Shown here: piece after piece, positions 1-64,000 of the stretch
Layout: each line of letters opens with the position of its first letter
Numbering within the stretch: the first letter of the stretch is position 1
From: Synechococcus sp. CCY 9618
Lineage (GTDB): Bacteria; Cyanobacteriota; Cyanobacteriia; PCC-6307; Cyanobiaceae
Length of the DNA stretch: 64,000 nt
Reading direction: 5' to 3'
Assembly: GCF_019038415.1 (NCBI RefSeq)
Contig: NZ_JAFKRG010000048.1
Coordinates: 1-64,000, forward strand
The notes under the pieces: model-generated
Database searches by the model: none
Told to the model about the DNA's origin: nothing
Seen by the model: the letters and a program-made list of their open reading frames with translations, nothing else
Translations under genes and position numbers: made by a program

Positions 1-18
1 GGGCGAAGAGCGGCCTTA

Positions 19-74
19 TTGCGAATGGCTCTCAACCTAAACGCCCCACCGCCCCTTTTGCAAGCGATTCTCAA
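19..74. promoter_or_regulatory. Pair of inverted 17-bp operator-like boxes
   Basis: Positions 19-35 on the plus strand and 58-74 on the minus strand both fit TTGNGAATNGCTNNCAA and agree at 13 of 17 bases. The boxes face each other with centres 39 bp apart. The TGAGAAT half resembles half-sites of Fur/Zur-family operators, which is inference. They could control the gene starting at 132 or a leftward gene beyond the window edge. Confidence 0.4.
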
Positions 75-131
75 TAGCAGCTGGTGGTTGCGAAGGGGTG
101 GTCGGCCCACCGACCTCTCTAGCCTTTCCCC

Positions 132-671
132 ATGACCCGGCCATCCATCCACCAGGTTCCCGATGGCAGCAGGCTGCTGGCGCTCGAGCGCCGCGCCCGG
201 CAGGACGGCACGGGACTGGAACGGGCCGATCTGATCGGCTCCTGGCGTCTCGAACAGGTGTGGTCCAGGGGGCGTCAACGGCCGGCCCTGGTGAGCGCGG
301 CTCTGCTGCGAGGCCTGGCGGCCCGCCTGCAGCTCTTCCCCGAGGCGAGCGAGGGCGGACTCGTGCTGATCAACAGCGTGTGTTTCGGTGGCCTGGAGCT
401 GCGGTTTCTGGGGCGGGGCCGGCTCCAGGGTCGGCGTCCGCTGCTGATGTTCGGCTTCGACCGTGTGCAGGTGAGGCTGGCCGGCAGGGTGCTGATCGAC
501 CGGTCCCTTTCCCCGCCTGCGCCCCGCCGGATGCCCTTCTTCGCTCTGATCGGGACAGCCCGGCCTGCCGCTTCCGCGCCAGTCGAACCGCCTGGATGGC
601 TGGCGGCCCGCGGGCGGGGCGGAGGCCTGGCCCTGTGGTGCCTGGAGGCGCCAGGACCCGAAGAGACTTAA
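132..671 (+). CDS. Conserved hypothetical protein, lipocalin/PAP-fibrillin-like
   Basis: A soluble protein of 179 residues without signal peptide or membrane segment. It opens with a charged helix, then LIGSWRLEQVW near residue 34, a pattern seen in lipocalin-like and plastid-lipid-associated (fibrillin) beta-barrels, followed by alternating hydrophobic strands and a conserved-looking PFFALI segment near residue 134. The family link is inference from pattern only. The next gene starts 7 nt downstream, so the two are probably co-transcribed. The ATG is the first good start after the paired boxes at 19-74. Confidence 0.6.
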   Translation: MTRPSIHQVPDGSRLLALERRARQDGTGLERADLIGSWRLEQVWSRGRQRPALVSAALLRGLAARLQLFPEASEGGLVLINSVCFGGLELRFLGRGRLQGRRPLLMFGFDRVQVRLAGRVLIDRSLSPPAPRRMPFFALIGTARPAASAPVEPPGWLAARGRGGGLALWCLEAPGPEET

Positions 672-678
672 TCTGCCA

Positions 679-1422
679 TTGAGTCAAACTGAACCTAAGC
701 TGAAAGCACTTCTGTCGGTCCGCCTTCCCGTGCACGCCACCATCTCCGCCCCTGCGGCCGTCGAGCCGACGGCCCCAGGCCCGTTCCCGGACGCCCCCAG
801 TCCTTTCCAGGCCTGGCTCATGGTCCGCTCGACCGACGGCACTCTCCCTGGACTGCCCGGAAACCTGCGGAGTGCCTACGAGGGGAACGACCCCGCCAGG
901 CTTCCGGTCTTCATGGCCCATCGCTGGCATGAGCATGTGAATGCGGAGGCCACCGACAGGCTCCAACAGGCTGCCCTTGAAGAACAGCGCCAGAAGGAGG
1001 CTGCGTTCCACCGCCTTCTCGGTCTCGACGCCAGCGGCGACGACGGCCTGGCCCTGGCCTTGGGCCGGGCCATCGACGGCTCCCTGCTGGCCTGCCGTTG
1101 TTCGCTGCAGCTTCGTACCCGTCCGATGGGCGACGGGCGCAGGGGATTCCGCCTTGAGCTCTGTGACGCTCCCGTCGCTTCCCCGTCACCGACCGGAGCG
1201 TCCGGTGCCCCGGTGGAGACGCTCAAGCAGATCGACCTTCCCTCCCGGGAGGAGGCCAGAGCGGTCATGACCGCGGTCCATCAGGTGCTGGCAGCGGCAG
1301 GATGTCCGGTTGATGCTGACGAGCAGCTCTTTCATCTGGAGGGGTCCGGGCTGGTGGCCCTGATGGCCATCCTTGAGAGGCTGGCCCTGCCCAGGAGCGG
1401 CTCCGAAGACCTCGACCCCTGA
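679..1422 (+). CDS. Hypothetical protein, cyanobacterial
   Basis: I do not recognise this 247-residue protein. The TTG at 679 gives the longest form; an in-frame ATG at 820 (residue 48) would remove a Pro/Ala-rich, poorly ordered N-terminus and leave a 200-residue protein starting just before RSTDGTLPG. The central part (residues 85-120) is a charged helix; residues 190-245 look alpha-helical. No signal peptide or membrane span is visible. It follows the gene ending at 671 by 7 nt and is likely in the same transcript. Confidence 0.55.
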   Translation: MSQTEPKLKALLSVRLPVHATISAPAAVEPTAPGPFPDAPSPFQAWLMVRSTDGTLPGLPGNLRSAYEGNDPARLPVFMAHRWHEHVNAEATDRLQQAALEEQRQKEAAFHRLLGLDASGDDGLALALGRAIDGSLLACRCSLQLRTRPMGDGRRGFRLELCDAPVASPSPTGASGAPVETLKQIDLPSREEARAVMTAVHQVLAAAGCPVDADEQLFHLEGSGLVALMAILERLALPRSGSEDLDP

Positions 1423-1434
1423 GGCCCGGCTTCC

Positions 1435-2295
1435 TCAGGCCACCCCGTGGGAACGGAACCAGGCCAGCAACCGCCGCCAGCCGTCAGTCGCCGCCTCGGC
1501 CCTGTAGCTGGGCCGGTAATCAGCGTTGAACCCATGGGGAGCCTCTGGATAGATCACGATCCGGCTGGGGCTCCCGGCGGCCTGAAGGGCCTCCTGCATC
1601 CGCGTCACCGTCGCCAGGGGAATGCCGTCATCACGGCCGCCGTACAGGCCCAGCACCGGGGCCTTGAGCCGGGGGACCAGATCCACGGGCGCGCTGGGTT
1701 GGAGAGGGGGCCGGTTGCCCTCCAGGCGTCCGTACCAGGCCACCCCTGCCTTCAGGGCCGGATTGTGGGCGGCGTACAGCCAGGTGATCCGGCCCCCCCA
1801 GCAGAAGCCGGTGATCCCGAGTCTGCCCGCGTCCCCTCCGCCCTGGCGGGACGCCCAGGAGACCGTGGCATCCAGGTCGTCCATCACCTGGCCATCGGGA
1901 ACCCTTGCCACCACCGGCAGGATGGCCTCGATCGATGCCAGCCGACTCACGTCTCCCTGGCGCTCGAACAGGCTGGGGGCGATGGCCAGATAGCCGGCTT
2001 GGGCCAGGCGTCGGCAGATGTCCCGGATGTGGGCATGGACGCCGAAGATCTCGGACGCCACCAGCACCACCGGAAAGGGCCCGGCAGCGCTGGGTCGGGC
2101 CCGGTAGGCGGGGATCGAGCTGTCGCCCACCGGGATCCGCACGGTTCCAGCCGTCAGGCCGGTCGTTCCGGTGGTGATGGTGGAAGCGCTGATCGGTCGC
2201 ACGGCCAGGGCGAATCCCGCACCGAGACTGCCGAGCAGCAGATCCCGGCGCCTGATCCCACGGGTCGCTGGGGCGGTGAAGGGTTCGTCCTGCAT
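1435..2295 (-). CDS. Dienelactone hydrolase family protein, Tat-exported
   Basis: An alpha/beta hydrolase of the dienelactone hydrolase family (286 residues). The nucleophile is Cys165 in GFCWGG; the other expected residues are Glu82 (SEIFG), Asp222/223 (GGRDDG) and His254 (APHGF), so the Cys-Asp-His triad is complete. Residues 13-35 carry a twin-arginine signal (RRRDLLLG then a hydrophobic stretch), indicating export to the periplasm. Many proteins of this family hydrolyse esters or lactones of unknown physiological identity. It converges with the gene ending at 1422, leaving 12 nt. Confidence 0.85.
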   Translation of the reverse strand: MQDEPFTAPATRGIRRRDLLLGSLGAGFALAVRPISASTITTGTTGLTAGTVRIPVGDSSIPAYRARPSAAGPFPVVLVASEIFGVHAHIRDICRRLAQAGYLAIAPSLFERQGDVSRLASIEAILPVVARVPDGQVMDDLDATVSWASRQGGGDAGRLGITGFCWGGRITWLYAAHNPALKAGVAWYGRLEGNRPPLQPSAPVDLVPRLKAPVLGLYGGRDDGIPLATVTRMQEALQAAGSPSRIVIYPEAPHGFNADYRPSYRAEAATDGWRRLLAWFRSHGVA

Positions 2296-2362
2296 GGCCT
2301 CGACGCCGATGGAACGTTTCGGGATGGTAATCAGCCCGATTCAGCCGGCGCGGCGGCGTCGC

Positions 2363-2968
2363 TCAGGGCGCCTCCGGCTCCCCGGGCTTCTGCACACGCT
2401 CGAGGTTGGAGCCCAGATCGGATTCCAGAAAGGAATTCACCACGTTTCCCATACCGCTGAGTCCCTCGAGGGCCGACTGCAGCGCCGGCAGGCTGATGGC
2501 CAGATCGTCGTTGGGGTAGGCGCGCAGGAACCCCACCGCCGAGAGGGTTCCCTCGCCGGACCGGATCCCCAGGATGGTGGCGGAACGCAGGGCCACCACG
2601 CCGACAGCCGGTGCCTTGAGGGGATAAAGGATGGTGGAGAGCCGCTCCAGGGCGGACTCCCCGAAGCGGGTGCTCATCAGACGGGTGGTCAGCACCAGCG
2701 GCAGGGGCACCTTGCGGCTGAGCAGCTTGCCGATCTCCTCAGGGTTCTGGCCGCCGATGCGCAGGGCATCGCCGAGCAGTCCCACGGCCACCCCCGTGCT
2801 GGCCAGCCGTTCCAGATCGGCGACGGGGATCGAGCGTCGAAAGGCTCCGCTGACGAAGACCACCTGCTCGGCGGCCTCCCCCGGCGCCCCCCCCAGGGCC
2901 AGCGCCGCCGCAATCATCAGTCCCGGCCACCGCGGGCTGGGGGTGCCGTCGAAGGTTGGACGGGGCAT
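2363..2968 (-). CDS. DUF1400 domain protein, exported
   Basis: A stand-alone copy of the DUF1400 domain found at the N-terminus of cyanobacterial alpha/beta hydrolases, here without the hydrolase part. The ATG at 2968 puts a signal peptide ending in GEAAEQ at the N-terminus; a TTG at 3001 would overlap the preceding gene by 13 nt but is less convincing. The body matches the N-terminal half of the protein encoded upstream (2989-4533) in layout: a beta strand after the cleavage site, a helical stretch ending in LLSRKVPL, and a strand with FLRAYPNDDLAI. The two genes probably arose by duplication and sit in one operon. Confidence 0.65.
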   Translation of the reverse strand: MPRPTFDGTPSPRWPGLMIAAALALGGAPGEAAEQVVFVSGAFRRSIPVADLERLASTGVAVGLLGDALRIGGQNPEEIGKLLSRKVPLPLVLTTRLMSTRFGESALERLSTILYPLKAPAVGVVALRSATILGIRSGEGTLSAVGFLRAYPNDDLAISLPALQSALEGLSGMGNVVNSFLESDLGSNLERVQKPGEPEAP

Positions 2969-2988
2969 CGGGTCGGTGGGGGGCGGAT

Positions 2989-4533
2989 TCAGGGTTCCCA
3001 ACTCTGGAGCCGGTCGGAGACATCGCTCATGGGCAGGGTGTCATCTCCCCAGCCGTCCGGGGGCAGCAGGGCGGGGGCCCCGGGACCCGGCGCCACGGCC
3101 GGGCCGGCGGCGAAGGCCCCGTTCACCCACCCCAGCAGCAACCCGCGCAGCGGTCCTCCTCCCGCGTCATAAGGGGAGCCGAGGTTGAAGTGGTCGCCCC
3201 CCCGCACCAGCACCAGCCGGTGTCCATCCCCGCTGCGTCGCTGGTGGCGGGCCATCGGCTTGATCGCCTCGGGGATCGGGGGCACCACCCAGTCGCGGCT
3301 GCCACTCACCACCAGGGCCCGAGCCTGCATGGAGCTGCCGGATTCCGCATCGAAGAGCAGGGCCATGGGGGGGCTCACCGCCACCACAGCCTTCACCCGT
3401 GGATCGGCCAGGCCCGCCTGGTCGGCGGAGGACAGGAAGCTGCACTGCAGGACCCAGCTGAGGTTCCTGTCAGGGTCCTGAAGATCCTGACAACGCCGCT
3501 GCAGCTGGCGGGAGCTGGGTTTGGCGCCCGCCAGCTGCAGGGCGGTGGCAGCCCCCCAGGACTGGCCCAGAACGACGACACTGTCGGTGTGCAGGCCAGG
3601 GGGAAGGGGAAGCCGGCCGGCTGCCGTCGCATCGATCAGGGCCGACACGTCGAGGGGCCTCAGACGCAGTTCCGCAGGGCCGGGCGGGGGCACCGTTCCG
3701 GAGAGCATCGCCTGTTGCTGCTCGGAGTCACTGCCCGGATGGCGCGGCAGCAACACCACGTAGCCATGGCTGGCAAGGTGGCGGGCCCAACCCTCGAAGC
3801 TCTCGGGCCCGTCCCAGAGACCATGGGAGATGATCACCAGCCGGCCGCTCGCCCCCTGCTCCGGACGGATCACCACCAGACCCAGGGGCTCGGCCCTGTA
3901 GGGCACGGGCAGGCTGAAAGGGGCCCGCTCCACCGGAGAGGGACCGGGGCTGCTCAGGGCCTGGCTGGCATGGGCCGGGGGGATTTCCGCCAGCAGCCGA
4001 TCGGCCGGCCTGAGCTGGTTGTTCAGCCGGTTGAGCAGAAACAGCCCTTTCTCCAGATCCACCGTGGCGGTGCAGCCCGGCAGGGACCTGAGCACGCCCA
4101 GCATGGTCAGGGGGCCTTCCCGGGCGGCCCGGTCCAGGGCGGCGGAGACCTGCTCGCCGGAAAGGTCGACCGGCAGTCCGTCGACGCCACCGAGGGAGGA
4201 GAGCAGCAACAGGGCCTGCTGGGCCAGGGGGGATCCGGCCGACTGACTGACCACGGCCCGGGTCTGCAGCGGCAGGGGAGCGTTGAACAGGCCGACGATC
4301 CTGCGGCCGACGGCCCCATCGCTGGCACGGTTCAGCTCTGCCAGATCACTGCTGCCGGTGAGCAGGCCCCGGGGCTCGCTGAGTTCGTCCAGCCGGATGG
4401 TGAACGTGGTCTCCACCAGGGGAATCTGCAGCTCGATCTGCTCCAGCGCGCGGGCCGGAGCGGCGACGGCGACCGCCAGGGCCACCAGCGACAGCGCTGC
4501 GATGACTGGCGTCGCCGGGCCCTGTTGAGGCAT
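2989..4533 (-). CDS. DUF1400/alpha-beta hydrolase, exported
   Basis: A secreted hydrolase of about 514 residues. The N-terminal signal peptide ends near PARALEQ; residues 30-190 are the DUF1400 domain; the C-terminal part is an alpha/beta hydrolase with an oxyanion-type IISHGLWD motif, the nucleophile elbow GQSWGAA (Ser), an Asp in SGSRDWV and a His in RGGDHFNL. The ATG at 4533 is preferred to the GTG at 4593, which overlaps the nrtD stop. The natural substrate is unknown. It lies 56 nt after nrtD on the same strand, so some read-through from the nitrate operon is possible. Confidence 0.75.
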   Translation of the reverse strand: MPQQGPATPVIAALSLVALAVAVAAPARALEQIELQIPLVETTFTIRLDELSEPRGLLTGSSDLAELNRASDGAVGRRIVGLFNAPLPLQTRAVVSQSAGSPLAQQALLLLSSLGGVDGLPVDLSGEQVSAALDRAAREGPLTMLGVLRSLPGCTATVDLEKGLFLLNRLNNQLRPADRLLAEIPPAHASQALSSPGPSPVERAPFSLPVPYRAEPLGLVVIRPEQGASGRLVIISHGLWDGPESFEGWARHLASHGYVVLLPRHPGSDSEQQQAMLSGTVPPPGPAELRLRPLDVSALIDATAAGRLPLPPGLHTDSVVVLGQSWGAATALQLAGAKPSSRQLQRRCQDLQDPDRNLSWVLQCSFLSSADQAGLADPRVKAVVAVSPPMALLFDAESGSSMQARALVVSGSRDWVVPPIPEAIKPMARHQRRSGDGHRLVLVRGGDHFNLGSPYDAGGGPLRGLLLGWVNGAFAAGPAVAPGPGAPALLPPDGWGDDTLPMSDVSDRLQSWEP

Positions 4534-4589
4534 GGGGGTCTCGGGACAGGGCCGAATCCTGACAGATCCGGCCGGCCCTCGTTCAGACC

Positions 4590-5435
4590 TCACTCCACAT
4601 CGTCGTGGGCGAAGCGGTTGTAGAGGAAGTCGAGGGCGGTGTTGCGCAGTTCGTAGTACTTCGGGTCTTCCATGATGTCCTCCCGGTTGCGGGGCCGGGG
4701 AAAGTCGATGGGCATCACCTCGCCGATCGAGGCGGCCGGGCCATTGGTCATCATCACCAGCCGATCGGCGAGGAACAGGGCCTCATCGATGTCGTGGGTG
4801 ATCATCAGCACGGTGCATTTCTGGGTGTTCCAGATCTGCAGCAGCTCCTCCTGCAGCTCCTCCTTGGTGATGGCGTCCAGGGCCCCGAAGGGTTCATCGA
4901 GGATCAGCACCTCCGGGCGGATGGCCAGGGCCCGGGCAATGGCCACCCGCTGCTTCATGCCCCCGGAAAGCTGGGTGATCCGCTTGTCGCTGGCCTTGTC
5001 CAGGCCCACCATCGCCAGGTGCTCCATGGCGATCTCCCGTTTCTCCCGTTCGGGAAGGTTCGGCTTCACCGCGTCGATGGCCAGATGGACGTTTTCGTAG
5101 GCCGTCATCCAGGGCAGCAGGGCATAGCCCTGGAAGACCACCATGCGATCCGGGCCGGGCTTCTCGATCGGCACGCCGTTGAGCAGCACCTGGCCGGAGG
5201 TCGGCCTGGAGAAGCCGGACACCATGTTCAGCAGGGTGGATTTACCGCAACCGGAGTGACCGATGACGCAGATGAACTCCCCCTGCTCGACCTGCAGGTT
5301 GATGTTCTCCAGCACCGGATAGGGACCGGTGGGGGTGGGGTACACCTTGCCCAGCCCCTCAAAGCGCAGCAGGGGCTGGGGAGGGGAGGGGATGTCGATG
5401 GGTGGGGCCGGGGTGGCTGGGGCGATGGTGGTCAT
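4590..5435 (-). CDS. nrtD: Nitrate ABC transporter ATP-binding protein NrtD
   Basis: The second ATPase subunit of the cyanobacterial nitrate/nitrite importer, working with NrtC on the cytoplasmic face of the NrtB channel. Walker [10 protein letters not shown] is at residues 59-67, the signature LSGG at 156-159 and Walker B LILDEP at 177-182, with the switch His in MITHDIDEA. The 281-residue length is normal. The Pro-rich first 22 residues are an extension before the ATPase core. It is the last gene of nrtABCD, 85 nt after nrtC. Confidence 0.95.
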
Positions 5436-5520
5436 GGGGTGGGGATGCGAGTGGGGGGGAGGAGCAGGCGACGGCTCGGCAGGCGGTGACTGGGTCGGTG
5501 CTGGCTCGGCCGGTGCTGGT

Positions 5521-7518
5521 TCAGACGGCCATGGCGCGGGGCTGGCCGATGGGGATTTCGGCGATGCTGAAATCGCGGTGAACCGAGACGTCGTTGAGGT
5601 AAGCGATCGGGTCCTCGGGGTTGAAGGGACGGCCGTCGAACAGCTCGATCCCCTGGCGCTGGTAGCTCACGTCCTCCAGGCCCAGTTCCCGGGCGGCGGT
5701 GCTGAACACCCCCACGCTGCAGACCCTCTCCAGGATCTCCACGTAGTTGCGGGGGAAGGGGATCTCGGCCCAGCGGGCCAGCTGGGTGAGGATCCAGAGG
5801 TGTTCGCTGCGGCTGGGGCGGTTCAACCCCGCGCCGAAGAACAGATGGTGGGGTTCGCCGTGGGGGGCGAAGGCGCCCGATTCGCCGGGCTGGCCGCTGA
5901 AGCGGATCAGGTCGGCGTTGATGCCCAGGTAGCGGCGGTCGCTGAGCAGTTCGCCCATCTCAGGCCAGTGGGCCGGATCGGCGCAGTAGCGGCAGGCCTC
6001 GAGCAGGGCCTTGGTGAGGGCGATGTGGGTGTTGGGGTAGGCCTGGGCCCAGTCCTCGCGGGCGCCGAGCACCTTGCCGGGGTGGCCCGACCAGATCTCC
6101 AGGTCCCCCACGATCGGCACGCCGTGGCCGGAGCGGGCGGCCCGGAAGTTCCAGGGTTCGCCGATGCAGTAGCCGTCGATGGATCCGTCCTTGAGGTCGG
6201 CCAGCATCTGGGCCGGCGGCAGGGTCTGCAGGTGCACGTCCCGGTCGGGATCGATGCCGTTGGCCGCCAGCCAGTAGCGCAGCAGCAGGTTGTGCATCGA
6301 GGCGGGATGGACGATGCCGATCCGGTGCGGCTCCCGCTCGTGGCTGCCCAGCCAGGCGCGGTAGTCCTCGACCGTGGTCACTCCCTGTTCCGCCAGCCGG
6401 CGGGCCAGGGTCACCTCGTTGCCGTTGCGGCTGATGGTGAGGGCGGTGACGATCGGCAGCGGTTCGCCGCCGTGGCCGCCGGCCGTCATCCAGGTGGGCA
6501 TGCCCGAGGGCATCATCGCCGCGTCGAGGGTGCGGTCCACCAGGCCGTCGAGCACCCCCCGCCAGCTGGTCTCGCGCACCAGCTGCACGTCGTCGAGGCC
6601 GTGCTTGGCGAAGAAGCCCTTGGCTTCGGCCACCGCCAGGGGCGCGCAGGCGGCCAGGGGGATGAAGCCCAGATCCAGGTTCACCTTCTCCAGGCCGTGG
6701 CGGGCCAGCACCTTGTGGGGCCGGGCCTGCCACTGCTTGACCCGCTTCTGGCGGTTGAGGAAGTAGATGATCTCCGAGCGCAGGCTGTAGTAGCTCGGGT
6801 GGTGCACCACCGTGAGGCGCTGGCGGGGCCGGGGGATGTCCACCTCAAGGATGCCGCCGATCTTTGAGCCCGGTCCGTTGGTGAGCATGACGATGCGGTC
6901 GGAGAGCAGCACCGCCTCGTCCACGTCGTGGGTGACCATCACCGCGGTGAGCGCGTGCTCATTGCAGATCTGCATCAGCTTTTCCTGCAGATTGCCCCGG
7001 GTGAGGGCATCGAGGGCGCCGAAGGGTTCATCCAGCAGCAGCAGCTTCGGCTTGATCGCCAGGGCCCGGGCGATGGCCACCCGCTGGCGCATGCCCCCGG
7101 AGAGCTGGGCAGGCAGCTTGGTGCCGGCCTGGCCCAGCCCCACCATCTCCAGGTGCTCATCGATCACGGCGTCCTTCTCAGAGCGGCCCAGATCGGGCAT
7201 CACCTCATCCACCGCAAGGGCGATGTTTTGGCGCACCGTGAGCCAGGGCAGCAGGGAATAGTTCTGGAACACGACCATCTTGTCGGGCCCGGGGCGCTTG
7301 ACCGTCTCCCCTTCCAGCAGCACGGTGCCGCCGGTGGGCAGATCAAGCCCGGCGATCATGTTGAGCAGGGTGGACTTGCCGCATCCGGAGTGGCCGATCA
7401 GGGAGATGAATTCCCCCTTGCGGATCTCTAGGTCGATCCCCTTGAGGGCCAGATAGTGGCCCCCACCGGTGAGGGGGAAGTCCTTTTCGATGTTCTGGAC
7501 TTCAACGAGTGCGGTCAT
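5521..7518 (-). CDS. nrtC: Nitrate ABC transporter NrtC, ATPase fused to NrtA-like domain
   Basis: Residues 1-250 are an ABC ATPase (Walker [10 protein letters not shown] at 42-50, LSGGMRQ near 140, Walker B LLLLDEP) and residues about 275-650 resemble the nitrate-binding protein NrtA, including a WRGVLDGL segment and a C-terminal DGRPFNPEDPIAYLN motif shared with NrtA. In other cyanobacteria this C-terminal domain is regulatory and makes transport sensitive to ammonium or nitrogen status (family knowledge). Length (665 residues) is typical. A 27-nt gap separates it from the small ORF upstream. Confidence 0.95.
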   Translation of the reverse strand: MTALVEVQNIEKDFPLTGGGHYLALKGIDLEIRKGEFISLIGHSGCGKSTLLNMIAGLDLPTGGTVLLEGETVKRPGPDKMVVFQNYSLLPWLTVRQNIALAVDEVMPDLGRSEKDAVIDEHLEMVGLGQAGTKLPAQLSGGMRQRVAIARALAIKPKLLLLDEPFGALDALTRGNLQEKLMQICNEHALTAVMVTHDVDEAVLLSDRIVMLTNGPGSKIGGILEVDIPRPRQRLTVVHHPSYYSLRSEIIYFLNRQKRVKQWQARPHKVLARHGLEKVNLDLGFIPLAACAPLAVAEAKGFFAKHGLDDVQLVRETSWRGVLDGLVDRTLDAAMMPSGMPTWMTAGGHGGEPLPIVTALTISRNGNEVTLARRLAEQGVTTVEDYRAWLGSHEREPHRIGIVHPASMHNLLLRYWLAANGIDPDRDVHLQTLPPAQMLADLKDGSIDGYCIGEPWNFRAARSGHGVPIVGDLEIWSGHPGKVLGAREDWAQAYPNTHIALTKALLEACRYCADPAHWPEMGELLSDRRYLGINADLIRFSGQPGESGAFAPHGEPHHLFFGAGLNRPSRSEHLWILTQLARWAEIPFPRNYVEILERVCSVGVFSTAARELGLEDVSYQRQGIELFDGRPFNPEDPIAYLNDVSVHRDFSIAEIPIGQPRAMAV

Positions 7519-7545
7519 GGCAGATCACTGTTGGGCGAGGTGAAA

Positions 7546-7722
7546 TCACTTGCGTGAGAGATAGAAGAAGCCGAAGGCCAGCACCATCACGGTCATCAGC
7601 GAGAAGCGGACCAGCAGGAAACGGATCACGTTGCGCCGGTCGTTCATCCAGGCGTCGAGGGGAGCCTGCAGGGCGCCGAGGGCCCGGAGGGAGGGATGCA
7701 GCATCGGGGTGACCCGGCTCAC
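7546..7722 (-). CDS. Small single-span membrane protein inside the nrt operon
   Basis: A 58-residue ORF between nrtB and nrtC. Its GTG start (7720-7722) overlaps the nrtB stop as GTGA, a classic translational-coupling arrangement; an internal ATG at 7704 gives a 52-residue form. The protein has a polar N-terminal half with a WMNDRRN segment, then one hydrophobic helix (FLLVRFSLMTVMVLAFGFFYL) and the C-terminus LSRK, so a cytoplasmic N-terminus and one membrane span are likely. I know no named nrt component of this kind. It could assemble with the transporter or modulate it; this is inference from position. Confidence 0.6.
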   Translation of the reverse strand: MSRVTPMLHPSLRALGALQAPLDAWMNDRRNVIRFLLVRFSLMTVMVLAFGFFYLSRK

Positions 7723-8546
7723 TGACCGGGGGAAATGCGCGACTGCAGCCAGGCCATCAGGCGATCCAGCAGCAGGCCCACGCCTCCGATCCAGACCACT
7801 GCCAGCACGATGTCGCTGACATAGTTCTGCTGGTAGGCATCCCAGATGAAGAAACCGATGCCCACGATGCCGCTCATCACGATTTCGGCGGCGATGATCG
7901 CCAACCAGGCCAGACCGATGGAGATCCGCAGGCCGGTGAAGATGTAGGGCAGAGCAGAGGGAATCAGAACCTTCAGGAAGAAGGTCTTTTTCGACATCTG
8001 CAGCACCAGGGCCACGTTGTGATAGTCCTGAGGGATCTGACGCACCCCTTCAGCGGTGTTGATCAGAATCGGCCAGACAGCGGTGATGAAGATCACGAAG
8101 ATCGCAGCGGGCTGGTTCTTCTGGAAGATCACCAGGGCGATCGGCACCCAGGCCAGGGGCGCCACCATGCGCAGGAACTGAAACAGGGGGTCAAAGGCCC
8201 GGTTGAGGGTCTTGTTGAGCCCCACGGCGATGCCGGCGCCGATCCCCACCACCGCGGCGAGCACATAGCCCTGGGCCACCCGGCCCAGGCTTGCCAGGGT
8301 CTGCCAGAAGAGACCTTTGTCGAGCCCGCCCCTGTCGTAGAAGGGATACAGGAGCAGCTCGCGGGTGCGGGTCTCGGTGAACAGGCTGAGGGGGCCGGGC
8401 AGGCGGGTGAGGCCGAGGCTGGCGCTCAGTTGCCAGGCCAGCAGGAAACCGAAGATGCCCAGCAGGGGAGGCAGGATCAGCTTGCGGTGGTGCTTCCACC
8501 AGAGCAGGGGTCCTGAACTGGAAGGAGTGGAGGCAGTGATCGTCAT
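7719..8546 (-). CDS. nrtB: Nitrate ABC transporter permease NrtB
   Basis: Inner-membrane channel subunit of the nitrate importer, BPD_transp_1 type, 275 residues from the ATG at 8546. Hydrophobic spans are visible near residues 20-40, 80-105, 120-145, 180-205 and 235-255. The cytoplasmic EAA-type loop lies around the GLRISIGLAWLAIIAAEIVMSGIVGIGF region (two segments, near 200-225). It follows nrtA after 118 nt that contain a strong hairpin, and its stop codon overlaps the start of the small ORF 7546-7722. Confidence 0.93.
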   Translation of the reverse strand: MTITASTPSSSGPLLWWKHHRKLILPPLLGIFGFLLAWQLSASLGLTRLPGPLSLFTETRTRELLLYPFYDRGGLDKGLFWQTLASLGRVAQGYVLAAVVGIGAGIAVGLNKTLNRAFDPLFQFLRMVAPLAWVPIALVIFQKNQPAAIFVIFITAVWPILINTAEGVRQIPQDYHNVALVLQMSKKTFFLKVLIPSALPYIFTGLRISIGLAWLAIIAAEIVMSGIVGIGFFIWDAYQQNYVSDIVLAVVWIGGVGLLLDRLMAWLQSRISPGQ

Positions 8547-8629
8547 GGACGTCGTCCTGGAAAAGAGTGGGGGAATCCGTTGGGGACCTGGCCCAGGGCC
8601 TTGGGGCCGGGGCCAGATCGGGGAGATGT

Positions 8630-8652
8630 GGGGCCGATGCAACATCGGCCCC
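8630..8652 (-). promoter_or_regulatory. Perfect 10-bp hairpin between nrtA and nrtB
   Basis: GGGGCCGATG at 8630-8639 and CATCGGCCCC at 8643-8652 form a perfect stem with a 3-nt loop, 12 nt after the nrtA stop. No U-run follows on the transcribed strand, so it is more likely a 3' stabiliser or partial attenuator than a full terminator. Such elements often raise the level of the binding-protein mRNA relative to the permease. Confidence 0.65.
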
Positions 8653-8664
8653 TGTGGAGAAGAA

Positions 8665-10005
8665 TCAGCGCTTGATCTTCAGGCTGTTCAGATAGGCCTG
8701 TGGGTTCTCGGGGTCGTAGATGATCCCGTCGAAGAAGGTCTCCTTGCCCCGGGAGGAGGTGGTGGGGATGTCCTTGGCGGGCAGGCCCAGTTCGGTGGCG
8801 GCCTGGCGCCAGATGTCTTCCCGGTTCACCTTGTTGACGATGGCTCTGGCCTGGTTGATGGAGGTGAGCTTGCCCGGGTGCATGTTCCAGCGCAGGGATT
8901 CCACCAGGAACCAGAGACTCAGGCTCTTGTAGGGATAGGAGATCACGCCACGATCACTCATCCAGTAGATCGGGCCCTTCTTGGGATCGTTCTCAGGCTT
9001 CTTGTCGGCCCCCAGCAGGTACTGACCCTTGAGGGCGGGTTCGAGCACATCCACCGGCGTGTTGAAGTAAGCCCGTGAACTGATCAGTTTGGCCACTTCG
9101 CCGCGGTTCTCCTGCTTATCGGCCCATTGCTGGGCTTCGATCAGTCCCTTGACCAGGGCCACGGCGGCCTTGGGATTTTTATCCACCCAGTCGGCCCGGA
9201 CAGCCAGGAATTCCTCGGGGTGATCGGGCCAGATCTGGGCCGTGAGTGCTGCGGTGTAACCGATGTCGTCGCGGACGATGCGGAAGGGCCAGGGATCGCC
9301 GGTGCTGAAGGCCTCCATGGTGCCGTTGCGCATGCCCTGCAGCGTCTCGGTGGAGGGCACCGTGAGCAGCTCGATGTCCTTGTCGGGGTCGATGCCACCG
9401 GCCGCCAGCCAGTAGCGGATCCACATGTCCTGGTTGGCGTTGGGATAGGTGTGGGCCGCCCGGAACTTGCGTCCCTCCTTCTGGGGGAAGCGCTTGAAGA
9501 CATCCACCTTGGAGGAGAGATCCACGCCGAGGTTGTCGTTCTTGAGGCTGTTGGAGACGGCGATGCCGTTGGCCTGGCTGATCAGCTGCGCCAGGACGTA
9601 CATGGGCACCTTCTTGCCGTCGGTGATGACGCCCTCAGTGATCATGTGTGGCATCGGCAACTGCCACTGGCCGCCGTCGATGCCACCGCCGGAGGATCCG
9701 AGCACGACGTTGTCTCGGGCGGCGGGCCAGCTGGCCTGCTTGGCCAGTTCGACCTTCAGGCCATGCTTGGCGAAGAAGCCCTTCTCCACTCCCACCACCA
9801 GGGGAGCGGCTTCGAGGATGGGGATGTAACCGAGCTTGATGGTGGTGGTTTCCAGGTTGCCGGCGGCGGGGCTGGCGGCCTGGGGGGTGGCGCTGGAATC
9901 AGTGGCGCCTGGCGGATTGCCGAAGCAGCCGGAGAGCAGAACAGAACTACCGAAGGCTCCGCCGAGCAAGGTGATGAAACGACGGCGATTGGTCATGGTG
10001 TTCAA
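8665..10005 (-). CDS. nrtA: Nitrate-binding lipoprotein NrtA
   Basis: Periplasmic nitrate/nitrite-binding subunit, 446 residues. The N-terminus combines a twin-arginine-like RRR at 7-9 with a lipobox LSGC (Cys27), giving membrane anchoring. After a Ser/Thr/Ala-rich linker the binding domain begins with [14 protein letters not shown], and a C-terminal [17 protein letters not shown] motif matches the end of the NrtC sensor domain. First gene of nrtABCD; the operon's likely control region is 10006-10357. A second in-frame ATG (residue 4) is also possible. Confidence 0.95.
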
Positions 10006-10357
10006 GGTCGACTGGGGGAGAAAGAAAGGGTTGGCAGGCAGAAAATAAGGGGCTGTTGAATCAACAGTCCCGTGCGTTAAGTCTGATCTGTGGAATGTCT
10101 CTTTTAAGCGAGACTATCGAGGCAATGAAGGGTTCAGGTGGGAGCGATCAAGGGTGGTTTCTGGGCCCCTGTTTTGGGGTCCGGCAACAGTACTGGCTGG
10201 AGTGGAATTCTGGACACTGACTCCAAGCAGCCTTCCCGATCCTGGAGATAAAGCTATCTTATGTCAGCTGAGACTGACTGGTTAAGCAAGCGCTTTATCG
10301 GCTCCTTGCCTTGAGAAAAGCGATGCCAAGGTATCTGGAAATACCCTGTATTTCAAG
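10006..10357. promoter_or_regulatory. nrtA upstream region
   Basis: A 352-nt non-coding stretch between psiE and nrtA. It holds a perfect 15-bp palindrome CTGTTGA-A-TCAACAG (10053-10067), shorter inverted repeats GTCTC/GAGAC and AGATA/TATCT (10246-10259), and the NtcA consensus at 10331-10344. I could not place a -10 element with confidence. The palindrome, 48-62 nt before the nrtA start, could be an operator or a leader structure. Confidence 0.5.
10331..10344 (-). promoter_or_regulatory. NtcA consensus site GTAN8TAC
   Basis: GTATCTGGAAATAC matches the NtcA consensus GTA-N8-TAC exactly. NtcA activates nitrate-assimilation genes in cyanobacteria when ammonium is scarce. The site lies 326 nt upstream of the nrtA start and 14 nt past the psiE stop, so it would imply a long nrtA leader of about 280 nt. 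The distance lowers confidence; no clear TAN3T box 22 nt downstream was found. Confidence 0.5.
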
Positions 10358-10975
10358 CTACTTCCTGGCTGGAATGACCCTTTCGTCGATGACCCTTTCC
10401 TCGATGGCACGTGCCGACAGGTCTTCCTGTTCCAGCCTCGGATGGCCAGGACTCTGGTGAGCAGGCTGTTCATGGGACTGGCGCATCCGCGCCGAGACCT
10501 GGCCTTCCGGATCCACACCCGCAAAGGTGGGGGGCAGCCAGACCCGCACCACCATCAGCAGGGCCATGGTCATCAGGAACAGGCATACCGCCAGGATCTG
10601 CTGCCAGTCGGTTTCCAGCACCCCTCGCACGATCACCTCCCGCAGCACCGACACGATGGCGATCTCCACCGCCACACCGATCGACACCCGCTGTTCCTGT
10701 AGATAGATGATCAGCAGGCGGAACAGTTCCACCAGGATCAGGATGAAGAGGATGTCGGCCGTGACTTCGTGGAACGCTGAGGTGGAAATCAGGGTGGTGA
10801 AGGTGCGTTTCAGCTGGAGCACCATCACCCCGAACAGGCCCAGGCAGAGGGAAATGGCGATCAGGTCCTGAACCGCCTCGAGGAACTGGACGATCTGGCT
10901 GCGGCGGAACTGCTGATACCAGGGAATGGCGTCATGGGTTGCGGAAGCCGGCGTTCTGGTGGGCGGGTGGTTCAT
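10358..10975 (-). CDS. PsiE-family membrane protein
   Basis: A 205-residue inner-membrane protein of the phosphate-starvation-inducible E (PsiE) family. Four hydrophobic spans are visible (about residues 38-58, 70-92, 98-118 and 125-148), with the family-typical EVTADILFILILVELFRLL and IVSVLREVIV segments. The C-terminal 50 residues are hydrophilic and charged, an extension beyond the usual family length. Its start lies inside the end of the Crp/Fnr gene (44-nt overlap), so the two are co-expressed. Function unknown. Confidence 0.8.
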   Translation of the reverse strand: MNHPPTRTPASATHDAIPWYQQFRRSQIVQFLEAVQDLIAISLCLGLFGVMVLQLKRTFTTLISTSAFHEVTADILFILILVELFRLLIIYLQEQRVSIGVAVEIAIVSVLREVIVRGVLETDWQQILAVCLFLMTMALLMVVRVWLPPTFAGVDPEGQVSARMRQSHEQPAHQSPGHPRLEQEDLSARAIEERVIDERVIPARK

Positions 10976-11600
10976 GGCGGAGGGTTCTCGGGAAGGGCAG
11001 GGAAGAGATGGGGAGGGAAGACTGATGGGTGTGCAGGGAGCTCAGGCAGGCGCTGCGAGGTACCAGCAGATCGGCCTCGCTGACCTTGACGACCAGGCCC
11101 TTGCTGCGGAAACGCGTGAGGGACTTGGTCACGGTCACCCTGGTCATGCCGGCGATGTCGGCCAGGTGGCGATGGGTCAGGTTCATGTCCTCCAGGGAGA
11201 GGGTGGTGCCGCTGCTGCTGATCCGCCCGAAGCGCCCACCGATCCAGTGGAGCAGGCGCAGCAGTCGCGCATCGGCGGGCCTGACCCGGTGGATCTGCAG
11301 GAGATGGGCCGTCTGGGTGATCTGGTCACGAAGGAAGTCCAGGATCTCAGCGTCGCTGGGCTTCCATTCCTCGACCACCACCCGGGTCAGGGAGATGAGC
11401 TCGTACGGCGTCACCCCAGATCCGGTGGGGGTGACCAGCTCGCCCGGTCCCCAGATGCCGAGGGTGATGGATTCCCCTTCCTCGTTCCAGGTGTTGGCAC
11501 GGATGTAGCCATCGTCGATGCGCCAGCTCGTGTCGGCCGGCAGGTGATCATCGGCGCGCAGGTTCAGGCGCAGCGGTCGGGCGGGCATGGTGAGGGACAT
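10932..11600 (-). CDS. Crp/Fnr-family transcriptional regulator
   Basis: A 222-residue regulator. Residues 20-100 are a shortened cNMP-binding-like sensor domain (GESITLGIWGPGELV), followed by a dimerisation helix (ILDFLRDQITQTAHLLQI) and a winged HTH (LTHRHLADIAGMTRVTVTKSL, about 140-165). It is not NtcA itself: the sensor domain is too short and the HTH differs. The last 25 residues are low complexity and overlap psiE. Upstream position next to nrtABCD suggests, but does not prove, a role in nitrogen regulation. An ATG at residue 5 is an alternative start. Confidence 0.8.
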   Translation of the reverse strand: MSLTMPARPLRLNLRADDHLPADTSWRIDDGYIRANTWNEEGESITLGIWGPGELVTPTGSGVTPYELISLTRVVVEEWKPSDAEILDFLRDQITQTAHLLQIHRVRPADARLLRLLHWIGGRFGRISSSGTTLSLEDMNLTHRHLADIAGMTRVTVTKSLTRFRSKGLVVKVSEADLLVPRSACLSSLHTHQSSLPISSLPFPRTLRHEPPAHQNAGFRNP

Positions 11601-11942
11601 GGCACGGAGGAAGGGTTGGAGTGAAAGTGATGGAGTGGAAGTGAGCCGAAAGCTCGATGGTCATCAACTTCGTCCGTCCCGCTGGCCGTCACGGGGGGTT
11701 GTCCTGGTGGCGCGACGCCGCCGCTGAGCTGGCAGGGAGGGCATGGAGGGAGATTCCTTCGGAAAGGGGTAGGGGTGGGGAAGAATGGAAGGGAAGGAAA
11801 GACCGTTGGGCAGGCCCGAACCCCCATGCAGGAGGCTCGTGTTGGAGTCCGGGAACATTAATGACCAATTCCGGCCATTGGGTGATAGCCGATCGCAGGA
11901 TTACCAATCCAGGTGATAAGCCACGGTGATTGGATTGGCCCC
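11601..11942. other. Divergent intergenic region
   Basis: 342 nt between the divergent crp-like gene and the DUF6671 gene. It contains polypurine stretches near 11740-11790 and an AT-richer patch around 11855-11880 suited to a promoter, but no operator or RNA gene that I can support. Confidence 0.3.
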
Positions 11943-12860
11943 ATGCTGCTTGTGCTTTCCACCGCCGTGATCGGTCCTCCCGGCTTCGATGGTCTGGCTC
12001 CCTATGCGGGCCGGTGCGTGGCCCTGGCCACCTGCCACGGCAAGGAGCGGGTCCTGGCCCGTCCGTTCCGCCGCGCCCTGAACCTCACCGTGGTGGTGGC
12101 CACCGGCTGTGAGACGGATCGGTTCGGCACGTTCAGCGGTGAGCGACCCCGCCCCTCCCATGCCAGGGAAACCTGCCGGCGCAAGGCGGAAGCCGGCTTG
12201 GCGCACACCGGCCTGGATCTGGGTCTGGCCAGCGAGGGCAGCTTCGGTCCCCACCCCGCCTTCCCCTGGCTGGCGGCGGGGGTGGAATGGCTCACCTTCA
12301 TCGACCGTCGGGCGGACCTGGTGATCGAGGAGCGTCTGATTGCCCCGCGCACCAACTTCGATCAGCGGCTGGTGGCGCCGGCGGACGACATCGGCGCCTG
12401 GCTGGGGCAGGTGGGCTTCCCCTCCCATGCCCTGATCGCTCGCCCCCATCGGACGGATGGGATCGGCACTCCCGGATCCGACCCCCTGATCAAGGGGATC
12501 CGGGACCCCGGCCAGCTGGCTCTGGCGCTGCGGTCTTGCGCCGAGGCCTCCCCGGCGGGACTGGTGCGGCTGGAGACGGACATGCGGGCCCACTGCAATC
12601 CCACCCGTCTGCGGGCGATCCGGACCCTGGCCTTCCGGCTCGTGCGGCGCATCGCCAGTCCCTGCCCGGCCTGCGGGGCCCCGGGCTGGGGGCTGATGGA
12701 CCGCCTGGCCGGTCTGCCCTGCGGCTGGTGCGGGGGACCCACCGAGGGCCATCGGGTCGAGGTCCGGGGGTGTGTGGCCTGCGGGCACCGCCTGGAGGCC
12801 CCCCGTGCGGACGGCAGGCGCTGGGCCGATCCCGGCGATTGCACCCGATGCAATCCCTGA
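11943..12860 (+). CDS. DUF6671 family protein with C-terminal zinc ribbon
   Basis: A soluble protein of about 305 residues. The C-terminal 90 residues hold paired cysteines (CPACG, CGWC, CVACG, CTRC) that form one or two zinc ribbons. The N-terminal part (ATCHGKERVLARPF, then GTFSGERPRP and FIDRRADLVIEERL) follows the layout I associate with DUF6671. No catalytic function is known. The ATG at 11943 is chosen over one 30 nt upstream because the hydrophobic strand LLVLSTAV follows directly. Confidence 0.65.
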   Translation: MLLVLSTAVIGPPGFDGLAPYAGRCVALATCHGKERVLARPFRRALNLTVVVATGCETDRFGTFSGERPRPSHARETCRRKAEAGLAHTGLDLGLASEGSFGPHPAFPWLAAGVEWLTFIDRRADLVIEERLIAPRTNFDQRLVAPADDIGAWLGQVGFPSHALIARPHRTDGIGTPGSDPLIKGIRDPGQLALALRSCAEASPAGLVRLETDMRAHCNPTRLRAIRTLAFRLVRRIASPCPACGAPGWGLMDRLAGLPCGWCGGPTEGHRVEVRGCVACGHRLEAPRADGRRWADPGDCTRCNP

Positions 12861-13018
12861 GGTCCATCCCTGAGCCCGATTTCTCGGCCTATTCCGTTAG
12901 CCGGATCTTCGGGAACGTTATGACCCTGATCATCAACGCCTATCGACGTCATGGCCCAGCGATCCGCACCATTCCTTAGCGTCGATCATGACCACCCCAC
13001 CATGGGAGTTTCGATCCG

Positions 13019-14839
13019 ATGTCTGCAACCGCACAACCCGGATCTTTGCAGTTCGACAGCCTGCTGAAACAGGCGGATAAGCAGTCCTCCCCATCCTTCG
13101 ACCCTGCTTCAAAACCCCAGCAGGACAGGCTTTCTCTGCAATCGGTGCAGGTAGCTGCGGATACCACCGTGCTGCGCTCCCTCGACTGGGACCGCAGCCG
13201 CTTCGACATTGAGTTCGGCCTGCGCAATGGCACCACCTACAACGCCTTCCTTGTGGGCGGTGAGCGCTGGGCTCTGGTGGATACCAGTCACGCGAAGTTC
13301 CGCCAGCCCTGGCTGGATCTGCTGCAGTCCCGCATCGATCCGCGCCGCATTGATCATCTGATCGTTTCCCATACCGAACCTGACCATTCCGGCCTGATCG
13401 CTGATGTCCTGGAGCTCCATCCGGAGATCGAGATCGTCGGCTCGAAGGTGGCGATCCAGTTCCTGGAGCACCAGCTGCATCGCCCCTTCCGCCGCCGGGT
13501 GGTGAAGAGCGGCGACCGGCTCGACCTCGGCCGCAACCCCGATTCCGGCATGGCCCATGAACTGGAATGTCTCAGTGCGCCGAACCTGCACTGGCCGGAC
13601 ACGATCTTCAGTTTCGATCACGGCACCGGCACCCTGTTCACCTGTGACGCCTTCGGTCTGCATTACTGCTCAGAAGAGGTGTTCGATGCCGACCCCGGCG
13701 CCATCGCCCCCGATTTCCGCTTCTACTACGACTGCCTGATGGGGCCGAACGCCCGCAGCGTTCTGCAGGCGCTGAAGCGGATCGAGGCCCTGCCGCCCAT
13801 CACCACCGTGGCCACCGGCCATGGCCCCCTGCTGCGCCACCACATCGACCATTGGCTTGGGGACTACCGCGACTGGAGCCAGGCCCGCAGCGGCAGCGAG
13901 ACCTACGCGGCGGTCTGTTACCTGAGCCAGTACGGTTTCTGCGACCGGGTCAGCCAGGCCATCGCCCGCGGCATTGGCAAAGCCGGCGCCCAGGTGCAGA
14001 TGGTGGATCTGCGCTCCACCGATGCCCAGGAGCTGGCGGCCCTGATCGGCGAAGCGGCGGCCGTGGTGGTACCCACCTGGCCGGTGGATCCCGAGCCCGA
14101 CCTGCAGGCGGCGATCGGCACCCTGCTGGCGGCCCTGCGGCCGGCCCAGTGGGTGGGGTGTTACGACGCCCTGGGCCGGCAGGATGAACCCCTCTACGGC
14201 CTCGCCAGCCGGCTGCGTTCCCTCGGCCAGAGCGAGGGGTTCGCTCCCCTGCGGCTGGCCCAGGTGCCGGACGCGGCTGACGTCCAGCGGTGCGAGGAAG
14301 CCGGCACCGATCTGGGTCTGCTGCTGACGCGGGAGCGCACCATCGCCGCGATGAAAGCTCTTGATGGTGATCTGGACCGGGCCCTCGGCCGGCTCAGCGG
14401 TGGCCTCTACGTGGTCACCGCCGCCCAGCAGGAGCGCAGCGGCGCCATGGTGGCCAGCTGGGTGAGCCAGGCCAGCTACGAGCCCCCGGCGCTCACGGTC
14501 GCCGTGGCCCGGGAGCGGGCCATCGAAGCCCTGCTGCAGGTGGGCGACCGCTTCGTGCTCAACGTGCTGCGCCAGGACAACCACCAGAGCCTGCTGCGCC
14601 ATTTCCTGCGTCGCTTTCCGCCCGGGGCCGACCGCTTCGCCGGCATCGCCGTGCTGGAGGGGGTGGCCGCCGGTGGTCCGGTGCTGGGAGACGCCCTGGC
14701 CTACCTGGGCTGCCGGGTGAGCCAGCGCCTCGAGACCGCCGACCACTGGATCGTCGTGGCCGAGGTGGAGGAGGGCAGCGTCTCCGACACCGAGGCCGCC
14801 ACGGCCGTGCATCACCGCAAATTCGGCAACCACTACTGA
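13019..14839 (+). CDS. flv3: Flavodiiron protein Flv3
   Basis: A-type flavodiiron protein with a C-terminal flavin reductase, which in cyanobacteria reduces O2 to water downstream of photosystem I as a partner of Flv1. Domains: metallo-beta-lactamase-like diiron domain (about 45-300), flavodoxin (about 300-445) and flavin reductase (about 450-606). The diiron ligands are all present (His118, Glu120, Asp122, His123, His191, Asp210, His268), which marks it as Flv3-type rather than Flv1. Length 606 residues is normal. flv1 follows after 13 nt. Confidence 0.92.
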   Translation: MSATAQPGSLQFDSLLKQADKQSSPSFDPASKPQQDRLSLQSVQVAADTTVLRSLDWDRSRFDIEFGLRNGTTYNAFLVGGERWALVDTSHAKFRQPWLDLLQSRIDPRRIDHLIVSHTEPDHSGLIADVLELHPEIEIVGSKVAIQFLEHQLHRPFRRRVVKSGDRLDLGRNPDSGMAHELECLSAPNLHWPDTIFSFDHGTGTLFTCDAFGLHYCSEEVFDADPGAIAPDFRFYYDCLMGPNARSVLQALKRIEALPPITTVATGHGPLLRHHIDHWLGDYRDWSQARSGSETYAAVCYLSQYGFCDRVSQAIARGIGKAGAQVQMVDLRSTDAQELAALIGEAAAVVVPTWPVDPEPDLQAAIGTLLAALRPAQWVGCYDALGRQDEPLYGLASRLRSLGQSEGFAPLRLAQVPDAADVQRCEEAGTDLGLLLTRERTIAAMKALDGDLDRALGRLSGGLYVVTAAQQERSGAMVASWVSQASYEPPALTVAVARERAIEALLQVGDRFVLNVLRQDNHQSLLRHFLRRFPPGADRFAGIAVLEGVAAGGPVLGDALAYLGCRVSQRLETADHWIVVAEVEEGSVSDTEAATAVHHRKFGNHY

Positions 14840-14852
14840 CGCGGCTCCTGCC

Positions 14853-16702
14853 ATGACCCTCACGCCCACCCTCAGACCCCATGAACCGCCCCTCAGCGAC
14901 GGCCGCCGGATCGTTGCCCTGCCCCTCGAACCAGGCCTCACCTGCCTGCGCGGCCTGAGTCCGCGGCGGCTGCGCTTCGAGGTCGAGTACGGACTGGAGC
15001 GGGGCACCTGTGCCAACAGCTTTCTGTTCGAAGGGGGCACCACCCCTGCTGGGGAGTCCGTGGCACCGCTGCTGGTGCATCCCCCCGGCGCCACCTTCGC
15101 AACTCCCTACATAGAGGGGCTCGCTGCGCTGGTGGATCCGGCAGCCCCCCTGACCGTTGTGGTGGGGGTGGTGAATCCCAACCGGGTGTTGCTGCTGCAT
15201 CGCCTGGCCAGCCACTGGCCAGGCCTGCGGCTGATCGCTTCCAATGCCGGCGCCAGGGTGGTGCGCGACCTCTGGGACCACCGGTCCCCTTCTCCCGGTG
15301 GCGGGGCGGCCGATGCACCGCTGCCGTCCCTGCCGCCGATCGAGGTGATCCGGGGGGAGCACGGCCGTGAGCTGGCCCATGGCCTGCGGCTGCGCCTGAT
15401 CCCCGCCCCCACCCCCCGCTGGCCGGGCGGACTGATCGCTTTCGAGGAGACCAACGGACTGCTGATGAGCAGCAAGTTCTTCTCCGCCCACCTCTGCAGC
15501 GAAGGCTTCGCCGAAGCCACCGGCTGCGAGACCGAGGCGGACCGTCGCCACTTCCACGACTGCCTGATGGCTCCCATGGCCCGGCAGGTGGCGATGGTGC
15601 TCGATCGGATCGAGGCCCTGCCGATCCGCACGATCGCCCCGGGTCACGGCCCGGCCGTCGATCAGAGCTGGCGGAGCCTGGTGGCCGACTACCGCCGCTG
15701 GGGCAGCCGCCAGGAGCAGGCCACAGCGGCGGTGGCCTGCTCTACGCCAGCGCCTACGGCAACACCGCCGCCATCGCCGATGCCCTCGCCCGTGGCCTCA
15801 CCGGCAGTGGCGTGCGGGTGGAGAGCCTCAACTGCGAATTCGCCGGCAGCGAGCAACTGGTGGCGGCGATCCGCTGCTGCGGCGGCCTGCTGATCGGCTC
15901 CCCCACCCTGGGAGGTCATGCGCCCACCCCGATCGTCTCGGCCCTGGGCACGGTGCTGGCCGAAGGCGACCGCACCCGGCCGGTGGGGGTGTTCGGCAGC
16001 TTCGGCTGGAGCGGCGAGGCGATCGACCTGCTGGCCGGCAAACTCCGTGACGGCGGCTTCCGCCAGGCCTTTGAGCCGATCCGGGTGAAGTTCTCCCCCG
16101 ACCCGGCCATGCTGGCCCAGCTGGAGGAAAAGGGCGCCGCCCTGGGCCGCCAGGTGCTCGCCGCCCAGGGCGGGGCCCGGCGCTCGGCCAGCGGCGGGGG
16201 CCTGCAGGAAAGCCGCAGCCTGCCGGCCCTGCGGGCCCTGGGCCGAGTGGTGGGTTGTCTCTGCGTGCTCAGCCTGCGGCGTGGCGCGGGGGAGGTGGCG
16301 ATCGAGGGCGCCATGGCGGCCAGCTGGGTGAGCCAGGCCGGTTTCACTCCTCCGGCCATCAGCCTTTCGGTGGATCGGCAGCTGCCCCTGGCCGACCTGC
16401 TGGAGGTGGGCGAACTCTTCGCCCTCAATGTGCTGGCGCATGGCCGGGAGGGCCGGCTGCTCAAACCCTTCCTGAAGCCCCTGCCTCCGGCTCCGGGCCG
16501 GCTGGCCGATCTGGATCTGCTGGCGAGCCCGTCCGGTCAGCCGCTGCTGGGCGAGGCCCTCGCCTGGCTGGAGGCCAGGGTGAGCCAGCGGGTGGCCTGC
16601 GGTGACCACTGGCTGCTGGTGGCCGAGGTGCTGGCTGGAGGGGTGCTGGATCCCGATGGCACCACTGCCGTTCCCCAGCGGCGCAGTGGGGCGCCGCTCT
16701 GA
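14853..16702 (+). CDS. flv1: Flavodiiron protein Flv1 (frameshift near 15737)
   Basis: Partner of Flv3 in the Mehler-like O2 reduction. The N-terminal diiron domain lacks the canonical ligands: the HxExDH site of Flv3 is replaced by VNPNRV, as is usual for Flv1. The frame opened at 14853 continues to about 15737 (VADYRRWGSRQEQATAAVA) and then leaves homology; the flavodoxin part resumes one frame over as LYASAYGNTAAIADAL and runs through the flavin reductase to 16702. Adding one C to the CC at 15736-15737 restores one uninterrupted protein of about 617 residues. This is either a sequencing error or a recent lesion. Confidence 0.85.
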
Positions 16703-16793
16703 GCCGGGTGTGGCCGCCACTACCGGTGCTGGTGTTCGGTTGACAGCCCCGAAATCAGGAAACTTCTAGGGTTGAGGTTCTCCTGGAATCCCG

Positions 16794-16834
16794 TTCCGGT
16801 GGGGCCACCCTTGGGCTCCCACCGGAATTTTTTT
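16794..16834 (+). terminator. Rho-independent terminator after flv1
   Basis: TTCCGGTGGG (16794-16803) pairs with CCCACCGGAA (16818-16827) to form a 10-bp stem with a 14-nt loop, followed directly by seven T on the plus strand. It ends the flv3-flv1 transcript 92 nt after the flv1 stop. Confidence 0.85.
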
Positions 16835-16857
16835 GCCGGGCGGTCGACGCCGGTGAC

Positions 16858-19069
16858 TCAGGGGCTGTTGACCCTCAAGATGAGGTCATCGAAGTCGGCA
16901 TCGCCGCCGCCGGGGAGATCCTCGAAGCCGAAGGTGTTGCTGCCGAGCAACTGGATGTGGCCGAAGTTGTCCGCATTGCGGGAGGCCCCTGCCACGTACA
17001 CCTGGTTGGTGTTGGCCACCTGAATGAAGGGCAGCAGCACGTCGTCGCTGAAGCGGAGGGAACTGCCGAGGCTGAGGTTGGCCGTGAGCGTGGCCACGGG
17101 TCTGGTCAGGGGTGCTGCCCGTCCAGAGGGCGTTGGCCACCGCAGCCTGGCGGTACGTCGCCTCATCGCCCACCCAGGTGCCGCCACTCGCCGTGGTCAC
17201 GAAGGTGGTGTTCTCCGCCACGTTCACAGCGACCGGTGTGGTGTTCTGCGGGCTCTCGTTCACCGGGTTCACGGTCACCGTGATCGACTGGCTCACGGGC
17301 GCCGAACGGCCGTCGCTGACGCTCACGTCCACCAAGTAGATGTTGTTGGCGTCGGTATCGGAGGGATTGTCCGCATCCGGGGCCACCTTGAAGCGCAGTT
17401 CGCCGCTGCTGGCATCGATCGTGAAGGCGTCGGCGTCCTCGCCGCCTGAGATGGCGAAGCTGAGGGGATCGTTCTCCGGATCGCTGGCGGTGACGGTCGT
17501 GACCAGGGGCTGGCCGCTGGCGGCGTTGGTGCGCATCAGCAGCAGCTGGCCGCCTTCGGCAAGCTCACCGGGGATGGCGTAGTGGGCCTGCACGTTGAGC
17601 AGGAAGGTGCCGGCGCCGAGGATCTCCGACATGTCGATCACCCCGGAACTCTCCTCGTCCTGGTTGAAGGGCGCGACCGGAGGAACCCCCACATCACCGA
17701 AGCGCTGGCGGTCGTGGGAGCCCAGTTCGGTGAGGCTGCCTGTGGCGATGTCGTAGCGCCAGATCTTGCCGAGGTGGGCCTGGTTGCCGACGTCCTCCTG
17801 GAGGATCACCTGGCCGCCGGCGATGGTCATGTTGTCGAACATGTTTCCCGTTTCGGTGCCATCGAGCAGGGCGGTGATGGTGCCCCCCAGTTGCGGCTGG
17901 CCGATGTCGTCGAAGCGCAGGCGGTAGAGGCGGGAGCGGCCTACCTGGCTGCCGACGCCGTCCTTGGTCTGGTCGTAGCGGCTGGTGGTGACGAAATAGA
18001 AGTCCGAGGGGTTGGCCGGATCCCACTGGCCGTCCTCGGGCCGGAGGAACTGGGTGGCGCCGGCCCCGTCGCTGGCGGCCTCGAGGCCGTCGAGAGTCAG
18101 GGCTGACACGTCGCCGAGATTCACCAGGCTGAAGGAGCCCTGCACCGGAGCATCGAGGCTTTCGGCCGGCACGCCCGCCCCATCGAGACTGGACAGGGAC
18201 GGCACCTGCACCACGTAAAGGCCGTCGTCCGGACCCTGCCTGGTGAGGCCGGCGCGCTCCACCACGTTGCCGCTGGCCTGCTTGTCGCCCACCCACAGGT
18301 ACATCTGGCCGCCGTTGCTGTCGTCCAGCCCCATCACCAGGGTCCTGCGCTGGGCCAGGGGATTGGCCACGGCGTTCTCCCAGGCGAACAGGCCGCCGTG
18401 GGGCATTTCCCAGGCGGTGCCGGCTTCGTTGAGGGCCGTGTCGGCATCGTCCGTGGCGGCCCAGGCGAACAGGCGCCCGAACCGGGTGGTGGCCTCCGGA
18501 CCCACGCCGCTGAGGGAACCGCTGGATTCTTCTCCGCTCAGGAACAGCCGTGCGTTGGTGCCGTAGCGGCTGCCCGTGGCCGGATCGATCCACTCGTAGG
18601 CACTCACCGGGGCCAGATCCGCCGAGCAGAGGCGGGAGAGGATCGTCGTGGCCGCCGCCAGGTAGGCGCTGTGGGCGATGCCGGCGCCCGGCTCGTTGTT
18701 GCTCAGGTAGACGCTGGTGCCGTCGCGCAGGAAATCCTCGATGCTCAGCACCTTGAGACTGGCTTTGTCGATCACCCAGCGGGACACGAAGGCCCCGGGC
18801 TGACCATGGGCCCGGGCGATGCCCCGGTTGTTGGCCAGCTCATGATTCATCAGCAGGGTGAAGGTGCCATCGCCGTTGTCGAAGGCGCCCATGCCATCGG
18901 GGATGCCCACCATCCGATAACCGTTCACCGCATCGCCCACCGTGAACAGCGACGTGAACTGCACCTCGGGAGTTGAGGAGGTGAGGTAGTGCGTGGCCGA
19001 ACTGGAGGGCCCGGTGATGCCGTTGCTGTTGGCTTCGTTGATGCTGAACGTTGTGCCGCTGGTGATCAT
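16858..19069 (-). CDS. PhoX/DUF839-like secreted protein with cadherin-like and DUF4114 domains (frameshift near 17110)
   Basis: A large extracellular protein resembling PhoX-type alkaline phosphatases (DUF839): LLMNHELANNRG near the N-terminus, LFLSGEESSG, and a long beta-propeller-like body to about residue 550. A cadherin-like repeat (VTASDPENDPLSFAI) follows, then a second partial repeat and a DUF4114-type end (FGFEDLPGGGDADFDDLIL). No Sec signal is visible; a C-terminal type I secretion signal is plausible. The main frame leaves homology at the GGGG run 17109-17112; removing one G joins it to the frame ending at 16858. The ATG at 19069 is preferred to a TTG at 19126. Confidence 0.7.
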
Positions 19070-19504
19070 GGGAAGGGCTGGGAGGAGAGAAACTGCAGGC
19101 TCAGGAGGCGAGAAAACGCCGAGCAACTCGACACAGCGGATCTCTGAAAATCCGTGCTTTCAGCTGTTTGTTTGATGTCTCTGATGCCAACCTTCTGGCA
19201 TGAATCACGGTCCGGTCGGGTTGGCTGTCAGACCAGGAATAAAAACCTCAGCTCATCATTAATCTATCTTTCATCATTGATTCTCCCGTGCCCCAGGCCA
19301 CGGTGATTCGTGTTTGTCCATACCTTCTATTCATGAAGCTTTCCGCGAACCCTTCAGGCCATGGGCAATGATTTAAATGGCGCTTAACTAGCCCATAAAC
19401 CTTGTAAGCGATCGAGGTTCTCCCGGCCCAGCCCATGGCCCCATCCCGCTGTTCTCCTCCCGCGGGCTGAGGGGAGGAGAATCGAGCGGTTGTCGGAGTC
19501 ATCC
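19070..19504. other. Divergent intergenic region
   Basis: About 430 nt separating the divergent PhoX-like and M23-like genes. The middle (19190-19400) is clearly AT-richer than the surroundings, with TTAATCTATCTTTCATCATT at 19258-19277, and probably carries both promoters. I see no RNA gene or clear operator. Confidence 0.35.
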
Positions 19505-20701
19505 ATGTTTTCGGCCCGCCTGTCGTCCCTGGTGCCCGTCACGGCGGCGGTGATTGGTGCTGCCCTGGTGCCCCTGGTCGCCGGCACACCGGTCCGCTCC
19601 GCCGACCAGCTCACTCCGGTGCTGGCCCGGGTGCTGGCCACTCCGGCCGCGGCGCCGATGGCCGATGGTCGCTGGCTGCTGCCCTACGAGCTGGTGCTCA
19701 CCAACGTCAGCGGCGTTCCGCAGACGATCGATTCTCTTGAGGTGCTGGATCCGGCCAGGCCTGCCCGTCCACTGCTGAGCCTTTCCGGCGGCGGGGTGAG
19801 CGCCAACCTGCTGCTGCCGGGTGGTGCCGTGACCACCGTGCTGGGCCCGGGCCAGAGCGCTGTGCTGCTGGTCAATGCCAGCTTCGCCACCCGCGCCGCG
19901 CTGCCCGAGCGGCTGACCCATCGGCTGACGGTCAGCAGCGGGGGGGTGGTGCCCGACCTGCCGCCCCGCAGCGTGGAGGCGGTCGCGCCGGTGCTCGTGG
20001 ACCGTCGCGAACCGGTCGTGCTGGGCCCGCCCCTGCGGGGCGAGCGCTGGGTGGCGGCCGCCTCCTGCTGCGACTCCTACCACCGGCGCTCCGTGCTGCC
20101 GGTGAACGGGGAGCGCCATGTGGCCCAGCGGTTCGCGATCGACTGGATCCAGCTGGAGCCGGGCAACCAGCTGGCAAAGGGCGACCCGACCCTGAACAGC
20201 AGCTATCCCCAGTTCGGCCGTGAGGCCCTGGCGGTGGCCGACGCCATCGTGGTGCATGTGCAGGATGGCCTTCCCGAAGGCACCCCGGGCCACTTCGCCC
20301 CTGGGGTGACCGTCACGAATGCCGATGGGAACAGCGTGGTGCTTGACCTCGGCGGCGGCCGCTTCGCCCTCTATGCCCATTTCCAGCCCGGCAGTCTGCG
20401 GGTCGGGGTGGGGGATCGGGTGCGCCGCGGCCAGGTGCTGGCCCTGGTTGGAAATTCCGGCAACAGCGACGCCGCCCATCTCCACTTCCACGTCATGGAC
20501 GGCCTCTCGCCCCTGGCCTCCAACGGCCTCCCCTACGTGATCGACCGCTTCGAGGTCACCGGCCGGGCCGTGTCCCCCACGGACCTGGACGCGGAACTCC
20601 ACACCCCCCTGAAGGCTGTTCAGGTGCTCCCGGTGCCGGGCCGGTCCCTGCGCCGGCAGCAGCTTCCGGCCGATCTGCAGGTGGTGCGTTTCCTGCCGTG
20701 A
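19505..20701 (+). CDS. M23-family peptidase-like protein, exported
   Basis: A 398-residue protein with a signal peptide (cleavage near VRSAD), an N-terminal beta-rich domain, and a C-terminal LytM/M23 domain containing YAHFQPGSL, GQVLALVGNSGNSDAAHLHFH and other family landmarks. M23 enzymes cut peptidoglycan cross-links in the periplasm. The first zinc motif, normally HxxxD, reads RFAID here, so the usual His is Arg; the protein may use another ligand or be a non-catalytic LytM factor. Its stop overlaps the next start (GTGA at 20698-20701). Confidence 0.8.
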   Translation: MFSARLSSLVPVTAAVIGAALVPLVAGTPVRSADQLTPVLARVLATPAAAPMADGRWLLPYELVLTNVSGVPQTIDSLEVLDPARPARPLLSLSGGGVSANLLLPGGAVTTVLGPGQSAVLLVNASFATRAALPERLTHRLTVSSGGVVPDLPPRSVEAVAPVLVDRREPVVLGPPLRGERWVAAASCCDSYHRRSVLPVNGERHVAQRFAIDWIQLEPGNQLAKGDPTLNSSYPQFGREALAVADAIVVHVQDGLPEGTPGHFAPGVTVTNADGNSVVLDLGGGRFALYAHFQPGSLRVGVGDRVRRGQVLALVGNSGNSDAAHLHFHVMDGLSPLASNGLPYVIDRFEVTGRAVSPTDLDAELHTPLKAVQVLPVPGRSLRRQQLPADLQVVRFLP

Positions 20702-21129
20702 GGTTCCCCCTCCAGGCTTATTGGGGCCTGCCGCTGCCCCTGCTGGCTGCCCTTCTGGGGGTGCTTCTGGTGGATCCCGCCCTGGCCGGCAGCCTGGAAC
20801 AGTGCCGCGGCCTGCGGGAGCGGCGCGATGCCCTGGCGGCCGAAGCGATGACCGCCGAAATCGCCCTGGTGCAGGAGCTCCGCGGGCGGCTCTGTCCCGT
20901 GCTGCGTCGCCAGGCCGATGGCGCCAATGCCAACGATCAGCTGTTCGCGCCCATCGATTACGAGGCTCTGCGGCGCTGCCGCCGCCAGGCAGAGCAGCTG
21001 GTCGAGCGAACCCGTCCCGTGCGTCATCGCAACCGACTGGGGTTCACCTTCTACACGGCCGTCGGCGCCGGCCTGGCCGAGCAGGCCGACGCGGTGGCCG
21101 TCGCGATGGAGAAGGAGGGCTGTTCCTGA
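20698..21129 (+). CDS. Small exported hypothetical protein
   Basis: A 143-residue protein starting with a GTG that overlaps the stop of the preceding M23-like gene. It has a signal peptide (PLLAALLGVLLVDPALAGS) and a mature part rich in Arg, Ala and Leu that is predicted helical, with four Cys that could form disulfides. The overlap makes translational coupling with the M23-like protein likely, so a shared cell-envelope role is plausible. No family recognised. Confidence 0.6.
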   Translation: MRFPLQAYWGLPLPLLAALLGVLLVDPALAGSLEQCRGLRERRDALAAEAMTAEIALVQELRGRLCPVLRRQADGANANDQLFAPIDYEALRRCRRQAEQLVERTRPVRHRNRLGFTFYTAVGAGLAEQADAVAVAMEKEGCS

Positions 21130-21134
21130 AGGGA

Positions 21135-21560
21135 TCAGCCACCCACGATCTCGGCCCCGCTGGCCGGGGAGGTGGCGCAGCGGTCGCGGCAGAGCGTCGC
21201 CAGGGAGGGCCGGCCGGTGATGGCCAGCCGCCAGCGGGCCCAGAGGCCATAGAGCCAGTCCACCAGGGGCCGGAGCAGGGGCCAGCGGGTGGGTGCATAA
21301 AGCCAGCCGAGTCCCACCAGGGCGTAGGCCGCCCGGAACACCTCCACATCGCGGATCACCTGGCCATCGGCATCGATGGCGTGCATGCGGCCCATGGCCT
21401 GGGCGTAGGTGATGCCGGCGTGGAGGTCCGGTTCGTAGGCAGGATCGTCCACATCCACGAAAGCCAGGCGTCCCCGGCCTTCATCCCGTCGCCGCAGGGT
21501 CCTCACCTCCCTCAGGCACAGGGGGCAGGCGCCATCGAACAACAGGGTGAGTTCGGCCAT
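21135..21560 (-). CDS. DCC-family thiol oxidoreductase-like protein (DUF393)
   Basis: A 141-residue protein that begins with the family signature TLLFDGACPLCLREV, the DxxCxxC motif (here DGACPLC) of DUF393/DCC proteins, related to thiol-disulfide oxidoreductases. The remaining helices (MGRMHAIDADGQVI, LYAPTRWPLLRPLVDWLY) match the family. The true start is the ATG at 21560; longer versions of the frame run into non-coding sequence. It converges with the gene ending at 21129. Confidence 0.85.
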   Translation of the reverse strand: MAELTLLFDGACPLCLREVRTLRRRDEGRGRLAFVDVDDPAYEPDLHAGITYAQAMGRMHAIDADGQVIRDVEVFRAAYALVGLGWLYAPTRWPLLRPLVDWLYGLWARWRLAITGRPSLATLCRDRCATSPASGAEIVGG

Positions 21561-21711
21561 GATCCCCAGACAGAATGGGCTGAGGCCTTGTCGGCGCCCA
21601 AACCCAAAACACAACTGTAAAAACTGCGACCCAGGGCCGCGTTCCCCGCGGGCCGTCGGCCAGCCCCACCGCTGGTCAGACTCAAGCCATCTGTCGCCAC
21701 ACCACCTGCCC

Positions 21712-22545
21712 ATGCCCGAGTCCCGTCAGGTCGCCCTGCACCGCTGGCGGCGCCGGGATCCGGAGCTGATCCGACGGCTGATGCCCTTCTGGGGCTGGCT
21801 TTACCACCATTACTTCCGCGTCGTTTCCGATGGCTGGGAGCACATTCCCGCCGCCGACCCGGTGCTGTTCGTGGGCTCCCACAACGGCGGCCTGGCGGCG
21901 CCCGACATGCACATGGTCATGTACGACTGGTTCCGGCGTTTCGGCCTGGAGCGGCGGGTGCTGGGCCTGGCCCACCCGAAGGTATGGATGGGCTACCCAC
22001 CCCTGGCCGATCTGGCGGCCCGGACCGGAGCCATCCCCTACCACCCCCGCCTCGCCCTGGCGGCGCTGGAGCAGGGCGACAGCCTGCTGGTGTATCCCGG
22101 TGGCGGACAGGACACCTTCCGCCCCCACCGTGACCGCGGCCGCATCCAGTTCGCTGGCCGCACCGGCTTCCTGCGCCTGGCCATCTGGCACGACCTGCCG
22201 ATCGTGCCGCTGATCTCCTGGGGGGCCCACGACACCCTGCTGGTGCTTGCGGATGTCTACCCCCAGTTCCGGGCCCTGCACGAGCGGGGCCTGCCCTGGC
22301 TGTTCGGCATCGATCCCGAGGTGATGCCCCTCTACCTGGGGCTGCCCTGGGGGCTGGCCCTCGGACCGGTGCTCAACCTGCCCCTGCCCGTGCGGATCCG
22401 CACGCGGGTGTGTCCGCCGATCCGTTTCGAACGCGCCGGCCATGCCGCCAGCCGCGACCGTGCCTACGTGAGGGCGTGTTACCGCCGGGTGACGGACACG
22501 ATGCAGGCTTCCCTGGACCAGCTGGCTGGCGAGGCTCAGCGGTAG
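21712..22545 (+). CDS. Lysophospholipid/glycerol acyltransferase family protein
   Basis: A 277-residue PlsC-like acyltransferase. The first motif appears as FVGSHNGGLAAPD near residue 55, in the His-containing style of the lysophospholipid/diacylglycerol acyltransferase-like subgroup, followed by a glycine-rich LLVYPGGGQDTFRP block and an IVPLISWGAHDTLL block. These enzymes transfer acyl groups to glycerol-based or other lipid acceptors at the membrane. Specific substrate unknown. The ATG at 21712 follows 150 nt of frame without homology. The last 10 nt overlap the convergent gene 22536-23153. Confidence 0.8.
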   Translation: MPESRQVALHRWRRRDPELIRRLMPFWGWLYHHYFRVVSDGWEHIPAADPVLFVGSHNGGLAAPDMHMVMYDWFRRFGLERRVLGLAHPKVWMGYPPLADLAARTGAIPYHPRLALAALEQGDSLLVYPGGGQDTFRPHRDRGRIQFAGRTGFLRLAIWHDLPIVPLISWGAHDTLLVLADVYPQFRALHERGLPWLFGIDPEVMPLYLGLPWGLALGPVLNLPLPVRIRTRVCPPIRFERAGHAASRDRAYVRACYRRVTDTMQASLDQLAGEAQR

Positions 22546-23153
22546 CGATCCGGGGCGACGTAGCTCTGGGAGGGGATCGCCTGGGGAGATGGCCCCGATC
22601 CCAGCCGCTGGGGCAGGGGATCGCGCTGGCGCTGCAGTTCGGCCAGGGAGCGGGTTTCGCCCATGGCCAGGCCGGTGAGGATCGGCAGCTCCTGCCTCAG
22701 CTGGTTGGCAGGCCTGGGGTTCACGAAACGGAAGTTGAGCGTGGTCTTGTCGCCGGTGTTGTCGTAGCCCACCACCGTGAAGTACAGGTCCGCCGTCTTG
22801 CCGGCATTGGAGCCCACCAGAGCCCCGCCCACCATGCCGCCCACCAGCCCGATCGGTCCGAGCAGGATGCCTCCGGCGATGGCGCCGGCCGTGCCGCCGC
22901 CCACGGCTCCCACCGTGCCGTTGGTGCTGTCGTAGCCCTCCTGACCGCCGGTGTACCACCGAGCGATGCGGCCGATCGGGATGAAGGTGTTCTGTCCGCC
23001 GATGCCGTTCGCATCGAGGGTGATGGTGCAGGCGGTGTTGCCGCAGAGGGCCTGATAGGTGGTGGCTGCCGCCGGGGCGGGAAGCAGCAGGGCGAGCAGC
23101 ACCGGGGAGGCCAGTGCCGCGCGCAGACTCAGCCGCGCCGATGGGTGGGTCAT
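22536..23153 (-). CDS. Exported glycine-zipper hypothetical protein
   Basis: A 205-residue exported protein: signal peptide ending in APAAATTY, a short domain with two Cys (CGNTAC), then a glycine-zipper segment (residues about 80-120, GGGTAGAIAGGILLGPIG and on) that usually inserts in or lies on a membrane, a beta-rich part and a Pro/Gln-rich tail. No named family. It converges with the acyltransferase gene with a 10-nt overlap. Confidence 0.6.
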   Translation of the reverse strand: MTHPSARLSLRAALASPVLLALLLPAPAAATTYQALCGNTACTITLDANGIGGQNTFIPIGRIARWYTGGQEGYDSTNGTVGAVGGGTAGAIAGGILLGPIGLVGGMVGGALVGSNAGKTADLYFTVVGYDNTGDKTTLNFRFVNPRPANQLRQELPILTGLAMGETRSLAELQRQRDPLPQRLGSGPSPQAIPSQSYVAPDRYR

Positions 23154-23252
23154 GGGTCGAGGGCGAAGGGCACCCAGTCAATCGGCGTTTCCCGGCGGTG
23201 CAATGGCAGGAACCGACCAGGTGATGACCGGATGTGACTGGGGCGAAAGGGC

Positions 23253-24401
23253 TCAGCTGAGCTGGCTGCGGAAGCGGGAGGCACTGAAGGCCATCAGTGC
23301 CATCGCCATCAGAAGGAGCGCCAGGGCATGGGGCCAGAGGGCCTCCAGTCCGACGCCTTTCAGCTGCATGCCACGCACGATGGTGATGTAGTGGCGCAGG
23401 GGATTGAGCAGGGAGAGGCTGCGGAAGAAGAGCGGCATGCTCTCGATCGGGGCGATGGCGCCCGAGGTCTGCACCAGGGGCAGATTGACGAAGAACGCCG
23501 TGAGCAGCACCTGCTGCTGGGAGCGGCAGACCGTGGCCAGCAGGGTGCCGATGCCGATGCCGACGAACAGATAGAGCCCTGACAGCAGCAGGAACAGGGG
23601 CAGGTTGCCGCGGAACGGCAGGCCGAACACCGTGCGGCCCAGCACCAGGGCCAGGGCCACGTCCACCTGCAGCAGCACGAACAGGGGGGCGATCTTGGCC
23701 AGCAGGATCTCCCAGGCGCTGGCCGGCGTCATCAGCAGTTGCTCCAGGGTGCCTGTGTCCTTCTCCCGCACCAGCGACACCGCGGACACCAGCGAGGCGA
23801 TCAGGGTGAGCACCAGTCCCATCACCCCGGGCACGAAGAACCAGCTGCTGCGCAGTCCGGGGTTGTAGAGGAACGTCACCGCCGCCGTCACCGGTGGCGG
23901 GCGGGCCGGGGTTGCGGCGCTTTCCGGCCGGAAGCGGCGCAGGATCTGCTGGATGTAGCCGTTGGCGATGCCGGCGGTGTTGGCGTCCACTCCGTCGATG
24001 AACACCTGGACCTCAGCGGGACCTCCCTTGGCGAGGTCGCGACGGAAAGTCGGGGGGATCACCAGCCCCGCCGTGAGGCTGCCCCGCTCCACCAGGCGGG
24101 CCAGGTCCCGATCGGAGCGTGGATGGGCAGCGCCCAGGAACACCTGGTTTTCGGTGAGGGCCGCCACCAGTTCCCGGCTGCTTGCGCCCAGGGACTGATC
24201 CACCACCCCCAGGGGCAGGAAACGGACGTCGGGATTGAGGGCGAAGCCGTAGACGAGCAGCTGGAGGGTGGGAGGGATGAGCAGCAGCTTGACCAGCTGG
24301 CGGTCCCGCAGGATCTGCTCGACCTCCTTGCGCAGCAGGGCCAGGAAGCGGGTTCCCAGCAGCCGGTGGGCCCAGCTCCTCAGCAGCCGCAGGGGCCTCA
24401 T
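23253..24401 (-). CDS. ABC-2 type exporter permease (second subunit)
   Basis: A 382-residue ABC-2 membrane protein of the YhhJ/YbhR type: one N-terminal span (LLLIPPTLQLLVYGFAL), a large periplasmic domain (residues 50-185), then five C-terminal spans with the family-typical REKDTGTLEQLLMTPASAWEILLAK and an SLLNPLRHYITIVRGMQLKG segment. It is the last gene of a four-gene exporter operon; its ATG overlaps the stop of the preceding permease gene as ATGA (24398-24401). Confidence 0.9.
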   Translation of the reverse strand: MRPLRLLRSWAHRLLGTRFLALLRKEVEQILRDRQLVKLLLIPPTLQLLVYGFALNPDVRFLPLGVVDQSLGASSRELVAALTENQVFLGAAHPRSDRDLARLVERGSLTAGLVIPPTFRRDLAKGGPAEVQVFIDGVDANTAGIANGYIQQILRRFRPESAATPARPPPVTAAVTFLYNPGLRSSWFFVPGVMGLVLTLIASLVSAVSLVREKDTGTLEQLLMTPASAWEILLAKIAPLFVLLQVDVALALVLGRTVFGLPFRGNLPLFLLLSGLYLFVGIGIGTLLATVCRSQQQVLLTAFFVNLPLVQTSGAIAPIESMPLFFRSLSLLNPLRHYITIVRGMQLKGVGLEALWPHALALLLMAMALMAFSASRFRSQLS

Positions 24402-25516
24402 CGGCCGGCACCTTCATCCAGCTGCATGGCCCCCAGGGAGCGCCGCGCGGCCGCGAACAGCACCAGGCCGCTTACCAGCACCACCAGCACGTCGAAGCCC
24501 ACCCCGGGCCAGCCGATGCCGCGCACGTAGGCATCGCGGCTGATCAGGATGAAGTAGCGGGCCGGCACGATCGCCGAGACCAGCGACAGGGGGAAGGGGA
24601 TGTTGCTCACCGGGTAGATGAAGCCCGACAGCAGCAGGGCCGTGAGAAAGCCGATCAGGGACACCCCCTGGACCGCCGCGTTCTGGCTGGCGCTGCGCAC
24701 CCCCAGCAGCAGACCGAAGCACACCGCCGAGGCCAGATAGAAGCTGGTGCCCACCAGCAGGGGGGTGGGGTCGCCGGCGAAGCCGACTGAGAAGATCAGG
24801 CTCCCCAGGCCCATCACCACCCCGGCCATGGCGCCCCCCACCAGCAGGTAGGCCAGGCCCTTGCCCAGCAGCAGTTCGCCGGCGCCGATGCCGGAGGCGT
24901 ACACCTGCAGGATCGTCTGCTTCTCCTTCTCCCGCACCATGGCGATCGCCGCCAGCAGGGAGGGGAAGATCCACAGCACCACCGCATACACCCCTGGAAC
25001 GATGTAGAGGGATTCCTTGCGCCCCGGGTTGAACCACAGCCGGGTGCGGGCCTGCACCGGCGGTGTGGTGGCGATCAGGCCCTGATCCTGCAGGAAGAAC
25101 TCCGTCGTGGCCTGGATGCTGTTGCGGATCACCCGGGCGTTGTTGGCATCGGTGCCGTCCACCAGCACCTGGAGGGTGGAGGCCTTGCCGGCCTTGAGGC
25201 GACGGCTGAAGTCCGGCGGGATGATCACGGCGGCCCGGGCGCGGCCCCGGTCGATCGCCCCCACCGGATCGTCGCCCCGCCAGCGGCTGGGGTGGAACTG
25301 GTCGGTGGCGAACAGCCGGTCGGTGTACGAGCGGCTGAGGGGACTGCGATCCAGATCCTGCACCACGATCGGGATGTCCTTGGTCTCCAGCCGGATGGCG
25401 AAGCCGAGGATCAGCAGGCTGAGCAGGGGGAGCAGGAAGGCCAGGCCCAGGGTGAGGCGGTCACGGCGGAACTGCAGCAGCTCCTTGACGCACTGGGCCC
25501 GGATGCGGCTGCTCAC
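24398..25516 (-). CDS. ABC-2 type exporter permease (first subunit)
   Basis: A 372-residue ABC-2 permease paired with the gene at 23253-24401. The GTG start at 25516 overlaps the ATPase stop (GTGA, 25513-25516). It has one N-terminal span, a periplasmic domain, and C-terminal spans with REKEKQTILQVYASGIGAGE and an IPFPLSLVSAIVPARYFILISR segment. With the ATPase and the HlyD protein it should form an export pump; efflux of drugs, lipids or metabolites is possible, and the substrate is unknown. Confidence 0.9.
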   Translation of the reverse strand: MSSRIRAQCVKELLQFRRDRLTLGLAFLLPLLSLLILGFAIRLETKDIPIVVQDLDRSPLSRSYTDRLFATDQFHPSRWRGDDPVGAIDRGRARAAVIIPPDFSRRLKAGKASTLQVLVDGTDANNARVIRNSIQATTEFFLQDQGLIATTPPVQARTRLWFNPGRKESLYIVPGVYAVVLWIFPSLLAAIAMVREKEKQTILQVYASGIGAGELLLGKGLAYLLVGGAMAGVVMGLGSLIFSVGFAGDPTPLLVGTSFYLASAVCFGLLLGVRSASQNAAVQGVSLIGFLTALLLSGFIYPVSNIPFPLSLVSAIVPARYFILISRDAYVRGIGWPGVGFDVLVVLVSGLVLFAAARRSLGAMQLDEGAGR

Positions 25517-27489
25517 GGCGGCGCCCCCGCCGCCCGCTGCACGGTGCCGATGAGGGCGTCCTCGAGGGAGAAGGGGATGGCGTGCAGGCTCTGGATGCGG
25601 ATCTCCGCCTCGTCCAGCAACCGGCGCACCTCCTCCAACTCCGGTTCGGCCGTGTCCAGCACGAGGTGGAGCCGGTCGGCGAAGATGCCCACCCGCCAGG
25701 GCTCCCAGCGGCGCCGCAGCAGGTCGGCGGCCCGCTGGGTGTCTCCGGGAGGCACCAGCAGTTCGTAGAGATGGCCGGGCTGGGCGGCCTTCACGGCGGT
25801 GGGGGTGCCTTCGATCACGCTCCGCCCGGCCACCAGGAAGCAGACCCGGTTGCACTGTTCGGCTTCCTCCAGGTAGTGGGTGGTGACCAGGATCGCGGTG
25901 CCGGCCCTGGCGAAGTCGTTGATCAGGCCCCAGAACTGCCGCCGTGCCACCGGATCCACCCCTGAGGTGGGCTCATCGAGGAACAGCACCTCCGGGTCAT
26001 GCAGCACCGCCGCCCCGAAGGCCACCCGCTGCTTCCAGCCACCCGGCAGCTGGCCTGTGGCCATGTCCCCCCGGCCTTCCAGTCCGCAGCTGGCCAGCAC
26101 CCAGTCGATCCGCTGGCGCCTCAGGGCGCGGGGGATGGCGTAGACCCCGGCGTAGAAGGCCAGGTTCTGGCGGATCGAGAGGTCGTCGTAGAGGGTGAAC
26201 TTCTGGCTCATGTAGCCGATCCGCCCCAGCAGCTCCCGGCTGCGCAGCCGGCTGGTCTGCCCCGCCAGCGTCACCTGTCCGGCGCTGGGCTCCAGCAGGC
26301 CGCAGAGCATCTTGATGGTGGTGGTCTTACCGGCTCCGTTGGCTCCCAGCAGGCCGAAGATCTCGCCATAGCCCACCTCCAGATCCACCTGCCGCACCGC
26401 CTCGAAGCTGCCGAAGCGCCGGGAGAGCGCCCGGGCGGCGATGGCCGGATCCGTCCGCTGCCGCCGTTCCCCGGAGCGGGGAAAGGCGAGGGGCTGGGGC
26501 TGGGCACCCTCCTGCCGCAGCCGGGTGACGAAGACGTTCTCCAGGGTGGGGCTGGTGATCTGCAGGTTCTCCAGGGTCAGCTCCCGGCGCTGAAGCAGGT
26601 CCCGCACCTCGGCCACGCCCCGGTCCGCGTCGCGCACCAGCACGTCCAGCCGGTCGCCGAAGGTCTGCACATCGACGATGCTGCCAGGCCCGTCGGGGTC
26701 TCGGGCCGCGGCACCCTCCAGCAGGGCCGCGGCCTGGGCCCGCTGCGTGCAGCGGAGCTCCAGGCGGGTGAGGCCCAGCCCCTGTTTCAGTGCTTCCGGG
26801 GTGCCGACCTGGCGGATCCGACCGCCATGGATCAGGGCGATGCGATGGCACCGCTCCGCCTCGTCGAGGTAGGGGGTGGCCACCAGGATGGTCACAGTCT
26901 CACCGGCCAGCCGGGCGAGCACATCCCAGAACTCACGGCGGGACACCGGATCCACCCCGGTGGTGGGCTCGTCCAGCAGCAGCACCTCGGGGCGGTCGAT
27001 CAGGGCGCAGCAGAGGGCCAGCTTCTGCTTCATGCCACCGGAGAGCTGGCCCGCTAGCCGGTCCCCGAAGGCCCCCAGTCCCATCTGCGGCAGCAGCTGC
27101 CGGCTCCGTTCCTCGATGTCCCCTTCGGCCACCCGGCGCAACCCCGCCACGTAGCGCAGGTTCTCCTCCACGCTCAGATCGGGATAGAGGGAGAAGCTCT
27201 GGGTGAGGTAGCCCACCCGGGAGCGCGCCTGACGGGGTGGCTGCCCCAGCACCCGCACCGTGCCGGCGCTGGGGTTCAGCAGCCCGGCCAGGATGTGGAA
27301 GGTGCTGGTCTTGCCGGCGCCGTCGGCACCGATCAGGCCGAAGATCTCGCCGGCCTCCACCTGAAAATCGATGCCCCGCACGGCCTCCAGGGCCCCGTAG
27401 GCCTTGTGGAGAGCTTCCACGTGGAGCACAGGATCGGCACCTCCGGCGAGCGGCGGCCCGGCAGGCTCAGCGGGTGAGGATCTCGGCAT
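25513..27489 (-). CDS. Dual ABC exporter ATPase (RbbA/YhiH-like)
   Basis: A 658-residue protein with two ABC ATPase domains in tandem. Domain 1 has Walker A GADGAGKT (54-61), LSGGMKQ and LLLDEPTTGVDP; domain 2 has GANGAGKT near 375, a variant signature LPGGWKQ and LFLDEPTSGVDP. The variant second signature is normal for this family. It powers the two ABC-2 permeases downstream. The ATG at 27489 overlaps the HlyD gene by 23 nt; longer frames upstream lack homology. Confidence 0.9.
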   Translation of the reverse strand: MPRSSPAEPAGPPLAGGADPVLHVEALHKAYGALEAVRGIDFQVEAGEIFGLIGADGAGKTSTFHILAGLLNPSAGTVRVLGQPPRQARSRVGYLTQSFSLYPDLSVEENLRYVAGLRRVAEGDIEERSRQLLPQMGLGAFGDRLAGQLSGGMKQKLALCCALIDRPEVLLLDEPTTGVDPVSRREFWDVLARLAGETVTILVATPYLDEAERCHRIALIHGGRIRQVGTPEALKQGLGLTRLELRCTQRAQAAALLEGAAARDPDGPGSIVDVQTFGDRLDVLVRDADRGVAEVRDLLQRRELTLENLQITSPTLENVFVTRLRQEGAQPQPLAFPRSGERRQRTDPAIAARALSRRFGSFEAVRQVDLEVGYGEIFGLLGANGAGKTTTIKMLCGLLEPSAGQVTLAGQTSRLRSRELLGRIGYMSQKFTLYDDLSIRQNLAFYAGVYAIPRALRRQRIDWVLASCGLEGRGDMATGQLPGGWKQRVAFGAAVLHDPEVLFLDEPTSGVDPVARRQFWGLINDFARAGTAILVTTHYLEEAEQCNRVCFLVAGRSVIEGTPTAVKAAQPGHLYELLVPPGDTQRAADLLRRRWEPWRVGIFADRLHLVLDTAEPELEEVRRLLDEAEIRIQSLHAIPFSLEDALIGTVQRAAGAPP

Positions 27490-28753
27490 CGGCGGGCATC
27501 CCGGGTTTGGCGTAGCCGCCCGGGGTGGTGATGGCCAGCTTGACGCCGAACACCTGCCGCACCCGGTCCTTCTGGAAATAGATGTTCTCGGGAGTGAAGG
27601 AGGCCTGGGCATCGATCTCCGCCACCCGGGCCGCCAGAGGCCGGTCGGGGGCGGAGTCGAGAAACACGCGGGCCTCCTGGCCGGTGCGGACCAGGCCGAT
27701 GTCTCCCTCCGGGATGAAGCCACGCAGGTAGACCGTGGCGGGATCCAGCAGGGTGAGCAGGGTGCGTCCGTTGCTGACCACCGCGCCCGGCTCCACGCTG
27801 CGGGCGATCACCACGCCGCGGATCGGAGCCTTCACCGTGAGGTAGGCCATCTGGGCGCGGATCTGCTGCTCGTCGGCCAGGGCGGCCCTCACCAGGGCGG
27901 CAGTGGTCTTCTGCTGGGCGCGGGCCTGGTCGAGCTGCCGGCGCAGGGCTTCCAGCTGGGCGCCGCGGATGGCCGGGTTGTAACTGCTGGTCTCGGCAAG
28001 CGTGAGCGCTCCGCGGGCTGCCTCCACTTCCCGTGAGAGGGCCTGCACGGCGGCGGCGGCGCTTTCGTAGGCCGTGCGGTCCTGGTCACGGGTCTGGCGG
28101 GAGGTGGCCCCTTCCCGGGTGAGCTGCTCGGTGCGCTCTGCCGTGACCTGGGCCAGCCGCAGCCTGGCCTGGCCTTCCTGCAGCCGCGCCTCGGCCGTGG
28201 CCAGGTTGGCCCGGGCCTGCAGCAGCCGTCCCCGGTTGTCCTCCTCGGCCTGGGCCCTGTTGAGGAGGGATTCGTCGATACGACTGCGGGCCACTTCGAT
28301 CTGGGAGCGGGCCTCCAGCTCCTGCTGGCGGGCTGCGGCCAGCCGGGCCTGGGCTCCCCGCAGCTGGGCCCTGACCTCGTCGTCGTCAAGGCGGACCAGC
28401 AGCTGGCCAGGCACAACCACGTGGCCTTCCCGCACGGTCACGGCGGCCACCCGGCCGTTGACCCTGGCCCCCACGTCCGTCTCGTAGCCCTCGATGCGGC
28501 CGCTCAGCCGCAGCACCCCGGCGGTGGAACGACCCATCAGGAACCAGCCCGCCAGGCCGAGGGCCATCAGGGCGGCTCCGCCTCCGATCAGAAGCCACTT
28601 CCGGGAGGATGGCCGGGGCAGCCGTTGCGGCAGTCTGGGACGGGGGAGCTGGACGTCGATCGGCGGCACGGCGATGGATCGATCCTGATGCCAGGGGAGG
28701 CCGGGGGGCGAGCTGGCCCCCTGCTCCGATGATGGCCCGTGATCTCCTGCCAT
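27467..28753 (-). CDS. HlyD-family periplasmic adaptor
   Basis: Membrane fusion protein of the exporter, about 428 residues. One N-terminal span (LLIGGGAALMALGLAGWFLM), a lipoyl half-domain (GRVAAVTVREGHVV), a long coiled coil (about 140-310, rich in Ala, Gln, Glu and Arg), the second lipoyl half (LTVKAPIRGVVIARSVEPGAVV) and a beta-barrel with VYLRGFIPEGDIGLVRTG. First gene of the four-gene operon. Starts at 28753 or 28768 are both possible; the latter overlaps the divergent marC start. Confidence 0.88.
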   Translation of the reverse strand: MAGDHGPSSEQGASSPPGLPWHQDRSIAVPPIDVQLPRPRLPQRLPRPSSRKWLLIGGGAALMALGLAGWFLMGRSTAGVLRLSGRIEGYETDVGARVNGRVAAVTVREGHVVVPGQLLVRLDDDEVRAQLRGAQARLAAARQQELEARSQIEVARSRIDESLLNRAQAEEDNRGRLLQARANLATAEARLQEGQARLRLAQVTAERTEQLTREGATSRQTRDQDRTAYESAAAAVQALSREVEAARGALTLAETSSYNPAIRGAQLEALRRQLDQARAQQKTTAALVRAALADEQQIRAQMAYLTVKAPIRGVVIARSVEPGAVVSNGRTLLTLLDPATVYLRGFIPEGDIGLVRTGQEARVFLDSAPDRPLAARVAEIDAQASFTPENIYFQKDRVRQVFGVKLAITTPGGYAKPGMPADAEILTR

Positions 28754-28766
28754 CCCCGGGATAGCC

Positions 28767-29360
28767 ATGTCCCTCATCAACACGGCCGTCGGCCTGCTGG
28801 CGATCAGCTCGCCGATCGGCCTGCTGCCGGTGGTGGTGGAGGCGGGTGGCGGCAACCCTTTGCGGATCCGCCGCATCAGCCGGCTGGCGGTGCTCACCTT
28901 CCTGTGTACCCTCATCGCCGCCTGCTGGTGGGGCCAGGCCCTGCTCGATCTGTTCGCCATCACCCTGGAGGCGTTCCGGGTCGCCGGGGGGCTGATCCTG
29001 CTGCCCATCGGCCTGCGGCTGATCGATGGCCGGGAAGTCAGCCATGGGGTTCTGGATGGCACCGAAGACAGCGCCGGTGTGGTGCCGATCGGCCTGCCGC
29101 TCCTGGCCGGTCCGGGTGCCATTTCCCTGGTGGTGGCCGATGCCCCGCCGACCTGGAGCGGCAGGCTCGCGCTCAGCGGTGTGATCGTCCTGCTGGCGAT
29201 CGCGATCTATCTGCTGCTGATCGCCTCGATGCCGCTGCGCCAGGCCCTCGGCAACCTTCAGGAGAAGGTGATCAGCCGGCTGATGGGGCTGCTGCTGAGC
29301 GCCATCGCCGTGCAGATGCTGGTGAATGGCCTCAGGGGATGCTTCCCGGTGCTGGCCTGA
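28767..29360 (+). CDS. MarC-family integral membrane protein
   Basis: A 197-residue membrane protein of the MarC family (UPF0056), six spans: AVGLLAISSPIGLLPVV, LAVLTFLCTLIAACWW, FRVAGGLILLPIGLRLI and three more after residue 105. The conserved PIGLPLLAGPGAI motif is present near 112-124. Function unknown; the old link to multiple antibiotic resistance was not upheld. Its ATG (28767-28769) touches the alternative HlyD start on the opposite strand, so the two genes share a very short divergent region. Confidence 0.88.
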   Translation: MSLINTAVGLLAISSPIGLLPVVVEAGGGNPLRIRRISRLAVLTFLCTLIAACWWGQALLDLFAITLEAFRVAGGLILLPIGLRLIDGREVSHGVLDGTEDSAGVVPIGLPLLAGPGAISLVVADAPPTWSGRLALSGVIVLLAIAIYLLLIASMPLRQALGNLQEKVISRLMGLLLSAIAVQMLVNGLRGCFPVLA

Positions 29361-29384
29361 GCGCCTTGGCGGGCCCTGCCGCGT

Positions 29385-29900
29385 TCAGAGGCGCACCAGT
29401 CTGGAGGTCGCGGGAAGCCCCTCGAAGGGGTCGATCGTCAGCTCCGCGTCCAGAAGGCTGAGGACGTCCTGGATGACGGCGGGCTTGGTGGCCACCCAGA
29501 CGAAGCCCTCGCTGGGTGCCTTCCGGTGGGGGTCCCAGAGGCAGAACTGGGGATGCTGCTTGTACATGCGGGTGGCGAGCGGAACCAGGAAGCGGGTCTT
29601 GGGGAAGTGATCCTCTCCGTGATCGAAGGTGAGAACGATGGCGAACTCCAGCTCGCCGTCGGCCGTGTAGCGGTCCGTGCGGGTCTCCCCTTCCGATCCT
29701 GCAAAGGGGGAGAGCCGGTACTCGACGTATTTCCGGTGAAAGGGATGGTTCTGTTCCTTCCAGGTCTTGCCTTCCATCCCCAGTTCGGCCGCCAGTTCGG
29801 TGAGCAGCAGGTAGGAGTGGCTGCGAAGGGCCTCCTGCACCGCGACCGCCCTGGTGTCCTGAAGCCGCCACCGTTCCGCCAGCTGCTCGTAGCGGTTCAT
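29385..29900 (-). CDS. Conserved cyanobacterial hypothetical protein
   Basis: A soluble 171-residue protein with no membrane span. It begins with a helix (RYEQLAERWRLQDTRAVAVQEAL), then a short helical DNA-binding-like segment (LLTELAAELGMEGKTW), and a C-terminal part with HGEDHFPKTRFLVPLATRMY. I do not recognise the family. The ATG at 29900 is preferred over one 15 nt upstream. It converges with marC, leaving 24 nt. Confidence 0.6.
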   Translation of the reverse strand: MNRYEQLAERWRLQDTRAVAVQEALRSHSYLLLTELAAELGMEGKTWKEQNHPFHRKYVEYRLSPFAGSEGETRTDRYTADGELEFAIVLTFDHGEDHFPKTRFLVPLATRMYKQHPQFCLWDPHRKAPSEGFVWVATKPAVIQDVLSLLDAELTIDPFEGLPATSRLVRL

Positions 29901-30517
29901 GGTGGCGCCGTTCACTTTCTCACTTTATCGGCGCTCTTTGCGTTGGAAAGGGCAGCTCTCCTTTCGCCGGGCCGGTGCCCGTCAGGGGGACGGCAGGGAG
30001 TGGGGGGAGACCGCAGCAGCAGGGATCCGAAAGGTCGGAACGGCCGCGGTCAGCATGCTGCAGCATTGCGGCGACCCCGATGGTCATGAGCGCTCACTGG
30101 GTGTACTCTTAAGGACCAGTGAAGCGACGGCCATGGATCCTGTGAGCCCAGTGGCGCAGTTAGCGGTAGCCGCCATCAGCGGGGCCGCCTTTCTGATCTC
30201 GATGGCTGTGATGCCTTTCCCCCAGACCAGCACGGATTCTTCCGCCGGCATCTCCCTGCCCTCCCAGGCGACGTCCACGACAGCCAAGCCTCGCAGCAAC
30301 ATCTTCTCCACCGTGGTGAAGTAGGCCCCGGATTCTTCGTCCTTGCAGGTCGGTCGCTCCGTACGCGCCCGCAGATCAGCATCATCACCTCGCCACGGGG
30401 GCCCAGTCGACCGGTTCACGATCCCGGCGTTGACAGGCCTACCAGTCCAGCGATCACTCACCCGCTGAACCCGGGACTGCCTCAGCATGGAAGCTGATGC
30501 CGTCCAGAGAGGTCGCC
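29901..30517. other. Intergenic region with ambiguous small ORFs
   Basis: About 615 nt with no recognisable gene except two mutually exclusive small frames: plus 30133-30324, listed separately, and a minus frame 30084-30488 (134 residues) that contains VLVWGKGITAIEIRKA. Neither shows clear homology. GTTGACAGG at 30429-30437 could be a -35 element for the methyltransferase gene, but no matching -10 was found. Confidence 0.3.
30133..30324 (+). CDS. Possible small membrane peptide
   Basis: A 63-residue frame with one hydrophobic stretch (LAVAAISGAAFLISMAVM, residues 9-26) and a Ser/Thr-rich tail. The opposite strand has an open frame over the same DNA, so coding is uncertain. No homology recognised. 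Confidence 0.25.
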   Translation: MDPVSPVAQLAVAAISGAAFLISMAVMPFPQTSTDSSAGISLPSQATSTTAKPRSNIFSTVVK

Positions 30518-31060
30518 ATGCCGAATGTCCTGACCGAAAGGCTCAGCAGCTGGGGGTTTTCCTGGGCAGGGCTGAGAGACAACCGCCACGGGGAATGGTG
30601 GCTGATCGCCCAGATGGGGCTGATCCTGGCCCACCTGCTGCCCGCCACCCCATCCCCCGCCTCCCTGGGGCTGCACTGGCCCCTGGCCGTCCGCTTCATC
30701 GGTCTGGCGGTCTTCGCCGTTGGACTGCTGCTGGGGGGGCAGGGGGCCCTGAACCTGGGCGCCAGTCTCAGCCCTCTTCCGGAACCGATGGCAGGCGCCG
30801 ATCTGGTGACCAGCGGTGCCTACGGGCGCTGCCGTCACCCGCTCTACCAGTCCCTGATCCTCTGCTCCCTCGGGGTCACCGTTGCCCTGGGCAGCCTCCT
30901 GCATCTGGGCCTGTTGCTCGGCCTGATCTGCGTGCTGGGCGGCAAGGCGCGTCGGGAGGAAGCCCGCCTCTGCCTCATCCACCCGGATTACGCGCGCTAC
31001 CGCGGCACCACTCCCGCGATCCTGCCCGGTGTGCCCTGGCTCGACTGGCGCTCGGCCTGA
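30518..31060 (+). CDS. Isoprenylcysteine methyltransferase-like membrane protein
   Basis: A 180-residue integral membrane protein of the ICMT/phospholipid methyltransferase superfamily. Four or five spans (WWLIAQMGLILAHLLPA, AVRFIGLAVFAVGLLLGG and others) precede the signature TSGAYGRCRHPLYQSLIL (about 110-127) and the C-terminal EEARLCLIHPDYARYR motif that binds S-adenosylmethionine in relatives. The substrate is unknown; most bacterial members methylate lipids or quinone-like molecules. The ATG at 30518 is chosen because the hydrophobic core starts soon after. Confidence 0.8.
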   Translation: MPNVLTERLSSWGFSWAGLRDNRHGEWWLIAQMGLILAHLLPATPSPASLGLHWPLAVRFIGLAVFAVGLLLGGQGALNLGASLSPLPEPMAGADLVTSGAYGRCRHPLYQSLILCSLGVTVALGSLLHLGLLLGLICVLGGKARREEARLCLIHPDYARYRGTTPAILPGVPWLDWRSA

Positions 31061-31185
31061 ACAGGCCCCGGGCAACGGCAAGGGCCCCTCTGGCTCTGGA
31101 GCCGGTCCGTGAAGCTGCGTGGAATCGTCACCTGCTCGCCTGCCGGCCTGCCTATGGATGGGGAGAGGTTCTCCTGGAAAGTCCG

Positions 31186-31698
31186 ATGGCCCATCCCTAT
31201 CCCCAGGCCGGCCACAGCGGCCACCTGGCCCGCCACGACGGCATGGAGTCCGGCCATCGCTCCGATCCCTACCGGGAGCCGGGGAAGGTGGAGGAGCCCA
31301 GTGTCTGTCCCGACTGCGGAGCCAGCGTGCACGCGGGCCGCTGGACATGGCAGCCGGCCCAGCCGGGGGCGGCGTCCCACCGCTGCCCGGCCTGCCGGCG
31401 GACCCAGGACGGGATGCCGGCCGGCGAGCTCACCCTGGAGGGGCCGTTCCTGACGGCCCATGAGGAGGAGATCCTCAGGCTCCTGGATCACCCGGAGTCG
31501 CGCATCCGCCGGGAGCATCCGCTGGAGCGCCGGATGGCGATGCGAAACGAGGCCGACCAGGAGCGGATGGTGCTGAGCTTCACCGGCACCCACGTCACCC
31601 ATGGGGTGGCCGCGGCCCTGCTGTCGGCCTTCGCCGGGGAGATGCAGGCGGCCTGGCCGGAGGGGGGCGCCCCGCTGCAGATCCGCTGGAGCCGTTGA
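31186..31698 (+). CDS. BCAM0308-like zinc protein
   Basis: A 170-residue protein with a two-CxxC zinc ribbon (CPDCGA and CPACRRTQD, residues about 44-75) followed by a basic helical region and a C-terminal part with FTGTHVTHGVAAAL. This layout resembles the BCAM0308 family, which is uncharacterised. The ATG at 31186 is the first after the methyltransferase gene that leaves a sensible N-terminus. Frames running from 30487 through both genes are artefacts. Confidence 0.6.
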   Translation: MAHPYPQAGHSGHLARHDGMESGHRSDPYREPGKVEEPSVCPDCGASVHAGRWTWQPAQPGAASHRCPACRRTQDGMPAGELTLEGPFLTAHEEEILRLLDHPESRIRREHPLERRMAMRNEADQERMVLSFTGTHVTHGVAAALLSAFAGEMQAAWPEGGAPLQIRWSR

Positions 31699-31761
31699 TC
31701 GTCGTCAGTTCCTGAGGCCGTGGGCCGATTAGAACCGAAGCTGACGGTCGCCGATCTGTTG

Positions 31762-32484
31762 ATGGCTCTGCTGCCTGTACGGCGCTTCCTGAAAGCCTGC
31801 TGCCTCACCTTTCTGTTGCTGGCCCTGGTCCTGGTGACGCCGGGAGTGGCCATGGCGGCCCAGACGCTGCCGCCGCTGCCCTACCCGGCCGATGCCCTGG
31901 CCCCGGCGATCGATGCCACCACGATGACGATCCACCACGACCGCCACCATGGCGCCTATGTGGCGAATCTGAACGCCCAGATCCCGGCCCATCCCGAACT
32001 GGAGACGCTCCCTCTGGAGGACCTGCAGCGCCGGATCTCCCGCTATCCCGCCGCGGTACGGAACAATGGCGGCGGCCACTACAACCATTCCCTGTTCTGG
32101 AATGTGATGGCGCCCCCGGGCCAGGGTGGAGCCCCGTCGCCGGAGCTGGAGGCGGCGATCACCGTGGCCTTCGGCTCGGACGAAGCGATGCGGGAGCAAT
32201 TCGCCCGGGCGGCGGCCGGCCGCTTCGGTTCAGGCTGGGCCTGGCTGATTCGCCGGTCCGACGGCACCCTGGCGATCACCAGCACCGCCAACCAGGACAA
32301 TCCCCTGATGGACCTGCCGGACATCGAACCGGGCACCCCGCTGCTGGGCCTGGACGTGTGGGAGCACGCCTATTACCTCAACTACCAGAACCGCCGGCCT
32401 GACTACATCGCCTCCTGGTGGCCGCTGGTGAACTGGGCGGCGGTGAGCCGGCGTTTCGCCGACGCCGGCGCCAGTGAATCCTGA
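31762..32484 (+). CDS. sodA: Exported Mn/Fe superoxide dismutase
   Basis: Superoxide dismutase of the Fe/Mn family, 240 residues. Metal ligands are His58 (TIHHDRHH), His in YNHSLFW, and Asp/His in LDVWEHAYY. The NQDNPL motif, rather than the NAGTPL type, points to manganese. A hydrophobic N-terminus (residues 10-31, ending VAMAAQ) is a signal peptide or membrane anchor, so the enzyme acts outside the cytoplasm, as for thylakoid or periplasmic MnSODs. A GTG at 31720 would add 14 residues. Confidence 0.9.
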   Translation: MALLPVRRFLKACCLTFLLLALVLVTPGVAMAAQTLPPLPYPADALAPAIDATTMTIHHDRHHGAYVANLNAQIPAHPELETLPLEDLQRRISRYPAAVRNNGGGHYNHSLFWNVMAPPGQGGAPSPELEAAITVAFGSDEAMREQFARAAAGRFGSGWAWLIRRSDGTLAITSTANQDNPLMDLPDIEPGTPLLGLDVWEHAYYLNYQNRRPDYIASWWPLVNWAAVSRRFADAGASES

Positions 32485-32563
32485 CAACCGACATTGTCGG
32501 TAGCAGATGCGACCCTGCACCGGTAACTCCGTCGCGAATATTCACAATATTGGTGTGATTGTC

Positions 32564-32980
32564 ATGGGCCTGTCCCGCACGGTCGAACTGCTTCCCCTGG
32601 ATCGATCCCTCCACGGTGAAGCTCTCTTCTCCTCCCCCCTGGCCAGCGACGAAACTCTGATCGCGGAGATCGGCTGCGGCGATTCCTTCGAGCTCTTCTG
32701 CCACCGCTTCCAGACCGACCAGTTGCTGGTGCTGCGAGGGGCGATCGATCTGGTGGTGCTGCAGAACCGTCGTCTGCGGCCCATTCCGCTCCGGGAGGGC
32801 GACGGCACCTGGGTGCGGATTCCGCCGGGGGTGCCCCACGGCGCCATCAACCGAGGCCGGATCCCTGCCCTGCTGGTCAACGCCGTGCTGCGCCACGGCC
32901 CCAGCGATCCCCGGGATTACCGGCCCCTGCCGGTGCCGGCAGGGCTGCGCAGCCAGTGGCGCAAGCTGTCCCTGGCCTGA
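32564..32980 (+). CDS. Cupin-domain protein
   Basis: A 138-residue single-domain cupin. Beta strands carry QLLVLRGAIDLVVLQNRRL and the second cupin motif VRIPPGVPHGAIN. Its first motif keeps only some of the usual His residues (CHRFQTDQ), so metal binding is uncertain. No gene symbol can be supported. The ATG at 32564 is preferred to the upstream 32507 start because the extra 19 residues lack homology-like character. Confidence 0.65.
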   Translation: MGLSRTVELLPLDRSLHGEALFSSPLASDETLIAEIGCGDSFELFCHRFQTDQLLVLRGAIDLVVLQNRRLRPIPLREGDGTWVRIPPGVPHGAINRGRIPALLVNAVLRHGPSDPRDYRPLPVPAGLRSQWRKLSLA

Positions 32981-33058
32981 TCCTTGCCGGCCGAGGGTCT
33001 TGTTGACGTGGTGGTGAGAGGAGCGGTAGGCTGATTCTGAAAAATTAATGGAATCCAG

Positions 33059-33769
33059 GTGAAAGCCACTGGTCTGCTGGCCTCCGCCCTCTCAGCCGCG
33101 GTCCTTGTCCTGGTGGCCCAGGAGCGGGCCAGTGCCGTTCTGGTGTACGAACTGGTGGAGCTCGGCGACGGATCCGTGCGATTGACAGTCAGTGGTTCGC
33201 TCTCCAACCTTCCCGCCCCGACCCTGGGGCCCAAGTTCTGCGGAAGAGGCGCCACCGTCGGCTACGTCGGCCAGGGGGGTCTCTGCACCGGTGCCGAAGT
33301 CGCGATTCTTGATTACTTCTATGCGCTCTCCGGTCCGACCTCCCTGCCGGTCACCGGGGCTCCCTTAGCTGACGCCGCTGGAGGAGATCTGCCCACATAC
33401 CTGGATCTAACTGAGGCGGCTCCTCGCCTCTACGCTGGTTTCGGACCGGACCAGAATTTCCTTTACGGCATCATTCCCTCCGGCCAGCCCATCTCCTCAA
33501 TCTCTTCCTTCAGCGCCACCACCTTCAGGGATCTGGGGCTCGATGGCCTCACAGCTCCGCTCCCGCCCCTGGTCTGGAGCATCCTGAATGCTCCAGACCC
33601 GAATGCCATTGACACGGTGGAGCTGCGAATCATCCCCTTCTCCAGGAATGGAAGCGGCAATCCCACCAGCGTGCCCGGTCCCCTCCCCCTGGCAGGCGGA
33701 GCAGCCGCCTTTGCCTGGAGCCGCAGGCTGCGCGCCCGCCTGCGCAGTTTCTCCTCCCCCCGGGCCTGA
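33059..33769 (+). CDS. PEP-CTERM exported protein
   Basis: A 236-residue protein with a signal peptide (LLASALSAAVLVLVAQERASA) starting at a GTG and a C-terminal sorting signal: VPGPLPLAGGAAAFAWSRRLR, that is a VPxPLP motif, a hydrophobic helix and a basic tail, as in PEP-CTERM proteins processed by exosortases. The body is beta-rich with few charged residues and two Cys. Its role is unknown. The neighbouring HpsJ-like gene (33845) fits an exosortase-linked pair, although no exosortase is in the window. Confidence 0.75.
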   Translation: MKATGLLASALSAAVLVLVAQERASAVLVYELVELGDGSVRLTVSGSLSNLPAPTLGPKFCGRGATVGYVGQGGLCTGAEVAILDYFYALSGPTSLPVTGAPLADAAGGDLPTYLDLTEAAPRLYAGFGPDQNFLYGIIPSGQPISSISSFSATTFRDLGLDGLTAPLPPLVWSILNAPDPNAIDTVELRIIPFSRNGSGNPTSVPGPLPLAGGAAAFAWSRRLRARLRSFSSPRA

Positions 33770-33844
33770 GCCGCAGTTGCCGGTGGTTTTCCGCCGAAGT
33801 GACTGCCGGTCCCATGGACCCGTGACCCGACCTTCAGTCGCCTC

Positions 33845-34645
33845 ATGACATCCCTGGGCCAGGCCATGGGCGCAGCGGCCGTGAGTCTGTTGCTGGTCTT
33901 CGCGGCCTCCCTGCTTCCCGCTCTCCTCTCGGTTCAGCTGCTGGAACCGAAGTGGCAGCAGACCCTGGCAGGTCTCCTGATCGGCAACGCCCCCCTTGCC
34001 CTCGTGGCTCTGATCCTGCTGCACCTTGCTGTGGTGGTGTCTCCCGAGGAGTCCACCTTCAGGCAACGCCGGGACCGATTCTCCCGCTGGGCCGCCCTGG
34101 CCACCCTCGGCTACCTGTTGCTCCTGCCCCTGCAGATTTCAGCCACGTCGCGGGTTTTTGGGGGTGAGAGCCGTGACAGCGCCCAGCAGCTGGCCACGGT
34201 CCTGGCCCGGATCGATCAGCGCCGGCAGGCCACGGAAGCGGCCACCGGCCCCGAGGATCTGCAGCGGCGCCTTGTGGCGGTGGGATCTCCACCCCTGCCA
34301 CCCAACGCCCTCTCCAGGCCCCTGCCCGAGCTGAAGGCTCAGATGCTGGCCGTTCTTCAGCAGGCCGAGAACCAGGCACGCACTCAGTTCCGCCCTCCCG
34401 GAGAGCGTCAGACCACCCTGCGCGTTGCCCAACTTCTGCGTGATGTGATCTCGACCCTGGCCCTGGCCATGGGCTTCGCCGCCTTCAGCCGGCGGCGGCG
34501 GGCGTCACGACCGCTGCTCGAGGAGGCCCGGCAATGGTGTCTGCCCCTGCATCGGTGGCGGCTGTGGCAGCGGCGAGCGGGTGGGCCCGGGGCGGATGCC
34601 GATTACTTCGACCGGCTCAGCCAGTCGCAGCAGGAGGAACCCTGA
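33845..34645 (+). CDS. HpsJ-like membrane protein
   Basis: A 266-residue membrane protein with spans at about 8-30, 42-62, 78-95 and 203-220, separated by a charged helical domain (residues 100-195) and ended by a basic tail. This layout fits the HpsJ-like proteins often found beside cyanobacterial exosortase (PEP-CTERM) loci. The assignment rests on layout and context. It lies 75 nt after the PEP-CTERM gene on the same strand. Confidence 0.5.
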   Translation: MTSLGQAMGAAAVSLLLVFAASLLPALLSVQLLEPKWQQTLAGLLIGNAPLALVALILLHLAVVVSPEESTFRQRRDRFSRWAALATLGYLLLLPLQISATSRVFGGESRDSAQQLATVLARIDQRRQATEAATGPEDLQRRLVAVGSPPLPPNALSRPLPELKAQMLAVLQQAENQARTQFRPPGERQTTLRVAQLLRDVISTLALAMGFAAFSRRRRASRPLLEEARQWCLPLHRWRLWQRRAGGPGADADYFDRLSQSQQEEP

Positions 34646-34740
34646 GCCGGCTGGCCCTCCAGAACTCAGTTCCCTGGCCCCCCGGAGCTGACAGGACCAC
34701 CCTCTCGCTGCGAGCCGGTGGCTCACCCGCTCGCGCCCGC

Positions 34741-34956
34741 TCAGTTGTATTCGCCGGGGATGTCCTGCTTGGTGACCTTCACCCGCCCCACCTTCTGGCC
34801 GGAGAGCCGCAGTAGTTCATCGCCGGAAAAGGCGTAGCCCCGGCCGGTGGCGATCAGGGCCACGTCGTCAGCGGTGGCGGCGGCGAGCACCTCGTTCCGC
34901 AGGGCCTGGTCAGCCTGCATGCGGGTCAGGAAGGCCCGGGCCTGATCGAGGCTCAT
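34741..34956 (-). CDS. Nif11-like leader peptide family protein
   Basis: A 71-residue protein with the Nif11 N-terminal fold: SLDQARAFLTRMQADQALRNEVLAA, then ADDVALIATGRGYAFSGDELL. In many cyanobacteria these are precursor (leader) peptides for ribosomally made natural products; others are stand-alone. The C-terminus (GRVKVTKQDIPGEYN) lacks Cys and has no double-Gly cleavage site, and no modifying enzyme is nearby, so a stand-alone role is more likely. A second Nif11 gene is at 37273-37479. Confidence 0.8.
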   Translation of the reverse strand: MSLDQARAFLTRMQADQALRNEVLAAATADDVALIATGRGYAFSGDELLRLSGQKVGRVKVTKQDIPGEYN

Positions 34957-35152
34957 GAATCGGGCGTGGATGGGAGAGCTTCCAGAATGCCTCAGGGCTG
35001 GGTGTCTTCCTTACAGATCCGGGGAAACCCCAGACCAGAGCGACGTGACGCTGGTTGAGCTCACCATTCCGCCGACACTTCAGGCAGGCGCGCCCGATGC
35101 AGTTCTGCTCTTCGCCTGCCTCGATTCGGATGGCAGTGATCCCCCGGGCCAT
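34910..35152 (-). CDS. Possible small zinc-ribbon-like protein
   Basis: An 80-residue frame with a CIGRACLKC cluster and MARGITAIRIEAGEE at its start. It would overlap the start of the Nif11 gene by 47 nt. The DNA up to 35323 is otherwise empty apart from the PCD promoter region. No homology recognised; coding is doubtful. Confidence 0.25.
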   Translation of the reverse strand: MARGITAIRIEAGEEQNCIGRACLKCRRNGELNQRHVALVWGFPGSVRKTPSPEAFWKLSHPRPIHEPRSGPGLPDPHAG

Positions 35153-35323
35153 GGCGACATCCTCTTGGTCCAGGTCCAACCTGGAAAAGCGGTGACGGAG
35201 CCTCAGCCGGCAGCGGGCGGCTGGCCGCATCGACAGAAGCACCTATCCGCAGAAGCACCCATCGGCCCGGACGCCGCTTCGGCGGGAATCCTGGCCAGAG
35301 TGGTGGGTGTGCAAGGAGGGGCC

Positions 35324-35683
35324 ATGGCCCTGGCCAACGAAGCCTGTCTCCCCTGCCGGGAGGGGGCGCCCACCCTCACCGACCGGGAGCTCGCCGCCCT
35401 GATGGGGGAACTGCCCGGTTGGGAGGTGATTGACCATCACCATCTGCGCAAGGGCTGGCGGTTCAGGGATTTCCTCTCGGCCCTCCACTGGGTGAACCGG
35501 GCGGGAGCCATCTGCGAGGAGCAGGGCCACCACGCCGAGTTCAGCCTCGGCTGGGGCCATGCCGAAGCGGTGATCTACACCCATAAGGTGGACGGGATCA
35601 CCCGCGCCGACGCGGTGCTGGCCGCCCGATTCGAGGCCATGGAGCCGAAGGGCCCCTACGCCGCCTTCGTCACCGACCGCTGA
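35324..35683 (+). CDS. Pterin-4a-carbinolamine dehydratase
   Basis: A 119-residue PCD/DCoH protein, the enzyme that dehydrates 4a-hydroxytetrahydropterin to recycle the pterin cofactor. The core motif EEQGHHAEFSLGWG with ITHK-type YTHKVDGIT (about residues 68-94) holds the expected His-His and the later His and Asp. An added N-terminal stretch contains two Cys (CLPC). RBS GGAGG lies 8 nt before the ATG. In organisms without aromatic amino acid hydroxylase it may serve molybdopterin or other pterin pathways. Confidence 0.88.
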   Translation: MALANEACLPCREGAPTLTDRELAALMGELPGWEVIDHHHLRKGWRFRDFLSALHWVNRAGAICEEQGHHAEFSLGWGHAEAVIYTHKVDGITRADAVLAARFEAMEPKGPYAAFVTDR

Positions 35684-36480
35684 ATCCCGTCCTGTCCAGG
35701 CGGGGCGAACGGGCCCGACCGACCGCGGCCCCTGCGGCCCGCGGTGGCGTCCGATGGCGCCTCCGTTCTGAACCTGCTCATCAGCGTCTCCCCGCCGCCC
35801 CTCAACCTGGCCCTGGTGATCGATCGTTCCGGCTCCATGCACGGCCGCAAGATCAGCTTCGCCCGCAAGGCGGCCCGTTTCCTCGCCGGTGAACTCTCGA
35901 CCCGCGACCACCTGGCCATCATCAGTTTCGATGACCAGGTCGATCTGGTGGTGCCTTCCCGGGCGGTGGGGGACCCCCAGCCTTTCCTGGCGGCGATCAA
36001 CCGGATCGTTTCCGGTGGCAGCACGGCCCTCTCCGACGGCCAGGCGAATGCGGGGCTCACCGATTCCAGGGCGATTGCCGATCGGGTGTCCGGCCTCACC
36101 CAGCACGGGGTGCGCACCAGCGCCTTCGGCCTTGGCGTCGATTTCGACGAAGACCTGATGGGCTCCATCGCCGCCGCCGATGATGGCACCCTGGCCCACA
36201 TCGAAAGCCCCCAGGTGCTCTCCGATCTCCATGCCTCCGAACTGCGGGGGGCTGGCGACCACGGTCGGCCGGCGGGTGAGCATCGTGGCCGTACGCCTGC
36301 GCCTTCCCGCCTGGAGTCCCAACCAGGAGCTGCTCAGCGTGCGGCTGGCCTGGGACGCATCGGATGGGGGCGAACGCCAGAGCTTCAAGGCGCTCCTGCA
36401 GCTGCCGGTGCTGGGCGCCGCCGAGGTAGCGGAGCTGGTGGCCGAGGATGAGGCGGTGGCGATTTCCCCTGGCCGCTGCC
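35684..36480 (+). pseudogene. Eroded von Willebrand factor A domain protein
   Basis: Remnant of a vWA protein. The MIDAS motif (VIDRSGSMHG) and the first half of the domain are intact, but no start codon is left upstream except a GTG at 35744. After GGSTAL the frame jumps straight to LSDGQANAGLTD, lacking the roughly 25-40 residues normally between. A G6 run at 36246-36251 then breaks the frame: SELRG should continue as LATTVGRRVSIVAVRLRL, which is found one frame over, ending near AEVAELVAEDEAVAI. The C-terminal part is missing. Dead gene. Confidence 0.85.
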
Positions 36481-36570
36481 CTTTTGCCGCAGGATTGCTG
36501 CTCGGTGCCTGCGTTGCCCGGGTTGCAGGAAGGGGCGCCATAACATCGCAGAACGCCGTGCAGAGGGGCG

Positions 36571-36822
36571 ATGGCCGAGCTCGTGGTCAGGGACGTCGAC
36601 GATGCCATCGTGCGGGCCCTCCGGCGACGGGCCGACATCCATGGCCGCAGTGAGGAAGCCGAGCACAGGGCCATGCTGGCCTGTGCGCTTCAGGCCAGGC
36701 CCTGCAGCAGCCTGGCGGAACTGCTGAGCGCCATGCCCCCCGTGGGACGGGATGGGGATTTTGAACGGCTGCCACAGCCATCCGATGCCTTCGAATCTGC
36801 AGCAGAGGCACCATGTACCTGA
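36571..36822 (+). CDS. FitA-like antitoxin (ribbon-helix-helix)
   Basis: An 83-residue antitoxin of the FitA type. Residues 1-38 form the ribbon-helix-helix (ELVVRDVDDAIVRALRRRADIHGRS), which binds DNA at the operon promoter. The rest is a disordered toxin-binding tail. Its stop overlaps the toxin start by 10 nt (36813-36822), a typical toxin-antitoxin operon arrangement. Confidence 0.85.
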   Translation: MAELVVRDVDDAIVRALRRRADIHGRSEEAEHRAMLACALQARPCSSLAELLSAMPPVGRDGDFERLPQPSDAFESAAEAPCT

Positions 36823-37250
36823 TCGACACGGCGGTGATCAGCGAGGCCCGAAAGGGAGACCGGGCCCATGCGGGGGTGCGCGCCTTCTTCGAGGAAGTCC
36901 AGCACGACCATGTCCCCCTGTTTCTGGCCACGATCACGGTGGGGGAGCTGAGCCGGGCCGTGGCGTTGATGCGCCATCGAGGCGAGGAGCACGAGGCCCG
37001 GCAGATGGAGGAGTGGCTTCAGCAGCTGGTGCAGGACCATGGGGAGAGCCTGCTGGGTCTGGATGCCCGGTCGGCCCAGCTCTGGGGGCAACTGCGCGCT
37101 CCCCATCCAGAGCACGTGATCGACCAGCAGATCGCCGCCATCGCCCTGGTCCATGACCTGACGGTGGTGGCCCATCGGACGCCGGCCTTCCGCGACACTG
37201 GAGTCCGGGTGCGGGACCCGTGGCTGGCCGGCGGCGCTCAGCAACCCTGA
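36813..37250 (+). CDS. FitB/VapC-like PIN toxin
   Basis: A 145-residue PIN-domain protein, predicted RNase toxin neutralised by the FitA-like protein upstream. Acidic residues Asp5 (YLIDTAVISE), Glu (TVGELSRA) and Asp (EHVIDQQIAA) are present. The fourth position, usually in a TRNxxDF motif, reads AHRTPAF, so the last acidic residue and the Asn are lost. It could be a weakened toxin. Confidence 0.82.
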   Translation: MYLIDTAVISEARKGDRAHAGVRAFFEEVQHDHVPLFLATITVGELSRAVALMRHRGEEHEARQMEEWLQQLVQDHGESLLGLDARSAQLWGQLRAPHPEHVIDQQIAAIALVHDLTVVAHRTPAFRDTGVRVRDPWLAGGAQQP

Positions 37251-37272
37251 GCCTGCGGTTCGGCGATCGTCC

Positions 37273-37479
37273 TCAGCTGCCGTGGGGCCACTCCGCCCGC
37301 TTCATCACCACGCCGGCGCAGGTGGCCCTGTGAAGGGTGAAGACCCCGAAACAAAAGCCCAGCTCTTCGGCAATCGCGACAATGGCGTAGGGGTCCGCTC
37401 CCCTGAGCCGGGAGCGCAGCTCGGGTGAGCAGGACACTCTTTCAAGGAAGAGATCGAGCTGGTCCTGTTCCTTGTCCAC
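37273..37479 (-). CDS. Nif11-like leader peptide family protein
   Basis: A 68-residue Nif11-type protein: QLDLFLERVSCSPELRSRLRGA followed by DPYAIVAIAEELGFCFGVFTL. Two Cys, at GFCFG and ATCAG, lie in the C-terminal part, unlike the copy at 34741-34956. No modification enzymes are in the window. It converges with the PIN toxin gene, leaving 22 nt. Confidence 0.78.
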   Translation of the reverse strand: MDKEQDQLDLFLERVSCSPELRSRLRGADPYAIVAIAEELGFCFGVFTLHRATCAGVVMKRAEWPHGS

Positions 37480-37515
37480 CGCATCCCCCTTGACAGGGAG
37501 AAAGTGTATCTGTGG

Positions 37516-38043
37516 CTACGAAAGCACCGGCTCCAGTTCCGGCGGCAGGCCGGTGGCGAGCTGGAGGCTGCTCCAGCGGCCTTCGATGCTGCGGCCGTCC
37601 GGCAGGCCGAGCCGCATCCATGCGGCGCCCATCGAGTCGACGAGCTCCAGGTGACGGACCCGGGGCCGGAGGGCCGCCAGGAAGCCGGGCAGCCAGTCCA
37701 TCACCTCCCTGATCCTTCGGCTGTCTTCCCCGCTGTCGTCGAAGATCCCTCCGTGGGGGAGCCGCAGGAAGACCCGGCATCCGGGCTCCACCCGTTGGTG
37801 ATAGAAGGCATGGCTGTTCATGCCGTGACCCCAGAAGCCCATGGTGAGGTAGCCCTCGGGTGCTTCCTCCAGGAAGTCGGTGATCATGCTCTGCACCGTG
37901 TACAGCAACCCCCTGGCCTCCTCACTGCCGAACAGCTTCTGGTCCATCCAGTGCATGGGCTTGCCTGACAGCAGGTCCCGGGGCAGCGGGACGCCGATCC
38001 GTTCGGCATAGAGAGCCTCGAGGGTGCTGAACGGCCTTGGCAT
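37516..38043 (-). CDS. Conserved hypothetical protein
   Basis: A 175-residue soluble protein with no recognised domain. It contains MGFWGHGMNSHAFYHQRVEPGCRVFLRLPHGG, a beta-rich core, and ends with a helix and a Leu/Glu-rich tail. The ATG at 38043 is the best start; an upstream one adds nine Pro/Ser-rich residues. It follows the nuclease gene on the same strand after 81 nt. Confidence 0.55.
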   Translation of the reverse strand: MPRPFSTLEALYAERIGVPLPRDLLSGKPMHWMDQKLFGSEEARGLLYTVQSMITDFLEEAPEGYLTMGFWGHGMNSHAFYHQRVEPGCRVFLRLPHGGIFDDSGEDSRRIREVMDWLPGFLAALRPRVRHLELVDSMGAAWMRLGLPDGRSIEGRWSSLQLATGLPPELEPVLS

Positions 38044-38124
38044 CGATGGGTTGGGCGGGGATACAGCCAATCCTCGCCAGGGTCGATCCCTGGCTGAGCA
38101 TCTTCATGCGAAAAACGGCCTGCG

Positions 38125-38667
38125 TCAGTGCAGGCTCTCGCAGGCCTCCCCAACCCCGTTGGCATCCAGATCGCTGTGGCCCTGGCGCAGCAGTGGCTGG
38201 GCTCGGGCATGGGAGCCGCCCCGTCCCCGCCGGAAGTCCCAGGGCCGTGTCAGGCCCCCCGGCACCCCCCAGACGCCGAGCCCCTGGCGGCGGGCTCGGT
38301 CCTCGGCCCCCAGGTAGGCACCGGCATCACAGGGGCCCAGGTAGCGGCGATAGGCGAAGGCCAGGCCGGCCTCCACCAGCGCCAGATTGATGTTGGTGTC
38401 GCTGAACACCTCAGCCACCGTGCGTCCGATCGGCAGACGCCGCTGCAGGGCCTCCCGGGCCTGCTGGCCGTAGGGGCGCTGGGCGGTCTCCGGGGCGTCG
38501 ATGCAGGCCAGGCGGATCGTGATCCGCTGCTCCCCACGGCGCACCCGCAGGGTGTCACCGTCGCCGATGGAGAGCACCCTGGCCTGGAACGCCGGGGCCG
38601 CCGAGCCTGCCCCCGGCAGGGCCAGGAGGATCAGCAGCAGCAAGGACGGCCGCCTGGGCCCGAGCAT
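38125..38667 (-). CDS. Thermonuclease (SNase)-like protein with internal deletion
   Basis: A secreted nuclease-like protein, 180 residues from the ATG at 38667, with a signal peptide (LLLLILLALPGAGSAA). The SNase core has VLSIGDGDTLRV, RLACIDAPETAQ (Arg and Glu of the active site) and TVAEVFSDTNINLALVEAG. Between LPIG and RTVAEV about 15-18 residues normally present (strand plus the DRYG turn) are missing, without loss of frame. The C-terminus is an excalibur-like calcium site (SDLDANGVGEACE). Activity is doubtful. Confidence 0.75.
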   Translation of the reverse strand: MLGPRRPSLLLLILLALPGAGSAAPAFQARVLSIGDGDTLRVRRGEQRITIRLACIDAPETAQRPYGQQAREALQRRLPIGRTVAEVFSDTNINLALVEAGLAFAYRRYLGPCDAGAYLGAEDRARRQGLGVWGVPGGLTRPWDFRRGRGGSHARAQPLLRQGHSDLDANGVGEACESLH

Positions 38668-38823
38668 GCTTTGGAGGAGGTGTGTGAAGAGACGTTCCGG
38701 CGGCGGAGCTTCCGGCAGGTTGACAGTCGAGCGCCCCGGGCGACCCCTGTCGGTGGGGAGATCCATCCGATCCTGTGGCCCACCGGTACTCGCCAACAGT
38801 GCCAAAGCGACACGCACGACACC

Positions 38824-39807
38824 ATGTCAACGACCGCACGCCAGGGCGCTGGCGCCAAGGGCGACCAGATCCACCCCGGGAGCACACCGACGCGGTTCCC
38901 GCCGATGCGTCGAGGGACGCTCACCACCCTGCAGGTGAATCTCGGCTACCGCTGCAACCAGGCGTGCAGCCATTGCCACGTGAATGCCTCGCCGGCGCGC
39001 ACCGAATCGATGGACGACGCCACCCTGGCGCTGATTCCGGAGGTGCTGGAGGCCCGGGGCCTGGGCTGTCTGGATCTCACCGGCGGCGCCCCCGAACTCC
39101 ATCCCCGATTCCGGGAGCTGGTGGTGGCGGTCCGGGCGGCGGGCGTCGAGGTGATCGACCGCTGCAACCTCACCATTCTCTCCGAATCCGGCCAGGAGGA
39201 TCTGGCTGCTTTCCTGGCTGAGCACGGCGTGACGGTGGTGGCTTCGCTGCCCTGTTATTCCGCCGACAACGTCGATCGCCAGCGGGGGGATGGGGTGTTT
39301 GCGCGCAGCATCGCCGGCCTGCACCAGCTCAACGCCCTCGGCTACGGCGAGCCGGGGTCCGGCCTGACGCTGGATCTCGTCTACAACCCCCAGAATCCCG
39401 TGCTGCCCCCGCCGCAGGCGGCGCTGGAAGCCGAGTACAGGCGGGTGCTGGCGAGCGAGTTCGGCATCGTTTTCAACCGTCTCTATGCCCTGAGCAACAT
39501 GCCGATCCAGCGTTATGCCTCCGTGCTGCGCGCCCAGGGACAGCTGGAGTCCTATCTGCACCTGCTGCGCACCAGCCACCGGGCGGCGAACATGGATCTG
39601 GTGATGTGCCGCAGCCTGATCAGCGTCGACTGGCGGGGCTTCCTGTTCGACTGCGATTTCAACCAGCAGCTGCAGTTGCCGGCCACCAGCCGTCATCTGC
39701 GTGACCTGCTCAGCCATGACATCCAGGGGGAACCCATTGCCGTGGCCGACCACTGCTTCGGCTGCACGGCCGGTGGTGGTTCCAGCTGCGGCGGGGCCCT
39801 TGGCTGA
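38824..39807 (+). CDS. arsS: Arsenosugar biosynthesis radical SAM protein ArsS
   Basis: A 327-residue radical SAM enzyme. The CxxxCxxC cluster is CNQACSHC (Cys44, 48, 51); LDLTGGAPELHP supplies the SAM-binding GGAP motif. The C-terminal third has the DUF3641 layout with DCDFNQ and CFGCTAGGGSSCGG, typical of ArsS, which adds a 5'-deoxyadenosyl group to methylated arsenic to make arsenosugars. The methyltransferase arsM is not in the window. A small LMW-phosphatase-like arsenate reductase gene follows 3.1 kb downstream on the same strand. Confidence 0.88.
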   Translation: MSTTARQGAGAKGDQIHPGSTPTRFPPMRRGTLTTLQVNLGYRCNQACSHCHVNASPARTESMDDATLALIPEVLEARGLGCLDLTGGAPELHPRFRELVVAVRAAGVEVIDRCNLTILSESGQEDLAAFLAEHGVTVVASLPCYSADNVDRQRGDGVFARSIAGLHQLNALGYGEPGSGLTLDLVYNPQNPVLPPPQAALEAEYRRVLASEFGIVFNRLYALSNMPIQRYASVLRAQGQLESYLHLLRTSHRAANMDLVMCRSLISVDWRGFLFDCDFNQQLQLPATSRHLRDLLSHDIQGEPIAVADHCFGCTAGGGSSCGGALG

Positions 39808-39810
39808 TGC

Positions 39811-40653
39811 CTAGCGGCGGTTCAGGGACCAGTCGTAGGGGAGGTTGCTGAGGTTGTAGTCCCCCGTCAGCAGGAAGGCGCGATCATCGGCATTCACGTG
39901 GTCGGCGATGAAGAGCAGCACGGCGCTCTGGTTGCCATGGTTGGGGACGGAACCGCCGCTGCCAGGGGCCTTTGTCCAGTCCTGGCCAAACCACTGGAAG
40001 ATCGCCGAGATCTTCACCGTCCCTGCCCCGCGATCAATCACCAGGCCGTGGGGGCCGGCCAGCCAGCGGCGGGTCTGATCCTCCAGCTGGGCGTTCAGCT
40101 GCGGGCCGGTGTAGGCCTCCCGGCGCAGGGGCGGGCAGCTGATCGCGGCGCAGACCAGGGCGGCATGGATGCGCGGCTCGCTGAAATCGCGGCGCAGGAT
40201 GTTGTGCTCGATGGCATCGAGGCTGAGCTGGCGGCCCATCACGGTGTGGGTGCGCACCTTCCAGACCCCGAAGATGTCCCGGATGCTGGCCTTGATGGGC
40301 CTGTGTTCGATGATCGATTGCAGGGTGATCGCGTTGTAGGCATTGATCAGGAAGGCGATCTGATCCTGTGGGGGCCAGGCCGCGTAGCTGGCAGGGCTGA
40401 CGGCGGCGACCCGGCGCAGGTACGTTTTCAGCTGGCTGGGGTTGTTCTGCAGGGCCCGGTAGTTGACCAGCCCCTGGTCGTCCACATAGATCCGCAGCAG
40501 CGCGGTCAGGTCGGCCGGGTCGGGAGCCGGTGTGGCCGCGGTGGCCGCGTCGGCAACCGATGGAGGACTGGAGAGAGGGGTGGCCTGGCACCCCGAGGCC
40601 AATCCCAGGATGGAGGCCAACAGAAGGGGGGCGGCCGATCGCTGCAGGGCCAT
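39811..40653 (-). CDS. DUF547 lipoprotein
   Basis: A 280-residue DUF547 protein with a lipobox (LGLASGC). The DUF547 core has FLINAYNAITLQSII, HNILRRDF, HAALVCAAISCPPLR and YNLSNLPYDWSLN near the end. The family is related in fold to transglutaminase-like cysteine proteins; function unknown. The true start is the ATG at 40653. It is the last of three genes (GT2, membrane GT, DUF547) on the minus strand, 37 nt after the membrane GT. Confidence 0.8.
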   Translation of the reverse strand: MALQRSAAPLLLASILGLASGCQATPLSSPPSVADAATAATPAPDPADLTALLRIYVDDQGLVNYRALQNNPSQLKTYLRRVAAVSPASYAAWPPQDQIAFLINAYNAITLQSIIEHRPIKASIRDIFGVWKVRTHTVMGRQLSLDAIEHNILRRDFSEPRIHAALVCAAISCPPLRREAYTGPQLNAQLEDQTRRWLAGPHGLVIDRGAGTVKISAIFQWFGQDWTKAPGSGGSVPNHGNQSAVLLFIADHVNADDRAFLLTGDYNLSNLPYDWSLNRR

Positions 40654-40690
40654 GGCTGGGACGGGGCAGGGCGTGCTGGAGGTACCCGCG

Positions 40691-42016
40691 TCAGACGCGA
40701 TCGGATGGGGCAGCGGCTGACGTGGTCGCCGGCGCTGCGGAGCGTGCCTGCCTGGCACTGAGCAGGCAACCGAGGATCAGGGGCAGCCAGAGACCCCAGC
40801 GCTCGGGTTCCGTCAGCATCCATTGCGGCGCCCGGGACGGCAGCACGAAGTAGAGGAACGCCGAGAGGCTGACCAGCCGGGCTCCCCAGTTCTGATCGGG
40901 GACGGCGAACGGCAGCAGCCAGAGGAAGTACCAGGCGTGCACGATCGGCGAGAGCAGCAGCAGGGCCAGCCAGTAGCCCCAGGCGAAGTCGCGCAGGCTG
41001 CGGCTGAAGGCGAGCAGCAGCACCACCGCCAGGAGCAGGGCCAGCCCGTAGGGCGCATTGGATCGCAGGGTCCAGGGCCAGACCTGGCCCACCAGGTGGG
41101 GAATCCACTCGGCGCTGCGGCCACGGGTCATGAACACCGAATCGGTGGGCAGCAGCCGCCAGGAGCCGCCATGGCCGAAGGCCAGGCTTGAAAGAACCAG
41201 GGGGAGCAACCCCAGCATCCCGACCAGACCCGCCCGGACGGGGCGTCCCTGACGCAGGCTCTGCCAGATTCCGTAGCCCAGCAGGGGCATCGACACCCAC
41301 TTGAGTGCGACGCTGATGCCCAGCAGAAGCGTGCTCCACAGCCAGGGCCAGGGCAGCCCACGGCCGAGCCTCCCTTCCGCCACCAGCCAGCCCGCCACCA
41401 GCGGCAGGAGGAACCAGCTCTCGTAATGGCCGCCACCGCTGACGGCGTAGATCGCCAGGGGGTTCCAGGCATAGAGGGCCGCCCGCTGGATGCCGAAGCT
41501 CTTGCTGAGCAGGGCGCACAGGCCCAGATCCGCGACCAGGAAGGTGGCCTTGAACAGCAGGACGGCGGGGGCGATCGCCGCCAGTCCCCGGAAGCCGAGC
41601 TGGGCGAGGGGCGGATAGATCGCCGAGGTGTCGGGATGGTTGATCAGCGGCCACCAGGCGGTGCGCAGGCCCGAGAGGACCGGGGCCTCCGGGGGCAGGA
41701 GGTAGGGGTTGAACCCCTGGTTCTGGATCAGGCCCTCCCAGAGGTAGCGCCAGATGTCGTCGCCAGGCTCCATGGCAAGCACCACCAGCCGGCAGGCGAT
41801 CGCCACGCTCCAGAACAGCAGGGATGGGATCCGGGGCAGGAACCAGGAGAGGACGAATCCTGTGCCCATCACGGCCGCTGACCCCAGGAAAGGGGCCAGG
41901 TTGTCGGCCTGAAGCAGATCGCCATGGGGTTGCAGACCGATGGCGCCCGCCAGCAGCAGTCCGCCGCTGGCCAGCGGCAGGGTCCAGAGCCTTGGCCCGC
42001 CAGGAGCTGGGCTCAT
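40691..42016 (-). CDS. GT-C type membrane glycosyltransferase
   Basis: A polytopic membrane protein of 441 residues with 11-12 spans. After the second span it has the acidic motif DDIWRYLWEGLIQNQGFNPY in the first external loop, typical of GT-C fold mannosyl- or arabinosyl-like transferases that use polyprenyl-phosphate sugars. The start overlaps the stop of the GT2 gene (ATGA, 42013-42016), which suggests that the GT2 enzyme makes the lipid-linked sugar used here (inference). Confidence 0.78.
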   Translation of the reverse strand: MSPAPGGPRLWTLPLASGGLLLAGAIGLQPHGDLLQADNLAPFLGSAAVMGTGFVLSWFLPRIPSLLFWSVAIACRLVVLAMEPGDDIWRYLWEGLIQNQGFNPYLLPPEAPVLSGLRTAWWPLINHPDTSAIYPPLAQLGFRGLAAIAPAVLLFKATFLVADLGLCALLSKSFGIQRAALYAWNPLAIYAVSGGGHYESWFLLPLVAGWLVAEGRLGRGLPWPWLWSTLLLGISVALKWVSMPLLGYGIWQSLRQGRPVRAGLVGMLGLLPLVLSSLAFGHGGSWRLLPTDSVFMTRGRSAEWIPHLVGQVWPWTLRSNAPYGLALLLAVVLLLAFSRSLRDFAWGYWLALLLLSPIVHAWYFLWLLPFAVPDQNWGARLVSLSAFLYFVLPSRAPQWMLTEPERWGLWLPLILGCLLSARQARSAAPATTSAAAPSDRV

Positions 42017-42759
42017 CGCTGCCCTGTTGGCCTGGACCGGATCAGCCTGCGCAGATCACCGGCCCTCCTGCCCAGATAGAGCTTCAGCAGGGTCGCCAGG
42101 ATCACGAGCCCTGCCTGGCCTCCTGCCCGCAGCCTCCCGGAGATCTTCGATCGCCCGGCCCGGCGGCGGTGGCAGCCCATCGGCAGCTCAGCGATGCGGA
42201 GGCCCCGCTCGATGGCCTTCACCTGCATCTCGATCGTCCAGCCGAAGCCCCGGTCCTGCATGGCCATGGCCTCGAGGGCGTCGCGACGAATCAGGCGCAG
42301 GGGACCCAGATCCCGGTAGCGATGGCCCCATCCCAGGGCGATCAGCGTGGTGGCCAGCCGGTTGCCCCAGCGCTGAACGGCCGTGAGGGCAGCCGTTCCC
42401 TCCAAGGTGGCGGTGCGGTCGGCCAGCAGCAGGTCGAGGTCGTGGCGGCCGGCCAGAAAGGGGCCCAGCCGTTCCAGTGGATCGCTGCCGTCGCCATCGC
42501 AGAACAGGACCCACGCCACGGCGTCGTCGAGATCCTGGTAGCCCCGCCAGCAGGCCCTGCCGTAGCCGGCCAGCGGTTCCTCCAGAACCGTTGCGCCTGC
42601 CTGGCGGGCCTGCTCGGCACTCCGGTCCCGGCTGCCGTTGTCGACCACCCGGATGCGCTCCAACCCTGCGGCGCGCAGGCCTCTCACCACCTCCGAGATG
42701 GTGGCCTCCTCATCACGGACGGGGATCACCGCCTGAATGGCTCCGTCCTCCGGGTTCAT
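42013..42759 (-). CDS. GT2 family glycosyltransferase, dolichol-phosphate-sugar synthase-like
   Basis: A 248-residue GT2 enzyme. It opens with IQAVIPVRDEEATISEVV, has the VVDNGSRD nucleotide-binding segment, CDGDGSDP for the metal site and a SKISGRLRAGGQAG segment near the C-terminus. This is the pattern of polyprenyl-phosphate mannose/glucose synthases. It lacks C-terminal membrane spans, but has a short hydrophobic stretch near residue 220. Start ATG 42759; longer frames lack homology. Confidence 0.85.
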   Translation of the reverse strand: MNPEDGAIQAVIPVRDEEATISEVVRGLRAAGLERIRVVDNGSRDRSAEQARQAGATVLEEPLAGYGRACWRGYQDLDDAVAWVLFCDGDGSDPLERLGPFLAGRHDLDLLLADRTATLEGTAALTAVQRWGNRLATTLIALGWGHRYRDLGPLRLIRRDALEAMAMQDRGFGWTIEMQVKAIERGLRIAELPMGCHRRRAGRSKISGRLRAGGQAGLVILATLLKLYLGRRAGDLRRLIRSRPTGQR

Positions 42760-42913
42760 GGCGCAGTGGTCTTGGTGAGGAACGCCCTGAAGCGGCCCGG
42801 TACCCAGGTTGTACCGCTCAGACCGATCAGTGGATCCCGGCTTGGCACCATCCAAGCCCGGCCTTCGCCGGTAGAGCGTGAGACATGTTTCCGCGACGTT
42901 GTCCGCCGGACCG

Positions 42914-46424
<3,511 letters not shown>

Positions 46425-46695
46425 GGGGCAGCGAGGTCAGGTCGGTTCTGGCAAGTACCGCCGGACCGGCCGCGCGGATTCACCTCCCCCGTGGCCGCAA
46501 CGGAGGAGCTGAGGACTCCCGGGGCGGAAAGCCCCCTTCGGTATCACTCGAACCGTTGATCCGCAGACGACGATCCCCCCGCTGCCCCGGTCAGGTGCAA
46601 AGGATCAGGTCCCATCCCAGAGGCCTATCTTTTTGGAAGGACGCATCGATTTGCGGCCTCTCAGGCCGCATCCACGCCAACGGTCTGCCGCTTTC

Positions 46696-46851
46696 ATGCC
46701 CCACCACGCCGATCGCCCCTCCAAGATCTGCGCCTCCTGCGGCCGACCCTTCCAGTGGCGTCGCAAGTGGAAGGCGGTGTGGGAGCAGGTCCGCTACTGC
46801 TCAGAACGCTGCCGCAACGCCTCCCGACGGCCGGAGCGGCGGCAACGCTGA
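46696..46851 (+). CDS. DUF2256 zinc-binding protein
   Basis: A 51-residue basic protein with CASCGRPFQWRRKW and CSERCRN, the four-Cys layout of DUF2256. Function unknown. The ATG at 46696 is the only start leaving the family-typical length; frames from 46633 add unrelated residues. Confidence 0.85.
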   Translation: MPHHADRPSKICASCGRPFQWRRKWKAVWEQVRYCSERCRNASRRPERRQR

Positions 46852-47156
46852 TCGGCGTTGTCCTGGGCCGAGAGCAGTGGGTGATAGCTTGAAAAATCAG
46901 AAACAGAACGATCTTCCGGATCAGTCGTGCCGACCGATCCTCCGGCGTCATCTGCCCCAGCCGCAGCGCCGGACACCTCCCAACTGCGCTCTTCCAGGCG
47001 TCGTCCACCCGCGGGTGGGTCCGTTTTCTGCTCCCGTAGGGGCGTGATCAGGGCCACCGCCATGACCTGACCCGATGGGAACACCACGGGGAAGGCCGCG
47101 AGGCCGCATCGCTGTTTCCAGCACTCCTTTCCACTGACCAGAGACCCTCCCACGCC
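46852..47156. promoter_or_regulatory. Leader region of the SHOCT-domain gene
   Basis: 305 nt with an AT-richer patch (GTGATAGCTTGAAAAATCAG, 46881-46900) suited to a -10 element. I see no operator and no RNA gene. Confidence 0.3.
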
Positions 47157-48326
47157 ATGGAACAGATCACCGAGGCAGGCCTGAAGATCGCCGGCGACCT
47201 GGCCCGCCAGTACGGCTTCAGCCAGGACGCCGTCGCCCACATGATGCTGGCGATGCAGCGCGGCCGAGGCGGCATGGCCCAGTTCGACCATCCTGAGTTC
47301 GCCGGCTCCGGCCAGTGGATGCGGGGGGGCATGCTGATGCTCGGCGACATGTTCAACCACAGCCTCAAGGCCCGGGTGGATGGGTTGTGCCAGGCGATCT
47401 CGATGCAGCTCTCCCACCACCAGCCCCAGCCGGTCAGCGCTGGAAGCTTCCAGGCCCAGAGCAGTGGCGGATGGGCCTCGGCGGCATCGATGCCCGCCAT
47501 GGCTCCCATGGCCCCGATGGCCGGGGGTGCGGAGCCCCTGTTCGTGCCCGATCCGCGGGACACCTGGTGGCCGGCCGAGCTGGGCACTCCTACGGCGATG
47601 GGCTCCCAGAACGACATGAGCTACGCCTTCTTCCCTGCCGCAGGCCGGCTGGCGATCCAGTCGAACGGCCAGGTGTCGCTGTACGACACGGGTCACCATC
47701 AGATCGCCGGCGTGTCCCAGCAACAGGGCTCCGGTGGGTCTGTGATGTTCGCCACTCCGGCTGGCACGGTGAGTCTCTCCAGCCTGTCCTCGGTGGGCGG
47801 CGGCAGTCAGCAGCAGATGAGCCATGGCGGCAGCCAGCAGCAGACCTCCGGCATGGCGGCGATGTCGATGCAGCCGATGGGGATGGCGCCCATGGCCGGA
47901 TTCGAGAGCTGGTGGCCCGCGGAACTGGGCAGCCCCAGCGCCACCGGCGCCCAGAACAACCTGCGCTATGCCTGGTTTGCCGACTCAGGTTGTCTGGCAG
48001 TGGAGCAGGACGGCTCCCTCCGCCTGCTGGATGCCCGCAACCAGCCGATTCAGGGCATCGCCTCGGCCGGCGGAAGCTCCGAGGTGTGCTTCACCACGCC
48101 TGGCGGCATGGTGAGTCTCTCGAACCTGCCGCCGTTCTCTCCGCAGCAGCCCGCAGCGCCATCGGCTCCAGTTCCGGCCGAATCGGTGGCAGCGGCCGGC
48201 GCCTCCGCCCCTTCCACCGGCGATGTGATCAGCGCCCTGGAACGTCTTGGCGAGCTGAAGGCGAAGGGCGTGCTGAGCGAAGCGGAATTCACGCAAAAGA
48301 AAACGGAGCTGCTGAGCCGGCTTTGA
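47157..48326 (+). CDS. Repeat protein with C-terminal SHOCT domain
   Basis: A 389-residue protein built of an N-terminal helical part (AGLKIAGDLARQYGFSQDAV), two related repeats of about 75 residues separated by a Gln/Ser/Met-rich linker, and a C-terminal SHOCT motif (ISALERLGELKAKGVLSEAEF). The repeats both start WWPAELG-(T/S)P-(T/S)A, continue to a Y-A-(F/W)-F segment and end in (S/M)VSLS. SHOCT motifs often mediate oligomer or membrane-associated contacts. I do not recognise the repeat unit. Confidence 0.7.
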   Translation: MEQITEAGLKIAGDLARQYGFSQDAVAHMMLAMQRGRGGMAQFDHPEFAGSGQWMRGGMLMLGDMFNHSLKARVDGLCQAISMQLSHHQPQPVSAGSFQAQSSGGWASAASMPAMAPMAPMAGGAEPLFVPDPRDTWWPAELGTPTAMGSQNDMSYAFFPAAGRLAIQSNGQVSLYDTGHHQIAGVSQQQGSGGSVMFATPAGTVSLSSLSSVGGGSQQQMSHGGSQQQTSGMAAMSMQPMGMAPMAGFESWWPAELGSPSATGAQNNLRYAWFADSGCLAVEQDGSLRLLDARNQPIQGIASAGGSSEVCFTTPGGMVSLSNLPPFSPQQPAAPSAPVPAESVAAAGASAPSTGDVISALERLGELKAKGVLSEAEFTQKKTELLSRL

Positions 48327-49143
48327 AGAGCGGATGCCTGATGGTCTGCAGCCCTTTCTCGACGGGCCGCTGCGACCAGGACGGCGGCTGGAGCGCGGTT
48401 TCTTCATGCCTTCACGGGCCCTGGACACTGACCAGCGAGGCGACGGGGACGCAGGGGATCCGCGTCGCACATCCTGTGTCGGGCTGAGCCTCTGCGCACG
48501 ACTGGCGGCCGGGCCGATGACGACGGCTGAGCTCGCCGCCGGCTTCAGTCTCCAAGCTCCGCCGGCCAGGGGGCGCTCATCGGCAGCAAGCCATCAATGC
48601 CCCGGTTTCTGGATCGGAGCAGGCCGTGATGCCGTTCTCGGAAACAGTGAACGCCGATCCGCAACGACTCGAAGGCGTCATGCACGCGCTGAACGGTTCG
48701 TCGACTGCCGAGCGCAAGATCGCCTCCGCCGGGCCTGCGAAGCACTGCCGGAAGGGGCGCCTTGATCGTGATCGCGTTCGCCGACGCGGTTGACGTCTCC
48801 GTCGCCGAGTTCCGCGACTGGCGGCAAGGGCTTGCACGTCGGGCTGAACTGAGGACTGACAGACCTTGGATGCCCCATCCGGCCCTCTGGCGATGGACTG
48901 CTCTCCCCTGCGGCAGTCTGATCCGAAAAATGCCGCCCTGCAGCCTGGGGGGAAGGACCTGGAAGGAGTCCTGGGGAAGCTATCCGTGATTGCAGGAAGC
49001 ATCGTCTGCACGGCCAGCCACCACTGATCCGACGTGGTGATCCCAGGGGCACGGGCTAATGACCGGAGTCCTCCGAGGATGGAGGTGGGGCCATCTCTCG
49101 GCATCACAGGTAGGCTGAAGACAGCTGTTGGGCTGGAGGATTC
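48327..49143. other. 817-nt region without a supported gene
   Basis: Long overlapping frames exist on both strands because of the high GC content, but none has sensible starts or recognisable motifs. The DNA from 48480 to 48990 may be gene remnants: plus frame from 48629 reads ERKIASAGPAKHC, and the minus strand has VQRVHDAFESLRIGV; neither could be assigned. Confidence 0.4.
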
Positions 49144-49992
49144 ATGAGTGAATCACCATCAGAACATGGGTCCTCGTTGGTCAAGAACCTGAGCATCTTC
49201 ACGGCCTCGGTGGTATCCCTCTCCGGTGCCTTCCAGGCCTGGAGCTCTGTGAGAATCACCCAGGCTCTGGAGGAGGCCAGGAGGACCCAGGCCTTTTCCC
49301 GGCAGATTCTCGATCAGATGGATAATCTGACCGGGGAGAACGAGACCAAGGGAAAGGTGGCTCTGGTTGGGCTGTATGTGATTGCGGCCAATGAAAAAGA
49401 CAAGCTGAACATTGCCAATATCGCCCTTCAAAGCGGGAAGAACAGCCTTCGGGACGCAGCGGCCTTTCTTCTGAAGCAGGAGTGCAAGGAGACTCCACAG
49501 CTATCGACCTGCAAGACCGCTCTGGAGTTGTTGGCGCGAACCGAAGATATCAATGTGCAGAAGCAGATTCGCAAGGAAGAGCAGAAGAATGTTGCTGCCA
49601 ACGGTTTTCGCTCAGAGGACCAGGTGGTGAACGTGCAGGTTCAGGCATCACCTGTGGCCTTGGCACTGGAGGAGATCACCACTGCCAAGATCGCTGAATC
49701 CGATCTGCAGGGATGGATCTACATCGGCAAGGCGGATGCATCCGGCAATCTCAAAGAGGACCGCACCATCAGCACCAGAACCAAGCCGGCTCCAAATTCC
49801 GATGTCACCACCACCACCTCGGTGTACCTCAGGGACCAGGGCACGATCCGCTCGGGATCGTCTCTTGGCATCATTCCCAGAGGGCAGGCCCTGAAGGTCT
49901 TTGCCGTCAGCTCGTCCCCCCTGGGAGAAGGCATCGAGGCCGTCTGGGCCAAGGTGACGACCCGCAGGAGTTCGTTGCAGCGTGTGCCCTGA
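49144..49992 (+). CDS. Hypothetical membrane-anchored protein
   Basis: A 282-residue protein with a hydrophobic segment near residues 17-35, then a charged helical region and a helix-rich middle with ENETKGKVALVGLYVIAANEKDK. The C-terminal 100 residues (GWIYIGKADASGNL to the end) look like an SH3-like beta-barrel. The codon use is less GC-rich than that of its neighbours, which suggests recent acquisition. No family recognised. Confidence 0.6.
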   Translation: MSESPSEHGSSLVKNLSIFTASVVSLSGAFQAWSSVRITQALEEARRTQAFSRQILDQMDNLTGENETKGKVALVGLYVIAANEKDKLNIANIALQSGKNSLRDAAAFLLKQECKETPQLSTCKTALELLARTEDINVQKQIRKEEQKNVAANGFRSEDQVVNVQVQASPVALALEEITTAKIAESDLQGWIYIGKADASGNLKEDRTISTRTKPAPNSDVTTTTSVYLRDQGTIRSGSSLGIIPRGQALKVFAVSSSPLGEGIEAVWAKVTTRRSSLQRVP

Positions 49993-50081
49993 GGCCCATC
50001 CTCCTGCGGACGGGAAGCCATCGACACCTGCCAGCCAGCAGGGATCAGGGCTGCTGCTGGATGAGGAGGGTGAGGGGAGCG

Positions 50082-50687
50082 TCAGTCGGGGCGGATCATC
50101 TCGAAGCGGTCGTCAGTGCGGCAGTACCAGTGCGGTGAGGCCATGCGACCGATGGTGTGCAGCTTCTCGCTGATCACCCGCTGACCCGCGGCATCGAACA
50201 GTTCGTCGCGGAGGTGCACCCGCACGATCAGCCCGATCACCAGGCGATTGAGCCCCACCTCCAGGGTGCCCCATGCCTTGCACTCCAGACTGGCAGGGGC
50301 CTCCGTGATCCGTGGCGGCCGCACCACGGAGCAGGGAGCCACGTGCAGCCCGCAGAGTTCCAGCTCGCTCTGTCCGAAGGGTAAGGATGTGGCGCAGAGG
50401 TTCATCGCCTCCGCCATGGCTTCGTCCACCAGATTCACCACGAACTCCTGGGAGGTCCGCACATTCAGGGCCGTGTCCTTGGGGGTGCCATCCCCCCGGT
50501 CGCCCGGAGCGAACACACAGATCGGTGGCCAGGCTCCCATCAGGTTGAAGAAGCTGAAGGGGGCCACGTTGATCCGCTCCTGCCCATCGAAGGTCGTCAC
50601 CAGGGCGATGGGTCGCGGTGTGACCAGGCTGGCGAGGATGCCGTAGGCCCGCCCCGCCAGTTCGGGGGCATCAAGGTCAAGTTCCAT
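50082..50687 (-). CDS. Flavin reductase-like FMN-binding protein
   Basis: A 201-residue split-barrel flavin-binding protein of the flavin reductase-like family. It has the strand ITPRP-type LASLVTPRPIALVTT, then APFSFFNLMGAWPPICVFAPG, NVRTSQEFVVNLVDEAMA and ECKAWGTLEVG, as in NAD(P)H-flavin oxidoreductase-like proteins such as those acting with hydroxylases. Substrate unknown. The ATG at 50687 is chosen because the beta-barrel starts soon after. Confidence 0.82.
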   Translation of the reverse strand: MELDLDAPELAGRAYGILASLVTPRPIALVTTFDGQERINVAPFSFFNLMGAWPPICVFAPGDRGDGTPKDTALNVRTSQEFVVNLVDEAMAEAMNLCATSLPFGQSELELCGLHVAPCSVVRPPRITEAPASLECKAWGTLEVGLNRLVIGLIVRVHLRDELFDAAGQRVISEKLHTIGRMASPHWYCRTDDRFEMIRPD

Positions 50688-50762
50688 GGAATGGGGTCGA
50701 AGCAGGGGGCGAGCCGCTCGGCTGCCAGCGCCGGATCCTGGCTCACCAGGGCCATCCAATCA

Positions 50763-50984
50763 TCATTCTGGGGGCGCGGCCTGGGTGAAGCGGTTGTAGA
50801 GCCACCAGCCGAAGGCTCCCCAGAGCAGTGTCCACAGGGAGAAGGTGGTGGCGGTGCCCAGCTGGCCGGTTTCCAGGGAATAGACCCCCAGCTGGATCAG
50901 ACCGGCATCGATCAGCGAGCCACCCACACCCCAGCCCAGCACCCAGCTCACCATGAAGCCGATGGCCGCGAGGTTGGTGGTCAT
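50763..50984 (-). CDS. Small two-span membrane protein
   Basis: A 73-residue membrane protein starting at 50984 with two hydrophobic spans (LAAIGFMVSWVLGWGVGGSLI and TATTFSLWTLLWGAFGWWLY). No family recognised. It lies 75 nt before the flavin reductase-like gene on the same strand. Confidence 0.55.
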   Translation of the reverse strand: MTTNLAAIGFMVSWVLGWGVGGSLIDAGLIQLGVYSLETGQLGTATTFSLWTLLWGAFGWWLYNRFTQAAPPE

Positions 50985-51058
50985 GGGTCCTGGCGCAATG
51001 GGGCGATCCTGCCACCCGGCGCCGGCCTTTGTGGGGGGACGTTCCCACTGGCGGGTTT

Positions 51059-51205
51059 GCCGTACTGACAACCACCAGGCGCGTTCCTATCCATTGGATA
51101 GAGACCACGACCCGGGTGGTGCTGCGAGTCCACAGTCCGGCAACCGGTCCAAGGGCGCCCGACACGGGGCGCCCTTCCTACTGGGGAAAGACTGGCAGAA
51201 GGAAG
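51059..51205. repeat. Dispersed repeat with GC hairpin, copy 1
   Basis: About 145 bp shared with 62688-62835. It starts GCCGTACTGAC, contains a (C)CACGACC-like middle section and ends in the perfect 10-bp hairpin AAGGGCGCCC-gacacg-GGGCGCCCTT (51151-51176). There is no U-run. Here it lies between the znuA stop and the gene ending at 50763. Confidence 0.75.
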
Positions 51206-51273
51206 GCAGGATCGGGACAACGGTGCTCTGCCCTCGGACGGGTCTTCCCTGCATGGAAGAATTTGGCAGTGGC

Positions 51274-52218
51274 TTATCCGCCGAAGGCCTGGAGCAGATC
51301 GGCCACGTTCCGGCGCATGATGCGGAAGTAGGTGCCCGGATCCTCGGCCGCCTGGGCACTGCCGGTCTCCATCGGGTCGAACACACTGATGGTCAGGCCC
51401 AGATCCCCGGCCAGGGCATTGAAGGAACGGTTGCCTTGCTGCGGCTCGCTGACCAGGGCCCGGAGCTGGGTGCGCTCCACCTCGGTGGCCACGCGCTGCA
51501 GATCGGCGGGGGTGGGGTTCAGTTCCGGCACATCCACCAGGTAGTCGGCCTTGAGGCCGTAGCGCTCCGCGAAGTAGGGGGCAAAGTCGTGGAAGGCCAC
51601 GAAGGTCTTGCCGCGGAAGGGCGCGAGCCGGCCGTTGATCTCGGTGTCGAGCTCCCGCAGCCGGGTGATGTAGGCCTGGGCATTGCGGCGATAGCCCTCG
51701 GCGCAGCTGGGGTCGGCCCTGACCAGGCCGTCGCGGATCGTTTCCACCTGCCGGACAGCCCGCAGCGGATCCAGCCAGATGTGCGGATTCACGTCGCCAT
51801 GGGCATGGCCGTGGCCGTGATCGGCTGCCGCCGGAGAGGCGAGCGTGGCGACGCCGCGGCTTGAATCGATCACCACCAGGGCGGGGTTCTCGGCCGAAGC
51901 CACGAGCTTGTCGAGGAAGCCTTCCAATCCAAGACCGTTCTTGATCAGCACCTGCGCCCCACGCAGGGCCACCAGATCACCTGGTTTGGCCTGAAAATCA
52001 TGGGGACCTGTGCCGGGGGGCATCAGGGAGGTGACTGCCGCACAATCCCCCGCCACGGCCCGGGTGAACAGGGTCATCGGCAGGAAGGTGGTGACCACCT
52101 TGAGGCCCTCGGTGCCGGAGCCCGACCCACTGCTCTGGCGCGGGGGACCGCAGGCCACAAGCGCCAGAGCCAATCCCAGCAGACCCGTGCACCGAAGCCA
52201 GGAGAACAGGACACCCAT
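51274..52218 (-). CDS. znuA: Zinc ABC transporter binding protein ZnuA
   Basis: Periplasmic zinc-binding protein, 314 residues, with lipobox LALVACG (Cys23). A His-rich loop DHGHGHAHGD lies before NPHIWLDP, as in ZnuA-type cluster A-I proteins. Metal ligands expected are His in GPHDF, His in NPHIW, His in FVAFHDF and an Asp in ISVFDPM. A Zur-like box is 70 nt upstream. The znuC and znuB genes are not nearby, so they must be elsewhere. Confidence 0.9.
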   Translation of the reverse strand: MGVLFSWLRCTGLLGLALALVACGPPRQSSGSGSGTEGLKVVTTFLPMTLFTRAVAGDCAAVTSLMPPGTGPHDFQAKPGDLVALRGAQVLIKNGLGLEGFLDKLVASAENPALVVIDSSRGVATLASPAAADHGHGHAHGDVNPHIWLDPLRAVRQVETIRDGLVRADPSCAEGYRRNAQAYITRLRELDTEINGRLAPFRGKTFVAFHDFAPYFAERYGLKADYLVDVPELNPTPADLQRVATEVERTQLRALVSEPQQGNRSFNALAGDLGLTISVFDPMETGSAQAAEDPGTYFRIMRRNVADLLQAFGG

Positions 52219-52287
52219 CGGGAATCAGGACGTTGGAGGGGCAGTGCGTGCGGGGATGAACGGCAGCTCGAAAGTAGCAGCCAGAAA

Positions 52288-52302
52288 TAAGAACCATTCT
52301 CA
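52288..52302 (-). promoter_or_regulatory. Zur-like box upstream of znuA
   Basis: TGAGAATGGTTCTTA on the minus strand matches the cyanobacterial Zur consensus TGANAATNATTNTCA at 13 of 15 positions. It lies 70 nt before the znuA start. Zur represses znu genes when zinc is sufficient. Confidence 0.65.
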
Positions 52303-52453
52303 TCGTACATGGGTCCTGGTTCCGCTCCGGCAGCACCCATCAGGAGAAGTCGCCAGGAGCCTGCCAGGCCAGGAGGGCCCCCGATCGCATCTGTGCCATG
52401 GAGGCTGTCTGGATCGCCCCGCCCGGTCTTCCGGGGTTCTGAGCAAAACCAAT

Positions 52454-52480
52454 CGGGGCGACAGGATTCGAACCTGCGAT
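52454..52480 (-). tRNA. 3' fragment of a tRNA (probably tRNA-Pro), not a complete gene
   Basis: On the minus strand ATCGCAGGTTCGAATCCTG TCGCCCCG is the T-arm and acceptor 3' half of a tRNA; the seven-base 3' acceptor CGCCCCG would need a 5' partner CGGGGCG, which is absent upstream. The T-arm and acceptor look like tRNA-Pro(UGG). Such 3' fragments are left as attachment-site duplicates when an element integrates into a tRNA gene. Confidence 0.7.
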
Positions 52481-52537
52481 CTAGTTAGCGGGTCAGTTCT
52501 TCGATGCCGGTATGCAGGATGTGTTGCTCATCTGAGC

Positions 52538-52690
52538 TGGTCTGGGTTTTCTGGACAGGCCCCATCGTTAACCCCTCAAGCGGGGCACCGCCCCTGAAAG
52601 GGGCTCCCACTGATCCGCAAACTCCGTTCCCACAGCCCTGAGTTCAAGGCCTTGCCCAAGGCCTTCCGATTGAGGTCATCCGCTCTGCTC
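52538..52690 (+). mobile_element. Decayed IS left end (IS3-type orfA remnant), copy 1
   Basis: TGGTCTGGGTTTTCTGGACA, then a GC-rich stretch and a start of orfA reading xRKLRSHSPEFKA, in which the initiation codon has changed to ATC. It matches copies at 57093 and 58404. Only the first about 15 codons remain. Confidence 0.7.
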
Positions 52691-52783
52691 TGCCGGGTCG
52701 GTCCTTGTGAGCATCCTGGGGAACGAGGCCGTGCCCGCGTCCGTTGATCCGCCAGGGTGGTGCGGCCCCGCTGGAAAGATTCC

Positions 52784-53173
52784 ATGGCCGATGCTCCCTA
52801 TCTCGTTGCCCTGGCCCTGGTGGAGTTCGGTGGCAAACGAGCGCTTCCGCTGACCGGCAAATCCCAGTCAGCTGCAGCTTCTGGATCCGTCGATCCTGGC
52901 GACGATGGTCGCAGCCTGGCGCTTGAGCTTCTGCTCCGCCTGTGGCAGCGCAGCGACGAGGGGCCTCTGCAACGGGCCGCTGGGGAGGCCAGCCTGCTGC
53001 TGGTGGAACTTCCACTGGAGACGATGAGCGAACAGCTGCCCCTGCTCAAGGCGAACTGGATCTCCGGTGGTGAGACGGAGGCGTTTCTACGCAGCCTGGA
53101 GGTACTCGTGTCCCGAGCCTGGCGGATCACGCTCGCCAAGTATGAGCCTGTCAGCTTCATCTCCTGGCCCTGA
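52784..53173 (+). CDS. Hypothetical protein in IS-debris region
   Basis: A 129-residue protein without signal or membrane span: MADAPYLVALALVEFGG at the start, a Leu-rich helical middle and LAKYEPVSFISWP at the end. It lies between two IS remnants, so it may be cargo. No family recognised. Confidence 0.5.
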   Translation: MADAPYLVALALVEFGGKRALPLTGKSQSAAASGSVDPGDDGRSLALELLLRLWQRSDEGPLQRAAGEASLLLVELPLETMSEQLPLLKANWISGGETEAFLRSLEVLVSRAWRITLAKYEPVSFISWP

Positions 53174-53619
53174 TGCTGACGTGACCCCCTTTATCGGTCC
53201 AGGGCTTATGAGAGTGGGTGGTTGTGGTCATGCGGCAACTCCCTGTTGAGCTGCCTCCAGGGGTGTAGGCCCTGGGGGGCGGAATGGGTCCTCAGCACAG
53301 AGCCGATGCGTCAGCCCGGCGAGAGCCGACCGGGCCAGACAGATCAAGACCATGACGGCCACAGTGTGTGGGTCACGTCAGAAGCCTCTCGGCCCGGACA
53401 GCGATCTGCGCGCCAGCCGCGAGCTGGTGACGATCAATGCGAACGGCTCGTGCTTGGTGCTCGGCGTGGTGTGGAGCGGACACCTTGGGCACGGCAGCCA
53501 TTGTGATCGGGAGAGCCGTCCAGCTGGTGGGATTGCTTCCGACCGGCACCTCCCGGGTGGCGATCGCCGTGGGCAGCGGCAGCGGCGCCCGCGACCACCT
53601 GCGCTGAGAGGACTCCCCG
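53174..53619. mobile_element. Decayed transposase end and empty DNA
   Basis: 53176-53300 matches 58255-58372 (GACGTGACCCCCTT and a shared CTCCAGGGGTGTAGG-like block). On the minus strand the counterpart encodes the transposase C-terminus LQGRTPLEVIQQWKAA; here it is too damaged to read. 53330-53619 shows nothing recognisable. Confidence 0.55.
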
Positions 53620-54327
53620 CTAGCGGTACAACCCAGGGAACTCCGCTTCAAGCCTGGCCACCTTGGGCTTGTCGTGGAACACCACGTAGGGATGGGTGGG
53701 GTTGCGGGCCACGAAGTCCTGGTGGTAGGCCTCGGCGGGGGTGAAGCCTCGCCAGGTCTCCACCGTGGTGGCGATCGGCTGCGGGAAGACCCCGGAGCGG
53801 TTCAGCTGGACGATGTAGGCCGTGGCCACCCGTCGCTGCTCGGGGTCGGCTGGGAAGATCGCCGAGCGGTACTGGCTGCCCACGTCGGGCCCCTGGCGAT
53901 TCAGCTCGGTGGGGTCGTGGGCCACCGCGAAGAACACCTTCAGCAGCTGGCCATAGCTCACCTTGGCGGGGTCGTAGGTGATGCGGATGCCTTCGGCGTG
54001 GCCGGTGTTGCCGTTGCTCACTTGTTCGTAGTCGGCGGTGGCTGCCGGGCCGCCCGCGTAGCCGGTCACCACCTCCGTGACGCCCTTCACGTGCTCGAAC
54101 ACCGCCTCCATGCCCCAGAAACACCCTCCAGCCAGCACCGCCGTGGCGGTTGCGGTCGAACCACCGGCAGAGGTCTCGACCACGGCCGGATCGGGGAGGT
54201 CTTTCGCGGAGGCGGCCTGCAGCCGGGGGACGACGGCGGCGGCCAACAGTCCAGCTGCCAGCAGCCCCGCGGTGATCAGTCCGCCGGCAGCGGCCCTGCG
54301 AGCCAGAGGTTGGAGGGGGGAGGGCAT
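53620..54327 (-). CDS. msrA: Peptide-methionine (S)-S-oxide reductase MsrA, exported form
   Basis: Repairs methionine S-sulfoxide in proteins. The catalytic motif GGCFWG has Cys69 in the 235-residue form starting at 54327. Further landmarks: NTGHAEG, LNRQGPDVGSQYRS and the C-terminal YHQDFVARNPTHPYV. A Ala/Gly-rich hydrophobic segment (residues 12-33) is a signal or anchor, so it acts at the envelope. The last residues lack a resolving Cys, as in one-Cys-type MsrA proteins. Confidence 0.92.
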   Translation of the reverse strand: MPSPLQPLARRAAAGGLITAGLLAAGLLAAAVVPRLQAASAKDLPDPAVVETSAGGSTATATAVLAGGCFWGMEAVFEHVKGVTEVVTGYAGGPAATADYEQVSNGNTGHAEGIRITYDPAKVSYGQLLKVFFAVAHDPTELNRQGPDVGSQYRSAIFPADPEQRRVATAYIVQLNRSGVFPQPIATTVETWRGFTPAEAYHQDFVARNPTHPYVVFHDKPKVARLEAEFPGLYR

Positions 54328-54848
54328 GGAAGTAAGGGCACACACCTCAATACCGATGGAGGGGCCCATTGGATGGGCTGAAACCACATGGACACCATTT
54401 CGCCCCTCCTGCGGGCCTGGACGAGCAGGCCTCGGGCGACGGCGCCCCCTGGCAGGCCTGGGTCCTCGCCAACGTTCCAGCTCGCACTCGCGCCGAGCGC
54501 ATCGCCCTGCGCCGTTGACGGGGACCTTGGACTGGTTTCCAGGGTCTACGTCACAAGCTCCGGCCAAGCCTCCTGGCTGGCCCCATCCTTCCCTTCATGA
54601 GGAGCGCAGGCGGAAGGTCTGGTTTCGGGGAGTGCCCTGCACGGATCCGCGGCCATGAAGCTGAACTGCTGACGACGCGCATCATTTCGCCCAGATCAGA
54701 GAATGGCTGAGTATCTTTCTTGATGTTTTAATGCAAGAGAGTTTAAGGAAGACTAAAGGTCGTCAGTGACTCGATGATCGGCTTCCTGATCAGACTGGGA
54801 GGGCACATCCTTGCCACATGGATGTGAACACACACAAAGGAGTCAGTC
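54328..54848. other. Region with a short gene fragment
   Basis: About 520 nt. A plus-strand frame ending near 54519 reads DEQASGDGAPWQAWVLANVP then TRAERIALRR, which looks like the C-terminal end of a protein cut off from its start. After 54660 the DNA is AT-rich and probably carries the csbD promoter (TTAATG and TTAAGG around 54730-54750). Confidence 0.4.
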
Positions 54849-55031
54849 ATGGGTTTGGGAAAAGACATCAAAGCCACCGCCAAGAACATCGAAGGCAAGG
54901 CTCAGGAGACCATTGGCAACATCACCGGTGACAAGAAGGATCAGCTGGCTGGCAAGGCCAAGCAAGTCCAGGCCAGCGGAGAACATGCCGTGGAAGACCT
55001 GAAGGACACAGTGCACGACGCTACCAACTAA
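54849..55031 (+). CDS. CsbD-family stress protein
   Basis: A 60-residue hydrophilic protein of the CsbD family: GLGKDIKATAKNIEGKAQE, then GDKKDQLAGKAKQVQ. These small helical proteins are induced by stress in many bacteria; their role is not known. The ATG is preceded by AGGAG 9 nt upstream. Confidence 0.85.
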   Translation: MGLGKDIKATAKNIEGKAQETIGNITGDKKDQLAGKAKQVQASGEHAVEDLKDTVHDATN

Positions 55032-55502
55032 AAGTCGCTCCATGATTGGATCGGCACCTCGATCAATGTTGCGGTGAACCACGCAATCGGTTTAGAGCTT
55101 GCCGATCCAGTTCTGGACATGCTTTTTATGCATGGCAGATCATTCTAGATGGCCAAGGGATTTGCCGATCCTTTCTCGTCAGCCGCAATGAAGCGTTTCC
55201 ATGGCCAAATACAAAGAGGTAAACTGATAACCAACATAACGCAGCGGGCCATCAGCAACTAAGTAGAACGCAAAAGCCAACTGGACGAGCGTCTCAGGCA
55301 AGCCATCCTTGAGTGAAGAGCCTGCAACGGGCGATCCAAGGAAACTGGCACACTCTGGTGATGCAGATAGATCATCTGTTCCAAGACTTAGCCACTCGAA
55401 CCTACGTGTATTTTGATCGGAGTTACTGAGGCTCAAGCTTGCTTCAGGCCTGGGGGTTAATCCTGTTCGCAGTATCTGATCTACAATCAGACTTTCTATT
55501 CT
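55032..55502. other. AT-richer region without a supported gene
   Basis: 471 nt with GC content lower than the neighbours. An open minus frame (55179-55436, 85 residues) has no recognisable motif. Probably acquired or decayed DNA. Confidence 0.35.
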
Positions 55503-56174
55503 ATGGCCTCTTCCCAGATGTTACCCACTGCCATGAGCGATCCACACATTCCAACTGTTGTTGATTTTTCCGCCCTCTTTAACGAAGCCTGCGCTTCCCA
55601 TGAAACACCTGAGGGCCTCGTTGAAAACCTAATGCCACAGGTCTCAAAAACATCCTGGCTACTGATCACCAGCAACTCCCTTGTTGAGGCAACAGAGAGC
55701 ACAACTCTGACGATGGTTCTTGAGCGTGCGATTCCACATGGCGTTTCCATCGCCCTTGACGTGGCCTGGCAACCTCATTCCTGGGGCCTAGAGCCAGGCT
55801 CTCAACCGCCGCCGGAGGTCCTGAGACGTTTTCTCCCATTGGCCCAAGAGGCAGCCTTGATCCACTGCACCCCAGAAGAAGCCGATGACTTCTTTTCCTC
55901 TCACGATCCCTTGGCGATTCACAGTTCACTCTCTCAGCGTCCAGGGGTGGCCATCACAGGGACTGATGGATCTGTTCGTTGGTGCTTGGGTGGAAGGATG
56001 GGCACCATGGAGACGCGGATGCACGATGATCAAGCAAGCTTCTTCTCTGCTCTGATCAAGTCTTTCGCTGAACATCCTGAGCTGCTGGGGAATGCTGGTG
56101 AGGGTCCTGGCACCGATGCTGCTGCCGATCCTGATGGGCTTACGGATGCCCTGCGTTCGGCAGCATCAACGTAA
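55503..56174 (+). CDS. Truncated PfkB-family sugar kinase-like protein
   Basis: A 223-residue protein resembling the C-terminal two thirds of cyanobacterial fructokinases. SIALDVAWQPHSW aligns with the DVNWRPVFW segment, CTPEEADDFF with the EEA segment, and PGVAITGTDGSVRW with the next motif. The catalytic GAGD motif, expected near residue 175, reads HDDQA, and the N-terminal substrate-binding part is missing. It is therefore probably inactive as a kinase. It may be expressed as a different protein. An ATG at residue 11 is also possible. Confidence 0.6.
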   Translation: MASSQMLPTAMSDPHIPTVVDFSALFNEACASHETPEGLVENLMPQVSKTSWLLITSNSLVEATESTTLTMVLERAIPHGVSIALDVAWQPHSWGLEPGSQPPPEVLRRFLPLAQEAALIHCTPEEADDFFSSHDPLAIHSSLSQRPGVAITGTDGSVRWCLGGRMGTMETRMHDDQASFFSALIKSFAEHPELLGNAGEGPGTDAAADPDGLTDALRSAAST

Positions 56175-56509
56175 GCAACGTCTGATCGACCAGTCGTTGT
56201 TCAACAGCGTGGCTTGTTGAACAGGCACCATTCAGTGGTATCGATTGATTGGTATCACGTAAGTATCCATTGAGCTGGGTGGATGCCTCGCACAAGTCCT
56301 GGCATGCGTTGGCCCAGTTCAGTCAGGCGGCCCTGAACGGAGTTGCTGTTGCCCACACTGAGGTGGATGGCTTTTATTGGACAGGGCACCCTTCGCCACA
56401 CGCAAGGCTGAACGCTGCGCTGGAGCGACCAGAGGCCACTACCGCCACCGTTAGTCCGTCAACCCTTCGGCTGCAGTTACCTTAGAATCTGGTCCCCGAT
56501 GCAACTTCC
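56175..56509. other. 335-nt region without a supported gene
   Basis: A 78-residue plus frame (56249-56485) reads SWVDASHKSWHALAQFSQAAL; no family is recognised and the region is probably non-coding. Confidence 0.3.
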
Positions 56510-56704
56510 TTGAAACAGATCGTTGGGCCGCTGCGTAGAGCTTTCATCTATGGCCTCATCAGTTACGCAGGACTTATTCTGATCAACAACTCAGAGCTTG
56601 ACCTCCCCAATATGTGGATCGCCTATCTACCGATGTTTATCGGCGTTTATGTGGTGACACAGTGGTTGGACAAGCAATTCCGGGACAGGGGGCCTCAGGA
56701 ATGA
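56510..56704 (+). CDS. Small membrane protein
   Basis: A 64-residue protein with two hydrophobic stretches (FIYGLISYAGLILI and IAYLPMFIGVYVVTQWL) starting at TTG 56510. Base composition is AT-richer than average. No family recognised. Confidence 0.5.
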   Translation: MKQIVGPLRRAFIYGLISYAGLILINNSELDLPNMWIAYLPMFIGVYVVTQWLDKQFRDRGPQE

Positions 56705-56804
56705 TTGAGATGGTCAATTCAGGGAGTGAGCAGTACGTCCCTGGCGCTCTCTGACCGCCCCCTGGAACGCTGTTGGGAGTATCCGCCAACTGCCCGTTCA
56801 GCCC

Positions 56805-56999
56805 ATACCCTTCTCCACCGCTGATATCTCCATCCAGCTGCTGATGGAAACGACCAACACCCTTCAGGAGATCGAGAGCTGCATGACGGCCCGTGCCTTC
56901 GGAGCCGTCCACAACCCGGAGAAGGGGCCAGCGGCGCGGCAAGTGCTTGAAGAGCTTCTGGAGTATCTGGATCGCACCAGCCCTGATGGGGAGATCTGA
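56805..56999 (+). pseudogene. Second copy of the 59233-59427 gene, start codon lost
   Basis: 64 codons ending in TGA at 56997-56999, same length as the copy at 59233-59427. Identity is high in ISIQLLMxTTNTLQxIES and in the end (D-R-(T/S)-SPDG-(E/V)-I). The ATG of the other copy is ATA here (56805-56807), so translation cannot start at the same place; the first internal ATG (56841) would give 52 residues. Confidence 0.7.
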
Positions 57000-57092
57000 T
57001 GCATCCCCCTCACCCCGGAGACCGTGGTCTCATGTCCCCCCAGTGCAAGGCGGATCCATCCACTGGCTGCCCGGACAGGGCGGACAGTGAGG

Positions 57093-57225
57093 TGGTTTGG
57101 GTTCTCTGGACAGGGTCCATCGTTAACCTCTGAGTCTCGCCACCGCCCCTGAGAAGGGGCTCCCACCATGAGCAAATGCCGCACCCATAGCCCCGAGTTC
57201 AAGGCACGGTGCGCGGCGACGATTA
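57093..57225 (+). mobile_element. Decayed IS left end, copy 2
   Basis: Same left end as at 52538 and 58404 (TTTGGGTTCTCTGGACAGGG onwards). The orfA start ATG is intact here (57168) and reads MSKCRTHSPEFKARCAA before a stop at TAG. Confidence 0.7.
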
Positions 57226-57363
57226 GGTAGCCGGCCGCCTGTGAAGTTGACACCGGGCAGCAGGTCACATTCTGTCTTACATGCGAACTCTGCAGTCATC
57301 AGACAGTCGCTTTACCAGAGTCTTAACTCCCTAAGCTTTATTAGAAAGCAGTTCCAAAGATCA

Positions 57364-58173
57364 ATGATTTCCCTTCACGCCCGCCGTCGCCCACTCCATT
57401 CACTGCGCCAGGTGCTCACCCTGGGCGCTTTGGTGGCAGCACCTATGATCCTGCCGATGGCAGCAAAGGCCCTTGATTTTCCAAGGACGGGGGTGGTCTG
57501 TGACCAATCCAGACAGATCTGCTTCGACGCAAACGGAGCATCGGTAGAGCAGACCCGCACCAGCTTCGGAAACTGGGCCGCCCGCAATGTGCAATGCCAG
57601 CTAACTAACCAATGTCCCAGGAATGAGATCATGTTCAGCAGCGGTGAGCTTTGCGATCTGCAGCGCCGAATCTGCTGGCTGAATGGAACAACTCGCTCCA
57701 ATATCAACACCAGCCTCAGTCGTCAGCTTTTCGGTGCTAACGGCCGCTGGAGTGATGGCAGCCAGACAGACAACAACTATCAGACACAAAACCGCCGAGC
57801 CAGCTGTCAGCTGAGCCAACGGGGGCGCATGCTCTTCAACGGTGCATGCGATCTGCGCCGACGTAACGCCGACAACGGCATCGCCTACGTGGTCGAACTG
57901 CCAGACGGCCGTAAATATCGCTTTTTCAACCGTCAGGGCAAGCTGGTTCAGCGCAGCGGAAACCGCACCTGGGCAGCGCAATCCTGGATTGAAGGGGAAG
58001 ACGTGAGGTTCCGCTGGAGTGACATGCAACTGGTCACCCGCCCTCCCGAACCCATAGCAGATCTCTATTCCTATCCTAACAACCAATATCCCAATAACCA
58101 ATATCCCAATCCCAGCAATCCCACCCCCACTGGCACCTTCCTCCAAGGCCTTTTCAACTACCTGTTTCGCTGA
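57364..58173 (+). CDS. YcgJ-like exported protein
   Basis: A 269-residue exported protein, signal peptide MISLHARRRPLH to KALD. It has three copies of a Cys-rich unit beginning (V/E)-x-C-(D/L) and a middle C(D/Q)L(R/Q)RR motif, e.g. VVCDQSRQICFDANGAS, ELCDLQRRICWLNGT and GACDLRRRN. The layout resembles the YcgJ family. Near the C-terminus a YPNNQ unit repeats (about residues 240-252). Start ATG 57364. Confidence 0.65.
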   Translation: MISLHARRRPLHSLRQVLTLGALVAAPMILPMAAKALDFPRTGVVCDQSRQICFDANGASVEQTRTSFGNWAARNVQCQLTNQCPRNEIMFSSGELCDLQRRICWLNGTTRSNINTSLSRQLFGANGRWSDGSQTDNNYQTQNRRASCQLSQRGRMLFNGACDLRRRNADNGIAYVVELPDGRKYRFFNRQGKLVQRSGNRTWAAQSWIEGEDVRFRWSDMQLVTRPPEPIADLYSYPNNQYPNNQYPNPSNPTPTGTFLQGLFNYLFR

Positions 58174-58194
58174 GTAAGCGGTCATGGATCTAAC

Positions 58195-58223
58195 GTCAGC
58201 CGTGCCTTTTATGGTCGGCTGAC
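58195..58223 (+). terminator. Hairpin after the YcgJ-like gene
   Basis: GTCAGCCG (58195-58202) and CGGCTGAC (58216-58223) form a perfect 8-bp stem with a 13-nt loop. T-rich sequence (ATTTTT) lies 11 nt further. Weak but plausible terminator. Confidence 0.45.
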
Positions 58224-58254
58224 AAACTCAGATTCATTTTTGTCAGTACCGCAA

Positions 58255-58372
58255 GTAATCCTGACGCGACCCCCTCATTGCTCCAATCCCTATGAGAGCT
58301 GATGGGGTGATCAGGCCGCTTTCCATTGCTGGATGACTTCCAGGGGCGTACGTCCCTGGAGAGGCGAATACG
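58255..58372 (-). mobile_element. Decayed transposase C-terminal end
   Basis: Minus-strand translation reads YSPLQGRTPLEVIQQWKAA followed by a stop, the C-terminus of a transposase, with the outer end near 58255. The same terminus is at 53176-53300. Confidence 0.65.
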
Positions 58373-58403
58373 GTAGCTAGGTGGTGTACTCCATCTTCTG
58401 TGA

Positions 58404-58600
58404 GGTGATCTGGCTTTTCTGGACAGGGCCCATCGTCAACCTGTGAGGCGGCCACCGCCTCCGCAAGGGGTTCTCACCCATCAGCAAACCCAGCACCCAC
58501 AGCCCTGAGTTCAAGACCAGGGTCGCCATGGAGGTGATCAGTTGCCGCAAGACGCTCTAAGAGATCGCTGCCGACCTCGTCGTCCACCCGATCTAGAATG
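58404..58600 (+). mobile_element. Decayed IS left end, copy 3 (orfA remnant)
   Basis: Longest of the three left ends: TGATCTGGCTTTTCTGGACA then an orfA frame ISKPSTHSPEFKTRVAMEV-ISCRKTL with ATC instead of ATG and stops at TAA and TAG, as in IS3-family orfA (THSPEFKAKVAMEA). Confidence 0.75.
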
Positions 58601-58660
58601 CTGCTGAAATAGCTGCCAATCCGATGGATTTGCTGGAGCTGCTGAGACGGCGAGCGATCG

Positions 58661-58906
58661 TCAAGGCTCCGTACCCTTAGGCGCAGGGTTGTAATACACA
58701 GTGCAGCGATAGCGGTCGTCGCCACGGACATTGATGTCCACACAACTGACCTTGGTCATGACGGCTCCGGCCGGTATCTGGCCGATGGCCAGTTGGCGGG
58801 CCGCCTGAAGGCTGAAGATCGATTCGACGGTCATGCTGTCGGCATGGGCTTGTAAGGGCCACAGCAAAAGGGTCAGCGGGATAGCTAGGGGCACTAAGCG
58901 ATGCAT
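58661..58906 (-). CDS. Small exported hypothetical protein
   Basis: An 81-residue protein with a signal peptide (LVPLAIPLTLLLWPLQAHAD) and a mature part with TVESIFSLQAARQLA and CVDINVRGDDRYRCTVYYNP, a beta-hairpin flanked by two Cys. Unknown family. The ATG at 58906 leaves a typical signal peptide; longer frames are non-homologous. Confidence 0.6.
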   Translation of the reverse strand: MHRLVPLAIPLTLLLWPLQAHADSMTVESIFSLQAARQLAIGQIPAGAVMTKVSCVDINVRGDDRYRCTVYYNPAPKGTEP

Positions 58907-59232
58907 GGGAGGAACTGTTTGGTGATATTCCAGTTGTAGCAACACATCAAGATCCTGCCCTTGGTGGCGTCGGATTTCTCTATAGTGACGAATAACGATC
59001 CTCGGGCTGGATGGTGCATCGGGAAACAGGGAGTTTCCACCGAGTACTCCTACCCTCATCCCTGTATCTCCTTCGCATGCCCCCACGCCACTAGGCACTT
59101 GGCTCTCCTCATGCGATGAGGCCTTGGGGGGAAGGTGTCTTGGCGACAGCCATCCAGCCTGCCGCTCGCCTCAACCATGACCACTCCCGGGAACTCTGGA
59201 GAGACCTCCTGCCCCAGTCCATCTCCAGATCC
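58907..59232. other. Intergenic region
   Basis: 326 nt separating the minus-strand gene 58661-58906 from the plus-strand gene at 59233. I see no RNA gene or operator. Confidence 0.3.
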
Positions 59233-59427
59233 ATGCCCTCTTCCATCGCTGACATCTCCATCCAGCTCCTGATGGGCACCACCAACACCCTGCAGGCGAT
59301 CGAGAGCCGGATGACGGCAAGAGCCTTCGGCGCCGTCCCCAACCCACAGAGAGGACTGGATGTCCTGCGGGTGCCTGAAGAGCTGCTGGTGGTTCCGGAC
59401 CGCTCCAGCCCCGATGGGGTGATCTGA
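59233..59427 (+). CDS. Small protein, duplicated in the window
   Basis: A 64-residue protein, MPSSIADISIQLLMGTTNTL at the start, then ESRMTARAFGAV and ending SSPDGVI. No family recognised. A damaged copy lies at 56805-56999. The intact ATG and shared length make this the functional copy. Confidence 0.55.
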   Translation: MPSSIADISIQLLMGTTNTLQAIESRMTARAFGAVPNPQRGLDVLRVPEELLVVPDRSSPDGVI

Positions 59428-59428
59428 A

Positions 59429-59650
59429 CTACCACTGCGGCTCGACGCGACTCCACCCCTCCATTTGAAGCTTCCTCCACTGCTCCACCGCCTGCTTGCG
59501 GGGAAGTCGCTCCCGGCGCTTCAGCAGTGCCGCCTGCCCTGGCAACGGCTCCCCGAGGTCGATGAGGATCAGCGCCTCGTAGCGAGCGGTGAGGTCTCGA
59601 TGGAAGCGGAGGACGTTGCGCCCGTCGGGCGCTTGGAGCCAGCCGTCCAT
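59429..59650 (-). CDS. DUF1651 family protein
   Basis: A 73-residue protein matching the picocyanobacterial DUF1651 pattern: MDGWLQAPDGRNVLRFHRDL, then PLPGQAALLKRRERLPRKQAV and GWSRVEPQW. Function unknown. It converges with the gene ending at 59427 (1 nt apart). Confidence 0.75.
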   Translation of the reverse strand: MDGWLQAPDGRNVLRFHRDLTARYEALILIDLGEPLPGQAALLKRRERLPRKQAVEQWRKLQMEGWSRVEPQW

Positions 59651-59916
59651 GGGAAACGAGTAGTACGAACGTATCTTCCCTTGCGGCAGGCCTCTGCGCC
59701 TCGGCGGCACTTGCCGCCCTGTTGCGGGGGAGGGGCATCAGCAATCCACTTCCGCACTGCAGCAGGGCCTGATCGCCCATGGGGAATACCTCACCTCCCG
59801 CTGCCGTGGCTGGACCGAGGACCTGGCCGCCAACTGGGCTGGTGCCCGGAGGTGGCATGAGCAAACGGCGTTCGCCAGCGGGGCTGGGTGCCTGAGACGG
59901 CGCCTCCGCTGAGGCG

Positions 59917-62394
59917 GTGGCCCTGGCCGAGAGACTGGGGGAGTGCATCAGCCCGCAGGAGGGTTGGTTGAGCGACGGCCGCCAGGTGCTGTGCTTTCGC
60001 CCGACCCGCTGGGAGCGCCAGGTCCTGCAGTTGGAGGTCACCACCGGTGAGCGGCTCCCGGATCAGGAGATCCGGTTGCTGAAATCACGCCGGGATTCGC
60101 CACCCACAAAGCTGAACACTGCAAAGGTGAGCCCACAGGCCACTTCCGCCCTGGCACGCCCGTCTCCCACCGACCCTGCCCAGGCCAGCCCGCAGCCGAC
60201 TGAGGTGCTGGCTGGCTCGATTGAGCGGGTCACCTTCCACAACGCCGACAACGGCTTCTGCGTGCTGCGCATCAAGGCCCGCGGCCACCGCGACCTGGTG
60301 ACGGTGGTCGGCCACGCCGCCGAGATCAGTTCCGGTGAATGGGTCACGGTTTCCGGCACCTGGGTGAACAGCCGGGAGCACGGCCAGCAGTTCAAGGCCT
60401 CCTTCCTGAAGGCCTCAGCGCCCACCACCGCAGAAGGCATCGAGAAGTACCTGGGCTCGGGGATGATCCGCGGAATCGGCCCGATCTACGCCAGCAAGCT
60501 CGTGGCGGTGTTCGGGGATCAGGTGTTCGAGGTGATCGAGCAGACCCCGGAGCGCCTGCGGGAGGTGCCGGGCATCGGCAAGGTGCGGGCCGGCCGGATC
60601 GCCCAGGCATGGGCCGATCAGAAGGTGGTGCGCGAAATCATGGTCTTCCTGCACAGCCATGGCGTCGGCACCGCCCGGGCCGTGCGGATCTTCAAGACGT
60701 ACGGCAATGACGCCGTGCAGGTGATGGCCGAGAACCCCTACCGCCTGGCACGAGACATCCGCGGCATCGGCTTCCGCACCGCCGATGCGATCGCCGCGCG
60801 GCTGGGCATCAAGCCCGAAGCGATGATCCGTCTGCGGGCCGGGATCAATTACGCCTTGCTGGAGGCCAGCGGGGATGGCCACTGCGGCCTGCCCAGCGCC
60901 GAGCTGCTCAAGCTGGCCGCTGAGCTGCTTGCCGTCGAGCGTCCCGACGAGACCGGCGCCACCAGCCGGGTGCCCCTGGACGCAGGCCTGATCCAGAGCG
61001 CCCTCGCTCTGGAACGTGCCGAAGGCTCCGTCGTTGCCGACGTCCTGGCCGGTGAGCCGGCGATCTTCCTTTCCAAGTTGTACCGCGATGAGCAGGCGAT
61101 CGCCACGGCACTCAAGGGCCTGAACCTGGGTGCTCCTCCCTGGGGAATGATCGATGTCTTCAAGGCCATCCCGTGGGTGGAACAACGCCTGGGCATCGAG
61201 CTGGCGGACAGCCAGAAGGCGGCTGTGCGGCAGACGCTGGCCTCCAAGCTGCTGGTGATCACTGGCGGGCCAGGAGTGGGGAAGACCACCTTGATCAACG
61301 CCATCCTGCGGATCCTGGCGGCTAAAAAGCTGCGGATCCTGCTGTGCGCCCCCACCGGTCGGGCCGCCAAGCGGATGGGCGAAGCCACCGGGCTGGAGGC
61401 CAAGACGATCCACCGGCTGCTGGAGTTCGACCCGGCGGCCTTTGGTTTCAAGCGCAGCGCCGAGCTGCCGCTGGAGTGCGATCTGCTGGTGGTGGATGAA
61501 ACCTCGATGGTGGATGTGACCCTGATGGCCTCCCTGCTCGCCGCTCTCCCACCGAAGGCTGCCCTGCTGCTGGTGGGCGATGTGGACCAGCTGCCCTCGG
61601 TGGGGCCCGGCCAGGTGCTCGCCGATCTGATCAACAGCGGCGCCCTGCCGGTGGCCCGGCTCACGGAGGTGTTCCGCCAGGCGGCCTCCAGCCGCATCAT
61701 CACCACCGCCCACGCCATCAACGCCGGCACCATCCCTGATCTGCGGCCCCCACCGGCTGAGGCCACCAGCGACTTCTATTTCCTTCCCGCCGAAACGCCC
61801 GAGCAGGCGGTGGCGTTGATCCTCAAGGTGGTGGGCGAGCGCATCCCGGCCCGCTTTGGCCTCGATCCGATCGCCCAGGTGCAGGTGCTCTGCCCGATGG
61901 CGCGTGGGGGCTGCGGGTCCCGCTCGCTCAACATCGAACTGCAGCAGCTGCTCAACCCCGACCCCACCGAGCAGGTGGAGCGTTTCGGCTGGCGCTTTGC
62001 CCCGGCCGACAAGGTGATGCAGGTGGCCAACGACTACGAGAAGGAGGTGTTCAACGGTGATGTGGGCACCGTGGAAACGATCGATGCCGATGCCAGTGAA
62101 CTGACGGTGCGTTTTGACGGCCGGGAAGTGACCTACGGCTGGGGGGAACTCGACAACCTGGTGCCCGCCTACGCCTGCACGATCCACAAGAGTCAGGGCA
62201 GTGAATATCCAGCCGTGGTGATCCCCCTGCTCACCCAGCACTACGCGATGCTGCAGCGCAATCTGGTGTACACCGGCATCACCAGAGGCAAGCAGCTGGT
62301 GGTGCTGGTGGGCCAGAAGAAGGCCTTGGCGATGGCCATCAAAAACCACCTGGGCCGCCGGCGCTACACCAAGCTGGGGGAGTGGCTCCGCTGA
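59917..62394 (+). CDS. recD2: RecD2-type SF1B helicase with DUF1651-like N-terminus
   Basis: Helicase of 825 residues. Walker A GGPGVGKT near 450 and DETSMVD near 527 (motifs I and II), LLVGDVDQLPSVGPG (III), and TIHKSQGSEYPAVVIP (V/VI region) are present. N-terminal helix-hairpin-helix-like repeats (VPGIGKVRAGRIAQAW) fit RecD2. RecD2 unwinds DNA 5' to 3' in repair. Residues 1-70 instead resemble DUF1651 (GWLSDGRQVLCFRPTRW, LLKSRR); a GTG at 60127 gives a 755-residue RecD2 without it. Confidence 0.88.
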   Translation: MALAERLGECISPQEGWLSDGRQVLCFRPTRWERQVLQLEVTTGERLPDQEIRLLKSRRDSPPTKLNTAKVSPQATSALARPSPTDPAQASPQPTEVLAGSIERVTFHNADNGFCVLRIKARGHRDLVTVVGHAAEISSGEWVTVSGTWVNSREHGQQFKASFLKASAPTTAEGIEKYLGSGMIRGIGPIYASKLVAVFGDQVFEVIEQTPERLREVPGIGKVRAGRIAQAWADQKVVREIMVFLHSHGVGTARAVRIFKTYGNDAVQVMAENPYRLARDIRGIGFRTADAIAARLGIKPEAMIRLRAGINYALLEASGDGHCGLPSAELLKLAAELLAVERPDETGATSRVPLDAGLIQSALALERAEGSVVADVLAGEPAIFLSKLYRDEQAIATALKGLNLGAPPWGMIDVFKAIPWVEQRLGIELADSQKAAVRQTLASKLLVITGGPGVGKTTLINAILRILAAKKLRILLCAPTGRAAKRMGEATGLEAKTIHRLLEFDPAAFGFKRSAELPLECDLLVVDETSMVDVTLMASLLAALPPKAALLLVGDVDQLPSVGPGQVLADLINSGALPVARLTEVFRQAASSRIITTAHAINAGTIPDLRPPPAEATSDFYFLPAETPEQAVALILKVVGERIPARFGLDPIAQVQVLCPMARGGCGSRSLNIELQQLLNPDPTEQVERFGWRFAPADKVMQVANDYEKEVFNGDVGTVETIDADASELTVRFDGREVTYGWGELDNLVPAYACTIHKSQGSEYPAVVIPLLTQHYAMLQRNLVYTGITRGKQLVVLVGQKKALAMAIKNHLGRRRYTKLGEWLR

Positions 62395-62438
62395 GCGGCA
62401 GCTCCAGGGGAATCGGACCCGCAGAGGGCGGAACCGAT

Positions 62439-62621
62439 TCAGCCATGGCATTCACAGCCACAGCCGGCGTGGCAGGGCTCACCGTTGGGGTGCCCTTTGG
62501 CGCAGACCTCGCTGCAGAACAGCAGGGCGCCGTTGCGGAACGGGCTGTCCTCTTGCACCGTGCAGTGGCAGCCGGGGCAGGCGCACTGCAGCGTGGCTGG
62601 TTTTTCCAGAGTCGTGGTCAT
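62439..62621 (-). CDS. smtA: Bacterial metallothionein SmtA-like
   Basis: A 60-residue metal-sequestering protein. Cys at 13, 15, 18, 20, 36, 40, 50, 54, 56 and 58 (ten) and His at 19, 44, 51 and 59. The pattern CACPGCHC, FCSEVCAKGH and CHAGCGCECHG matches cyanobacterial SmtA/BmtA, which bind zinc and cadmium. SmtA of Synechococcus has nine Cys, so this copy has one more. No SmtB repressor gene is in the window. Confidence 0.9.
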   Translation of the reverse strand: MTTTLEKPATLQCACPGCHCTVQEDSPFRNGALLFCSEVCAKGHPNGEPCHAGCGCECHG

Positions 62622-62687
62622 GGCCTCTCCTTGCTCATGGCTGTTGGAACCATTCTGGTGCAGCCATCGATCGGGAGGATCGGCTGG

Positions 62688-62835
62688 CCGTACTGACGAG
62701 GTACCTTGGCGGATCGAGTAATGGATCAGTGGCCACGACCAGGGCAGCGCGAGCCCAGACCCTGCAACCGACCCAAGGGCGCCCGACACGGGGCGCCCTT
62801 CTCATTGGGGACCAGTGGAAGAAACAGCTGTTGGA
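62688..62835. repeat. Dispersed repeat with GC hairpin, copy 2
   Basis: Matches 51059-51205 in order: GCCGTACTGAC, then a CCACGACC block, then CAACC and the identical hairpin AAGGGCGCCC-gacacg-GGGCGCCCTT at 62775-62800. It lies upstream of the metallothionein start, on its 5' side. Rest of 62622-63090 holds nothing recognised. Confidence 0.75.
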
Positions 62836-63090
62836 GGGTGCCCCCCGAGGACGCTTCTGCCTGGCCTTTACCCCTTTGCATGAAGCCTTCCATCCGTTGC
62901 CTGCGCCTGCCATGGCTTCCTTCGGCATGACGGCCTCGGGGGGCCGTTCCCAGGGAAGCCCACACCAAGTGATTTGCGGCTGGCGTCACCCCTGCCCATG
63001 CCGCTTCAGCAGGACCCCCCTCTGCCAGGAAAGTTGACGCCTCTCCATCCCGACCATTTCAACCACCAGGGGGCCTGATGGAACCGATCG

Positions 63091-63549
63091 ATGCGTCCTT
63101 ACAGCGAAGCCGTCAAGGCTGATGTGCGCCGGCGGATGAGCCCGCCCCACCGCCAGAGCGTGGCGGCGATCGCCCAGGAGCTGGGCATCCACGTGATCAC
63201 GCTCTACAAGTGGCGGAAGGCCTGGCGGCTGCAGGGGGAGGTGGTGCCGGCCACCCAGAAGGACCCGGAAGGATGGAGCCCTGCCGACAAGTTCACGGTG
63301 GTGCTGGAGACCGCCGGGCTGAACGCGACTGAACTGGGTGGATACTGCCGCGAGCGGGGGCTGTTCCCCGAGCAGGTGGGCCGCTGGCGCCAGGCAGCCC
63401 AGGATGCCAATGCCCAGCCGCTGCTGACGATGGCCGATCAGAAGGACCTCCAGAAGCGGCACCAGGCGGACCAGCGTGAGATCAAACGGCTCCAGCAGGA
63501 GCTGCGCCGCAAGGACAAGGCCCTGGCGGAGGCGGCGGCACTGCTGTAG
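63091..63549 (+). CDS. Transposase orfA, HTH protein
   Basis: A 152-residue helix-turn-helix protein: VAAIAQELGIHVITLYKWRKAWR near residues 27-50 and a C-terminal helical region (KRHQADQREIKRLQQELRRKDKALAEAAALL), typical of IS3-like orfA. It ends at a TAG (63547-63549) right after AAALL, where relatives continue; a short hairpin GCTTCTGCGAAGC follows, then AAAAAAG. Confidence 0.75.
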   Translation: MRPYSEAVKADVRRRMSPPHRQSVAAIAQELGIHVITLYKWRKAWRLQGEVVPATQKDPEGWSPADKFTVVLETAGLNATELGGYCRERGLFPEQVGRWRQAAQDANAQPLLTMADQKDLQKRHQADQREIKRLQQELRRKDKALAEAAALL

Positions 63550-63617
63550 CCGCAGGCTTCTGCGAAGCAGCACGCCTCAAAAAAGATCCAGGCCTACTGG
63601 GGCGAGGACGGGGGGGA

Positions 63618-64000
63618 TTGACCGCGGCGGCCGATCGCCGCAAGGCCTTGGAGATCCTCGATGCCGCCGTGGCCGACGGGGCACGGGCCCGAGAGGTGGC
63701 CGCCTTGCTGGGCGTGGGGCTCACCACGCTGCAGCGCTGGCGGCGGCAGTTCGCAGGTGTAGGGGACGGCCTAGATGGCCGTAAAGGCAGCCATCGCCTG
63801 GTGTCTCATCGCCTGAGTGAGGAGGAACGCCAGCGGATTCTGCTCACCTGCAACCAGAGCGAGTTCGCGGCGTTGCCACCGGGTCAGATCGTGCCGATCC
63901 TTGCCGATCGGGGCCTGTATATCGGTTCTGAGCTCAGCTTCTACCGCGTGCTCCATGACCATGGCCAGGCCCATCGCCGTGGCCGTGCCCGGCCGCCCCA
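63618..64000 (+). CDS. Transposase orfB, 5' part (cut by window end)
   Basis: Open frame from TTG 63618 to the window edge, 127 codons. It starts AADRRKALEILDAAVADGARA, has REVAALLGVGLTTLQRWRRQF (second HTH) and SEEERQRILLTCNQSEFAAL with PILADRGLYIGSELSFYRVLHDH, typical of IS3-type orfB. The catalytic domain is beyond the edge. Confidence 0.75.
   Translation, partial: MTAAADRRKALEILDAAVADGARAREVAALLGVGLTTLQRWRRQFAGVGDGLDGRKGSHRLVSHRLSEEERQRILLTCNQSEFAALPPGQIVPILADRGLYIGSELSFYRVLHDHGQAHRRGRARPP

Follow-up and report, generated by a model that had tools for sequence, protein, structure and literature searches.

A conserved small membrane protein encoded in the cmp bicarbonate transporter operon of Cyanobium-type cyanobacteria, a candidate accessory component of BCT1

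The window analyzed here is a 64,000-nucleotide stretch of a Synechococcus genome, and the feature of interest lies in the 200 nt that separate the permease gene of a minus-strand ABC transporter operon from its ATPase gene. Read on that strand, positions 7722..7546 form an open frame of 58 codons plus a stop; on the plus strand the same frame is closed by a stop at codon 4. The first-pass annotation had described this 58-codon frame as a gene starting at a GTG that overlaps the permease stop. The frame is indeed present, and all 22 genus loci in which both flanking genes are readable have a homologous ORF at this place. The GTG start is also there in the window, but it is not a conserved feature: an in-frame GTG overlapping the permease (cmpB) stop is found in only 6 of the 22 loci, whereas all 22 have an in-frame ATG after that stop, at a distance of 5-37 nt, or 91 nt in one locus (L016). 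The overlap of the GTG with the cmpB TGA (7721-7719) arises because cmpB ends in Gln-stop (CAG TGA). Since the ATG is universal and the GTG is not, the likely product in the window has 52 amino acids, and the likeliest extent of the gene is 7546..7704 on the minus strand (ATG at 7704-7702, 52 codons, stop at 7548-7546). The in-frame extension at 7705..7722 thus appears less likely to be used, and the GTG at 7722 is probably not the main start. Predicted products in relatives range from 49 to 63 amino acids.

The surrounding genes form a cmpABCD operon, which encodes the bicarbonate transporter BCT1. Specifically, cmpA (8665..10005, minus strand) encodes the bicarbonate-binding lipoprotein, with 594.4 bits to the solved CmpA (PDB 2i48) vs 409.3 to NrtA (2g29). 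The BCT1 permease gene cmpB (7719..8645, minus strand; TIGR01183) scores 376.5 bits to CmpB (9u9z) vs 272.3 to NrtB (8w9m) in a phmmer search of the PDB; its coordinates are those of the longest ORF, so that the real start may lie further downstream. The third gene, cmpC (5521..7518, minus strand), encodes an ATPase fused, by its Pfam domains, to a substrate-binding-like regulatory domain, and scores 1032.7 bits to CmpC vs 800.7 to NrtC in the PDB. The second ATPase is assigned to cmpD (4590..5435, minus strand) from its position after cmpC, as its match to TIGR01184 (403 bits), a model that covers NrtC and NrtD, cannot separate Cmp from Nrt. CmpA-, CmpB- and CmpC-type subunits are therefore found in one operon, CmpC carries the fused regulatory domain, and none of the binding protein, permease and ATPase is closer to Nrt than to Cmp. 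In addition, a stretch that reads HPEK in NrtA reads HPEE both in CmpA and in the binding protein of the window.

These results bear directly on the first-pass annotation, which had called the locus a nitrate operon and the small protein a possible partner of the nitrate transporter NrtABCD. The confusion is understandable: the two transporters, NrtABCD and CmpABCD, are paralogous, and in NCBIfam the cmp genes match best to, and pass, two models for nitrate transport, TIGR01183 and TIGR01184, so that the operon is easily taken for nrt. The scores of CmpA, CmpB and CmpC against the solved proteins all speak for Cmp, however, and the nitrate-type operons are found elsewhere in the genus. Many genus genomes contain a second operon of this type, whose permease is 45-58% identical to that of the window, and in all three such operons tested the binding protein is NrtA-like (510.8 vs 393.7, 506.1 vs 381.9, and 506.6 vs 375.7 bits, Nrt vs Cmp). 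In these nitrate-type paralogues the gap between the B and C genes is -2 to 4 nt in all 27 loci that contain the two, which leaves no room for the small gene, and it was not found in any of them. No second, nitrate-type copy was found in the draft genome of the window itself. We therefore reject the reading of this locus as a nitrate operon and consider it highly improbable that the small protein belongs to the nitrate transporter.

Directly upstream of cmpA lies a gene for a PsiE-like membrane protein (10358-10975, minus strand), followed by one for a Crp/Fnr-type regulator (10932-11600, minus strand); the matches of the latter to the PtrA and NtcA models are far below the model cut-offs. In Synechocystis, according to the part of the review PMC13249358 covered here, this upstream site is occupied by the LysR regulator CmpR.

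The first-pass annotation had proposed searching related genomes for the ORF at the same site, and had named a lack of conservation and of an excess of synonymous changes as the outcome that would speak against it. We found the opposite. A homologous ORF lies in the permease-ATPase gap of every genus cmp locus in which both flanking genes are readable (22 of 22; 17 + 5). This count excludes a locus with a different permease (L070, G002; 41% identity), four loci with contig ends or incomplete genes (L067, L069, L033, and L076), and L071-L075 and L077-L079, which are second fetches of loci already counted. L012/L158 (G002), without a complete cmpB or cmpC, were likewise kept out of the 22-locus alignment, and L068 (G030), in which cmpC, from its codon 318, directly follows cmpB codons 127-262 and the small ORF is missing, was not counted as intact. 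Over the 22 aligned sequences, identity to the window protein falls from 63 to 25%, but M1, F29, L30, R33, and M40 never vary, and L36 and F44 hardly do; the N-terminal third is poorly conserved.

The substitution pattern indicates that the protein product is what has been conserved. Nonsynonymous differences are, per site, rarer than synonymous ones (pN<pS) in 229 of 231 pairs, which are not independent of each other. We also picked ten disjoint pairs by hand, using 20 of the 22 aligned sequences (L019 and L065 left out), and pN<pS holds in all ten (sign test, 0.002), with a Jukes-Cantor dN/dS of 0.12-0.36 in nine pairs and 0.66 in one. Pooled pN/pS in the real frame is 0.48, 0.51, and 0.47 in three subclades, whereas the two other forward frames give 0.86-2.12; for the full set of 22 sequences it is 0.65, vs 0.96 and 1.20. 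Low ratios are also seen in one antisense frame (0.68, 0.63, and 0.49 by subclade; 0.86 over all 22), almost as low in subclade C as those of the real frame, which we take to reflect a frame in which the silent positions mostly coincide. Altogether, the small ORF is, by these sequence comparisons, a real protein-coding gene under purifying selection. A functionless ORF, open by chance or in decay, would fit the shortness of the frame, its poorly conserved N-terminal third, its absence from 16 contiguous operons of the family and the nesting of non-carriers among carriers (see below). It is nevertheless very hard to reconcile with the fact that all 22 genus loci have kept the frame open and begin it with an ATG, with the dN/dS values above, and with five invariant residues in proteins that are down to 25% identical to that of the window, and we give it hardly any weight.

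The same data weigh on a second alternative, namely that the ORF is a cis-acting translational element, a leader or spacer that sets the output of cmpC after cmpB and whose peptide matters little. Its location between cmpB and cmpC is what such an element would need, and the distance from its stop to the cmpC start is short in the window (27 nt) and more so in its subclade (6 nt in 9 of 10 loci). Across the genus loci, however, this spacer ranges from 6 to 126 nt, the amino acids are conserved beyond what an open frame alone would require, and in four genomes the gene sits upstream of cmpA, where it no longer precedes cmpC. We thus regard a purely cis-acting role as improbable. As a separate observation, a terminator-like pattern with a 5-pair stem lies inside the small ORF at 7582-7570 on the minus strand, and an Rfam search of window positions 4500-12000 gave no family at the gathering score.

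The encoded protein (7546..7704, minus strand), as judged from the alignment, selection, hydropathy, and AlphaFold2, consists of an N-terminal helical segment and one membrane helix. The single membrane helix claimed in the first-pass annotation is borne out by hydropathy: each of the 22 proteins has one hydrophobic stretch, with a mean Kyte-Doolittle value of 1.91-2.65 over 19 residues. The net charge before this stretch is +1 to +4 in all 22, and after it the charge is zero or negative in 18 and positive in four, including the window protein (+2). According to the positive-inside rule, the positively charged flank of a membrane helix tends to remain in the cytoplasm, and the N terminus of the small protein is thus probably cytoplasmic; owing to its positive C-terminal charges, the window protein is the least clear case. 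AlphaFold2, run with nine sequences, predicts helices at residues 4-20 and 23-51 (mean pLDDT 74, pTM 0.40), with the highest confidence in the membrane part (residues 31-50). None of the 22 members matches a Pfam family at E<=0.1; NCBIfam gives weak matches only, the best being a NuoM model at E 0.0056, seen in 3 of the 22; and a profile search of the PDB returned no relative, its two hits being unrelated chains (E 1.9 and 4.8).

To follow the gene beyond the genus, we compared its distribution with that of CmpA. A profile of the 22 proteins, with at most 16 first-look candidates scored per genome, matched 32 of 400 family genomes at E<=0.01, and 53 of the 400 have a CmpA orthologue, counted at above 500 bits with the addition of one that is divided between two contigs. 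The two coincide in 31 genomes, with the small gene alone in one and CmpA alone in 22; this linkage of 31 of 32 is a raw count of genomes, uncorrected for phylogeny. Of the 23 CmpA-positive genomes within the genus, 22 have the small gene, the exception (G019) being a contig that ends inside cmpB. Among the 31 carriers with CmpA, the gene lies between cmpB and cmpC in 27, a figure that includes one genome judged from two contigs (G418) and one with a shortened form (G515). The remaining four, which belong to another genus, carry it upstream of cmpA in the same orientation, with a Crp-type gene intervening in one. The shortened form (L157, 409-510, minus strand) encodes a protein of about 32 residues, nearly the membrane helix only.

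The 22 genomes with CmpA alone comprise 16 with contiguous cmpA-B-C, four cut by contig ends (G019, G443, G453, and G497, with G497 and G019 judged from coordinates), and two with cmpA but no cmpBCD. In the 16 contiguous operons no homologue was found near the operon, nor did the profile search described above match these genomes at E<=0.01. Therefore, the small protein is not a universal subunit of the transporter. In the two genomes without cmpBCD (L175 in G394 and L173 in G431), cmpA stands beside a Crp-type gene, and cmpB, cmpC, and cmpD are absent from the fetched stretch.

In the class, the profile matched 31 of 388 genomes at E<=0.1, of which only four, all from the genus, fell below 1e-5; outside the family there was no credible match in the 388 genomes, the best (E 0.0012) containing an in-frame stop. 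By eye, no similar ORF is present in the cmpB-cmpC gap of the 28 CmpB loci that scored best in the class outside the genus, in 26 of which cmpC adjoins cmpB. A contig scan with the single window protein as query returned no match, and one with the alignment returned eight loci, all with coding sequences identical to known genus loci; the named records with identical sequences include Cyanobium, Synechococcus, and Aphanothece strains and a lake metagenome genome. Weak matches outside cmp operons (E about 0.02 to 1) were put down to chance. Among them, L022 and L028 also scored E 3e-5 and 4e-4 in a small-database tblastn, but they lie inside long unrelated reading frames, that of L028 resembling a glycosyltransferase by eye.

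The strain names, together with the portions covered of a 2022 survey (PMC9477826), point to freshwater alpha-cyanobacteria as the carriers. These portions report cmp in freshwater alpha-cyanobacteria, describe it as acquired from beta lineages, and do not mention a small cmp-operon gene. In a FastTree phylogeny of CmpB and part of CmpC, the family operons group together with a support of 0.991, carriers are found on both deep branches, and non-carriers are nested among carriers. This pattern fits an early gain of the small gene followed by several losses, in a tree in which one of the two deep branches has a support of 0.398 and several inner nodes are weak.

The one carrier without a CmpA orthologue (G002) deserves a separate look. 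There, the start of cmpA is joined to the tail of cmpB and followed by an intact small ORF (L158, G002:C109), and neither cmpC nor cmpD was found beside it. The persistence of this ORF without intact transporter genes beside it counts against a strict dependence on BCT1. It is one of the points in favor of a third alternative, that the small protein is part of the low-carbon response and merely shares the cmp operon, acting with another partner; this could be another carbon transporter, a protease such as FtsH, the adjacent PsiE-like protein, or the thylakoid. The many cmp operons without the small gene, and the crp-like and psiE-like genes that adjoin several of these operons, would agree with such a role. 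However, the G002 protein has Ile at the nearly invariant F44 and its ORF may be a remnant, and apart from G002 none of the 400 family genomes has the small gene without a CmpA orthologue. We accordingly hold a different partner, whichever of these candidates is meant, to be unlikely, though less so than a cis-acting element.

The reading that we prefer, and consider rather probable, is that Cyanobium-type cyanobacteria use the small protein as an optional, single-pass accessory subunit of BCT1 (CmpABCD) or as a modulator of it. The selection on the protein, its linkage to cmp, and its hydrophobic helix with positive charge on the N side are all computed from the genomes. In the proposed arrangement, the N terminus would be cytoplasmic and the C terminus outside, the membrane helix with its invariant FL..R......M pattern would pack against CmpB, and the N-terminal helix would lie on the inner face of the membrane near the ATPases CmpC and CmpD. 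Through this contact the small protein could tune how active, stable, or leaky the transporter is, as SbtC is reported to do for SbtA. The binding to CmpB, the direction of the effect, and the control of leakage in the dark are inferred from SbtC and other small transporter regulators. A comparison of CmpB columns that separate carriers from non-carriers does not indicate a docking site, since the top 15 columns all lie in the sparse N terminus. The suggestion of an accessory subunit or regulator in the first-pass annotation thus survives in part: an overlooked, conserved membrane protein is linked to an ABC transporter operon in two positions, but as a universal subunit it fails, many BCT1 operons of the family and class doing without it (the 16 family operons and the 28 class loci above).

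Further regulation of BCT1 is plausible in view of what is known of CmpC. In the part of the review PMC13249358 covered here, the large regulatory domain of CmpC is said to respond to nitrate and a contact between SbtB and CmpC is reported, so that BCT1 is regulated post-translationally and a further regulator could be accommodated. A more far-reaching version of our reading would make the small protein a fifth component of BCT1, gained with the transfer of cmp from beta- to alpha-cyanobacteria and controlling the pump through its conserved-Arg helix beside CmpB, where control could mean shutting BCT1 or preventing leakage in the dark. We regard this version as tentative and, on balance, doubtful.

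The closest known counterpart is SbtC of Synechocystis, a small protein with a predicted membrane helix that is encoded upstream of sbtA/sbtB and co-migrates with SbtA/SbtB; strains without it show more carbon uptake and more leakage (commentary PMC13360264). PMC13360264 and the part covered of PMC13249358 differ as to whether SbtC helps or limits transport. Like SbtC as described there, the product studied here comes from a small overlooked ORF beside bicarbonate-transporter genes, has one predicted membrane helix, and is patchily distributed (PMC13360264). Unlike it, the gene is located at cmp genes in the 31 carriers with CmpA rather than beside sbtA/sbtB; SbtC serves the Na-dependent SbtA, and the likeness is one of description. 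A wider comparison is offered by AcrZ, MgtS, MgtU, and MntS, small proteins that bind or are thought to bind transporters and tune or stabilize them, and by LucB of a mycobacterial ABC lipid transporter, all taken from part of the review PMC10710835. With fewer than ~70 residues, one membrane helix, and a genetic link to a transporter, our protein resembles the AcrZ/MgtS kind, which is a functional class and not one family. These five proteins are likewise small, several with a single helix, and transporter-associated, but they serve other transporters in other organisms and are likened by description only.

BCT1 elsewhere has the same large subunits, with cmpB followed by cmpC in the 26 class loci mentioned above, and differs in having no similar ORF between them; the portions covered of PMC13249358, PMC13159521, and PMC11349869 describe it with four subunits only. 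In the literature searched, at the level of titles, the starts of abstracts and some passages, no small cmp-operon gene is described, which does not prove its absence from print; the small membrane protein of the bicarbonate operon is apparently previously undescribed. In Synechocystis, CmpB is slr0041 and CmpC is slr0043. The intervening slr0042, which we take to be a porin-type gene of the cmp operon, is likewise an extra gene between cmpB and cmpC, but its product is presumably a much larger outer-membrane porin.

A regulator of BCT1 would be of practical interest. BCT1 is an engineering target for carbon uptake in plant chloroplasts, and the unmodified BCT1 of Synechococcus PCC 7942 was inactive in Escherichia coli, which the authors attribute to missing cyanobacterial factors (PMC11349869, in the part covered). 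The small protein is a concrete candidate for such a factor in the BCT1 operons that carry its gene, because it is operon-encoded, selected as a protein, and linked to BCT1 in two positions. It probably does not explain the PCC 7942 result, since no relative was seen outside the family. If a fifth component of BCT1 existed alongside SbtC, small helix proteins would form a general control layer of cyanobacterial carbon uptake.

Some further features of the neighborhood may be noted. A PsiE-like gene, a Crp-type gene, or both adjoin the cmp operons of several relatives. Upstream of the operon in the window, positions 13019-14839 on the plus strand encode a flavodiiron-like protein whose C-terminal part resembles a flavin reductase, with matches below the curated cut-offs. 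Downstream, an alpha/beta-hydrolase-like ORF (2989-4593, minus strand) has a GTG start that overlaps the cmpD stop, and the remnant operon of G002 is followed, by eye, by fragments resembling this ORF and the next one (2363-3001).
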